From the NCBI GenBank assembly GCA_027186245.1, contig CP114485.1:2046001-2110000 (forward strand): a DNA stretch of 64,000 nt. The letters run 5' to 3'. The notes below the pieces were generated by a model. The model made no database searches. It had not been told where the DNA came from and worked only from the letters and a program-made list of their open reading frames with translations. Shown here piece by piece: positions 1 to 64,000 of this stretch; the stretch's first letter is position 1; every line of letters starts with the position of its first letter. Both the position numbers and the translations under genes were made by a program. Origin of the DNA: Coriaria nepalensis. Its lineage: Eukaryota; Streptophyta; Magnoliopsida; Cucurbitales; Coriariaceae.

Positions 1-3000
1 TGGTAAATGTTGTATTGCAAAATAGAAATGATCGTCTCATTAACATATGGTTGATTAAAGCATTAATATATCATATAACACATTGTATTCCAAATTTTCG
101 CCTCTTTATTTATTGCTGTAATGCCTTTTGCCTTTCTCATTATATATATATATACACATATGTAATTTTCTTTTTTGTCCATAACTGATAGGTCATTGAA
201 ATTCTTAAAAGAATTCCTAAAGAGACAAAAAGAAAGCTCCAAGCTAAAGGATATTTCCCTCAAGATGGATATATCTTGAAGTACTTGCCTATTCCTCCAA
301 ACTGTCTATCCGTGCCTGAAATATCTGATGGTGTTACGATCATGTCATCAGTAAGTCATCCATCTCAGAGTTTCAGGTACCCTTCTTTATTTCTTAATTG
401 GTTTTTATCAACTCGAGTCATGTAATTTTTCTAGGATCCTTCCATATCTATGCTCAAAAAAATTCTCGGGAAAGTAGAAGAAATTAGAAGATCAAGGTCT
501 GGGGATCCAAATTTTGAGTCTAATGAAGTGGAAGCAAATGTTTTACAAGTAGAGGTTTGTAAATATCTTCAACTCAGGGGTACCACCAGATCATCTCGTA
601 GTGTTGATACACACTTTGGGGTCAGTAAAGAGTTAAATGATTCCTCAACAAAAGCATGGCTTGAGAAAATGAGGACCCTATTCATTAGAAAGGGTTCTGG
701 TTTCTCATCCCGCAGTGTAATTACTGGGGACGCTTACACAAAGGTCAATGAGATTGGAATCCCCTTTGAGGTAGCTCAAAGAATAACCTTTGAGGAGAAG
801 GTCAATATGCATAACATTAAGTACTTACAGGAACTTGTGGACAACAAGTTGTGCCTGACCTATCGAGATGGTTCATCAAACTATTCGCTAAGGGAGGGTT
901 CCAAGGGACACACATTTTTGAGAATGGGCCAGATTGTTCATAGGCGCATCATGGACGGGGATATTGTATTCATCAATAGGCCACCGACCACTCATAAGCA
1001 TTCGTTGCAAGCGCTTAGGGTCTACATTCATGATGACCACACTGTGAAGATCAATCCTATCATATGTGGACCGCTAAGTGCAGATTTTGATGGCGACTGT
1101 ATCCACCTCTTTTATCCCCAGTCTGTTTCTGCAAAAGCTGAGGTTATGGAGCTCTTTTCGGTGGAGAAACAACTGTTGAGCTCTCACAGTGGAAATGTCA
1201 ACTTGCAGTTGACTACAGATTCATTGTTGTCCTTGAAGATGATGTTGAGATCGTTTCTCTTTGATAAGGCAACAGCTCAGCAATTGGCTGTGATGGTATC
1301 GTCTTCTCTTCCACCACCTGCTGTCTTGAAGGGAAATTCTACCAAATCTTACTGGACAGCTTTGCAAGTGTTGCAAACTGCTTTACCATCTTCATTTGGC
1401 AGCTTTGGAGAGAGATATTTGGTTAAGCACGGTGAAGTGCTTAAAGTTGAAAGTAGTCAAGAGATATCCACATTGGTGAATGAAATTGTACCCTCTATTT
1501 TCTTTGAGAGAGGTCCTGAAGAGGTTCTCAAGTTCTTCAATTCACTGCAGCCAGTGTTGATGGAGTACATACTCACGGAGGGTTTCAGTGTGGGTCTGGA
1601 TGATTTCTCCATATCAAAGGCTTCCTTGCAAGTTATTGAAGAGGACATCCAAAGCTTGGCTCCTCTTCTTTTTCATCTGAGGACCTCATATAATGAGCTG
1701 GTGGAGATGCAGTTAGAAAGCTACATCCGAGAGATGAAGATCCCAGTGACAAACTTTATTTCAGGGGCATCAGCTCTGGGTTTCCTAATCGACTCTAAAA
1801 GCAATTCAGCCATCAATAAAGTAGTTCAACAGATTGGCTTTCTTGGTATGCAGCTTTCTGATAAGAAAAAGTTTTATTCGAAGACACTGATAGACGATAT
1901 CTCCTCTCTTTTCCATAGTAAATATTCCTCCGATGGACCCAACTCTGCAGAATATGGCTTAATTAAGAGCTGCTTCTTTAACGGGTTGGATCCATTTGAA
2001 GAGATGGTTCATTCAGTGTCTACACGAGAGGTAATCGTGCGCTCATCAAGAGGCTTGTCAGAGCCAGGAACTTTGTTCAAAAATTTGATGGCGATCCTCC
2101 GAGATGTGGTTGTGTGCTATGATGGAACTGTTAGAAATGTTTGTAGCAATTCCATCATCCAATTTGAATATGGGGTAAGAGCTGGATCAAAGACGTATAA
2201 TTTATTTCCTCCTGGTGAGCCTGTTGGGGTGTTAGCTGCAACGGCAATGTCGAATCCTGCTTATAAAGCAGTTCTGGATTCTAGTCCGAGCAGCAATTCA
2301 TCATGGGAGTTGATGAAGGTATTCAATTTTTGGACATTCTTTCTAAAAAGTTTCATATTCCATAGTTTCAACGCATGCACATATGGCTATGCATTTTTCG
2401 TTTTCCCTTATTTTTCCCTTTTCGCAAATGTTGCTTTTAGGAGATTTTGCTTTGCAAGGTCAACTTCAGGAATGAACCTATTGATCGCAGAGTAATTATG
2501 TATTTAAATGACTGTGATTGTGGGAGAAAGTACTGCCATGAGAATGCTGCATATCGGGTTAAGAATCATTTGAAGAAAGTTATTCTTAAAGATGTTGCAG
2601 TGGATTTCACGATTGAGTATGTTCTCTCTTTTAATCGTACTTTCTTTTTTCTTTGATTGATTTTCATGTAAAATTTCCTGTATTGTTGTATATGCAGTTT
2701 TATGTATGTGCAAGTGTGCTGCAGTCCTGACAATGAGAGATCTTATGTTAAGATGTTGTCCAATAATCATTTCTCTGTCACTCTAGTCTATGATGCTTTT
2801 GGTTCTCCAACTAATAATTTCTTGATCTCTCTCTATACAGAATCATAATTATAAAGGGACTTTACATACATTTTGTCATACTTTCATCGTACTACTGATT
2901 TGGACCATTGCTGGACCAAAAAAATAAAACTTCAATACCTTCTTTATTTCAGTAGTGATATCTTGCAGGTATGGGAAACTGCCGACCTCTTGTGGAAGTA

Positions 3001-6000
3001 ATTCAGATGGTTCTGGCCTTGTTGGTCATATTCATCTCAATGAGGTCAGAATGTGTTTCCTTGTTTATAGTTTTTGCTTGCATGTTACCTTCCTATTACT
3101 TGCCACTTTGTAAGATCTATGGTCTCTAAGTTTCTGGTGCTTTGTTTAATAGATGCTACTGAAAGAGTTCAATGTTAGCATTCATGAGGTTCTTCAGAAA
3201 TGCGAAGACACTGTCATTTCTCTCAGGAGGAAGAAGAAGATGCTAGGTCACATTTTCAAAAAAACAATTTTATCTGACAGGTTAGGTTACATTTCCAGAC
3301 GAAATTTTCTCTCTTTTTTGTTTTTCATTAAAAAAAAAATCTTGTAAGATAAGTAAGGCATGTGGGAAGGTTCACAAATTTTGTCAATCAAAATTAACTT
3401 TGGAGCGTTATGTTTTGTAGTCAAAAGCGGTGTTCTGTTTCCAAATATTGTTAGATGACAAGAATTAAATTTCAGCTTTTCATCCTGTTTAATAATAATA
3501 TTGGAAGATAACTTAAACTCCGCATATGCTTCCCTCCTTGCAGTGAATGTTGCTCTACACCTTGCTTGATGTTCTTTTGGCAAGAGTCTAATGATCTTCC
3601 TTCAGCAAAAAGAAAGTTTGCTAACACCATTTGCCCCATATTGCTAGGAACGGTCATCAAAGGTATATCTCATGGAATTTGTGGTCAAGTGGATTTTCTC
3701 ATATATTTGTTATTTGGGCATTGGTGTATCCCGCTATGTATTTCTTGTAATCAAACAAGGAAGTAGTTTAGTATGATCAGGTTTTATTACTGTTAAGAGT
3801 AATAAACATGTTCCCCAACATCTTGATGCTTGATCTATAGTTTTGTTCAGTTGTCTTGTGTCTTGGGAGGCCTGCTTGAGTTCTATCCACCAAATAATTT
3901 TATTATGTATTTAATGATATTATCCTCTGTATTTTACTTGGTTTCAATAATTTAGTTGTATCTAACGTTTGCTGATCATTGCGAGAAACATCTATGTCAT
4001 CAATGGACAGGTGACCCTCGGATCAGAGAGGCAAACATAATATGGATGAGTCAGGATTCAACATGTTGGATCAGAAATCCTAGCAAGTCCCAGAGGGGTG
4101 AGATGGCTCTGGACATTCTGTTAGAGAAATCAGCAGTTAAAAAGAGCGGTGATGCATGGAGGATTGTTCTAGATTCGTGTCTTCCAGTTCTGCACTTAAT
4201 TGACACTAGGCGTTCTGTTCCATATGCGATCAAGCAATTGCAAGAGTTGCTTGGAATTTCTGCCACTTTTGAAATGGCAGTAAAGGTATAACTGAATAAT
4301 CTACCCTTTCTAGCTCATAATGGGAAATAAGGCTACCAATTCCTTGGTGTCCATTCATTTCTGAAAGTCTACTTTTTCTTTCATGCAGCGCCTAGGGACA
4401 TCGGTAACAATGGTTACAAAAGGTGTTCTCAAGGATCACCTTATTCTGTTGGCTAGCAGTATGACCTGTGCTGGGAACTTGGTTGGATTTAATTCTGGTG
4501 GCTATAAAGCATTAAGTCGGGCACTAAATATCCAAGTCCCATTTACTGAAGCAACTTTGTTTGTAAGTAATCAACTCTCTTCTATATTGAGAGGGGGAAC
4601 ATAGTTAAACTTCTGTTTAGATGAACTTCTAATTGTTCTTAACTTTGGCTGTACTTTGTATATGAGTGGCGCAGACACCAAAAAGATGCTTTGAGAGAGC
4701 TGCTGAGAAGTGCCATGTGGATTCTCTATCAAGCATTGTTGCTTCATGTTCCTGGGGTAAACGTGTAGCTGTTGGTACAGGCTCAAGATTTGAAATACTC
4801 TGGGACAGTAAAGAGGTGATTTAGGGATTTGACTTTCTCTTGGATGGGAGCTATTTATTTGGATGTTTATTTTTCTCAACAAGCTTATAATCTCTCTCGC
4901 TCGCTACAGGAGCGTTTCGAGCTAGAGGATGGGGTTGATGTTTATAGCTTCTTACACATGGTGAGAAGTGCTAATGATGAAGAAGCAACTACTGCCTGTC
5001 TAGGTGCAGAAATTGACGACCTTGATTCAGACAATGAGAACAGAGAGTTGGACCGTTCCCCTGATCATTCTGATAAGCTGGTCTTTGAAGATGGAGTTGA
5101 ATTCGAGAATACTTTGAAGAGTCAAACTGAAGGCTCAACATGGGATAATGTTTTGCCTTTAAATACTAGTTCTGTCTGTGATGGAGGGTGGGGTGCTGAG
5201 AAAAATGTAGTGGCAAACAAGGAAAGTGAAAATAATTGGTCTAATTGGGGGAAGAAGAAATATGAGGATAAACAAGATAAAATATCTTCAAGAAATGAAG
5301 AGGATATTTCTTGCTCTGGTGGTTGGGATACCATGGTTTCTGGTGGGACTAACACGGAAGATGATAATGGGTTTAAGGAAACCACAAAACCTAATCCTTG
5401 GTCGAGTAGGGGGACAGATAATTCAGAACCAGAAGAAATCATCCATGCCCATAACCAAGCAGATTCTTCTCTTATTGGCTGGGAAGTCAGGTCTTCCTCA
5501 AGAGCTACTACTGAACCAAAAAATCATTGGTCTGGACAAGAGAAGAACGAAGCTGAATCATATAATGCTCCCTCTGCAGAATCTAGAGAGGATACTTGGA
5601 ATTCTGGAGCTGCCTCTTGGAAGAAAACCAGAGCAGTTGATGCATCTGGATTCAGCAAAAATGACGAGCGGCCTCATACGGACCAACCGTGGGATTCCAA
5701 CAGTTGGGATAACATGGTTATTCCTCAGGAAACAGAAGGTCGGTCAAATTCTTGGAAGAAAACTGAAGCTGGTAATGTATCTGGATTCAACAGAAATAAT
5801 GAGCAGCCTCATATAAACAAAACAACGGAATCTACTGATTGGGATAACAAGGTTGCTCCTCATGAAACAGAAAGCCAGTCAAAGTGGGGATGCGATTCTT
5901 CAACTGTTGACAAGTATCTGTGGGGACAACAGAAGTCACAAGGAACTTCAAAAGGTTGGGGATCTCAGAATAAGTCCTATCAAGCGGAAAGCAAACAGAA

Positions 6001-7620
6001 AGCAGAGGTTTCAGGAGGTTGGGGATCTCAGAATGAGTCTTCTCAAACAGAAAGCATGTGGAACACTCAGGTTTCTCAAGGTTGGGGATCTCAGAATGAA
6101 ACGTCTCAACCAGAAAGCAAGTGGAACACTCAGGCTTCTCATGGTCGGGGATCTCAGAATGAAACTTCTCAACCAGAAAGCAAGCAGAATACTCAGCCTT
6201 CAGGAGGCTGGGGATCTCAGGATGAGTCATCTCAAACAGAAAGCAAGTGGGACACTCAGGTTTCTCAAGGTTGGGGATCTCAGAATGAAACTTCTCAACC
6301 AGAAAACAAGTGGAATAATCAGGTTTCTCATGGTCAGGGATCTCAGAATGAAACTTCTCAACCAGAAAGCAAGCAGAATACTCAGCCTTCAGGAGGCTGG
6401 GGATCTCAGAATGAGTCTTCTCAAACAGAAAGCAAGTGGGACGCTCAGGTTTCTCAAGGTTGGGGATCTCAGAATGAAACTTCTCGACCAGAAAGCAAGT
6501 GGAACACTCAGGTTTCTCATGGTCAGGGATCTCAGAATGTAACTTCTCAACCAGAAAGCAAGCAGAATACTCAGCTTTCACAAGGCTGGGGAGGATCTCA
6601 AAATGAGTCAAAACAGCTGGGAAGTTTGAATGGGTGGGATTCAACACCTGTAGGAGCTAACAATGAAAATGACAAGAATCAGTGGGGACAGCCGGTTGGA
6701 GCACCATTTAACAAGAAGCAGTCAGAAGATTCCAAGGGTTGGGGACCAGCTGGAGACTGGAAAGTTAGGAAAAATCGGCCTCCCAAATCACCTGGACTAT
6801 TCCATGAGGATTCTAATGTCGGGGGAATGTACACTGCCTCAAGACAGCGGTTAGATATGTTCACCTCCGAAGAACATGATGTTCTCACAGAGGTCGAGTC
6901 GGTCATGTATTCTATCAGAAGAATCATGCATCAATCTGGGTAGGATTTTCTCTTTTGCACCCTTGTTTGACTCACATTTTTCCTTTTTTCCTATCATGTT
7001 TTTATTGTTCAATATTACCTTCAAAATTGTTGTTCCTTGTTCTGGGATATTTCCTTGGTTATCTAAAATTCTCAAATTAAAATTCCTGGTGAAGGTACAA
7101 TGATGGGGATCGTCTATCAGATGTTGATCAAACATACATCCTCGAAAAGGTCTTCGATTTTCATCCTGATAAAGCAGTTAAGATGGGCGCTGGAGTTGAC
7201 CACTTCACGGTATACTTTCTTCATAATCGAGTCCTGGCTTGGTTTTATTTTACGTTGTCTTGGTCAATCGTGAATTCTATCTCTCATGTTTCCCCTATTC
7301 TTGTTGGATAATTCATTTTTCACCAAGTGGAATGGTACTCATAATGAATATATGGGAATCGATTATAATTACAGGTAAATAGGCACACCATATTCCCAGA
7401 GAGCAGGTGTTTCTTTGTTAACTCAACTGATGGACGGGTTGAGGACTTCTCGTATCGCAAGTGCTTGAACAGTTTTATAATGGGGAAATATCCGAGCGTT
7501 GCTGAAACCTTCATTGGTAAGTATTGGAAGCCACCTAGAGTGAAACGAGATCCAAGCCCGGTAACCGGAGGGAGCAACAACCCAGTTCCAGAGGAAACCC
7601 AAAAGACATCTGAGTCCTAA
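1..7620 (+). CDS. NRPE1: DNA-directed RNA polymerase V largest subunit (3' part; 5' end outside window)
   Basis: Largest subunit of plant RNA polymerase V, which makes scaffold transcripts for RNA-directed DNA methylation in the nucleus. Predicted exons: 192-350, 435-2318, 2441-2616, 2969-3044, 3153-3280, 3544-3662, 4011-4285, 4389-4562, 4675-4815, 4910-6939, 7095-7209, 7375-7620; positions 1-191 are intron. They join in frame to about 1,840 residues. The catalytic metal site ADFDGDC is encoded near 1081-1100, followed by LFYPQ and LLSLKMML typical of the Pol IV/V clade. The large exon 4910-6939 encodes an acidic, tryptophan-rich tail with about 17 GW/WG sites (AGO hook). The last two exons encode a DeCL-like domain (GKYPSVAETFIGKYW). 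GW repeats plus DeCL distinguish NRPE1 from NRPD1. The N-terminal clamp portion lies upstream of the window. Confidence 0.95.
5954..6616 (+). repeat. 63-bp tandem repeat encoding the GW/WG AGO-hook array of NRPE1
   Basis: Ten head-to-tail units of exactly 63 bp (21 codons) start at 5954 and repeat at 6017, 6080, 6143 and so on, with a partial eleventh at 6584. Each begins with a GWGSQNE-like block and ends near ESKW/Q-xxQ-xS. Units 2-10 form three copies of a three-unit higher-order repeat (189 bp): A = GWGSQ..SSQTESKW, B = GWGSQ..TSQPESKW, C = G(R/Q)GSQ..TSQPESKQ. C units have lost both tryptophans. The length is a multiple of three, so all frames stay open, which produces long spurious ORFs on both strands. 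Confidence 0.93.
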
Positions 7621-8265
7621 GTAGCTACAGTTGGGGATGTAGTTAGTTATATTTTGTTGTCACTGGTTACAATTAATGATGTAATTAGATACAAGCATTT
7701 TCCATCATCTGCTATTTTGATAACTTTGTACATACAGAGCAGATGGTTCTCTGTAATTTCTCTCTTATTATTTTTGGTAGCAGTTAGTTGCTTAACCCAG
7801 TTTGTAGATTGGTAGGATGTAACTAGCTAGTGTTATACAAAGTACCAAGAGAGAGAGAGAGAGAGAGATCAGGTTCAGCTGTTTATTGTTCAGGGGAAAA
7901 CTGGATCTATTCCAGTTGCATGATTTTGATCGTAGTTTCGATTAGCATTTCCTCTATTACTCTTATAATTGTCTTCATAAATATGAAGCGAATTTTGATC
8001 AAGAATATAAAGAAAAAACATGAAAAGATGAATCTTCTGTTCGATTATGATCTGAGAAATTTTAATATAGTTCGGAAGTAAATTACTGTCCGACGTGGCA
8101 CTCTCCGAATCCTTGGACTATCCAAAAATACATACATCTTATAAGCACTCTTGAAAGTAGGTTCCATTTCCGACCTGTCTTTCCTCTCTAGTTTATCCAA
8201 CCAGTCACTGTGCGACAAAAAAAGTGTCGGATGAACGTTCTCAACTGAGTCAAAATTTCGAAGAG

Positions 8266-8301
<36 letters not shown>

Positions 8302-8320
8302 AATGCCCTGAAGGGTAGTA
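7621..8320. other. Intergenic: NRPE1 3' flank and 5' flank of the beta-galactosidase relic
   Basis: No coding potential was recognised. It contains a (GA)n microsatellite at about 7852-7868 and a (CT)n tract at about 8270-8299, just upstream of the relic's start codon. The latter looks like a 5'-UTR pyrimidine tract. Confidence 0.6.
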
Positions 8321-9193
8321 ATGGGCATGGCTTCATTTGGTGCTCGACCGTCTATTTCTCCAGATAATGGTCACAGAGTATGGGAAGACCAAACCTTTTT
8401 CAAGTGGAACAAGAGGGACTCTCATGTTCCTTTGCATTGCCATGAATCTATTGAGGTGCTCCCACCTCCTCTGCAACTATCTTTTTTTTTGGGGGGTTAA
8501 TTAGATTTCTGGGTTTCTGTCTCGTACTTCGATTTCTTGAACGAATACTGTCTGTTTTATGCATTTAGGTTGCTTAAGTACTGGTATGATCGTAGTAAAG
8601 TGGGCCATCTGGTCTCGATATCGGCCGTCTGGAATGATGATGCTGTTCATGCTGCTCTTGAATCTGCCGCTTTCTGGGTTCAGGGCTTGCCTTTTGTCAA
8701 GTCTCTCTCCGGTTATTGGAAATTTTTCTTGGCTCCCTCTCCTTCTGCTATTTATGGTATTTATGCTTCGACCTATGGAAGCTCTCCACCTATGCAAACG
8801 AGTGCAAGTTACTACTCAACGGCAGAGCTTGACCGGGCAACCCATAACAAAGACCTCGTCACAGGAGATGACATTGAGCTTAATAAATCTCTTCTTTTTG
8901 TTTACATCGAAGTCACCGTTCGAGAGGATATTAACTAACCAGTGATCATATAGTGGTGTTCTTTATCTCTCTTTCTGGTGTTGTCACAGGTTCATCTAGA
9001 CCATAAGCACATGGGCGTGGGTGGAGACGATAGCTGGTCACCATGCGTCCATGATAACTGCTTCGTTCCGGCTTCTGCATACTTATTCTCGGTCAGGTTC
9101 AGTCCGATAACCACAGGGACCAAAGGCTATGACATTTACAAATCCCAGCTTCCTCTTCAATGGAACAAGATGTTGAGAATGCCTTCATTTTAG
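8321..9193 (+). pseudogene. GH2 beta-galactosidase relic: N-terminal and C-terminal ends fused, catalytic middle deleted
   Basis: The remnant keeps the two ends of a plant cytosolic GH2 (LacZ-like) beta-galactosidase, a protein of about 1,100 residues. Exon 1 (8321 or 8327 to 8455) encodes VWEDQTFFKWNKRDSH and LHCHESIE. The next block (8569 to about 8757) encodes LKYWYDRSKV, AVWNDDAVHAALESAAFW and SLSGYWKFFLAPSPS. It then jumps within about 20 bp to the extreme C-terminus: PMQTSASYYSTAELDRATHN, then after an intron HLDHKHMGVGGDDSWSPCVH and SPITTGTKGYDIYKSQL (8990-9193). The sugar-binding, immunoglobulin-like and TIM-barrel parts are missing. Joining 8455 to 8569 puts a stop in the expected frame, so there is a frameshift. 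The donor expected after DDIE reads GAG-CT instead of GAG-GT at 8879. A short chimeric peptide cannot be excluded, but beta-galactosidase activity can. Confidence 0.85.
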
Positions 9194-9599
9194 TATCAAG
9201 GCTCTATCAAATATGGCTTTCATTGATGAATGCCGAGGGGTGGCTTGTAATTTCCTTAGCACGAAGTGAATAAAAATGTAACGTAGAAATAAATGTATTT
9301 GAACTCGGAGTGGGACTTTCTGTAATGAAAATGGTTTCTTAATATTTCCGAACAGCTGAAATAAATTTAAATTATAGAAAATTAGAATCCACGTGTCCGG
9401 ATATTAGTGGACTTTCCAAATGAAGTGGTAGAAGAATTTGTGGAGGAATCTATTGATTGCGTCTAAGGAAAGCGAATGCCACGTCACGTTACATGGAGGG
9501 AGGGAAAGGGAAAGGGAATCTCTCAAGTGAATTGTTGTAATAAGCCGAGGTCGTCTTCTTCGTTGTTTTAACAAAAATTCAACAGCCAGTTCGCTTCCC
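9194..9599. other. Intergenic: promoter region of the LAF3-like gene
   Basis: The 406 bp hold no coding sequence that I recognise. The region probably holds the 3' end of the beta-galactosidase relic and the promoter and 5' UTR of the downstream amidohydrolase. Confidence 0.5.
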
Positions 9600-12500
9600 A
9601 TGGCAGACTTGGTCGTGAGAAATGCGAAGATATTCACCAGTGATGATTCTCTCCCTTTCGCCGATTCTATGGCTGTTCGCCACCGTAGGATTCTCCGTCT
9701 CGGAAACTATTCCTCTATTCAGGTTCGACATTTTCTTTATTGATCTCTCTCTCTGACACACACACCCGCTAGCTCAGTTAATTGGGCTCTTAAGTCTTCT
9801 CTTAAGTTTACATATCCTTGGTCTGTGTGGATGCAGGATTTGGTAGGCAAAGAGACTAAGGAGCTGAATCTTGGGGTAAAGGTTGTGGTTCCTGGATTCA
9901 TTGATTCACATGGCCACTTCATTTACCGTGGCTTGCAGGTTTTTGTAAAATTTGAGAACCAAACCCCCCTACCCCCCAATGTTTTTTCTTTTGGACTTTC
10001 TCTGGGCAGTACATATTTGTGGGATCTAGGATATCTTGTGACTAGATCCGTATCAGACAATGTTGTGGGTTTGTTTCAACAACATTTATGTTTGCGCGAG
10101 GCTTTAGATGTCTCTTAGTTATAATGATTTTCCAAAGTTGATTTCTTTTCATAATGTAATCTTAGTGTTAATCACCAATGGAATTTCTGTACGTAATGGG
10201 AAAATTTTATAATGAAAAACAGATGGCGCAAGTGGACCTTCGAGAAGTAAACCATAAGGATGAGTTTGTGAGAAGGATCCAAGAAGCAGGCCGGAGTAGT
10301 TTTCCTTCTTTGATATAACTTTTTCAAGATACTCCTAGTTTAAGAACTTGGATGATTAAGAATGCTGAAGTGTATGATATATCTACCTACCATCATTAAT
10401 ATTGTCAGCAACGAGCATGATAGCTAAACAGAACTGAGAACATGTATAAAGTGCTTACATGGTTTTTCTGTATGTGACTTTGCATGTTTGTGTTTGAATG
10501 ATGCATAAGATCTTTTATAAGATTTACTAAACAATTCATATTTGGGAAAAAACTTTTAGACACCAAAAAAGGTTCCTGGGTATTGGGTGGTGGATGGAAC
10601 AATGATCTTTGGGGAGGAGAACTGCCAATGGCTTCTTGGATTGATGATGCTACTCCATCCAATCCTGTAAGCATTTCCCTCTTTGGTTTGGCTACTAGAA
10701 TGAAAGTTGTCAATTACAATGATTTAGTCCTAATTTCTGTGCCTTCACTTGTAGGTTTGGCTATCAAGGATAGATGGTCACATGAGCTTGGCTAATTCAG
10801 TGACACTGAAGTTGGCTGGGATTACTAATCTAACTAAAGATCCAGATGGTGGAACTATCATGCGAACTACTAGTGGGGGTAGTATCCTACTTGATGCAAG
10901 TTCATAATTGTGAACTATATATATATATATATATATTTTATTTTTTTATTTTTTTTATTTTTTGCCTACTTTTCATTCATCTGGCTGACTGTTCTGCTTC
11001 ACATTATTCAGATCTTACGGGGGTGCTGATTGATTCTGCAAGAAAATTGGTTCTACCTTTCATTCCAGAGGTTTCAGTGGATGAAAGGAGAGAAGCCTTG
11101 CTTAGAGCCAGCAAACTTGCCTTGACAAGGGGTGTAACAACCATGGTTGATTTTGGTAGATATTATCCTGGAGCATCAACAGAGTTGTCATGGGAAGATT
11201 TTTCAGGTTCTCATATGACGTGACTACCACATAATGGTCCACATTGTTTAATTTCGAGAATCTATTTGAAACAACATTCACTTTCTGTTGCATTCGTGAT
11301 TTTGGCAGATGTGTATCAATGGGCAGATTCTATGGGGAAGATGACGGTCAGGGTTTGCTTATTTTTCCCAATGGAAACTTGGTCAAGTTTGCATGTATGA
11401 CATCTTATCAACTGTTGATGCATATTTGCATTATATATTTCTCCCAGTGATCGTGATAATTGGCACTTCAAACCCCTTCTATCAATGATAGTTGCTTGCA
11501 CTTTTCTGGTTTAGGAGCTTATTAAAAAGACGGGTCATGTAGTGAGCGAATGGATTTACTTGGGCGGTGTCAAGGCTTTTGCTGATGGGTCTTTAGGCTC
11601 CAAAAGCGCTTTATTTTATGAGGTGAGAACAATATTACTATTTCCCATACTAGTAATCCTTTCCATCTTAGCTTCTGCCATAACCAGATAAAAAGTTTTT
11701 TTTTTTTGTCAAACAGATTACATCTCTTAAATCTGAAGCAACTTCCTAAATGCCACACCAATGAAAATTTGAACCTGCTAAATCCTTTTGGATTTTCCTT
11801 AGTGCTTCACTTCCCCTTGGCTTGTACTTCTTTTTCTGTAGATTTGACTCATCTATTACTCTGCAGCCATATATTGATGAGCCTAACAATTGTGGCCAAC
11901 TGGTGACAAAACTGGAAAGCCTTCTCAACATGACAATGGAGTCAGATAAATGTGGGCTTCAGGTGTTCCCTCGTATCATTGTTAACTCCTTGTATTAGTT
12001 CAAGATGATTGAACTTTCACTTATTGTTTGTTTTCCTCTGTTTTATTTCAGGTTGCTATCCATGCAATCGGTGATAGAGCAAATGATATGATCCTTGATA
12101 TCTATGAATCGGTTTCGTCAGAAAATGGAACAGGAGATCGCAGATTCAGGGTAAATTCTATTCCTAAGAATAAGAAAGGTTGAATAGTGTGCAAATTCAT
12201 TTCTTAGGTTGTTAACTCTTTTTATCTCTATGTTTGCAACTTTGCATGACTAATCTAAAAGTTCTGAACACTTGCAGATTGAACATGCTCAACATTTAGC
12301 TCCCGGGGCACCCTCTCGCTTCAGTAAAGAAGGGGCTGTTGCTTCAATGCAGGTTGCGCTACTTCATTGGCATGCTATTTTAGGCGTGAAATCTTTCTCT
12401 GTAATAATCTTACCTTTTCACTCCCAATTGTCAACAGCCAGAACACCTTTTGGGTGATGCTGATTCGGCTATCAAGAAACTAGGGATGGCAAGGGCTCAA

Positions 12501-13017
12501 AAGGGTGCATTTTTATTCCGGTCATTGCTATCTAACAATGCATGCTTGGCATTTGGCTCTGACTGCCCAGTAAGCATTTCTAGAAGCATTTATAGAACTA
12601 TTTGAGTGGGAATACATTGTTCTTCTTAATGCTGTTGCATCAGGTTGCAGACATAAATCCATTAGGTGGTATCGAGACTGCAATGAGAAGGACACCTCCA
12701 GATTGGGATCATGCTTGGATTCCATCGGAGTGTCTTACGTTGGATGAAGCACTAAAAGCGTATGAAATATATGTCATTCTTGTTGAAATATATTCCACCT
12801 TTCTTTATTTATTTATTCACGACTCCATTTTTATTATTGCAGGTATACGATCTCAGGTGCTCATGCATGCTTTCTTGAGGGTAATGTGGGCTCTTTATCC
12901 CCAGGAAAACTTGCAGATTTTGTCGTACTGTCGACAGATTCCTTGGATGAATTCACGGTTGAAGGATCAGCATCGATCGAAGCTACTTTTGTTGGTGGTG
13001 TACAGGCATATCCTTGA
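9600..13017 (+). CDS. LAF3: LAF3-like amidohydrolase (YtcJ-type metal-dependent hydrolase)
   Basis: Related to Arabidopsis LONG AFTER FAR-RED 3, an amidohydrolase-superfamily protein reported in phytochrome A signalling; its substrate is unknown to me. Predicted exons: 9600-9722, 9837-9938, 10223-10295, 10560-10666, 10755-10878, 11012-11206, 11309-11394, 11515-11622, 11867-11962, 12052-12150, 12278-12352, 12438-12569, 12644-12759, 12843-13017 (1,611 nt, 536 residues). Motifs in order: GFIDSHGHF (HxH metal site), [85 protein letters not shown] and [12 protein letters not shown]. The start is the ATG opening [12 protein letters not shown], a typical amidohydrolase N-terminus without a clear signal peptide. 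All key motifs look intact. Confidence 0.9.
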
Positions 13018-13197
13018 AATCCCCAAGAAAATGGCTTAACACACTTGAGTGATCGATGCAAATATGGTTAATGTATCATGTCTTCGTTGTCTGGTAGTAT
13101 CCATTGTGTAACAGTGGCTGGTTGTGATCTCAATTCTCAGGTACACATTATCTGTTTATGCTGACAATTATTGCAACGTATGTTGAATTATTACATT

Positions 13198-13332
13198 CGG
13201 TCACCTACTCTTCCTGCTGCAATTGTCCGTTGTGATGTTTTCTTTTTTTCTTCCGTAATTGGTGCTAAGATTGTTTGTAAATCTGAGTTCGGGATGAGAA
13301 ACATATATGAAATCGTTTCCTCCATTTTAAGT
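13198..13332 (+). repeat. 5' LTR remnant of the copia element (TATA-less copy)
   Basis: This stretch matches 17121-17284 over most of its length: shared blocks include CTTCCTGC, GCAATTGTCC, TTCCGTAATTGG, GTTTGTAAATCTGAGTTCGG, GAGAAACAT and CGTTTCCTCCATTT. Compared with the downstream copy it lacks about 19 bp that contain the TATA-like sequence. Confidence 0.75.
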
Positions 13333-13344
13333 TGGTATCAGAGC
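13333..13344 (+). other. Primer-binding site of the copia element
   Basis: TGGTATCAGAGC lies one or two bases after the 5' LTR remnant. This string is the well-known plant copia primer-binding site complementary to the 3' end of initiator tRNA-Met. Its position fixes the orientation of the element as plus. Confidence 0.8.
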
Positions 13345-16300
13345 AAATCAGATCCAAGTTCATAAAAAAAAAAAAAAAAAAAAATTTCAAATCACGTCCG
13401 CTAAATCTGTAGATTCTGAAAGTTGATAAATTTAAGTTTTGATCATACCAGGAGCTTCGTCTCGTCGATACGAACTTGCGCACAAATTTTCGGGAGGCAA
13501 AACTACCATCAGAAGAGCCCACAATAGTCGGTCAAAGTTCCTGAATTCAGTCAACTTCCGCCGCGGAAGAACGACCTCAGAAGTTTTTTTTATGGAATTT
13601 GCTATTTGGTCCCAGAAGTTGTCCAGAAATTCGCCTTTTATGCAGTAAGGTTCCATTTTTTCCCGTTAGTTTCGGTTACTTCCATTGTCACCTCAAAAGT
13701 ATATACCAAATTCATTTGACCCCCTAAAGTTTCCATAAACTTCATTTTACCCTAATATTTCTCTAAAATATTATTTCACCTCCATAAGTTTTAGAAAACC
13801 TATTTAGCCCCGAAATTTCCTATATATTACATTTTTACCCCTCATTCCTAAAAAAAGGTGAATATTTTGGGTGGTGTTTTTCGTTGTTAATATATATGTC
13901 TAGGAGAGTTCTGTCTAAGGAGTCTAGTATCTAAGTGGAACTAATTTTTCATGGGAACTTACTTGATGTATTTCTTTATATTTAATACACACCCATTATA
14001 CTAATCAAAATTGAGAAATTAATATTAATCATGCCAGATGAAAAAAATTTATCATTTTGAGGTAAAATCTATAGCCACATGAGATTTTATTGAAAAAAAT
14101 TTAGTACTGATTACAACTGCATCCAATTATGGTAAGCCTTTTCATACTTTTACACATGTTATTAATATAGTAGTACATGAATAATTGATACCTGTTATTG
14201 ATCATGTGACTTTTGATTTTAGACAAGTTCTCCACTTAAATCCTCCTTAAAATATATATATACATTGCCAATAGGGCCTTAATCTCAGTAATTAGGAAAG
14301 GCTCTTTAACCCTCACTAATACCTTAAAATTAGATTTAGCATTAGTTGTTACATCTTTAAGTTATAAATAATCACTGCCTTAAATTGTGTTGTAATTTTT
14401 TTAGCTTGACTCATGTGTTTTTAAGGACATCAGAACAAGGCAAATGATTGGTTGTGGTGTTAGGCGAGAAAACTTGTACTACTTGGACTTGGTGTCAACT
14501 AATACAACAAACCACTTGCAGCACTAATAGTAAATGGGTCTGAAGGGGAGAAAAAGAAATCTGACATTTGGTTATGCATAGACGGCTTCTAGTTCAAATG
14601 AAACTTGATGTTTTTAGTTCAAATGTGACTTTGTGAGCTAGCAAAAGTCATCGTGCTTCGTTTCCCTTAACCTTAAATAAATGTCTCTTCCCTTTCATGG
14701 TTATACATTCTGATGTGTGGGGTCTTGTCTAAATATCCTAATCTAGGAGGATCACGTTGGTTTATTACATTTATTAATGATCATAGCCGGATGACCTGGT
14801 TGTACTTGATGAAGTCCAAAGATAAATTGAACTCATTATTTCATAAATTTCATAAAGTAATGAGTACTCAATACAATGCCAATATCGAAATTCTTCGTAG
14901 TGACAATGGTGGAGAATATTATAGTGATAAACTTAAACTATATTTAGGGACGCATGGAATAATTCATCAAACTACATGTTCCTATACACCTCAACTGAAC
15001 GGAATTGCAGAGCGAAAAAATTGACACTTATTAGAAGTTATGTATGTCTTATTGATAGAAATTCGTATGTCTCTATCATGTTTGAACGAGGCACTTGCCA
15101 CAACAACATATTTAATCAATAGAGTTCCCTCAAGCTCTATCAATTTCAAAACCCCATATCAGGCTCTCATGATGCAACTGTGGCACCAAGTACTTCAAAT
15201 TCACCTCCTCATGTCTTTGGTTGTATGACATTTGTTCACCTCCATAAATATCAATGTAACAAGTTGACTCCTCAAGCATTATGCTGTATGTTTTTCGGGT
15301 ATGTTGTTCACCAAAAAGGACACTGATGTTATCATCCTTCAACAAGAAAATGGTTTATCTCTATGGATATTGTTTTTCATGAAGATACAATGTATTTTTC
15401 TTCTGACACTAAATTTCAGGGGAAGTATCATCAAATAGAAATTCATACTCTCACCTATGACTTATTATCTTATAAGGAAGAACAATTACTTGAGACTAGT
15501 TATGACGATGTCTCACAAATCCAGTCTACTAGGAAAGAAATGAGAGAGTTTGAATTAGGTGGTCATTTTTATAATGAAGATACCGAAGTGAATCAACCTC
15601 CATCAACATTTGAGTATGAGTTCCTCACATCACAAGCCGACATACCTAATCAATCATTGTCTTTTAGGGATACTTCTACCATAATACATGAGCCAATTAG
15701 AAAATAATTACGTCAACATGAGATCGAAGGTATTCCTAGACCTACATATGAACCATGCTTATCTAGTAAAGTCAAATATTCCATGAGTCATTATGTGTCT
15801 AGCCATCACTTGACAAAATCAAATAAGTCATTTGTAAATCAATTATCTACTATATCTATTCCTAACAATGTGCAGGAAGCCTTATCTGATACTAAGTGGA
15901 AATGTGCTATGTACGAAGAGGTGAGATCTTTTCAATAAAACGACACTTGTGAACTTATTGATCGTTCACTAAGGAAGAAGCCAGTTGGTTATCGAATGAT
16001 TTATACGGTGAAATACAAAGCAGATGGCACAATCAAAATATTTAAAGCAATAATGGGGGCAAAAGGTATATCTAAACCTATGGGATCAATTACACATAAA
16101 CATTTGCACTTATAGCAAAAAATCAACACAATTTATGTCATATTGTTATTGGCAACAAATTTGGACTGACCATTACAACAGTTTGATGTGAAGAATGTTT
16201 TTCTCCATGGTTAATTAACCGAGAAAATCTATATAAATCTCCCACCAGTTTGCATAATACATTTTGGCATAATAAAAAATGTGCGTAGATTGAAGAAGTC

Positions 16301-17120
16301 TTTGTATGGATTGAAACAGTCTCTAAGAGCATGGTTTTGGAAGATTCACAAAGTGCATGAAAGATTTTGGTTACTACCAGAATAATTCAGATCATACTTA
16401 GTTATTAAAAAAACAACAAGTAAGATCACTGACCTTATTGTAAATGTAAATGATATGGTGGTTACAAGAAATGACAAAGACGAAAGGAAGGCCTAAAAAA
16501 TTACTTGTCTGCAAAATTCGAGATGAAGGATTTAAGTCCCTTAAAATATTTTCTTAGAATTGAGGTGTCTCAGACTAATAAAATAAATAGATATTTATGT
16601 CTTATGGGAAATATGTCTTAGATTTATTATAAGAAATTGGTATGACAGCATGTCAACCAACTGATACACTAGCGGAATAAAGTTTGGAGTTATGTATTGA
16701 ACCTGATCAGACTCTATTTGATACCAGAGGCTCGCCGGGAGACTAATATACTTGGTACACACAAGACCCGACCTTGCTTATATATTAAGTATTGTCAATC
16801 GATTTATATATAATCTTATAAAATTTTATTTTTCAAGAATATAAATTGACAAAATATAAATACTTATACCGATATTGATTCAGCTAAATCAATAAATGAT
16901 AGAAGATCTATATCATATTACTTCACTTTTGTAGGAGGTAACCTCGTTATATTATATGGAGGAGTAAGAAACATAATATTATTGCTGTATCGAAGTTGAA
17001 TACCAAAATATGACACTCCACCTTTGTAAAGTATTATTAGGGCTAAGACTTCTCTTATAAAATTTAAACTATTCATCAAATCAATCAATTTAATTATATT
17101 ATGATGATAAAATAGCATGT

Positions 17121-17284
17121 GACGGTACTTCACTAACACCTAATCTTCCTGCAATTGTCCCTTTTGATGTTTTTTTCTTTTTTTCCCCTTCCGTAATTGG
17201 CGCTAAGGTTAGCCTATATAAGGTTTGTTTGTAAATCTGAGTTCGGGGTGAGAAACATAAATGAATTCGTTTCCTCCATTTAAG
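17121..17284 (+). repeat. 3' LTR remnant of the copia element (with TATA box)
   Basis: This is the downstream direct repeat of 13198-13332. It keeps CCTATATAAGG at about 17213-17223, a plausible LTR promoter TATA box that is absent from the upstream copy. The LTRs are short, about 140-165 bp as recognisable here; their outer ends are eroded and no target-site duplication could be confirmed by eye. Confidence 0.72.
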
Positions 17285-18669
17285 TGTTTATGCATAATCC
17301 GTTACGTTGTAGTTGTTAGGGGCTGCTATACTCTGCTGCATCTACTGTTGCTGTACAAGTTGAGACATGGAATGGAGTGAACTGCTCGTCCGACGACAGC
17401 TACAGTTGATGAGTAACTTGGCAAAGGTAAAGTAAAGCAATAGGAGGAATAGGAGGAATGGGAGGGCAAATGGGCGTACTAGTAAAAAAGAAAGAATAAA
17501 AAACCAGAAGTCATAGTATAATAATGTCATAGCCCGTCAATGTCAATATCAGTGTTGGCAAAGATAATGCCGACTTTTTTGATCTCCTAGCAAGTGCTGA
17601 GTAGTGATTTGGCCTAGAGCCTACGGCTTCACCCTACTGGCCCTACTGCATAAGCTAGATTAGCTTAGCCTAGTCTTGACTTGTATAGGTTAGCTGGGGT
17701 CCGTTCCCTATCAAGCCTCTATACCTACTACCTAACGCACTTTGGCCTGGCCCTTTGCCATTCATCAAACGTGATGTATGTACAGAAAATTGTAATGTGA
17801 TCCAATTCAAAAGTGATATAAAACTTACAACAGTTTTTATAGAAATTCTTAGAAACTGTCCAAAAATTTCGACTTACATAGCACAATTTGCGGATCCGAT
17901 AGGATGAGCGGATGCATGAAAATATTTACTGCCATGATTAATTTACGATAAATGGAGTAAATTTTAAATTATACCGATAAACCGATCAATATATATATAT
18001 AATCGAGATAGATTTATCTATCTTAATTAAGATTATCAAGAAATTCTCCAGTTTTTAAGCGATGTATAATCTGATATCTGTATTATTGTATCCTCAGCAC
18101 TACGCTTCGTGAAAGTTCAAAACGGAGTTCTGTGCAGCTCAGTTTGGAGTTCGTAATAACAAGTTAATATGCGGTCTCTTTATATGATTGGCCTTTCGAG
18201 TGCATGAGGGGGAAAATCAAGGCTCCTAGTTCACTTACACGTAAAATCATTTGGTATATATACAGAAATTTTGTAGCATTAGTGTATTATTGTGTCAAAT
18301 TTCTTGCATGAATATAATTTTATTTGTTCGAAAATAATATTTAAGTTATATATTAATGCAAGGTTTCCGTAATTTAAGCATATTATATTATATTTATTGG
18401 AACTCCATTTCCATTTTCATGGAAGAAAAAACACAGAACAGATGTTGCAGTAGTAGTGTAGTAGAGCCTCTCCACTTCCTCTATATATTACAACCTCCAC
18501 CTCCATGCACTATACATGACAAATTTCTTCAACAAACAATGAAACCATTCTCCTTCACCTTTCTCTGAGATTGATGAGACTGAACAACATTCCCATCTCA
18601 GGTTTCATCTCCAGCAAATCAACTAACTTTAATATCAGCTTTCACTTCTCTCTTTTCTGTGATTGAACA
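17285..18669. other. Intergenic: upstream of the SRS transcription factor gene
   Basis: No gene was recognised. An imperfect inverted repeat (17339-17354 with 17396-17411) lies in it. A TATA-like CTCTATATATTAC at about 18479-18491 could serve the downstream SRS gene, followed by a pyrimidine-rich leader. Confidence 0.5.
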
Positions 18670-19869
18670 ATGCTGGGTCTGAGAGATGTTCTCCTAATTG
18701 CTCCAACAACTACAACGACGACGACGACGACGACGACCTCTTCTTCCCTTCATCAACACCCACAACCCATTTCCTCTGATCATCACCACTCAACTCTTCC
18801 TTTGCCCACCACTGCTCTCGGTGTCAGCGTCGGTTTTTTCCCGCTTCTCGCGGCGGCAGCTACGGCCACGTTTCCTTGCGTCCCACAGCCACCTCCTCCC
18901 ATCAACGGCCTCGAAACTGAGCATGCGAGTTCTTCCAACGGTTTTAATAACTATTGGAGGAGCCTGAAGAAAACCCATGAATTGTATTCTTCTGCGAAGG
19001 ATAACTTACAACGACAAATTGTGGATCATGATGGTGGTGGTTTTGGTAGTGACGGTTCTACGAGTGTGTGTAGAGATTGTGGGAACAGAGCAAAGAAGGA
19101 TTGTGGGTATAGGAGGTGTAGGACTTGTTGCAAAGGACGTGGCTATGATTGCTCCACTCACGTGAAGAGCACGTGGGTGCCTGCTGCTCGCCGGCGGGAA
19201 CGTCAGTTGTTGATTGGTGGTGGCGGCGGTGGCGGTGGGTCCTCTGGGTCATCTTCAGGTGGTGCTAAAAGGCCAAGAATTCTAGTGCCATCACAGATTG
19301 CAAATACTACTACGACTGCTAGTACTCCTAGTGCATCTCATGCTTCCACCTCCAATGCTGCTCCTGCTACTACTCCAAGGAGCTTTGATTCTGGCTCTAC
19401 TCATCAAGGTTCTGTCTTTTTCACATATCCTCTGTTTCAGAGTTTATGATGGCACTTGCTACTTAATTTCATAGTTTGGTTAAATTGGGTCTCAATGGAT
19501 TGAGAGGCTAAAAAGTTCAAATGGGCTCTTCCTGTTTTTGCAGATGCTTGCTTTAAACAGTCGTTACCGGGTCAAATATGGGCCCCTGCAGTGTTCAAGT
19601 GTCACAGAGTCTCGGCCATTAGAGACGGTGGAATTGGCGAGTTTGCGTACCAGGCAATGGTGAATATCAGTGGGCATGTATTCAAGGGGTTTCTGTATGA
19701 TCAAGGGGTTGATGACAGGAATGCTTTTCCATGTATTTCACAATTGCATTTGAAAACTAGTACAAGTAGAAGAAGGGACAGGGATTCTTCTTCTTCTTCT
19801 CCTCCTCCTCCTCATCCTTTAATTCTTGCTCCACTGGAAAACTCTTCCCCTCTGCCCACTGAGGATTGA
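18670..19869 (+). CDS. SRS: SHI/STY/SRS family zinc-finger transcription factor
   Basis: Plant-specific SHORT INTERNODES/STYLISH-type transcription factor, nuclear; family members activate auxin biosynthesis genes during organ development. Two exons, 18670-19408 and 19544-19869, give 354 residues. Exon 1 encodes the RING-like zinc finger: [20 protein letters not shown], then CKGRGYDC and [16 protein letters not shown]. Exon 2 encodes the family-specific IGGH region: [32 protein letters not shown]. The finger is preceded by [12 protein letters not shown] and a run of eleven threonines encoded by an (ACN)n tract at about 18708-18735, and followed by a glycine run near 19218-19240. The intron position between finger and IGGH domain is typical. 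It is convergent with the PIP5K gene. The exact paralogue cannot be assigned. Confidence 0.93.
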
Positions 19870-20423
19870 TCACAGGTTCTATCTTGACTTGAAATAATGT
19901 ATGATGGCTGAGATGTGAGTATTGTTCATAGTAGATCTTCGTTGAAAGGCATGTAATGTCTCTGCATATAACTATTTTCTTATTTTGATGATGATGATGA
20001 AGGATTGATGGGGTGAGGGGCAGAGTTTTCACTGTATGTTGAGAAGGAGAAAAAAAACCTGAATGCAGAAAAACTCAGTTACATCTTGAAACGACTATTG
20101 TCCTCTTTTGGTGAGTTTTTATTTACAAACAGTAAAGGCTCAGGCAACTCTTGTTACAACTTCCCTCTACAGCTTTCTGAAACACTTTCTTCATATTCCT
20201 CTTACTACAACTTCTAGGAGAGATTATGACAAATGGTAAAAAAATACAAATTAATAATACTGTGTCGTTGCCCGAAGTGTCTTCCGAGCAGCCACGGTTT
20301 ACATTGATTCTCATTCTCAGTCTATAAAGACTGTCAAATTGGTAAGAATGGATGGTTCCCACAAAGGACCTGGCTATACAGTGAGGTTGAAGATGGATCG
20401 GTCTCTTTCTCTCTCTAGTTTTA
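19870..20423. other. Convergent 3' flanks of SRS and PIP5K genes
   Basis: The 554 bp hold the probable 3' UTRs of two genes that face each other. There is no coding signal. A short GATGATGAT run occurs near 19986. Confidence 0.5.
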
Positions 20424-23295
20424 TCAAATGTCTTCTACAAAGACTTTGAAGATGAAATCTCGAAATCTTTTGGAGTATTGCTTTGGATCAATGGCAGAGA
20501 TCGAGGCTCCGGCGTATTGAAATGATTTGTAGGCGTGTTCGAGCTTCTTGCTAATATCATAGTCTTGGAGAATGTCTATTATACCACAGATGAGAATGAT
20601 GTCATACAACTCTCCGGTGGGTTCACTCACTAGCTCACCCTCACCATCTCCTCTTCTCTCCGTCCTTTCTGCCTTTGCCGGCATGTTCGTGCCTACTCTA
20701 ATCGAACCCAGTCTAAGGTGAGGAAAATACCCATTGAACGAAAAATAACATCAGAAAGAATATTTAAGAAACAGTGCAAGGAACTATTAGTACTCTCAGA
20801 AGGTGACATTATCCTACCTGGCAGGAGCAAAAAGGCAAGAATCTGCTTCTATTCCTGCAAAAAAGAATTGAAAACCCAATCTCTCTCTTAAACCATTCTG
20901 AAATCATGAAAAAAGAGCAAGAATTTTTATCAACAAGTAGTAGTGTAGATACCAGAACTACGTCCAGTGGGTGTTTGCGATTCTCGATACGAAGTTCCTC
21001 GGATGTGAATACCGACCAAAAGACTATAGTCCATAATTTTTTCTTGTTCAAGAAAGTCACAGTCTTTGTGAACTTGCCTGCAAGGGAAAGCTCAAGTAAA
21101 TAACAGAGCCAAAAAACAGAGACGCACAAATTAACTTAAACATAACAATGAAGAATAAATTTTACCTGCGAAACTCGTGGAACCAATTGCTTTGCAACCG
21201 GAATATGTAACTGAGGTCAAGATCTTTAAGTGTGGTTGATGCATCGATTTCAGTGTCCGGTTTATCAGTAGTACGTCCGAGGGAAGAACCTTTAAGGTCA
21301 TAGCGCCTGTGAATTGGATACTCCGAGCAAAATAGATTCCCCATTATCAGAAACCTCACCTGTACACAAGAAAGTTTGCAAGCCAAAAGGACATGAATGA
21401 TGTTTAAACTTCAATATCAAGATTTCCTCATTCCATTGCACTACCTTCTTATGGGCAGGCCCGGTTAGTTTCACACAGTGAAGACCATAAAATTTGGTGA
21501 CCAGAGTGTTCTCAGAGGCTCGAACATGGTTATAATATGCCGGAAGCATCCGTAGGAAAATCTGCAATAATAAAAAAAAGTTGCAACACTGTTTCTAATT
21601 AGATCATTGAAAATTATTTTGAAAGTATAGGAGTTATCTCAAGATCTGGAGCAAGCAAGCACAGAAAAGGACCTCACTTTTACTTCGGCCTTCTTCAAGG
21701 TTTTGATCATGTATCGGTCATCCTGTGTTAAGTAAAAGAAGCTTCCACTTTTTCCAGGAGAGGAGAGCTCTCTAAGAGCATCATTCCCACAAATAGATAA
21801 CATATAATCAGCTGGATCAACTCTGAACAATTTCCTAAGAGTCCTGAAAGTATACAAAATAATAATAAAACCATCATGCTCTATACAATTTCCATTTGCA
21901 TCAGATAATAAATAATCATGTCATTTTTAGACCAGACCTGAAAACGACGGGACAGTAATCCTTCCATCTGAAGTCGCAAGACTGATGAGGTGGTGTGTGC
22001 TTGGACCCTTCTGTTGGGAATTTAGTCCAAAGCTTTTCCTTGGGATCAAAAGCCGACGACTTGAGGTCCAGGGATGTAGCTGGAGCAGGCCTCCCAACTG
22101 AATGTCTGCATTCCAATTGAACAATAGAATCCATAACCTGAAAATGAATAAAGACTGAGGTATAACTAACAATAGAAATTTGTCAAGACATGAATTACCT
22201 GATCCCTAACTGCAGATTCAACATAAGTGGATAGTTCTTATGCCCTTTGGCTATTGTTACACCTTGCCTCTTCAATGGATGTCGTCTCAACTGTGGTTCT
22301 GTCATGTTCCCTTTAGAATCCGCTGAATGATCGGAGTGAAAACTCCTAAGCCCTTCAAAGCCATTCCTCGATCTATCCGACTCATATCCTTTCTTATAAG
22401 TTTGGTCTTCTATTCCATGCCAAAATAGCGTCTTCTCAGAGGGATAAACTGAAACCTTATCATCTGGACATATCTCAGAATCGTTCAAGTAGTGTAAAAA
22501 TACTTCTTGAGGATCACATTTTGAATTCTCCTCTTCAGAAGCAGATGGATAGTAGGTCCCACTTTGCTCTTCACTATTCTTACTCCAAATCCCAATGTAA
22601 AAACTCCCCTCGGACCACCTAAATGTCCCGTTCCCTTTAGGCAACCCGTCTTCCCAATACCCATCATATCTATTCCCATTGCTCCAAATCATTGTGCCCT
22701 TTCCATTGATCATTCCCTTCCTCCATTGACCCATGTAACTATTCCCATTTCTCCATTGATACTTTCCTTGTCCATTCTGCAACCCTTTTCGCCATTCCCC
22801 TTCATAACAATCACCATTAGCATAATTCCTAATTCCTTGACCATCTTTCAAATTCATAACCCAATAGCCTCTATAACTGTCCCCATTAGAAGAACCAGTT
22901 AAAGTCCCTTTCCCATGCATGAATCCGGCATTGAAATAGCCTTCAAAGGTAGGTCCGGAGGGCCAGCTAAACTTTCCCCTGCCGGAAAATCTACCCTTAT
23001 TCCATTCACCTACATAACTACAGCCATCTGACCAAACGTATTTACCATGACCATGAGGAAGATTATCAGACCACTGACCTGTATAGAACTCGCCATTGGT
23101 GTGGGATCTCTGAGCATGGTAAAGTTGCCCAGGGCCAGGTTCGTCGTCGGCTGGGGCAACGGACATTGTAGGGAATAACCCGTTAGCTCTCTTCTTAGCT
23201 CTGCCTTGTGATTTCTTCACTGTTGCTTGCCAGACCTTTAATATGCTGTCATATCCTCTGCTCATTCTATCTCCGTCTTGCAAATGAACCCTCAT
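20424..23295 (-). CDS. PIP5K: Phosphatidylinositol 4-phosphate 5-kinase with MORN repeats
   Basis: Makes PtdIns(4,5)P2 from PtdIns4P at the plasma membrane. Exons from the 5' end: 23295-22199, 22105-21938, 21843-21678, 21561-21445, 21359-21166, 21077-20953, 20854-20818, 20712-20424 (2,193 nt, 730 residues). Exon 1 encodes eight MORN repeats ([32 protein letters not shown] and so on, about residues 70-250). The kinase core follows: [45 protein letters not shown] segment, [34 protein letters not shown] and [13 protein letters not shown]. The insert between MDYSLLVG and NMPAKAE is short. Two in-frame start ATGs occur; the second, [13 protein letters not shown], matches the usual family N-terminus better. 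The overall form resembles the PIP5K4/5/6 group. Confidence 0.93.
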
Positions 23296-24967
23296 TCACA
23301 AAACCCACATGAGAAAAGTCTCATCTTTGTCTCATTGTCTCCGCGTCAAATGTGTAATAGAAGTTTGTGTTGTTTTCAAAAGAGGAGAAACGATTGTCTG
23401 TAGTTTGAGGGGGACAAAACTCCAGAACAGTGAAGAATGAAGGGAATCGGGGAATACGGAGGGAAAGTATTTATGTCTTTGTTTTTTCTGACATTCATTT
23501 GTTTTTTGGTTTGTGTTTCTTTCTCGGTTCTGTTCTGTGGAAAATGGGATCAACTCTTCAGAGTTCGGAAAGAGGGGAACAAGAAAAATGGGAGAGCTGT
23601 TGGATTGATGGGGAGAGGAAAAGCTCGTTGGTGACGATGAATGGCCTTTTCCTTTGATTCTGTTTTGTCCTTTTTCTCTTGTTCTTCGATGATTGGATTA
23701 GACGGAAGAAGTTAGAAGTTAGAACACATTTTACATTTTGATTCCGAATCTGCCTCCTAATTTTCCTAACAACCAAACATTGCCTGGAGGAGAGACATGG
23801 TGGAAGGTTTTTGGCCTTTCTAACTTGGGGTGTTTTTTTTTTTTTTTTTTCTATTTTTCTGTATGGTCCTTGAATTATTACGTAATGTTACTTGCACCCT
23901 ACTCTTCTGAGGGAATCTTGTTCTTGTTCCTTTTCAACTCTTCTGTTCAATAATGCAAAACAGCACCTCTTGCCCTTGTTATCTCACGTGATGCACGCGT
24001 AATTTAGGAAAATAGATCTTATGAAACCATCTCGAATTTTAATGCAAAAGTATAGTGTTGGCGAGTGGATGATATATCAGAGTCAGCTACAAAAGGGCAT
24101 GAAAGAGATATAAGTCGACCAGATCATTGAATGGGACTGTGAGTGTATGTATGAGTATGACAATCGGCAGTCGTGCAGGCCAGCTTTCTTCTTAGCAAGT
24201 CAGAGGTGGTCCTCACACACTTAAATCCCAATGTGTTGTAAGGCACCTTTCTTATGTTGCTACTTATCATGTATCCACAAAACTAGTATGTTGCAGTCTC
24301 TAAATTCTGGATAAGTAGCCACCGTCATGTGCAATCGGTTGTTAAGACGAGCAAACGTAACACCGCATGCATAGTGCAACTATTTGATAAGATGAGAGCC
24401 TCACGCTCGATAATTCATATCAAAGTTTGGAATATGGTTTCAAATCCTCATCATTCATTCAGGTTTAACCCTTTTAAGATGAGCAAACGCTCAATAGACT
24501 GTACTAAGATTTTGGGCATGGTTCGAATACCCATCACCACGTAAGTGTATGACTTGACTTCATACCCTTTCGAATAATCCTTCTCGTGTAGACAGACCTT
24601 TTTGGTATCTACCGATACAAAGTATGCCGATGTTTGAATCAAGAAATTTCATTATTCAGTCATCAAAGGTGGCAGGGTGGTGTCCATTGCGTTCAAATTA
24701 TTTTTGAGAAACTCTATTCATCTTTTGTGCGTGAGAGCTATGAAAAATTGAAGTAAACAATTTGATCACTTTTGTATTATTGATTGATTCCACAGAAAAA
24801 AAAAATACAGGAAAATTAGAAACTTTCAAGGGCATACCCAAGAAAAACGATCGATACAAACACGACAGAATCACGAGAAAGCCTATTGATTGATCATCAT
24901 CTATAGCTTTAAGAATATTATTAATTGGTTGACTATTCTGATGTAGTGATATGATGATGTCAATGAA
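23296..24967. other. Intergenic: PIP5K 5' flank and NQR 3' flank
   Basis: No gene was recognised. A poly(T) tract lies at about 23830-23850. The part at about 24330-24600 resembles a tRNA-derived dispersed repeat (listed separately). Confidence 0.5.
24325..24600 (+). repeat. Possible tRNA-derived (SINE-like) repeat relic
   Basis: The block contains three related box-A-like strings (TTAAGACGAGCAAACG, TGATAAGATGAGAGCC, TTTAAGATGAGCAAACG) alternating with two box-B-like strings (GGTTTCAAATCCTC near 24437 and TGGTTCGAATACCC near 24520). This is what decayed tandem copies of a tRNA-derived SINE would look like. No poly(A) tail or flanking duplication was confirmed. Confidence 0.35.
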
Positions 24968-25719
24968 TTACTTGGATTTCAATCGTAGAGAAAACTGATG
25001 CAGGGATAGAAGAACTTGATGTAACTTGACCTTGGTCTCTTCGTCGATTAAGTTACCTTCTGCGTCAAACTTGGCAGGTGGATGAAATGCCTGCACAGCA
25101 AACTCCGGCTTGTTCAGGAAATGAAGATCGAGGAAGACTCCGACCTGTCGGAGATGATAGTGTGATCGGACACCACCCGCACCTCCACCAGCACTCACTA
25201 TCGCAGCTGCTTTATCTCCCCATACATTTGGTGGCCTCGACGCCCAATCGATTGCGTTCTTCAGAGGAGCTGCATTTCATTTTGATTACAAATTGTGTTA
25301 GCAATTGGTTAACAAAATCGAACGATCGAGAGTGAAAAATAGATGAGGACGGATACCGGAGATGGAGTAGTTGTACTCAGGGGAAGCGAAGAGAATGCTG
25401 TCGGCTTCAAGGATATTCTGGCGGAAAGCTTCAACGACCGGTGGAAATCTTCCGGCTACTTCAAGATCAGTGTTGAGGAAAGGCAGTCCCTCTATATCCA
25501 AGTACTCAATTTCCAAGCCATCGATATGGTTGGATAGCTCAATCGCTGCAAAATAACATCAGAGATTACTTTCAGAGAAAGATTACAGAGATAGAGAGGT
25601 AAGTAGAGGATGGAGATGGAGAGCTTACCAGAGCGAATGAGTCCTCGATTGTAGGAAGCTTTACGCAAGGATCCGCTAATAGCAACAACCTTCACTACGG
25701 AATTCTGTGCTGCCGCCAT
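24968..25719 (-). CDS. NQR: NAD(P)H:quinone oxidoreductase (NADPH-dependent FMN reductase family)
   Basis: Flavoprotein that carries out two-electron reduction of quinones with NAD(P)H, cytosolic or plasma-membrane associated. Exons from the 5' end: 25719-25629, 25545-25357, 25269-24968 (582 nt, 193 residues, typical for the family). Seen motifs: AISGSLRKASYNRGL (FMN phosphate binding), YLDIEGLPFLNTDLE, FASPEYNYSISAPLKNAIDW (flavin site) and IVSAGGGAGGVRSHYHLRQV. Intron phases match and no defects were seen. The gene is divergent from the HPAT gene at 26992, so 25720-26991 contains both promoters. Confidence 0.93.
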
Positions 25720-26991
25720 GTTAATGTATCAGAAATTCTCTTTCCCAACTGATTAGTAGATGAAGAGAGCAGAGAGATGAAGGTTAACTTTATACCCAGT
25801 GGGTGATTAGAATTCAATAAGTATTTGATTAGTCTATGATTTTAATAATTAAAACGAGTAAGTAACGGAGGTTACTAGGATGCATCCAGACGGAGATTCG
25901 ACCGGAGGGACATCAAACTCCGTTGGTTCTAACGTTTTCTTAATGGTCAATGACGGAATCTCGCACGTCGTACGTTTACTTCTCTTTATTTATGGGTTCC
26001 TTATTTATTATATTCACAAAAAGGAAGTTTGACCTAAGAAAATGTTCAATTTCCATCTTGGACCCGGCGGGTAATGAGACAGAGACTGTAGTTCGGGTCA
26101 AGGTGCGCTCGGATTTGGATTCGTTTCCGTATGGGTTCGGGTGTTCTCCAATCTCTCGCGGATCCGATCCATTAACCAATTTGCCCGCTAATCTCTATCT
26201 CTATCTCTATCTCTGTTTTATTTTATGAACGAGATAGAAGATTTGATCGTCATCGTCTTCGGCCTTATTCGTTGATTTTTCTGGTGGGTACGTCTCCTTC
26301 CCTTTATATTTTATGTTCGTTCAATCATTTTGCTTCCACATGCTTCCTGTTTCTTTTCTTTCTTTTTGTCGCTTACACAGATTCTCTGCCTGCTCCCTCC
26401 GTCTTTTCTGCTTCTCGTTTCAGTCTTTGACTTTTTCATTTCTTGTATTTAGTTCTCTACCCATCTCGCTTCTTTATTTCCTATACCCAATCTTCAATTT
26501 TTGGGTTGACCAAGACTGATTAACCATCTCACCACTTATGGTGTCTTGGACTTTATTTGATCGGAGTTATGAAAAGTCAGCTCCATCTTCTAGTCCTCAT
26601 TTTGGTAACTGGAAACTAACTTTGTGGTCTTCTCCTCAATGTATGTATTCTTATCACTCTCTCTGATAATCTTCTTTTAAATGTTGTAATTTCTGATGCG
26701 GGGTTAGTTCATAGTTGAGTAGTCCATGTAGTTAGTTTTCTCTGCAATTTTGAAATAATGGCTCAACGTGGGGTTACCATATAATTCTTGCCTTTGACAT
26801 TTTTTTTTTTGTGGTCCTCCTATGGACCTAATCATTTAAATTGTGCAAACAGGTTAGGGGGCTCAGCTACCAATTGCAGGCTGTAGAAAATTGGGATCCT
26901 TTATACTGCTCCATAAAAAAGTTTCTGAAGTATAGAAGTGTCCATTTCTAGACAGCTTTGATCCTTATAATATTTGAAAAATTCCCAAAAA
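25720..26991. other. Divergent promoter region of NQR and HPAT, including the probable HPAT 5' UTR
   Basis: No separate gene was recognised. The stretch upstream of HPAT is pyrimidine-rich. A 5'-UTR intron from about 26285 (CTG-GTGGGT) to about 26851 (AACAG-GTTAGG) is plausible but not provable here. Confidence 0.45.
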
Positions 26992-29270
26992 ATGATTGGG
27001 AGGAAGAACAATCCTGGTCAGACATCTCCCATAATTTTGGTTCTCTTGACTATTGGGTTTTTCTTTGCGACTTATAATCTGGTAGCAACCATAATCCACT
27101 ATAAGTCGGCCGGTGATTGGATTGGAAATGATTTCAATAGGAAGTTGTTGACTGATCCCATTGTTGAAATGCCTAAGAATGCAAAGAAATTCAGGAATTT
27201 CAAGTCACCCTTCCACGTTGCCTTGACAGCTACTGATGCTCCTTATAGCAAATGGCAGTGTCGCATTATGTACTACTGGTACAAGAAGATGAAAGATATG
27301 CCCGGATCTGAAATGGGAGGCTTCACTCGAATATTACATTCTGGAAACCCTGATAACCTGATGGATGAGATTCCTACTATGGTTGTTGATCCTCTTCCTG
27401 CCGGCCTTGATCGGGTGAGTTTGTTTTGTTTACCTGGTAGTGGTACTGTCTTTTTGGTTCCTTCCTGTACATGATGTGAGCACTTAGTCATATAGCATAA
27501 GCTCTGTATATTTCCCTGTTTTCTTCAAGTCTTAAAATACTAGTGAGTTTGATGTCATTAGAGACTGGAATTAATCTGATTTTGGAGTTAATTGGAAAAG
27601 TGCACGTTGTTTTGAGCAAAAAAAAAGGAAATCTATGTGATGTGGTTAAATTCGTACTTGTAAAGATGGTTGGAATGGTTCTAAGTGAATGATTCATCTT
27701 TTATCGGACAACATAACAAACACAAAATCTTGGCGAACTTTCTTTGTTACATTTCAAAGAGTTGCTCCTAGTTTATTTTTTAACTAGTCAATAATGTGCA
27801 TGAAATTTATTTTTAACTTCAGAATGTTCGTTTTGTCATATATTGAAGATCTGCACTATCGCATGATGATGTTCTTTTCTTTTTTCGTTTGTGTGTGTAG
27901 TGTGTGTGTGATGTATCTGCTAAATTGATATTTATATTTGCTTCAAAACTTCTTACACTACTGCTGGAATTCTCTATACTCAGGGATACATTGTCTTGAA
28001 CAGACCATGGGCCTTTGTGCAATGGCTTGAAAAGGCCACCATTGAGGAAGAGTGAGATATATATGAATTAAGGTCTAATCTCGTCTGTATTTTCTTGGCG
28101 TATGAACAAGCCTCCTTATTTTCTGCTGTTGCAGATACATACTCATGGCAGAGCCAGATCACGTTTTCGTCAACCCTCTTCCAAATTTAGCAGATGGAGG
28201 ATTGCCAGCTGCCTTTCCATTTTTCTACATTAGGCCTGATCAGAATGAGAAAATCGTCAGGAAGTATTTCCCCGAGGAGAATGGCCCTATCACTAATGTC
28301 GACCCCATTGGAAATTCTCCAGTGATTATCAGAAGGGTAAAATTCTCCATCGACTAACTTCCATATCGAAATCAGTTTCTTGATTTTCAATTTCATTATC
28401 GTCTTTTTAAAAAGCAAGTATTGTTAATATGATTGTTATTCAGGATTCGCTGGAAAAGATTGCACCAACCTGGATGAATGTTTCATTGAAAATGAAAGAG
28501 GACCCAGAGACAGATAAAGCTTTCGGATGGGTTCTAGAAATGTAATAAGGAACTCCAATTAGTTTGTAATTTGATGAATTCTTGTTGAAGGATCTTTGAC
28601 ACCTTTTTCCCCTTTCTTGCTTCTTGAACTGATAAGGTATGCTTATGCTGTTGCTTCTGCTCTGCATGGTGTTCAACATATTCTCCGGAAAGATTTCATG
28701 CTTCAGGTTGAACATCTATTCATTCGACTTCCCTTCCGTTAACACAATTGTACTCACTTTGCATATTTAGTTGCTTCTGCTCTAAGAATATTTTCGTCAA
28801 AATGTATCAGCCACCATGGGATTTGGAAATCGGTAAAAAGTTCATAATTCACTATACTTATGGATGTGACTACAATATGAAGGTAAAAGCATTTTGTCAA
28901 GTTGTGAATGTCTCATATGTATTTATTAATGTTACGTAGGCTTCAACCTGAGTTTGTTTGTTATGATCAGGGTGAGCTGACATATGGTAAAATCGGGGAG
29001 TGGCGATTCGACAAGAGATCGCATCTTCGCGGGCCTCCACCCAAAAACATTTCTATGCCCCCTCCCGGGGTTCCTGAAAGCGTGGTATGTAATTTGTACA
29101 TGTCTATAGAGACCTGATTATTCCATCTCCCATGGTTTAGCGAACTTGCTGATAAGGAAGGACATATTTATTATAATGTTCCAATGTTTGTTCTGTCTGT
29201 TGTGCAGGTGACGCTTGTGAAAATGGTGAATGAGGCTACTGCAAATATTCCCAACTGGGAGACGCAATAA
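26992..29270 (+). CDS. HPAT: Hydroxyproline O-arabinosyltransferase (HPAT)
   Basis: Golgi type II membrane glycosyltransferase that adds the first arabinose to hydroxyproline in extensins and CLE-type peptides. Exons: 26992-27414, 27984-28051, 28135-28336, 28444-28541, 28637-28706, 28811-28882, 28971-29084, 29208-29270 (1,110 nt, 369 residues, usual family size). The N-terminus MIGRKNNPGQTSP precedes one membrane anchor (IILVLLTIGFFFATYNLV). The catalytic region contains FHVALTATDAPYSKWQCRIM, GGFTRILHSG, YILMAEPDHVFVNPLPNLA, WGYAYA-region equivalents, PPWDLEIGKKFIIHYTYGCD and GEWRFDKRSHLRGPPP. The start is ATG at 26992, since the in-frame extension upstream has no ATG. The specific HPAT1/2/3 paralogue is undecided. 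Confidence 0.93.
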
Positions 29271-31192
29271 GATAGCTAGAGATTAATCTTATCTGAGAAA
29301 AAGTATACATTTTGGCTCGCTTGTAATTTAGATATCATAAATGTAAAACAAACCTTAGTTGAGTCACATATTGATATGAAATATGAAATACAACAACAAC
29401 AAATCTAATACTGGGTTTTGGACTACATCCATTCGGATCTTTCCTTCGGTATTATTTATTTATTTATTTATTATTATTATTCATATGATTCTCTCAGAAA
29501 AGCCATGAAACTTCCTCCTGCTTGGTCGAGTGAAACTGTGAAAGTGATGACAGCGAGCGTGATCTGTAAGACAATTTTGTGATGTACATGTACTGTCTGC
29601 CACTTACACACTCAGAGGGCTCCTTGTAGCTGTCGGCAGAGCAGGCCATGAAAGAAAGCCAACACCTCACTCTCCCTCCCGTGAACCCAAAAGGCTAAAT
29701 TATTTTTCCCTTCTTTTTTCTTCTTATCCTCTTCCCGGTGTTTGATGAGCTCAGCCTTACATGGACTGTTCTTCCATCTGACATCACATTTGCTCATTCT
29801 ACTTTATTACCGCACATATATGACATTCACCAGTAACTACAATGTCTTCCTTTTTAACCCCATTTTCTTGGAATTTCACCCCTTCCGCTCCATCACGTGC
29901 ATCTCTATGACACTCATCATAAACGTTTTCATTCGTTATTCAGAAAATGATGGGTTCTTGGATCCTAATGTTGTTAGTCTCTGTTTCTTCTCGTGATTGT
30001 GACCTTTTGTGGTAGGATATTATGTTACATTATAAATCAATTCACGGGGGTGACAGGGACTATTAGCTCATTAAACTCACATGCTCACTTCTGCATAAAT
30101 AACCTCACTATGAACAAACTCCACTCTCTCTCTCTTTTCTTATGTCGATCGATTGTGAAAGCCACGTTTCATACACCCTAACTTGTGAGTCTCCCTTGGC
30201 TTAGGTTGCTCTATCAAGGGCATGTTGCCTTTTTTGACCCGCCTGGCCGGATCCAGAGATTAGATGACCTCTATAGAGCTAAGAGCCAAAGTAGAGTCAC
30301 ATGCAATTTAAGGGCGTCTATCACTTATCGACAAAGTGCCCAGCAAGATATTTTGGCTCTCAAGTACAGAGCTTAGCTTGACGAGTACACGAGTTTAGGG
30401 CACGTCTCACTGGTAAGTAGTAATATAATGGAACCAACGAATCTTGGTTTGTAAGATTATAGAGGATCACTGAACAATCAAAATCAAGATTAGATAAAAT
30501 CAATCAGACGGTCAAAGTATTGAGTTGGAGAGTATAGTATCTTGTTTTATATAATAAACAAAGCTTAGAGTGATAATCATGTTTGAGAGTAATGAGATTC
30601 TCTTCAGTTTTGGACGCTAATACTTGGATTTAAGGTTCGGTGACAAAACAGTTCTCTAGATGGGATGATGAACTCACAAAATGATGACCCCTCTGGTTTG
30701 TGTTCTTCACATGTGTAACAGGACAATCGAATAATTTCACATTTTGCCGGTAATTAACATTACCATGCCCTTTAAAAACCTTCTCACAAGATTACACTTT
30801 TTTCGAGACATTTTTATGTACACATCATCGATCGTGTATGACTAGCGCTGAGGGGTAGAAGAGAAGTTGTGATAGAAAGAGAAATGCGACAAAGGGTCAT
30901 GTCTATTGCCTAATACATACGTACAAGCCAAAATGGAATACAGTCTGTCTGTGTTTATCAAACTAAATTGCCTTCACCATCACCTTCATCCTCCCAACTC
31001 TACTTGATCCCACTCCCCACTACTCTCCACTCTTTCATTCCCATCACCATAGCCCCCCACCCATAAGAAATAACACATACATACATTATTATTATAAATA
31101 ATAATAAAACATAATTTTCTACATCTATAAATACCTACTCTCTCTTCCACTCTCTAGACAACCTACATCTCTTTCATTCCGCTTATTCAGCC
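29271..31192. other. Intergenic between HPAT and AED3-like genes
   Basis: No gene was recognised in about 1.9 kb. It holds a (TTTA)n/(TTA)n stretch near 29450-29480 and AT-rich sequence close to the protease promoter. Confidence 0.5.
31125..31135 (+). promoter_or_regulatory. TATA box of the AED3-like protease gene
   Basis: CTATAAATACC lies 58 bp upstream of the start codon and is followed by a CT-rich leader, a standard plant TATA arrangement. Confidence 0.65.
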
Positions 31193-32598
31193 ATGAAAAC
31201 TCTCTTAAGCTTCTCACTTGTCTTGTTCCTCTTCAGCTTCTGTCAAGTGCAAGGGCTCGGACCCAAATCATGCGAGGTCCCAGACCAGAGTTCGACCCTC
31301 CAAGTGTTCCACGTCTACAGCCCATGCTCACCATTCAGGCCTTCCAAGCCACTCCCATGGGCAGACTCTGTGCTTCAAATGCTGGCCAAGGACCAGGCCA
31401 GGGTCCAGTACCTGTCCAGTTTGGTAGTAACCAAGAAAGCAGTGGTGCCCATTGCCTCTGGCAGGCAGATTGTTCAGAGCCCAACTTACATTGTACGGGC
31501 CAAGATTGGATCACCGGCCCAGACCTTCCTTGTGGCCCTTGATACCAGCAATGACGCCGCTTGGATTCCTTGTTCCGGCTGTATCGGCTGCTCCTCCACC
31601 GTATACTCGCCCGCCAAATCTACTACCTTCAAGCCTCTTCCTTGCCAAGCTTCTCAGTGCAACCAGGTACTACTTTTTGTACCGCCAATTTAGTACACAT
31701 CGAATGTTATTACTATTAATATTATTATTGTTATTATTAATTAACATGCACGTGACATTTTCAGGTACCGAACCCCACTTGCGACGGCAGCGCTTGCGGT
31801 TTCAACCTAACTTACGGCGGGTCCTCCCTGGCCGCCGATCTAGTCCAAGACACAGTCACCCTCGCCACCGACCCTGTCCCCGGGTACACCTTCGGCTGCA
31901 TCAAAAAGGCTACTGGCAGCTCACTGCCACCCCAAGGGCTATTGGGCCTGGGCCGAGGTCCGTTGTCGGTTTTGTCCCAAACCCAGGATCTATATAAGTC
32001 CACCTTCTCCTACTGCTTGCCCAGCTTCAAGTCCGTTAACTTCTCGGGCTCATTGAGGCTTGGGCCTGTTGGGCAGCCCATTCGAATCAAGTACACTCCG
32101 TTACTGAAGAACCCGAGAAGACCGTCGCTGTATTTTGTGAACTTGATCGGAATCAGAGTCGGGAGAAAGATCGTGGATATTCCTCAAAGCGCGTTGGCAT
32201 TCAACCCTACCACCGGCGCGGGGACCATAGTTGACTCCGGGACCGTGTTCACTAGGCTAGTGACGCCGGCGTACACGGCGGTGAGGGACGAGTTCAGGAA
32301 GCGAGTCGGCCGGACCGCCGCCGTGTCAACCCTAGGTGGCTTCGACACATGCTACAACGTACCGATCGTTGCGCCGACGATGACATTCATGTTCGCCGGG
32401 ATGAACGTGACACTGCGGCCAGAGAACTTGCTGATCCACAGCACAGCAGGAAGCACAACGTGTCTGGCGATGGCGGCTGCCCCGGACAACGTGAACTCGG
32501 TGCTGAACGTGATAGCGAATATGCAGCAACAGAACCACCGGTATCTGTTCGATATTCCGAACGGGAGGCTGGGGGTGGCGCGTGAGCAGTGCTCTTGA
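31193..32598 (+). CDS. AED3-like apoplastic aspartic protease (A1 family, nepenthesin-type)
   Basis: Secreted pepsin-like protease related to Arabidopsis AED3, an apoplastic protein linked to systemic immunity. Two exons, 31193-31666 and 31765-32598, give 435 residues. A signal peptide (MKTLLSFSLVLFLFSFCQVQG) is followed by a propeptide region. The first catalytic motif is ALDTSNDAAWIPC, with DTS in place of the classical DTG. The second is IVDSGTVFTRL. Cysteine-rich nepenthesin-type insert CSGCIGCSS, GLLGLGRGPLS, FSYCLPSF and C-terminal NMQQQNHRYLFDIPNGRLGV are all present. The DTS variant is shared, as I recall, with the AED3 subgroup, so it does not indicate decay. The reading frame is unusually GC-rich compared with its neighbours. 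Confidence 0.92.
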
Positions 32599-34594
32599 TT
32601 CCTCCTTTTTTGTGTTAATTTCAATAATTACTCGTAATCCGTTTCCGTCACGTGCTTAATTTTCAGTAGATCTGGAGTCGTGTTTAATTAATCCGTCAAG
32701 GTTAAATTCTATTATATGGTTAATATATTAATATTAATATTAATATTTATTAAGATTAAGATTAGTGAGTCGAGTAAGATTTTATTAGGAATTATTAGGG
32801 AGCAATGACATCATTTTATGGTTTTCAATTTTCATAGTAATCAAATCAATCACGGGCCTTGTATGAGTAGAGTAAATATTTGGTCACGACTTTAAATGAC
32901 ACCGACAATAGTAAAAGCAAAAGATTGGATTGATACTTTTTTCTTTCTAAGACAATGCTCGTGAGAATATTCCTTTGGCTATCTCTCACATCAAGGAAAG
33001 ATGCTGTCTCTAAGTTAAGCCGCAAGTCGTAACAATGTAATTAGTTACTGTCTTATCAAAGCTTCTACCTATATTATATATATATATATATATATATACA
33101 TCCATATATACATATATACACATATATGCTGTAAATTCTAAAATGTCAAAGAGAAATCATTTAGGTGCACTGTTTTCGCCAGGTAGGAAAAGCTTTTATC
33201 TTACTTTCAAGTTTCAACTAAGCATCCCATCAGATCGTGATATCCATCTGGTCTAAAACGAATCCTTCCAATCTTGGCAAAGTTTCTGCAATAGCTCAGT
33301 TGGCCAGAGCGTGTTCTGTTAACCACGGTGTTGTTAGAGGTTCGGGTTCTCCTTCTAACGCAATTTGTTTTTTTTTGACAAAACATTGAAGAAATAGTAT
33401 GCAAATTTGTTATATGTGTTTGATCAATAAATTATTTTTATATGAAGATGATTCATATACTATTTTTTTTAAGGGTTTTCAATAAGTTTGCAGTGTTAGC
33501 AATTGAAGATTTTTTTTTTTTTTTTTACCAGAAGGAAAGCAGTTAAAGGTTTGAAACGAAGAGGGGGGCATCTAGCTAGGCTTGGTCATCAATCTTTGTC
33601 ACTTAACTTTTGTAATCAGCAGGCATGAAATTCCTCTGCCTTGCCTGGCATCCTTTTACTGGTCTCCCAACCAAATGCCCAACCCACAAACCACAAATCA
33701 TATGGGCCAAATTGATGAGGTACTTTCGCAAAAGCCAAATCTTACTCCAAAAAGTGGCAAAACTTTCCCAAGTGGCAATGAATCCCACCCAAGTTTTCTT
33801 TTTATTTATTTTTTCTCCTCTTTCGAAGGAATCTAAAGGGCAGCTAAAGGTACCCGAGTGAGAATAGCACATTGGCGGGTGGAGATGGTGGTAGTGGCTT
33901 TGGCGGTGAATTAGTGATAAGGGAGGGAGAGATAGAGGTGGAAGACAGACCCACGTGACAGACTGACCCACCACCCGCTTGGCCCCACTGGATGTCTTAG
34001 TTGGCTTCCTATCAACGCTAACAGCCAAAATAACCCCAACTACAACAATAAAAACTATTACCCTCATCACCAATCATCTGATTCAAACTCATCCCACCGA
34101 TAAATTATAACCAAAATATCTTACCGTTCAATAACCATTATAGCCCTTTGAGTTTCTAATAAGAACCCAACTGCTCCCCTCCTTCCTGGTTATGGTTAGT
34201 GGTTACTGCTTAATGATGTTCTTTACCACCCTGAAAGTGCAAAAAGGAGAAGTAATCAGGTCTAAACATCATTCATCCATTCATTTGACAAAATTTTGAC
34301 GCTTTCTCAGTTGCCCACTAACTCACTCTCTGCCTTTTCTTATTTTCTTTCCCCCAAATGCGAATGCTAGTGGCTTTCTGTCTCCACTATGCCTTCTATG
34401 GCTTCCTCTCTCAGCCTTTGATTGGCCCACTAATGCTTTGAGCATCTTTTTCTCTATTTCTTCCTTTCTCTAATGCTAGTGCTTCTTTTTTCCTCTCTGC
34501 ACTTTCTTACTTGCTTCAACTTTCATTGGATTGTGTAGTAGAAGATGTTAGCAGCTAATTATTAACTAGGCCTAAACCCATAGTATGGGGAGAG
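32599..34594. other. Intergenic between the protease and trihelix genes
   Basis: About 2 kb without a protein gene. It includes an (AT)n microsatellite at about 33072-33099, poly(T) tracts near 33364 and 33511-33530, and the tRNA-Asn-like relic listed separately. Confidence 0.5.
33285..33360 (+). pseudogene. Degenerate tRNA-Asn(GTT)-like sequence
   Basis: The D arm (TAGCTCAGTTGG and CAGAGCG), the anticodon loop CTGTTAACCAC with GTT, and a T arm with GAGGTTCGGG and a 3' acceptor half CTTCTAACG all occur in tRNA order and spacing, closely matching plant tRNA-Asn. The 5' acceptor strand (before AATAGCTC) no longer pairs with the 3' strand, the upper anticodon stem has lost a base and the T stem carries a mismatch. 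It is best read as a tRNA pseudogene or tRNA-derived fragment. An in-line poly(T) follows at about 33367-33375. Confidence 0.7.
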
Positions 34595-35765
34595 ATGGAC
34601 AAAGAAACTAACCAACAAATCCCATCTCTCCTCCCTAACAATAACACAGCCTCCAAATTAGAAGACTCCCCCAGAAAACCCGGTGGTGGTGGTGGTGCTG
34701 CTGCTAGTGGCGGCGTTAGCGGCGGCGACAGGTTGAAAAGAGATGAATGGAGCGAAGGAGCGGTTTCATGTCTACTTGAAGCATATGAATCCAAATGGAT
34801 TTTCAGAAACAGAGCTAAACTTAAAAGCCATGACTGGGAAGATGTTGCTCGCTTTGTTTCGTCGCGAGCAAATTCCTCAAAGTCCGGTAAAACGCAAACG
34901 CAGTGCAAGAACAAGATCGAATCCATGAAAAAGAGGTACAGATCAGAGTCTGCAACCGCCGATACGTCTTCGTGGCCTTTGTATCCGCGTCTTGATAATT
35001 TGTTACGCGGAACTAGCCAACCACCACCAGCTGTGCTACTGCCGCTTTCACCACCTCCGCCTCCGCCCGATCATGATCTCCCTTCTATTATGCTCCTGGA
35101 AACGTCGCCTTCACCAGCGCCACCACTACCTGCTCCACCGGCTCCAGCTCCTCCAGTTCTTGGACAGACACAGCACTCCCACGGTTCTAACGGAATTGAC
35201 AGGATGGCGAAGGTCAGAGTAAAGAATAACCTACTGGTTAAACTTCCTTAAGGCTAGCTAGAAAGATACATGTAGTTAATTGATACAAGGTGTTTAATTT
35301 TAACAGGAAGACGGAGATGGAACCAAATCGGAACATTTATCGGAGAAGAAGGCGATAGAGAGTGACAGTAGCACACCGGTCCTAGCTTACAACGACAAGG
35401 ATAAAAAATGGAGGTCGAAAAAGTACTTGAAGATGAAGATGGAGAAGAAAAAGAGGCGAAAGAGATCGTCATCAGATCAAGATCAAATGGAGATAGCAGA
35501 AAGCATCCGATGGGTAGCAGAAGTGGTGGTGAGATCAGAACAAGCGAGAATGGAGATGATGAGAGACATAGAAAGGATGAGGATCGAAGCAGAAGCAAAG
35601 AGAGGAGAAATCGATCTGAAACAAACGGAAATAATAGCAAATACGCAGTTAGAGATCGCAAGGATCTTTGCGACTAGTGTTGGCAAGACTGGCACCGGTC
35701 CCGGCGGCAGAGGAGCAGGAGGAGGAGGATCTGTGGATTCTTCATTAAGGATTGGAAGATGTTAA
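34595..35765 (+). CDS. Trihelix (SIP1/ASIL-type) transcription factor
   Basis: Nuclear DNA-binding protein of the plant trihelix family, SIP1 clade (ASIL/ENAP relatives). Exons 34595-35212 and 35307-35765 give 358 residues. The N-terminal Myb/SANT-like trihelix is at about residues 48-118: DEWSEGAVSCLLEAYESKW, NRAKLKSHDWEDVARFV, QTQCKNKIESMKKRYRSE, WPLYPRLDNLL. A proline-rich linker follows (about residues 140-195). Exon 2 encodes a basic patch (KMEKKKRRKRS) and a long C-terminal coiled coil (about residues 275-335; MEIAESIRWVAEVVVRSEQA) typical of this clade, used for dimerisation. Glycine and alanine runs flank the DNA-binding domain. Confidence 0.9.
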
Positions 35766-36531
35766 TTGTTACAATTTATATATTAATTAATGAATCAATA
35801 ATTCAATATATAATTAACATTATGAGCTTGAGTGAGAATTTTAACTTGGTAAATAGGCTGTGTAGAAACTTGGTAGGGGTGAAACAATTACGCCTTTACC
35901 TCATCTCATATCATCTCATCTCATCTCATCTCATCTCTTCATCATTAAATCCCCTACTTACAACAATGTCTAATCGGTAACTAGATTGTATGAGATATAT
36001 AGAACAAGCTTTTGATGTTACACAGATTCTGCTGCTGATCTTAGAATTCTAAGGAACAAATGAGGTTAAGAAAGGATTAAGTGCCTAATTAGTTTTCTAC
36101 TTACTACCTAATCTCAACTGTTCTTTTTTCAAGCCGGAAGATCCAAAATCAATCTCACCACGTCAGTTTACTTTTTTACCAAAAACGATTAAAAATAAGC
36201 TGATCTCTCACTCCATAGCCATAATAGGCACTTATTAGGGAATGAATCATTTCTCTACTTTTATAAAGCATGCAAAGTGACGGATAAGTTTTAAAAAATT
36301 TCCACATTCACCCACTGAATAATAATATTAATCAGAAACATACAAAATAATTATGTGCTATATTTAGATGTTATATCAAAGATGCTGAGTAAACAAAACC
36401 CAATAATAGATATAGATATAGATATATACACTATAATACTATACGTATATAATAACTAGGGTCGAGGCTGGTGATAATGATATGATGCAGGTGAAGATCT
36501 TCAGCCTGAGCAAAACCCCTAATCCCCAATT
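35766..36531. other. Convergent 3' flanks of the trihelix and TFIIIA genes
   Basis: No coding signal. A (TCATC)n microsatellite of about seven units lies at 35901-35940, and a GATATA run at about 36407-36425. Confidence 0.5.
35901..35940. repeat. (TCATC)n microsatellite
   Basis: About seven copies of a five-base unit with one interruption, in the 3' flank of the trihelix gene. Confidence 0.85.
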
Positions 36532-39050
36532 TTACTCGGCATCCTGATCAAAAAGGAAATCAAACTGACTAGGCGGGGTGACTCTCTTCCGTACAAGCAT
36601 TTCTACTGTTGGGCACTTTCTCTTTCTTCCGCCCCTTGGCCTTGACCGGAATTGCTCATCAGACTCTACGAAATCCCCCTGATTTCAAGGATTTCAAACA
36701 CGATGCAACTCTTAGCATGCCACACCCTCATGTAAGAAACACTGGCCTACTTCTATTATAATTTCATCAGTAGCATGTTTTTGAAAAATAAAACACTTAC
36801 AATGGTATAAACATGGGACCCAGATTTCTCATGGTTATCTCGAACATGCTTGTGGGCAAAGCTCATGCCACAGCCAGAGAATTGACAGGTAAAGGGCCTA
36901 AGCTCGAGGTGCACAGCTTTCACATGTTGTCGAAGATTTGACATCTATGTAATGTAGCAAAGCAAAAGCAAATGTAATTAGACTATCGACTCACAGCATT
37001 CACGTTTGTACCTAAATCTAAATATAGAAGAACAGTTCTTTATCAGACTCACATATATAACATCTTACCGTTGAAAACTTGTGAAGACAATTCTTGTAAT
37101 TGCACTTAATTCTCTCCGATGGACCTTCCGACTCATGTGTGTGAAGGTGTCGATTTATGTTCTTTTTCAACTGCTTGCATCCACATATCTCACAGTTGAT
37201 GTACCGATGGCTGGATTGGATGTGGGCCATTAGGCATTTGTTATTGGTAAAATATTTCATACAACCAGGTTCCGCACAGAAAGCCTCTATTGATTCTGGT
37301 TTCACTGCAGTAATAATTGCAAGGATTCATATAAGAAACGTGGTAGTTATATGACATATATCCATCAAGTAAAGTAATTTTGTGGGGGTAATAGCATATA
37401 CACATAACGAAAAAGCATAATTTGAGAGCTTGATGAACTTGCCATGGGAATCCTCATGCTTTTTCAGCTTTGATGCATATTTGAACACCTTTCCACACCC
37501 ACGTTCTTGGCAGACATGCTGCTTCTGATCCTTCACAATAGGGGAAGAAGGATTGTTCTTGTGAAACTCATCCACGTGCCTTTTCATGCTGCCTTGGTAT
37601 GCAAACTCACAGCCACAGGTCTCAGTTGGACATTTAAAGAGTTTTCCTTCATGCTGAAGAAGGTGGCGGGTCAAATGATCCTTTCTTCTGTAGCTGGAGT
37701 GACAATCATCTACTGGACAAGTATATGGTCTCTGCCAAAATTTATTCAAGTTAGAATCTCACTGTTCTTCATTTTTTTTTTCAGGAAAAGAAAAAAAAAA
37801 GAGTCCTAACATTGTAAGATAAGAAAACTAGGCTTCAAACCTCAGAATAGAGAATTGCGTGATTGAGGCTCACTTGAAGGAGCTTCTCAGGAGGTCTCCC
37901 TACCTGGTACTAATCCATTCAAGTCAAAACATGCAGCCTCATGCATTTTGGAGTTCTATCTTTGGGATCCAATGCGTCACGCCACATAATTTACTACAGC
38001 ATTTTTTTTCAAATTATAAAAAAATTGAACAACATTTGTCCCTGCAAAAGTATCCATCTTTTAATAAATGTGAACCACATTAAGTACTATATAAATAAAG
38101 AAAATAGAAGCTGTATTAGCAATATCTCTAAGTATAGTAACAAAAGTAGATTAAAGTTGGCTCGATAGCGCTTAATCAGTCACAAACCTAAGCTACTAAA
38201 CACGTAAAACCCAGATGTCAGGAAGACAATTCTACAATATTAGAATTTACAACGTTACACTTGCCCATGTATCACCAACCATGGAAAATGTATAAAATTT
38301 CCAGTGTTTTGGCAAGGGGAAGAAGCTATACATGTTTACAATCTCACATGCGAACTAAGACTCTTAGCAAGTACCTCAAATGAATGACTTTGCATGTGTT
38401 GCTTTAAATACGCAGGCTTTCTGAAACTTGCGCCACAGTCTTGACAAGTATAAGATTTGGGCCCCTTTGTTTCATTTTCAGATTCACCATCTCCATCCTT
38501 TTCATTTTCCATCATATCCTACAGAGAAATCAAGTCATCGATTAAAATTTCGCCACTCCAGCACGTCTAAACATCTCATCAGAACTAAAATTTACTCTGA
38601 TATTGTCAGATTTGGTACAGAAAATTTTCCTCAAAAACCAGAATCGAGGCTTCCACATGAGCTTCAATATAAGCGCATAAATTCAGATTAAACGAAACCA
38701 TAATTATTAAGAGAAATAAACTGATTAAATCCCTAAGACCACCAAATTGGATTATAGAGAAGAAAATTCAACTTCTTCCCAAACAGATAAATAGAGCAAC
38801 GATAAAAAAGAAACTCAAATCGTTACACTCAAACATAAGTTGCAACAGATCTAATAGATTTTAGAAAATCGCATAGAGAAGGAGAGGGGGAGAGGGGGAG
38901 AGAGAGAGACAATACCTGGTGGTGAGTGAGAGTGTGGGTTGTAATCAGGGACTTCTTAGACCTGCAAATTCCGCAACACTCACAAAAGTAACGCCTTGGA
39001 TTTCCAACACTTGAGTCCTTCGCCCCTTCAAGCTCCGCCGTTTCATCCAT
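36532..39050 (-). CDS. TFIIIA: Transcription factor IIIA (nine C2H2 fingers)
   Basis: Binds 5S rRNA genes and 5S rRNA and is required for RNA polymerase III transcription of 5S rRNA. Coding exons from the 5' end: 39050-38916, 38518-38375, 37731-37443, 37304-37069, 36944-36801, 36678-36532 (1,095 nt, 364 residues). Fingers begin at [11 protein letters not shown] and [19 protein letters not shown]; then [89 protein letters not shown] and [19 protein letters not shown]. The C-terminus keeps the plant-specific [18 protein letters not shown] and VEMLVRKRV blocks. The third intron begins with GC (GCAAGT), not GT. The start chosen is MDETAELEG, which matches relatives; an in-frame upstream ATG at 39188 would add 46 residues. 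The intron 38374-37732 holds a 5S rRNA mimic exon. Confidence 0.95.
37841..37993 (-). ncRNA. 5S rRNA mimic (P5SM) poison exon in the TFIIIA gene
   Basis: On the minus strand this intronic stretch reproduces plant 5S rRNA blocks in order and spacing: GGATCCCA and AGAACTCC (37970-37950), then TAGTAC, AGG, GGG, GACCTCCTG, GAAG and TCCT (37912-37877). It has a usable acceptor (GCTGTAG, ending 37994) and donors at 37840 (GAG-GTTTG) and, inside the mimic, 37903 (CAG-GTAGGG). The upstream exon ends in phase 0, so the first codon of the included exon is TAA and inclusion truncates TFIIIA after its second finger. Known biology: ribosomal protein L5 binds P5SM and causes exon skipping. The exact ends of the exon are inferred. 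Confidence 0.88.
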
Positions 39051-39812
39051 CTTACTCAGAATCTCTCGATTCTGTGGTTGTGCTGCCGGCCTGGTACCGC
39101 GCGAGAAGGAGGATATATACGCATAATTGAGTGCCCTAGGTTTCGGCTGAATTTTTTCGCTGTTCCCGCTTCCAAAAGTTCGGTCCACTTAAGAAGAAGG
39201 CCCTCTCGGATGTTTCTATATTTCCATTCTTGGGCCGTTGATCTAAAATCATCACTTGTGGCCCAATAACCAAATAGAACAAATATTGTAGATATACAGT
39301 AATCAACTGTCACATAATATAATATATAATATAATTTAATTGATATATAAATATTTAAAAAAAATTCTCAAAATTTAATTAAAAAATATAAGAAAATTAA
39401 AGATTAAAATATTTAAAAAAATATTATTATATATATAATATATAAATATATAATAAATTAAATATTATTTTTATTATCACAAACATCAATTTTATTTATA
39501 AATAATATTTATAATCATAATAAAATTTAAATAACTTTTCGTAGATTAAACTCGAGAATATTGTTAGATCAATTTTATTATACAGTGATGCAAGTGGCCA
39601 TGTTGGCTCATGAAAATAACAGCATGGCTAATAGAAAGCTAGAAAAGTCGAACTCTTTTTATACCTTCTCCATCTTTGTACTTCGTTTCATCTATTAACA
39701 GCAAATTTGATCCTCCATGCCCATCTCCAAGCACTTGGTAGTTTTTCATATGCATAGTGCAATGGCAACAGCTTCTTCTGGAAAGGTCCGAGAATAGAGG
39801 GGTCTAAACTAG
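39051..39812. other. TFIIIA promoter and KEG 3' flank
   Basis: TFIIIA 5' flank at its left end, then an extremely AT-rich stretch (about 39310-39560) without genes, then the KEG 3' UTR. Confidence 0.5.
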
Positions 39813-42800
39813 CTAGCTCTGGCCCTCATCAAGTACAATATCAGCAGGATCTCCAACCCATGGTCTACCTTCTCTCCACCGAAACTTAATCCTCAACTTG
39901 CCATTTGCATCGACCCCTACCACTTGTCCTTTGCTTGAATGCGTCTCCATTCCCCATCCCAAACGAGGTGTGACCAGCCCATCTCTGATCCTCACCTTAT
40001 CACCGACTTTGAATGGCCTAACACGCTCCATTTCCCCTGCCTTGCAAAGCCATAGTCTCTCCACAAAGCAGAATGCTACCCAGAGTTCTCCATCCTCCAT
40101 GCGGTGCACCACCCCGATGCTTGATCGGTTCACCTCTCCCCAATGGTGGGTTGGGATTGAAACTGATGCCTTCACTCGGACCCAGTCTCCAATTCTAAGC
40201 TCCTCTTCTTGTACAACCTCCACTTCTGTTGGATCTAGCATCCAAGCTTTCGAGCCAGCTGGAGTATAGATCCTCAGCTTTCCATCAGCGTCAACAGCTG
40301 ATATTATTCCAATGCTCTCATGGCTGTGGCCTGACCAAGAAAATCTTGGTTGCTTCACTGATAATTTAACCTTTACCTTCTGTCCAACCATCAGCCTGTC
40401 AACCCTTTCTAGATGGGAAGTAGGGCCGTTCCAACTTTCTTGCTCCCTGCAGAAGCCAACAAAAGTGCTTCCATCCCATACATCTCCTTCATAACCTATG
40501 CCTTGAACCACGCCAATACAACCTAGGCCAACAGATTTCCAGTCGCTTGCATTCCCTCTCAATCTTACCCACTCTCCCACTTCAAACATCTGTTCTATCT
40601 CAAGGTCAGCAGGATCCCCTCTCCATAGCCCATGTGAGCCCGAGAAAGCAACCCTTACTTCTCCATCAGCCTGAACACTGGTTATAACACCACGTGAATC
40701 AGGTTGAACCCCTCTCCAACCCCACCTTGGCTCGGCTAGACCACGACGAAATCGAACATATTGTCCAACTTTAAGGCAGAGAACCTTCTCAACATCAGAA
40801 TAGTGAGTTATCCATCTACCTTTGCGGAAACAGCAAGCCAACTCTAGATAACCAGTGTCTTGCACACTATGTACAACTGCTAAACTTTCTTTCCCAATAG
40901 TATTCCAGTCATAGCTAGGTCTAGTTCCCAGACTCGGTTTCGAACGTACCCAGTCACCAACTTCAAATCCTGATAGTCGATCCACATCTCCAGGAGAAAC
41001 TTTCCACAAGCTTCGTCTTCCAGCCACCTTCGCCTAAATAAAAATGATAAAATCCAATATAATTAGGATCAATCAGGAAAAAAAAAAAATACATAAATAT
41101 ATTTAGATATTCCAATTCAAAGGACAAGGATCCTAGACATTACCACAGAATATATAATCAGGGTGTTTTATGGTAGCAACAATTACCATCGAGGGAATAG
41201 GCTTACAATCACAAACATTTTAGCAACTAAGGGAAAATACGAAAGAAATATAATCGCAATCACTTGTTTTGAAAAGTATTGCTAAGCTTAGCAAATGGAA
41301 ACTCGTGGTCGATAATAAGTTGATTCAGGAAACAGATAAATAACAAAAGAAAAAGAAAGGGAAGATTAAACAAGCACATAAGCACTTAATTCAAGAGAAG
41401 TTGCCAGAAGACTCAAATATAATAAAACAAACGTCAAAAAGCTAAAACATAAACATGGATCTTGTAGCTCACATAAATGATTTGTGTGATGATTGTGGGG
41501 ATAACATTTACATTGGAGCTACTCACTACCATAATCAAAATATATAAAAATGATGAGTATGCTCACATTTAATGCCCCATCCATGTCGATTCTAACTATT
41601 TTTCCAATTGTAGCTTGACTTTCATCAGACCATCCAAGTCGTGGTTGAGTAACTGATGGCAGTATGTGTATCTCTTGCCCCACCTCAAAAGCGGACACCT
41701 TCTCCACATCTGTCACAGAGCAAGGAAAAGGCTTGCTCCTAAAGCAAAAGGCAATGCCCATGTCACCATCCTCTTCTAAGCTATGTATTATCCCAATGCT
41801 GTTTTTGGTAACATCTTCCCACCCATATTTCGGAGATGACACTGAAGACTTCACTCTAACCCAATCACCAACCTGCCCATGGCAGATTAAAACAATTTAT
41901 AAAGAAGAAGAGGACTAAGAGTGAATCATGGATCTTCAAACCATCATGATATAAGAATGAACATTCATGATTTACCTTGAAATCTTCCAACTTTTCCATG
42001 TCCGATGGATCAGCTTGCCATGGTATTGGTCTATTGGGTATTTCAATTATGAGGAGACCATCACTCTCTATCTCACATATTCTTCCAACACTATGATGAG
42101 TCTCACCACCCCAAGCATATCTAGGTTCTGCAACAGATCGCTTGACGCAAACACAGTTACCAATCTGTAAAGCCAGAATGATTTTAGTGTCCGGAGAAGA
42201 AAACAACCGAAATTTTGAGCTAAATATCAACATGTCCACCCAAAAAAGTTCCTGGATAACTCTCTTACTCTGAAAGGGACAACCGGTTCCACCTCCTCAG
42301 GTTCACAATGCCATGGATTTGGAAGATAGCTCAATTCTAACAACAAACTGCTGTCAGGTCTGATACAATACACTATACCGATGCTTCCGGGGGTTACAGA
42401 TCCTAATCCATGCTTTGCCATTGTAAGAGCAGGGCGGATACGAACCCAGTCTCCAACCTTAAATTCTTCGACTCTTTCCATTTCTGCAGGATCAGCTTTC
42501 CACCCTCTGGATGCTCCAGGATAACCAACTCGGAGGATCCCATCATCATCAACGCATAAAACAGTACCAATGCTCTCACGTGACTGCCCACGCCATCCAA
42601 ACCTAACATATCAGAAATTATGTAACCTCAATAAGGATGCAAGCATGCAGGTGTTGTTACAGAGGCATATAGACCAAACATAGGGCGTGGACAAACACAC
42701 AACTTGGCATACAGAACAAAACCTGGGTTCTTTGAAGTCAGGCTTCAGTTGCACATGTTGTCCTCTATCCAACGGAATGACTTTTACAACATCGGTGACT

Positions 42801-45800
42801 GAAACACGAGTATCTACAGAGCCCGAAACACGAGCATCTCCAGAGCAAAATGAGACAATGAGACTGTCCTTATCTTGGACGCTCTGTACAAAGCCAACAC
42901 TCTTATGTTTTGCACCTTGCCACCCATAAGTAGGAGTTGTGACACTTCTTTTGAATTTAATCCAATCTCCCACTTCATATCTGTAAGATAAATTTATTAG
43001 GTAGTGATATTAGAATAAAAAGAAAGCTTTTAAACATATGCAAAACTTTACGGTACTAGAATGTAACTCTTTTTCTTACATTGTAGGTGATAGATGAACT
43101 CCCCTTTCAACCAATGCCTCCATCAAATCTTCAGAAATCCATTCTCGGGGAAGAGTTTCAAGAAAATCACGTAATGTCTTGCCACTGCCAAAGAATATAG
43201 ATGAATTTTGCGAAAAAGGTCAGTTCTAACATAGAGTTCCTCAAATGGTAGCATTCTATCGGAGTTGGAATTCTATTCTATTGACGGTTCCTATGGTTCA
43301 GGAGGATTCAGTTGTGGAAAAACCAGAAACTAACACCCCCCCCCCCCCTAAAACACATCTTTTATTTTTTCTGGTTGCCTCTATGTATGGATGAATGAAT
43401 ATGGTAAAAGATGAGAATTTCTTGAGAAAGAAATTATAATCCATACAGAAAACTAAGCCTTCCCACGTGACTTGCCTGTGGTTTCTCACTTCAACAGCAG
43501 CATCAGAGTTTTTAAGCATGACAATTAGCCACTCAAGATTCTCACGTATCATTTTGGCTGCATCTGCTGCAATATGTATAGCATTATTACCTTCATCATC
43601 CTGAAAACAATAAACAGGAGCTTACTTAATACTCATTATTGAAAGGAAGGGAAATTGGCTTGTCTTGGTTAGCAAAGAGGGAGGGAAGCAATTATATAAA
43701 TAAATCTGAATTTGTTTCTACTATTATAATTATTCAGTTATTCCAACTACTTTCCTAGTGAAGAAATATCTAAACTTTGACCCGATCTTTGATGACCGGA
43801 ATTAAAAACAAGAAAAAGATTACCATATGCTGAAAAGATTACCTAACCAGAAAGAACAATTACTTTTTAGAGAGAGGGACTCATTGAATGTGAACAAACC
43901 TGCATGTTATAATTCGCCCCAGAAGCAAGAAGAAATCCAACACATAAGTTTGCCCCTCTAGTTAATGCAACATGAAGGGGTATTGCATTGTGCGCACTCT
44001 GGATGTTCACATCCACTCCAGTATCAAGAATAATCTATTCATATGTTTATAAAAAGAGAAGTAAAGAATAAAGAAGTAATAACTCATAAATCAAGAGAGA
44101 ATAATGAAATAGCTGCATCAATAAACGTAGAAATTCGAGTAGCCAATTTAGTAAAGAAAGGTAAGTAGTGGTGGTAAAGAGGTAAGCTATTCTGCATACC
44201 TTAACCAACTCAACATCATTAGCCATCGCAGCAGTATGCAGAGCTGTCCGCCTGTGATGAGCATCCTGTGCAGTTGGATCTGCTCCAGCAGCGAGCAGTA
44301 TCTGTACTAATTCTCTTCCCTCTATGAGCAACATTGGAAAAGAATGAATGACATGATTACGACATACAGACGAACAGAAGATCAAATTAAAATTTTTATT
44401 GTATAATCTGGCATAGATATACTGACCCACAACATAGATACTGAACAGGGTACAGTTTTAATATCATAACCAACTTACATATAACTAGAAGACATACTAG
44501 TATCAACAAACATGAAACGGTATATTATCAAACTACATTTACAGTTTCATGACAGAGAATGAATTGATAATTATCTGAACAGTGTAATCCACTGTATCAA
44601 TAAAGAGTTTTAGAATTACCACTTTCATGGCCTTTCTTTAGAGCAGCTGCCATGCACAATGCAGTTCCCACTGGGGATAATATATCGATTGCATCAGCAA
44701 TCTCTTCATGAGTTGCAACTTCCACCCACCTTTTCACAACAGCCACATTCCAAGTAGCCACACACAAGTGCAATGGTCTGAGACCCAAAAAAATTTCTTT
44801 TTGAAATTTGCCGAAAAACAATTACAAGAAAGAGATGGTCTAAAAGATACATACTCACTATTGCAAAGTCATTTAAGAGATGAAAGAGCACAAAGCGACA
44901 CAGATGCCCTATGGATAGTATAAAAGTACCCAGTACGCACAAATGCAAAGTCACTTTGTGATATGAATGAACAGAAAGCCACAGATGAAGCAGCTGAATA
45001 TGAAACAGAAGAATTTACACTTACGTCAAGTTTTTTGAGTTCGGGATGGCCATTGACCTACAGCCTCCATTTTCCAGTATGACAAGAGCACAGTCAGTAT
45101 ATTTCTTGGTCACAGCTCTGTGCAGTACAGATTCACCCTCATCATCCACTGCATTGGGATCTGCTCCAGCCAATAACAACTCCTATTTGTTTACAACAAA
45201 AAAATCAAATTTTGTGTGAGAAAGTGAAGATGTAGAAATGAAAGAGGAAAGAGACAAGGGTATGCAAAGTGAAAAAGTCAGAGGAAGAGAATTATGAAAT
45301 CTTTTAAGTTAACTAAAGACCTACACGCATGCAATCAGGCTGGCCATGGTACGCACAAACATGAGCAACGGAGGGACCAAAACCTTCTCTCAACCCCGAT
45401 CTGACATTGGCACCTCTTTCAATGAGAGTACGAACACATTCTGGGGATCCTGCAGCTAATGCGAAAACAAGTGGTGGATCGCCATCTTTGTCCAAAACAT
45501 CAACATTTGCCTCCCTGTACTCCAAAATAGCTTCTAAGAGATCTGCACTACCACGTCTACAAGCTAAGTGGAGAGCTGTTTGTCCATCACCATTCTGAGC
45601 TTCTAACAGTGAAGGGATCGGGCTGCTACCGTTTCTCGATGCAGCTTTTGCAAGCAGATCTCTGCATAAGCAAGGAAAGTATAGGTAGGAGATAGCATGT
45701 AAGTTTTCATTTTCAAGAGAATTAAGGCCCTCCTCTTAGCTTAGCTTACAAAGGTTTTTATTGAATCAACTCACCTAACACGACTAACATCCCCACCAGA

Positions 45801-47919
45801 CACAAGTCGATGTAAATAGCTGGGATCATTGTGAAAAGTTACCAAATCAGGTACATGTGATGGTTCGATCACTTGGGATCCAGAGCATTTAGCAGAATCA
45901 CTGAAACTACAAAAATTAAAGGTTGAATCTTTTGTCCAAAAACCAGCATAAAAGATTCATTCATGGCTTTATGCCAGTACCTTCAGCTGGAAACTAGTAA
46001 ATCAACTTACAATATAAAACATAACAAGCAATAAAAGAAAAAGGTCACAGTGAAAGATCTTACCTTTCCGGGCTTTCAGGAGGGCTACGCGGTATCTCCT
46101 GCAAATGGTGAAGGAATGTTGATAACATTGCATTGAATGTCGGTCTTCTAGCAGCCTTGAATTGCAGGCACTCACCAATCATCTTCCACAGTTCCCTGGG
46201 AATTCCAACACCTACAACACTTGCATACTGGGGAGGCAGTTTTCGAGCCTTGACAACAGCTCGGTAAATTTCCTCTGCACTTAGACCAGCCCAGCTGGTC
46301 GAAAATTTCACTTGTTATTTTAAAAAAAAAAATTTCCAAAAAAAATTAAGAAAGAAAATAAACTATAATCGGAAATGAAATGAGAATCAGGTACTACATA
46401 CGGAATGGAACCGGTGCACATTTCCACCAATGTACAGCCAAAGCTCCAGGCATCTAATTCTGTAGATATGCCTATTGCATTATCCCAGAACAAATTGAGT
46501 GTCTTCTTCACTGGCTCCCATGCCTCTGGAGCTACATAGTGTGGGCTGAGCATTGTACATTCCATACATGAATGGATGTTAGTGGAATCACTCTCTGATC
46601 GAGCTTTCCAACAAGAAGGTTTCTTAAGAATTGCAGCAAGTCCATAATCAGAAACCACAGCACGACCCTGACCATCCAAAAGGAGGTTGGAAGGTTTTAT
46701 ATTCATACAAACAATGCCTGCCGCATGGAGCTCGGCCACTCCTCTTGCAATGTCTGCGCCATATCTACAATTGGAAAGCATAATTGAATGAAGCAGATAG
46801 CTATATTCATCTCATAGTGATTGAGCAGCTTTCATGCAAGACTGTATTTTGACGATTTAGTATAACTGTAGGAACACATATATTATAGTCCACCAAAATG
46901 GTTTTCACTAGCTACTGTCATTTCCTTTTTCAATGAAGAAATGGAAAAGTGTAAGACAGAAGAGAGACTATCACTAAGCAATATCACAGATATTGACAGC
47001 TATATGTACATTGTTTTATGTTTGATTTATCACAGTCACTTCAGAACTTCCATGAATCCATATAAGGAGTCGTCCGTGATGAATTTCACAGTTGAAATTT
47101 AGTTTCTTAGCCCTGCCCTCAAATACGCTCAATGCCAAACACTTGAGGAAAACAAAAACATATATATGACCTTAAGATTTGCTCCAATGTGAGCCTCCCC
47201 TCATTACGCTGCATCTCAGACTGAACAGAGCCATAACACTTGTCCATAACAAGACACAGAGAGCCTTCCATCCTCGTTGATCCGTGAAATGTGCAGACGT
47301 TTCTACACCACATGGAAGCTCGCCGCAAATTCTCGAGCTGGGTCTGCACCCAATCCACATCCATGTTCTCGGCTAGTGCCACCTTCTTAACAGCCACAGG
47401 GTGGCGGCACTGTCGTGCTCCGCCACCAATCACACCTGCCCACATCTCAACTCCAGCCCGCCTTCCCTCTCCTATCCGCCGCTGCAGTTTCAAATCATGG
47501 AGCGCTCCAACCTCGATGACTGGTCCGCAACCTCCCGATCTTGAGGCGTGTGACTTGCGGCTACGACGGCGGCGGGAAAGGGAGTCCTCGTCGTTGTCCG
47601 CCTCATCATCTGAGTCATCTCCAGCTTCCTCATCGTCGTCTGTGTAATCGCAGTCGAAATTGGAAACCACTCTAGAATTGGCGTTGGAGCGGGAGTGAAT
47701 GAGAGAAAAAACGGTGTAGTTCTTGCGTAGAGCCTGGACAGAGTTTCCGACGATGGATACATGACGACAGCGGGGACAGGGGAGTGTAGTGTCGGAGGAG
47801 GCGGAAAACATTCGAAATAAACACTCTTTACAGAAGCCATGGCCACATTGAAGCAGAAGAGGGACTCTTTCTTCCTCGTTGTACCGCGTTTGACAAACGG
47901 AACAGCAAGGAACCTTCAT
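39813..47919 (-). CDS. KEG: KEEP ON GOING (KEG) E3 ubiquitin ligase: RING, kinase, ankyrin and HERC2-like repeats
   Basis: RING-type E3 ligase of the trans-Golgi/early endosome that degrades ABI5 and restrains abscisic acid signalling. Sixteen exons from the 5' end: 47919-47171, 46764-46402, 46294-46064, 45906-45775, 45661-45325, 45182-45025, 44777-44620, 44321-44200, 44034-43900, 43600-43476, 43184-43080, 42980-42723, 42602-42269, 42164-41976, 41872-41567, 41033-39813 (4,923 nt, 1,640 residues; Arabidopsis has about 1,625). Domains: RING (CCSVCQTRYNEEE, CGHGFCKECL, CPRC), kinase-like (HPVAVKKVAL, CMNIKPSNLLLD, SDYGLA replacing DFG), ankyrin repeats (exons 5-10), then about twelve HERC2-like repeats each containing a GDWVR-type and a HS-xG-V-type block. 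Intron 10 starts with GC (CAG-GCAAGT). An 11-base G run sits just upstream of the start codon. Confidence 0.95.
43329..43340. repeat. Poly(C) run in KEG intron 10
   Basis: About a dozen consecutive C residues on the plus strand (G on the transcribed sense), inside the intron that starts with a GC donor. Confidence 0.8.
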
Positions 47920-49555
47920 TTCCACCCCCCCCCCCTCTTCTCTCCCTCCCTCTAAAAACAGAAGCAGTAGAAATCCAGAATCCAGTAGATGAATTGATGG
48001 GAGGAGGGAAGATCTCGGTCACGCCAATCTGGAGTCAAATCAAGATAGAGAGGAATTGCAGATCCATGAAAGAAGTGGTGAATGAAATCAGAGAGAGGAG
48101 AGTGGATGATCAAAGTAGAAGGCAAGCAGAAAGCTGCTAGCTTTGCAGTCCGCAGTTAGATCCTAAATTTAGTTTTGGGTTGGTTGGGTTGAGTTGGCTA
48201 CTACTCCCTGTCTCCCTTGGACTAGACTGGGTGGGTTAACACTTTCTCGAGTCGTGAAAGCCAACCAACCCGCTTCTTGCGCTCAAGTACTTCAATGGAA
48301 TTTTCTTTTTACAATTTTATTAACATTATATTGATGAAATTATGGTCAGAACTTGCCAGTTTATTCGATAACATCACGTTAATGGTTTTTATTAGATTGG
48401 TTGTTGAGAGAAGAATGCTCACGTTTTGACATATACACTTTGATTGTCTTTAGTGTTTTAACTTTATGATTTAAAGTCAAAGTTTAAAGCGTTAGGTTTA
48501 AAATATATTTATTTTTTTCTTTTTTCTTTTTTTTGTTAGATTTAAGTTTAGAGTTTTTGTTTAATATTTAATTATAAATTTTAGATTTTAGATTATATGT
48601 TTTAAATTTTGATTTATGGTCTAAATTTAAATTTTAAGTATAAAGTTTAAAATTTTAAAATTTATATTCAGTATTTAAATTTAAGATTTGAAATCTAAGT
48701 TTAAGATTTTATGTTTAAAAATATAAAAATATACTTATTGTATCATACTAAAATATGATTTCAGTCTAAATTGATTAGGTCGAAATTATAGTTATTTTTT
48801 TTCCTTCTTTTTTAGGTGCAAGTTTATGGTTTTTATTTAACATTTAATTATAAGTTTAAGGTTTTTAATTTATGTTTAAGGTTTTAAGTTTAGGTTTAAG
48901 ATTTTAAGTTTATATTTACGCTTTTAGTTTCGTTTATGGTATAAGTTTAATGTTTAAGATTTCAAGCTTATATTTAGAGTTTAAGTATAATGTTTAAAGA
49001 ATAAGATTTTAAGTTTATATTTAAGGTTTTAAATTTTGTATTTAATGTTTAAATTTAAAAGGTAAAAATACAAGTACAGTTTTATACTGAAATCATGACT
49101 TTGGTTCATGATAAAATTTTCAATATGAATCGGTTGAAATCTTGATTTTTTTTTTCTTAATATTTATTGTTATCCTCGATTAGTAATTATGCGAGAATAA
49201 ATCTCTCTATTATTGTGGATCGGCGTTCTTCTATCAAGAAGCTGTTGAAGCCATCGAGATGGAGGGAAAGAGGGAGGGGAAGAAGAAGATGGAGTGAAAT
49301 AAACCATAAGAAGCCGGCAAGCGGCCGTTGAGATGTTGGAGAATAAGATATCGGACAATTAAATCTATTAATGTTTTTATTTTTAAACTTATTTTACTTA
49401 TTTATTTTTAAAATCATGTAATTAAAATTCTAAGAAGAGTCATTTTGCAAAGTAAGTACTGAAAGAATGGAAATTTATCAAATTATCTAATAATTAATGA
49501 ATATAAATCTCATGAAGATCGAATCATGTACACTAAATCCCAAATGATGATCTAA
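47920..49555. other. Intergenic: KEG promoter and low-complexity AT-rich block
   Basis: The KEG 5' UTR and promoter occupy the left end. From about 48470 to 49060 the DNA is a drifted iteration of TTTAAGTTTA/GGTTTAAG-like words. No gene was recognised. Confidence 0.5.
48470..49060. repeat. Degenerate AAGTTTA/AGGTTTA low-complexity tract
   Basis: The plus strand is dominated by diverged copies of words such as TTTAAGTTT, AGGTTTAAG and GATTTTAAGTTTA at irregular 6-10 base spacing over about 590 bp. It is a simple-sequence tract that has decayed. It is not a perfect telomere-type array, since the unit TTTAGGG does not dominate. Confidence 0.55.
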
Positions 49556-49930
49556 CTAAGGAGCCCATGAATATGACAGAGAATTAGATTGATCGCGCAA
49601 GAAATGCTGAAACATGCCTGCAAAACCATGGTCCATACTATGCATCAATGGATCATCAAACGCATCGAGAGATGATTCAGACGATGCGGGCAAGTGGTGG
49701 TTAGATAGCACTTGATAATTATCATCGGTAGAATGATCAAGAAATTGGTCATGCTGGTTTTCGACGCTGTTGATCTCCATATACCTTTCGGCATCGGAGT
49801 CTCGACCGGTTAGCTCTTGAACGAGAGCTCGGAAGTTGGATGCACTCGTCTTCACCTTCATGGGACTTGATATGTACACAACCTTCACTGCATCGTTGTT
49901 TTTCCTGCCGTGCTGCTTCTTGCTTTTCAT
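49556..49930 (-). CDS. VQ motif protein, sigma-factor-binding SIB1/SIB2 type
   Basis: Small intronless protein of 124 residues. The VQ motif FRALVQELTG (F-x3-VQ-x-LTG) is at about residues 33-42, preceded by KVVYISSPMKVKTSASNF, which matches SIB1/SIB2. Family members bind WRKY33-type transcription factors and plastid sigma factors in defence responses. The C-terminal half is acidic, with a phenylalanine-rich stretch (HGFAGMFQHF). A TATA-like CATATATAGTA on the minus strand at about 50033-50023 lies roughly 95 bp upstream of the ATG. Confidence 0.9.
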   Translation of the reverse strand: MKSKKQHGRKNNDAVKVVYISSPMKVKTSASNFRALVQELTGRDSDAERYMEINSVENQHDQFLDHSTDDNYQVLSNHHLPASSESSLDAFDDPLMHSMDHGFAGMFQHFLRDQSNSLSYSWAP

Positions 49931-50022
49931 TATATGCTTAGAACTTCAAAGCAAGCAATACACAATTATAGTTACTACTTAGACAGACGGTTAAGTTGTA
50001 TGGATATTACACGGCAGCCGGG

Positions 50023-50033
50023 TACTATATATG
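50023..50033 (-). promoter_or_regulatory. TATA box of the VQ gene
   Basis: CATATATAGTA on the minus strand, about 95 bp upstream of the VQ start codon. Confidence 0.5.
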
Positions 50034-51559
50034 CATATGGAAAAATGGTACGGACATGTAGAAAATTTCTTGGCAGGCGAACAAATCAATGACAAAGTAG
50101 TGGGTTGTTTCCTGGAAATAAAGAGGTTGGAGGAAACTATGGAAGAAAGCGACCTTATTGATAGATCAAAGGGAAGGCATGACGAAAAGGGGGAAGATGA
50201 AGGTTCTGAAAGCTTATATTATGCTTATATGACCCGCAATCTCACTTAATATGACCCCACACAAAACTTTTGATATAATTGTGAAGTGATCGTTTGAGAT
50301 TTTAAATTTGACATATTATAAAATTATTATTATTATTTTTTATTACTTACTAATTTAAATTTTATATTTTTCTAACTTATTTTATTTATTATATATATAT
50401 ATATATATTATTAAAAAATTATTAAAATTATTTAATAATCATATAATATACACAGAATTATTCTGTTTATATTTAACATAATTAAAGTTTTATAATATAA
50501 TTAAATCGAAAATTAAATATATGTTATAATTTCTTGATACTTTAGATGTTCATCACTATGTTTTATTCTAAACTTTGGTTCCTTATTCTAATTTTCCCTT
50601 TCGATAACGATGAATCTCACAATGTGGAATCAGATCAGTCACGTGCGCAGCCTATCGTGACTGGAAAAATTTTGAGATGCGCGGACCAAACTTTAACATT
50701 TGTCGTCCGCCTATTTGCTTTTGTAATGGATATGGTTTCGTTAAAATCTACTGTCTGGCTGCCTCGAAATTGACATGGCCCAAGTAGGCATTGCGGGTCC
50801 GCCTTTTATAAACACGTAAATGCTTATTGGACTGAGTTACGGTATTCCAGGCCCATACCAAGTACCCAATCAATGGCCCAACTTAAATTAAGAACTCATT
50901 TGATTAGATTCTTTTTAATAATCGAGATGAAAATAATAATATAATTTAAATATAATTTTCATCGAAAATATTTAAATAAAAAAAATATTTTTTTTTATTT
51001 AAAGAAGAATAAAAAATTATTTATATTATTAAAATTAAATAATAAAATATTCATTTTATTCCTACTAGAAATACTTTTTTCTAATTTTATTTATTTATTT
51101 TATTTTACATGTTTTGTTGACCAACGACTTCAATCCAAGTGATAAGGTGCGAACAGGTGTAGCTTCTAGTAGAACTAAGAACAACTTCTGAAAAATATAA
51201 AAAACGACGTCTGTTCCTGCAACATGCTCTTCAATACTCATTCATTCCAGCCAATCTCTTGTTTTGCTTGTTTTTTTTTGTTTTTTGGCCAATTCAAGCC
51301 AATCTCTTAGAAAGCAAGTAAACGAAGAAAATCATTAAAAAAACAAAAACAAAAAACCCAGCATACAAAGTCTTTATTTGTGTTGAAAAACTAACAAGGG
51401 CTTAATAGAGTATAGTGATTAGGTTCAAATAGATGGGTCCTAGTAAAGATGATTGTGGTTGTCAAAATGGCAAATACAATGCAATTTCAGTCTGCACTTT
51501 TCATTTCACACGGTCCATATAGCAAGGGGTGAAACAGTTGATTGAAGACTAGTGGAGGT
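50034..51559. other. Intergenic between the VQ and NDUFA6 genes
   Basis: No gene was recognised. Two very AT-rich islands (about 50280-50540, with an (AT)n run near 50390, and 50930-51110) could be decayed MITE-type insertions, but no terminal repeats could be defined. Confidence 0.45.
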
Positions 51560-52595
51560 TCAGGCATAGTTATTTGAGTAGAAGTTCTTGAGAAAATTAG
51601 ATATGCCTTGATCCTTGTTGCTCTGATCGTCCAACATCCCTTGACGACGATCGATCACATACTGCCCAATAATGTGGTGCCGCTGCTTTGCATGCTCCGC
51701 AATGTTGCCGAGCTCTTCCATTGCCTTGAAGAGGAGCATGTCTATCACCTGAAAACTTACCAGAGGTTTATTACAACTTAGTTGCAAAAACAGAGACCGG
51801 AAAGCATGAAAGATTTGGACTTAAAACATAAAACCATTAACAATAAGTTCCACAATCCTGTCAACTCATATATATAACAAGCAACTGGTCCTAGCTTAGA
51901 AGGAACCTAGATAGACAAAACCAGATCCATGTAAGAAAACCGGCCTGATAGATGGAATTAATCACAGAGAATTGGTTAAGGAAATGAAAGCTATATATGT
52001 ATTTCCAATAACAATGACAGACATCAAAATCTCAGACCACTAGGTCTAACATCGGTATACACAGAACACCTGCTGACTGTCACGATCGCTTTCTTCAGGT
52101 GCAGGTGTTCAACGTAAAAGAGAATGGTCGTAATCATCAACATCTAATCAATGAACAGGCTTTGTTATAAGATACAAGGAAAAAAGCAATGGAAAACATG
52201 AAATATCACTAAAAAATAATAAAATTGAGCTTTGGCGGTTAAAGGGAAGAATTCTCTAAATCAGAAACTTCGACTCCCCCAAGTAAATCAGAGGCATGGA
52301 TAATTCCCACACAACGGAGCTATAATCGATGAGAGAGTTTATATCAGAAGGAAAAGAAAATTGATTTGACAGAGGGAATGACCTTAGGATTGGTGATGCG
52401 AGAATTCTTGCGGATCTCAGTGGCGACGGTGGAGCGGAGGTCAGAAACTGTCACGACGTCGTGTAGATTGTAAATGTCCATGATTGAAGGTAACGATCTA
52501 CACGCTGACTTGAAGAAATCGAATACCCGTCCTCTCGCTTCCTCCAGACTCGCAGAGTTCGGCGGTACCTTCACGGCTCGTAGTGTGAACGCCAT
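51560..52595 (-). CDS. NDUFA6: Mitochondrial complex I subunit B14 / NDUFA6 (LYR protein)
   Basis: Accessory subunit of NADH:ubiquinone oxidoreductase that binds the mitochondrial acyl carrier protein through its LYR fold. Two exons, 52595-52383 and 51748-51560, give 133 residues, the length I recall for the Arabidopsis protein. Seen: MAFTLRAVKVPPNSASLEEA, VFDFFKSACRSLPSIMDIYN (LYR-type helix), DLRSTVATEIRKN and, in exon 2, VIDMLLFKAMEELGNIAEHA and QRHHIIGQYV. No N-terminal presequence is obvious, as usual for this subunit. The frame joins in phase 0. Confidence 0.93.
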
Positions 52596-53242
52596 TTACC
52601 TTTCTCTCTCTCTCTGGCCTTCCCGCCCGGAGTAAACTCGCTCAGCTGATCACTACCTATCTGTTCCGTCACTCTACTTCAGAATGCCCCAACGATTTTA
52701 GTGATAAACGGCGACGTTACCATCCAAAGATCATGTTTGAACGAAAGGCAGGGTATAATTTAAATGTGAAAATTGTTATTTCGTGCTTTAAAACGTCCTT
52801 CTAAAAGGCCATTATTGATAGTTCATTAGTATTCTAATCTCATTTTGTCGGTAACCAATCCCGAAAAAATATCGAGAATGAACATAAATGATAATAATAA
52901 TCTAAAATTCTAAATAATAATACACAACAAATCCGAAGGAACTAATCTTCGAAGTTTATTTGTTGTCTTGAGAACAGAATCATACCATACACATTCAGTA
53001 GAATCAGTACACAGAAAAAAGGAAAATTGATTTCTTTCCATTATAATCTATCTAAAGAATTAAGGACAAGAAAGGATAAAGAAGTTGAACTCTGTTTTTC
53101 TGCAAGAACAAAGCCCACACGATATATTTTCCTTGAGTTAGATGACATGTTATAGAAATCCATTCAGAGTTCATATAAAAAGAGGTATTCACTATTCAGC
53201 AAGAGGTCTCATATTAATCTCAACTTTTTGTGTACTCAGATG
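52596..53242. other. Intergenic: NDUFA6 promoter and CYP22 3' flank
   Basis: No coding signal; moderately AT-rich sequence with a CT-rich leader next to NDUFA6. Confidence 0.45.
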
Positions 53243-55580
53243 TTACATTTCTCCACATTCAGCAATAACACAAACCAGTTTGGGACGGTTGTTCGGTCCA
53301 GTAGCCACATTCTCGATCTTCCTCACTACTAAAAGACCATCACCAAGCACCCTCTGCAATATCACATTAAAATGAAGAGATTAGCAGATTCATTTTTTAA
53401 ACAACCCTATTACAAAGGATGAAGCACGAGGGATTAGAATATACCCCAAAAACTACATGCTTGTTGTCAAGCCAATCGCATTTTGCACAAGTGATAAAGA
53501 ACTGCAGTGAGGATGATTTATATCAGCATGGCCATTCAAACAACAACATTTTAGAGGTTCCACATCTCAAACTTTCTGTCGCACACTTATTAATTGGTTG
53601 CACACCCTCTTACTTCTTTCTGTTATTTATCTTAATACCAAGCAAGGGAAATCTTGAATTTGTTCGCAACTTAAAAGGGCCAAAATTGACTCAGAGATAA
53701 AAATTGCAGCAAAATTGTGTCAAATATTACTTCATTAGGTACAGAATAAATAGTAGGGGACAGAAGGCTGAACTGATGACTTACCTGACATCCATTAGTG
53801 CCCGGGCCACTGTTTGACTGAAAAAGAGAAAAGGATATGGACTCAGCATTGGATATATGCTTGTGTTGGAAAATACTTCGCAGTTCTAACACCAGAAATA
53901 AGATTTCTATGGTGTAACAATAAATAATTTAAATGAGTGCTTACAAAACCTATAGTTTATGTATGGTCCGCTTCCAAAATTTTGAGGGTATCTAATATAA
54001 ATCAAATCTACAATAAGGGAAAGCTTAGAAAACCAACCTATGTTACCAAGAGCTCTGATATAGACTGTTCTTGGAATTTGGTTGTGTCTAGGAATCAGTT
54101 TTCCACACAGCTCATGGCTTAAGCATTCGTTATAAGGGCGTCCCACTTCACGGTGAGGCCCCTATATCTTGTTTAAGATAATATTGCCTAAAGAGCATTC
54201 CATTTTGCAAAATTGCAACTTGGCTACTACATCCATAAGGTTGAGAGCTTCCCCAAAGTTTGTAATGGAACATCTCAGAGACACTACCTCAGAATTCATT
54301 GGAACCCGAATATTTCAAATCCAAAGTGGCGTTAACTCTCACAAAAATTGGAACTGGACAAGGGAGATACAATTTATTGTTCAAAATCGAAATCCTATAC
54401 TAATTGCAAAACAATAATATTATGATGTTATATACAAGTAGTAACATCATTTATACACCTGGAAGGCAGAAAATCTAATGCAAACACTTGGGGACAACGA
54501 CGTGAAAAAACACACGAGGAAGCTGTACAGTACAAGAAGAGTTTAAGCGATCATCTTATCACAATATACTACAAGATAAATTAGATATTTACCATGGACA
54601 ATAGACCAGGACCAGTGTGCTTGGCAATAAAATTTTCATCTTCAAACTTATGTCCATAAATGGAAACAGATCCACTGCCATCACCCTGCAGAATAAGAAA
54701 ATGATAAGAAACAAACTGCAAGAGGAAGACCAGTTGGTGTACAACTATATGATAGACAACCTATTTAGTCAAAAGACTCGATCATAATTTCCAAGGAGTT
54801 AATGTGTACTAAGTTGGATACTAACCTTCAAAAAATCACCAGCTTGAATCATAAAATCCTTGATCACCCTATGGAACTGGCATCCCTTATAACCAACAGG
54901 CAGTCCAGCTTTCCTGTTGAATGAGTCAAAATATGAAAGATTGGAAAACAAAATAAAATACGTGAAGTATAAACTTAAAATCATATAAGAGAATGTTAAT
55001 ATCACTGCCGATATCCATTATCAATTTGTAAGTGAGATCAATGCATTCAGATGGACGCGAAGGACCACAAAGAAACGGCACTGGTTGACATAAATTCGAG
55101 TCACACACTCAAAACTTAACTATTACTTCACATTACATTCAAGCTATGAAACATTCAAACTTTTAGTTGAACTCAGGGAGCAACGGTACAGCACAATATC
55201 AAGTATCAACTAATAGCTAACAGTGTCTTAACATTATGGGATTCATCTACTTGCCTGTACTCACCAGTGCAGAAATGCCTGCCAGACCAAACAAAAAGTA
55301 AACAAATTTAGGGATTCAGATAGCAAGTAGAAGAGCTGCATGCATTTACTAGAAATGATTATACAACCGAGTGGCGGAAATGATACAGTGAATTCGGGAG
55401 AAGGCAGTACCTGAAATTTTCAGCTGTTTTGGGGGCAATATCAGCGAAAAGCTCCATCTTGATACGACCGGCGGGGATGGTACCGATTGTGATGTCGAAG
55501 AAGACGATGGGATTCTTAGGGTTCGTAGGCCTGGCATGCCATTCTACTCCTCCACCTCCGTTTACACCTCCCGAAGACAT
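53243..55580 (-). CDS. CYP22: Cyclophilin-type peptidyl-prolyl isomerase, CYP22 class
   Basis: Single-domain cyclophilin of the PPIH-related type, associated with the spliceosome in other eukaryotes. Exons from the 5' end: 55580-55411, 55278-55255 (24-nt microexon), 54913-54826, 54685-54593, 53817-53785, 53501-53445, 53353-53243 (576 nt, 191 residues). Motifs: [58 protein letters not shown] (catalytic Arg of FHRV), [39 protein letters not shown] and VIAECGEM. Intron 2 begins with GC (TACAG-GCAAGT). A GTGAGT donor lies inside the microexon, ten bases upstream. The gene is divergent from SAS10, with 730 bp between start codons. Confidence 0.94.
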
Positions 55581-56310
55581 CAGGACGGAGATCCCTCTCG
55601 AGCGCCGCCCCCTCTGTCTCTCTCTGGTCGCTGTTGAGCTGAGCTCCGATTACACTTGTTTTGCCTTTATCCTTTTACCGTTTTACGCACAGAGGGCCTG
55701 TCCTCTGAGACTCGCGTCGCGGGTTTTCGTTCACTACTTTTTTTTGTTTTGTTTTGTTTTTTTTGTTTTTAAATACGCGGCGGTGGGGATGAATGGACCT
55801 GCATACGATGTCGTATCATATAGGAAGGTAAAACAAACGACCTGAGGCTTATTACCTAACAAGCTGCCGCCATCTTCATTCAGAAAAGCTCAAAATCACT
55901 GAAAACATCCCGCCTCCCGCCTCCCGCCTCCGTTTGGAAACGCCGAGCGAAGCACCAGTAGGTATCCATCTCTAAGTCTCTTTCTCTCTCCTTTGTCCCT
56001 CTCTGTCTACTAACTCGGTGTTAGCTTATATTGCTCCCCTTCAAGAACGGAATCTCCTTTTCTGTAATCCCCTAGTATCTACTCTGAAGAATACATAAAC
56101 ATTGGGTCGTGGTTGTAGAAACCAGCTAATGGGTATTTAGAAAATTGGGTTTTGTGTTGTTCTTCTTGTTATAGCCTTCACATCACCGAAACCTGTTCCT
56201 TCCATATTGTCTGGAAACTGAAGTCTCTTTTTGCATCTCGGTAATCTCTTTTGCTAAAGCCTAACTTTTCTTTGTGTCGTCTCTTCATTTCAATAGAATT
56301 TGTGAGGATA
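55581..56310. promoter_or_regulatory. Divergent promoter region of CYP22 and SAS10
   Basis: The 730 bp lie between opposed start codons. They contain a C-rich CCCGCCTCCCGCCTCC-type direct repeat near 55910-55930 and pyrimidine tracts, but no clear TATA box for either gene. An intron in the SAS10 5' UTR is possible (AATAG near 56296). Confidence 0.5.
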
Positions 56311-59300
56311 ATGGGGAAAAGAGGACGGAGTAATAAGATTGACAGCAGAAAGCCTAAAAGAAGAGCCCGAGATGAAGATCCTGCCTCCGAAGATATGGAT
56401 GATGAAATTGATGACTGTAAGTTTATTTTCAATCACTAATTTGACTGCAGTTTAACTTGTCTACTGGCTTCTGTTTTTATGTTATGCAATGATATAAGTA
56501 TAAGTGTAGGTAGATACAGAAGTTCCAGCATTTGAAGGTCTTTTTTGGTTAATTTTGGCAGCCTCATATGTTACTTGTTTCGTACCGTATATTGAAGTAT
56601 TGGCTGATGGGCTTTCTTTTTTCTCTTTTTTTTTTCCAGTCCACAAGCAGAGGGATATTATTCCACTTGATGTAAATGGAAATTCTGAGGAATCGGATGA
56701 AGATAATGAGCAGCCCGTCTTTAATTTGGAGGTTTGCTCCTGCTCTTTAATATGGACTCATAGTAATTCTTGCGGAAATTTATAATATAGATATGGAAGA
56801 AAGGTTGTATCTATTTTCATTCTAAATATTTTTTGAGTAATATTCTTTTTTTTAAGGTATTGATTCCTTAAACAATTTAGAAAATGGAGACTTGGATATT
56901 TTAAATGATGTTTTTAGTAATCCTTTTCAACTCCATTAGTTAGAAACATTATAAAACTGTCAGGCACAATTACCCTTACCCGTGAGCATAATTTCTCTAT
57001 CTCACTATTGCACATATTAGATTTGGTCACACTATACAAAGATCCTTACTTCTCCCCCTATTTTGCATTAGGGCATTGATGGTGATGACACTGATGATGA
57101 CGCCACCCGCGATACTGGACTTGCTCAAAAAAGTAAGGCATGCAAAATTTTTCTTTTGATGCATCCATCTGTTGAAAATTTACTTTTTGATTTATCCAGT
57201 ATGCATACTTACCATGAGACAAATCGATTTTCTGTGTAGTTGCTAGACAACAGAAAATTTTGCAAGCTAAGTTTGGTGGAGTTGACGATGAAATGAATGG
57301 TGAAGATGAAGATGAAGATGAAGAGAAAGACCAAAAAGGTGGATGGGGTGCAGACTCTAATCTCTATTATGATGCTGATAATCGTGATTATGAGGTGGGG
57401 ATATGAATGCTGTGGTTTTATGCCATCCATTTTCAGTTTCTCTTATTCTTATTACGTCTACATGAAGACCATTATATTAACCAAGCAATCCTTAGTGACT
57501 TACATGCATTTTAAGGGATCTAGAATTACTTGTGCCAATTTTTTGGGACTATATATTGAAGTAGTTTCTTTTTTTCCCCTTTCTGGCTTTCTGAAGCTAC
57601 AATCAAGCGACGATGAGGCACCTGCAGAAGAGGAGGAAGAGGTGTTGCGGATGCAGAGGGAAAAAGCAGAAACTTTATTGTTGGAAGATTTTGGTATTGA
57701 AGATAACAGTAAAGATGAGAGTGACAGGGAATTGACTTTGGAGGTGAGGATTGCTGAGCCATTTGTTTAACTGATCAATTTTTCTCTTTGTTAGTTCAAA
57801 AGGGTTTCATACCGAGAAGTCCTACTTTGAAAAAGGTCACATTTTGAAGTAGTAATTCTGATGAGTAATGTGTGACCAAATGCTTTCTATTTGTACAGGA
57901 AATCTCGAAGCGGGAAAGCATAAAAAATCCTAAGGTGAGAAAAGAAGTTGGAGATGACATGGATACTGCATATGAGGAGGTTAAGAAGGACCTGAGTTCC
58001 TTGTCAAGGGAGGAGCAGATGGATGTGTTGTATAGGTAAAAGTTTGTAATCCATCATTATGATTGCTGTTTATTGTTTTTCCTTGAGTTATGAGATAAAC
58101 TAGTAAGGTGCAGAATCGCTTGAGTAAATACTCTAGACAAAAAAGGGAAATTCATTACGATACACCCTTCTTCTTCCTTATTAGTTAATGTTTTTATACG
58201 CAGTTCGGCTCCAGAGTTGGTTAGTTTGCTGTCAGAGCTGAATTATGCACTTGAACAACTTGAGAGCAAAGTTAATCCACTCAACAGCCAGGTACTTATT
58301 GTACAAGTTTATTACAAGCTCAATGCTATTTAATACTTGAGTGTGTTTATTGAGGATGCCTTGGAACACTTCATGTCAGGAAATTAATTGATGGGTATTG
58401 AATGGTGAATCTGTCTATAGTGAGGATACAATTTTGTGTTATATGTGAAATATATGTGTTTCTGGAATGTACATATGAATCAGAATCTGACTGCTTATTA
58501 ACTGCATAATGTAATAGATGGGCGTTTTAATTTGCTTGGTCATTATTATTTCCCTCGTGCATCATACTGTGATTCTCGTACCTAATTTTCCCTTTCTTTC
58601 CAATTCCACTAGGGGTGTGTGTGTGTGTGTGTCTATGTGTAAATGTTTCACTGTGTATGACTTTCTTGCTGACAATAATGGGGTTTCCATGCTTTTTGTG
58701 AAGATTAAAATTGGTGAGATCATGATGGAAGGAATGGAAGATGGGTTGCGCTATCTGGAACTGAAGCAGCTTATATTACTGTCTTATTGCCAAGCTATAA
58801 CTTTTTATCTTCTTCTCAAATCTGAAGGACATCCAGTCCGACATCATCCTGTAATAGCTCACCTTGTGGAGATTAAGAGCTTATTGGATAAGGTCTTTCT
58901 TGTATATGAATGTCTTAAATTTTTTTGTTCCTGAATATATTTTTCTGAACTTGCACGAATCGGCTTTCCCTATTTTCATTTTGTGCACCAAAGTAATCAT
59001 GAAATGCTGTATATGAGGACCGATGCTTCCTGTTCAAGTGGCTAGGTCCTTTTGCTAAGAGTTTGCAATGTCTAACGTGCTCTGCACCTTTCAGACAAAA
59101 CAACTTGATGGGAATCTTCCATCTGAACTTGAGGCGATTCTTAACAAATGCCGAGGGGGAGAATCATCAGTAAAGTTAACTGAAGAGAATGCTCCTATGG
59201 TATCTGACACCTCCAGAAGAGATCATGGCAATGTGGAAGAACCAACCCTGGTAGCTACTAACTTAATCTTATATCCCATTATTATATGTTTCTTATATTC

Positions 59301-61130
59301 CAAATGATGGTTGCTCTCTTGTGTGAGAACATGGAGACACATTCTTGTAAATTGCATGAAGCATTTTATTGGTAAAAATAATACCACATGAATTTGACTG
59401 CTGGAATTTCATTCATCTCTGCAGCCTCATGTTAGAACTCAGTCGCAAAATATGGAGAATTTGAAGGATAATACGGAAAAGGCAGTTAAGAGAAAACAGA
59501 AGGTAAATTATGTGTGCTTGGCTTTTCGTTTCCTTTTTCTTTTTGCATCCTCCATTGTTTGTCTTATCTGATATATGCAAAATAATCATCTGTGGAACTC
59601 TTGAAGAAGGACGATCAAGTTGGCGCACAGAGCATAGAAATGTTGAAAGTAAGAGCTGCCCTCGAGGAAAAATTGAAACAGAAGGGCATCTTTAGTTCCA
59701 TCACAGCAAAGTCCGATAGAGGCAAGAAATATCTGCCTACGGTTAACGGGTGCTGCTCTGTCCCTTTTATATCTCTATTTGCTTGTCTGTGACATTTAGA
59801 GGACTAATTCAGTTCACATGAAATTCACAGGCAGCTCGAAACATATGATGATTTTGATGATGATACTTTAGATGTCAAGTCGAATTCAGCAAGCCTAAGT
59901 AAACTTCCACGGCCTGTCGCTGGACACCTAAATAAGCTTAAGGTATAAATCCTGATTTGAACTTAGCCCTTTTGATATCGCTTTAAGGTTCTACATACTT
60001 TATCATTTCTAAAATAAGTCAATTTTCAGTGTTTCATTATTGACTCTTCGTTTCAGCATTTGTAAATGGCTACTCATTGCTCATCAACTTAGAACCTCAT
60101 TGCATCAGTATTTTAGTTTTCATGGTATTTTATGCCTGCATGAAGTTTGTTTGATCTTTTTGATATATTACATGTCAAACAACGTTATCTAATTCATCTA
60201 TCTTGCTTTTGTGAAGGCCATTTCCGGTGATGACGATTTGCCTAAGAGGGATGATATTGGAGAAAGGCGGAGGAAGCATGAGCTCCGGGTGTTGGCAGGA
60301 GCAGGAATCAAGTCTGAGGATGATGCTGGCTATGAAAATGGCAATCTTGAGTCTGCAGAGGACAATGACTCGGAAAAGGACGGCGAATCAGGGGAATCAG
60401 AAGATGAGTTCTACAAACAAGTGAAACAGCAACAAGCTTCCAAACTTGCTGCAAAAGCTGACATTTATTCAAGGTGTGTTCTAACATTGGTCCACCACTT
60501 CCCTACGTACTACTATGCCACTGCATCATTTGAGACCCTAGTATAGATTTCTCCACCTAGATTTTTATATCGAGTACAAGAACTCTGCTGATGTTTTAGG
60601 ATGTCAATTTAGAACTTGTCTAGCATCACCTTTGCTAGGTAAGCTTAGTCTGGAACATCTGTCTTATTGCAAGTTTCCTTCTGTAGGACCCCAGCAATGC
60701 AATCTGCACCTGAAACTGTTGATGGAAAGCGCCATATTGGCTATCAGGTAAGCATAATCCAAATGCCTGCATGTACATGTTAGATATTCATATTAAACGT
60801 TTTCACTACACTTATCTCTGTTTCCTTCCCTATTTATTCTAGATTGAGAAGAACAGGGGACTCACTCGAGCTCGTAAGAAGTTGACCAAGAACCCAAGAA
60901 AGAAGTACAAGGTACTCACTCTTACTCGGAAACCTTCAGGGCCCGTAATATAACAAATATTAATTAGAAACATCCTTATATCTGTGTTTGACTTGCAGTT
61001 GAAGTATAAGGACGCTGCAAATCGCCGTAAAGGTCAAGTGCGGGATATCAAGAAACCCTCCGGTCCTTATGGTGGAGAAGCATCTGGAATTAACGCGGGG
61101 ATCAGTAGGAGTGTCAGATTTAAGAGCTAA
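56311..61130 (+). CDS. SAS10: SAS10/UTP3 (THALLO) small-subunit processome protein
   Basis: Nucleolar U3 processome component for 18S rRNA maturation. Predicted exons: 56311-56416, 56640-56731, 57072-57132, 57240-57394, 57597-57743, 57899-58035, 58204-58291, 58704-58892, 59095-59250, 59425-59502, 59607-59749, 59831-59942, 60217-60473, 60687-60747, 60843-60911 and about 61000-61130 (about 660 residues). A highly acidic N-terminal half leads to the Sas10/Utp3/C1D domain ([37 protein letters not shown]). The C-terminal Sas10 domain contains [20 protein letters not shown] and ends with [14 protein letters not shown]. The C-terminal exon boundary is placed to within a base or so by eye. Confidence 0.92.
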
Positions 61131-61973
61131 ATATTATTGCTTCCGTCCAGTTTTGCCAGTTACTTATTGCAGTCGTTTTGGTTTACTGGGCATAGTTTTT
61201 AGAGTGTCTCAAATTATTGAGGATGTGATTATGTGTAATTCTTGAGACCAGACAGGATTCTTATCATACTCCTGAAGAATTACACTTGCATTATTGATGT
61301 ACCTGTCATCTTACTATATTTGACACATTTGCTGATTCTCAAGTTTGTTCCCACATAACTCTTGCAAAATGGGTTTTGTTTTCTCTAGATTTTTTTTCTT
61401 TGGTGGCATTTTGTGATATCATATGTTGTAATTAATCAACATCTAATCCCATTAGTGTTTAACTTCATGTTTTAGTTTTAAAAGTTGGTATATTTTTAAA
61501 TTAGTTATGAATTTGATCGAAAAAAAAAAAGAAAAAGAAGAAGATATGAGTTTACAAAAACAGTGTAGTTTTAAAATTGAAGAATTGTGTTCCTCATTTT
61601 AGAATGCAAAATTTTATATCGTTACTCTAATAATCCTGTATATATGAGTATTTAATCCCATATTATAATTTTTAAAAATTGTTACTTTTGAAGTTAATCA
61701 TAGATTTAATCGAAAAAGAAATTTATGTAAGTGTTTTTCCTGTTGTGGCCAGTTGTTGTTTCATCTCGAATTTCCGACACTTCTTCAGTCGTCGTTTGGT
61801 TTTTCGAGCTCATAGTCTCGGGCAGGGGTATATTGGTAAAGTGCTAAAGCGCCTGACCCGGGAGAAATTTTTAGGGTTTCTGCTACGGGTTTAAAACTAC
61901 CAGCAACGGCACCGCAGGGTTTAAGAAGGTCCCTCCTTTGCGTTCCAAAAAATAGAAAAAGAAAAAAACAGCC
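61131..61973. other. Intergenic between SAS10 and PRMT3
   Basis: No gene was recognised in 843 bp of AT-rich sequence: the SAS10 3' UTR at left and the PRMT3 promoter and leader at right. Confidence 0.5.

Positions 61974-64000
<2,027 letters not shown>

Follow-up and report, generated by a model that had tools for sequence, protein, structure and literature searches.

A 5S rRNA mimic (P5SM) in intron 2 of a TFIIIA gene of Coriaria nepalensis, kept in two gene copies

Is the 5S rRNA-like sequence in an intron of a Coriaria nepalensis TFIIIA gene the splice-regulating 5S mimic of plants, and how does it compare with the 5S rRNA genes of the same genome? P5SM, the plant 5S rRNA mimic exon of TFIIIA, was reportedly described by Hammond et al. 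2009 and Fu et al. 2009. The available part of PMC12218528 counts it among a small number of plant RNA structures known to control splicing in cis. We analyzed a stretch of 64,000 nucleotides (the whole stretch is called the window here), taken from a genome of 316 Mb that is spread over 20 contigs. The identification of the element in TFIIIA intron 2 as a real P5SM, which an earlier note on this DNA had proposed, is well supported and was borne out by its position, sequence and fold, by pieces of it in the proteins of relatives and by a second gene copy. The window P5SM belongs to an already known plant device, kept here in two gene copies.

The host gene lies on the minus strand, with six coding exons from 39050 to 36532 and a product of 364 residues (Table 1). 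Nine C2H2 fingers were counted by eye in the protein, and its Pfam matches were to C2H2 families only; the junction between the finger 2 and finger 3 exons reads SFE/RPYTC. The top plant TFIIIA relatives, Reevesia, Juglans, Corylus and Alnus among them, are 69-71% identical to it (best 120 of 516 related proteins). In a protein tree built from 51 relatives plus both copies of the window species (53 rows, with no Cucurbitales row among the relatives), the two TFIIIA copies sit on a long branch next to rows of Rosales and Fagales, with a support of 94/86. Intron 3 (37443..37442, minus strand) was seen to start with GC (ATG/GCAAGT) in both paralogues.

Table 1. Coordinates of the TFIIIA gene, the mimic and its candidate splice sites in the window.
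Feature	Position	Strand	Basis or remark
TFIIIA coding exon 1 (zinc finger 1)	38916..39050	-	splice sites kept in paralogue
TFIIIA coding exon 2 (zinc finger 2), phase 0 at its end	38375..38518	-	matching splice sites in paralogue
Intron 2, host intron of the mimic, 643 bp, between the finger 2 and finger 3 exons	37732..38374	-	
TFIIIA coding exon 3 (fingers 3 to 5), then GC donor	37443..37731	-	paralogue comparison
TFIIIA coding exon 4	37069..37304	-	
TFIIIA coding exon 5	36801..36944	-	
TFIIIA coding exon 6, including stop	36532..36678	-	
Putative (likeliest) acceptor of the mimic exon, TTTTGCAG, followed by base 38041	38042..38049	-	identical in paralogue
First-proposed 3' splice site, TGTAG	37994..37998	-	lost in paralogue
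5S mimic core, predicted three-way junction	37855..37984	-	MFE -41.2 kcal/mol, z -2.85, 0/200 shuffles; ends picked after viewing folds
Helix III/loop C block, GGATCCCAAAGATAGAACTCC	37950..37970	-	alignment and fold
In-mimic ATG GAT TAG, frame closed	37910..37918	-	also closed in paralogue
Loop E/helix IV block, TAGTACCAGGTAGGGAGACCTCCTGAGAAG, ordinary angiosperm 5S type	37883..37912	-	alignment, covariance models
Donor GT of CAG/GTAGGG, strongest U1 match in the intron	37902..37903	-	-11.2 kcal/mol; kept in paralogue
Donor GT of CAA/GTGAGC	37872..37873	-	-4.6 kcal/mol; kept in paralogue
Distal donor GT of GAG/GTTTGA	37839..37840	-	-5.0 kcal/mol; kept in paralogue

Five minus-strand 5S blocks had been listed earlier, in this order: GGATCCCA, AGAACTCC, TAGTAC, GACCTCCTG and GAAG. 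All five were located in that order, and the coordinates agree with a position inside the 643-bp intron between coding exons 2 and 3. In local alignment the intron scored 61 against Arabidopsis 5S (a typed-in reference sequence) and 45 against the 5S of this genome. The best of 784 equal-length window tiles scored 40 and 38 against the same two sequences, and the best of 1000 dinucleotide shuffles scored 38 and 40. Since the intron score was reached by 0/784 tiles and 0/1000 shuffles, the 5S likeness is more than chance. The loop C and loop E blocks presumably also agree with those of P5SM. The mimic shares with 5S rRNA (RF00001) the sequence and order of helix III/loop C and loop E/helix IV; it differs in that its helices I and II are replaced, it lies within a protein gene and it scores 14.5 instead of 38 bits in Rfam.

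The covariance scan, which the earlier note had named as the test that could overturn its reading, came out formally negative with Rfam: no family matched the window at the gathering score, RF00001 included. This negative carries little weight, because no P5SM-named family came up among the matches and no more than parts of 5S are preserved in the mimic. The sub-threshold 5S match lies at 37915-37880, in the right place and on the right strand, at 14.5 bits against a gathering score of 38 (E 5.1 with 701 bases searched, 1.2 with 166 bases searched). A custom covariance model was built from six 5S sequences, one typed and five of the genome's own. It gave a single match at E<=10 in the 64 kb, at 37916-37879, with an E of 0.11 that is weak alone; at the paralogous locus the same model again gave a single match, in the corresponding place, at E 0.017 (77,020 bases searched jointly). 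Only the loop E half of the mimic scores in covariance models.

The 130-nt core (37984-37855) is predicted to fold into a three-way junction with an MFE of -41.2 kcal/mol and a z score of -2.85, and 0/200 shuffles were as stable; the z score is somewhat favoured, as the core ends were picked after viewing folds of the 153-nt exon. In the predicted structure, a closing helix pairs 37982-37977 with 37862-37857, the helix III/loop C arm pairs 37975-37968 with 37952-37943, and the equivalent of helix IV pairs 37906-37903 with 37891-37888. The loop E arm has AGUA (37911-37908) opposite GAA (37886-37884). A longer stretch of 161 nt gave two separate hairpins instead (z -1.46, 17/200 shuffles as good). 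The MFE pairs of 37993-37841 are all still pairable in the paralogue (43/43), two of them through a change from A-U to G-U. Position 37907 is C in the window, opposite A37887, and U in the paralogue, where a U-A pair results.

The fold was also compared with the pieces found in the proteins of relatives. Under automatic codon placement, 98 of 204 pair cells were forced, 82 were possible and 24 were impossible; we judged that these misfits came mostly from one misplaced apple-family alignment piece and a bulge shifting one base. Hand placement, for which six of the 43 pairs were dropped first (37918-37878, 37933-37925, 37932-37926 and three of the 37852-37841 hairpin), gave 104 forced, 78 possible and 3 impossible among 185 cells. 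All three impossible cells fall on pair 37924-37872, which is A-C in three other sequences. Two-sided covariation is thin, with one case at the same pair, where A-U is G-C in a Malus copy.

A search of the 316-Mb genome with the 153-nt stretch returned two matches at E<=0.001, the stretch itself and one on contig C1 (96%). The C1 match sits in an intact TFIIIA gene with corresponding splice sites, and the region is collinear including the neighbouring gene. TFIIIA exons were found at two loci by protein search of the genome, together with one weak other match (32%, C2). The two copies differ by a dN of 0.044 and a dS of 0.275. The neighbour of both TFIIIA genes is one that we take to be KEG-like. 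G000:C1:57156000-57165900 (L011) is a collinear duplicate of 32072-43133 of the window, with the KEG-like and TFIIIA genes and with pieces of 84-93% identity, which points to a presumed whole-genome or segmental duplication.

The two copies were then used to estimate constraint, with gap columns excluded from all counts. Introns differ at 168/1127 positions (14.9%), coding exons at 87/1095 (7.9%), the stretch 37993-37841 at 8/153 and the mimic core 37974-37873 at 3/102. The core has changed less than the introns (Fisher p 1.3e-4) and less than the coding exons (Fisher p 0.04); its bounds are our own choice, and the whole 153-nt stretch, given alongside, has changed less than the introns (Fisher p 3.0e-4) and is not clearly less divergent than the coding exons (Fisher p 0.15). 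When a 102-nt window was slid over the gene, 40 of 3299 positions had <=3 differences, and all 40 start in 37984-37934. These divergence counts and sliding windows indicate that the constraint on both mimic copies roughly equals or exceeds that on the TFIIIA protein.

Translated mimic pieces were found between fingers 2 and 3 or, where the gene model begins within the mimic, directly ahead of finger 3, in annotated TFIIIA proteins of Gossypium, Hibiscus, Citrus, Populus, Salix, Prunus, Malus, Argentina, Trema, Ziziphus, Oxalis, Camellia, Rhododendron and Ipomoea. Twenty pieces were selected for mimic-like words or through searches with such a piece, a sample that shows homology and not the frequency of the mimic; the best window match was within the mimic for 20/20 of them, the three frames taken together (E 7e-12 to 0.015). 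The bases fixed by the genetic code were identical to the window at 553 of 608 positions in 17 hand-placed pieces, which is a favoured figure, as it covers 17/20 pieces, several of them partial, where they are gap-free (P0045, P0069 and P0125 were left out). Because the relatives show the mimic in different frames, the conserved thing appears to be the RNA rather than the peptide. The observed range of this conservation is the paralogue and the translated pieces from selected eudicot proteins. The Malus domestica TFIIIA proteins P0089 and P0091 carry two tandem mimic pieces between fingers 2 and 3, which look as if P5SM had been duplicated in the apple lineage.

For the exon itself, a 153-nt form (37993-37841) had been proposed between an AG at 37995-37994 and a GT at 37840, with an alternative GT at 37903. 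All three sites are present, the stretch is indeed 153 nt and begins with TAA when read in the exon 2 frame, and both donors are conserved in the paralogue; the proposed start at 37993 is less well supported by the paralogue, where the acceptor at 37994 is absent, and the list of donors lacked 37873. The sequence ACTTTTGCAG/GGACAA around 38042 is identical between the TFIIIA copies and the paralogue has lost the AG at 37994, so the mimic exon probably starts at 38041 rather than at 37993. The frame read from 38041 meets a stop at codon 11 in the window and at codon 8 in the paralogue equivalent. Inclusion brings in a premature in-frame stop from 38041 as well as from 37993; the exceptions are the 63- and 69-nt forms, which are open.

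At the other end of the exon, the U1 duplex at 37903 (-11.2 kcal/mol) beats those of the five other donors of the gene (-3.9 to -8.2). The U1 scores of 37873 and 37840 are no better than those of several other GTs in the intron. By reading, an exon end equivalent to 37873 occurs in one Hibiscus and one Oxalis gene model. The inner donors lie in predicted stems, with an ensemble mean unpaired probability of 0.23 at 37903 and 0.08-0.09 at 37873, which is mostly paired. In the longest stretch folded, the distal donor had a mean of 0.22 and acceptor 38042 one of 0.36. As modelled, the hiding of donors by the fold is not specific, the distal donor being as paired as 37903.

The best explanation, with a probability of about 85%, is that the element is the P5SM exon of TFIIIA and forms an L5-governed splice switch that tunes TFIIIA; L5 binding, the route to skipping, the use of the exon and the decay or other fate of the included form are what we infer for this locus. 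If the exon is spliced in, the reading frame would end within it and no full TFIIIA would be made. L5 without 5S rRNA would bind the mimic, the exon would be skipped, and the nine-finger TFIIIA would give more 5S rRNA. With L5 occupied by 5S rRNA, inclusion of the exon would take over and TFIIIA would fall. Skipping may come about if L5 holds the 5S-like fold with donors 37903 and 37873 base-paired, which is our own proposal, or if L5 displaces a splice factor, as has been proposed for engineered P5SM and is drawn in PMC4538838. L5 binding to the mimic in TFIIIA pre-mRNA, exon skipping and the premature stop of the included form are reported in the available parts of PMC6164485, PMC4538838 and PMC5568362; decay of the included form (NMD) is doubted in the review PMC6164485. 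L5-family genes are present in the genome. The best L5-family match (G000:C9:9286363-9286824) follows the model without a break over a long stretch, contains a TAG and is perhaps a retropseudogene; further matches were seen on C8, C12, C13 and C19.

The open 63- and 69-nt versions raise the alternative that the included form codes for a second protein, which we consider unlikely. Such a protein could be a nine-finger TFIIIA with an insert of 21 or 23 residues (longer with YQ in front), for which the internal AG at 37904 or 37910 would serve as the acceptor, or a seven-finger TFIIIA made from a later start. Both paralogues have these versions in frame and free of stops, and inserts of 21-28 residues are found in cotton, poplar, willow, Citrus, Trema and Rhododendron gene models; these models, however, may be program guesses that favour open frames, and the internal acceptors are without clear pyrimidine tracts. 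A seven-finger TFIIIA protein has been reported from Arabidopsis and Nicotiana, and PMC6164485, as far as its available text goes, gives both views of its origin, direct translation of the included mRNA and protein cleavage. The translation start of TFIIIA-7ZF is not stated in the available parts of PMC8909551, PMC10178017 and PMC8617911. One cotton and one Hibiscus isoform model start at an AUG inside the mimic (MNQYQVGRPP and MDQYQVGRPP), in a frame that would give seven fingers. The same frame is closed by TAG in both copies of the window species, and the next in-frame AUG, located by eye, is in finger 4 of the window TFIIIA and in finger 6 of the paralogue. Since both copies close the frame, a seven-finger TFIIIA in this species could not start at the in-mimic AUG. 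The closed frame is a natural test of direct translation against protein cleavage as the source of seven-finger TFIIIA. By back-translation, read by eye, the Malus copy P0103 may also have a T at the place of this TAG, so the closed frame may not be peculiar to the window species.

Could the mimic be kept as an RNA element for a reader other than L5, for instance TFIIIA binding the loop E of its own pre-mRNA? We hold this to be quite improbable. The available text of PMC6164485 has TFIIIA binding 5S at loop E, helices I, III and V and loops A and B, but it also gives loop C and helix II as the L5 site, and PMC4538838 names L5 as the regulator. Covariance models still pick up the loop E/helix IV block; loop C, however, is well kept too.

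Intronic 5S-like DNA can come from 5S-derived SINEs or pseudogenes, and the Rfam score is low, but a functionless 5S pseudogene or 5S-derived retroposon that arrived by chance in the intron of this lineage is very improbable and was rejected, given that the 316-Mb genome holds two matches only (E<=0.001), which occupy the same position in the two TFIIIA genes, that the core diverges less than the introns, and that TFIIIA proteins of other eudicots have homologous pieces at the same junction.

The mimic was also compared with the genome's own 5S genes. Eighty complete copies, recognised by their loop C word, were read from eight loci (L001 to L008) of one array on contig C16; 47 of 8251 first-look 5S candidates were scored, all 47 of them on C16, so that the copies read are the smaller part of the genome's own 5S. 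Helix IV is TGAGTTGG(G)TGACCACTCGGGA (TGAGTTGGGTGACCACTCGGG type) in 60 of the 80 copies, and the other 20 are close variants. The ordinary helix IV TAGGATGGGTGACCTCC was present in 0/80 of the copies read from this one C16 array. Genome-wide, a 22-base ordinary helix word was absent at <=2 mismatches and a 21-base one had no exact match, both searches having the array loci as their only positive control. By reading, the change in the genome's own 5S is compensatory, from CTAGGA/TCCTGG to CTGAGT/ACTCGG. The mimic retains the ordinary CAGG..CCTG helix IV. The helix IV region is also part of the internal promoter of 5S genes. In a literature search for both helix IV types, the short ordinary word appeared in primers for Brassica, for Elaeagnus and, deduced from Beta, for Canavalia in the available parts of the papers, and the changed word was found in no paper.

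A tentative reading, to which we give slightly less than an even chance, is that the mimic, as sensor, and the 5S rRNA that it copies have diverged: helix IV of 5S would have been rewired and both mimics would have stayed ordinary, with the loop C and loop E cores nearly identical. If the switch still works, L5 control would depend on the loop C arm and perhaps on loop E, and not on helix IV. Its frame being closed in both copies, the in-mimic AUG would not be the source of any seven-finger TFIIIA in this species, which would bear on the debate about the origin of that protein. Two mimic-bearing TFIIIA genes, together with host 5S copies that differ from the ordinary type mainly in one helix, amount to a natural mutant for asking which part of 5S is read by the L5 switch.

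The window element has in common with plant P5SM its place in a TFIIIA gene, a 5S-derived exon and a stop after the first two fingers on inclusion. Several exon lengths, which the candidate donors would allow here, are also reported for soybean (PMC5568362, available part). Three points appear to set the element apart: the window species has two TFIIIA genes, each with a copy of the mimic; helix IV of the window mimic is ordinary and that of the host 5S copies read is changed; and the AUG frame in the mimic is closed by TAG. The HyP5SM suicide-exon cassette shares the model of default inclusion of a stop-bearing exon and L5-driven skipping; according to the available text of PMC4538838, HyP5SM was derived from plant P5SM and engineered for rice L5.

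Elsewhere in the window, a gene at 450..6943 (plus strand) has a long tail of GWGSQNE repeats. Its product is presumably a largest subunit of the Pol IV/V type, from an RNA polymerase specific to plants. The ORF at 18670..19449 (plus strand) has what we take to be a cysteine-rich SHI/LRP1-like zinc finger.
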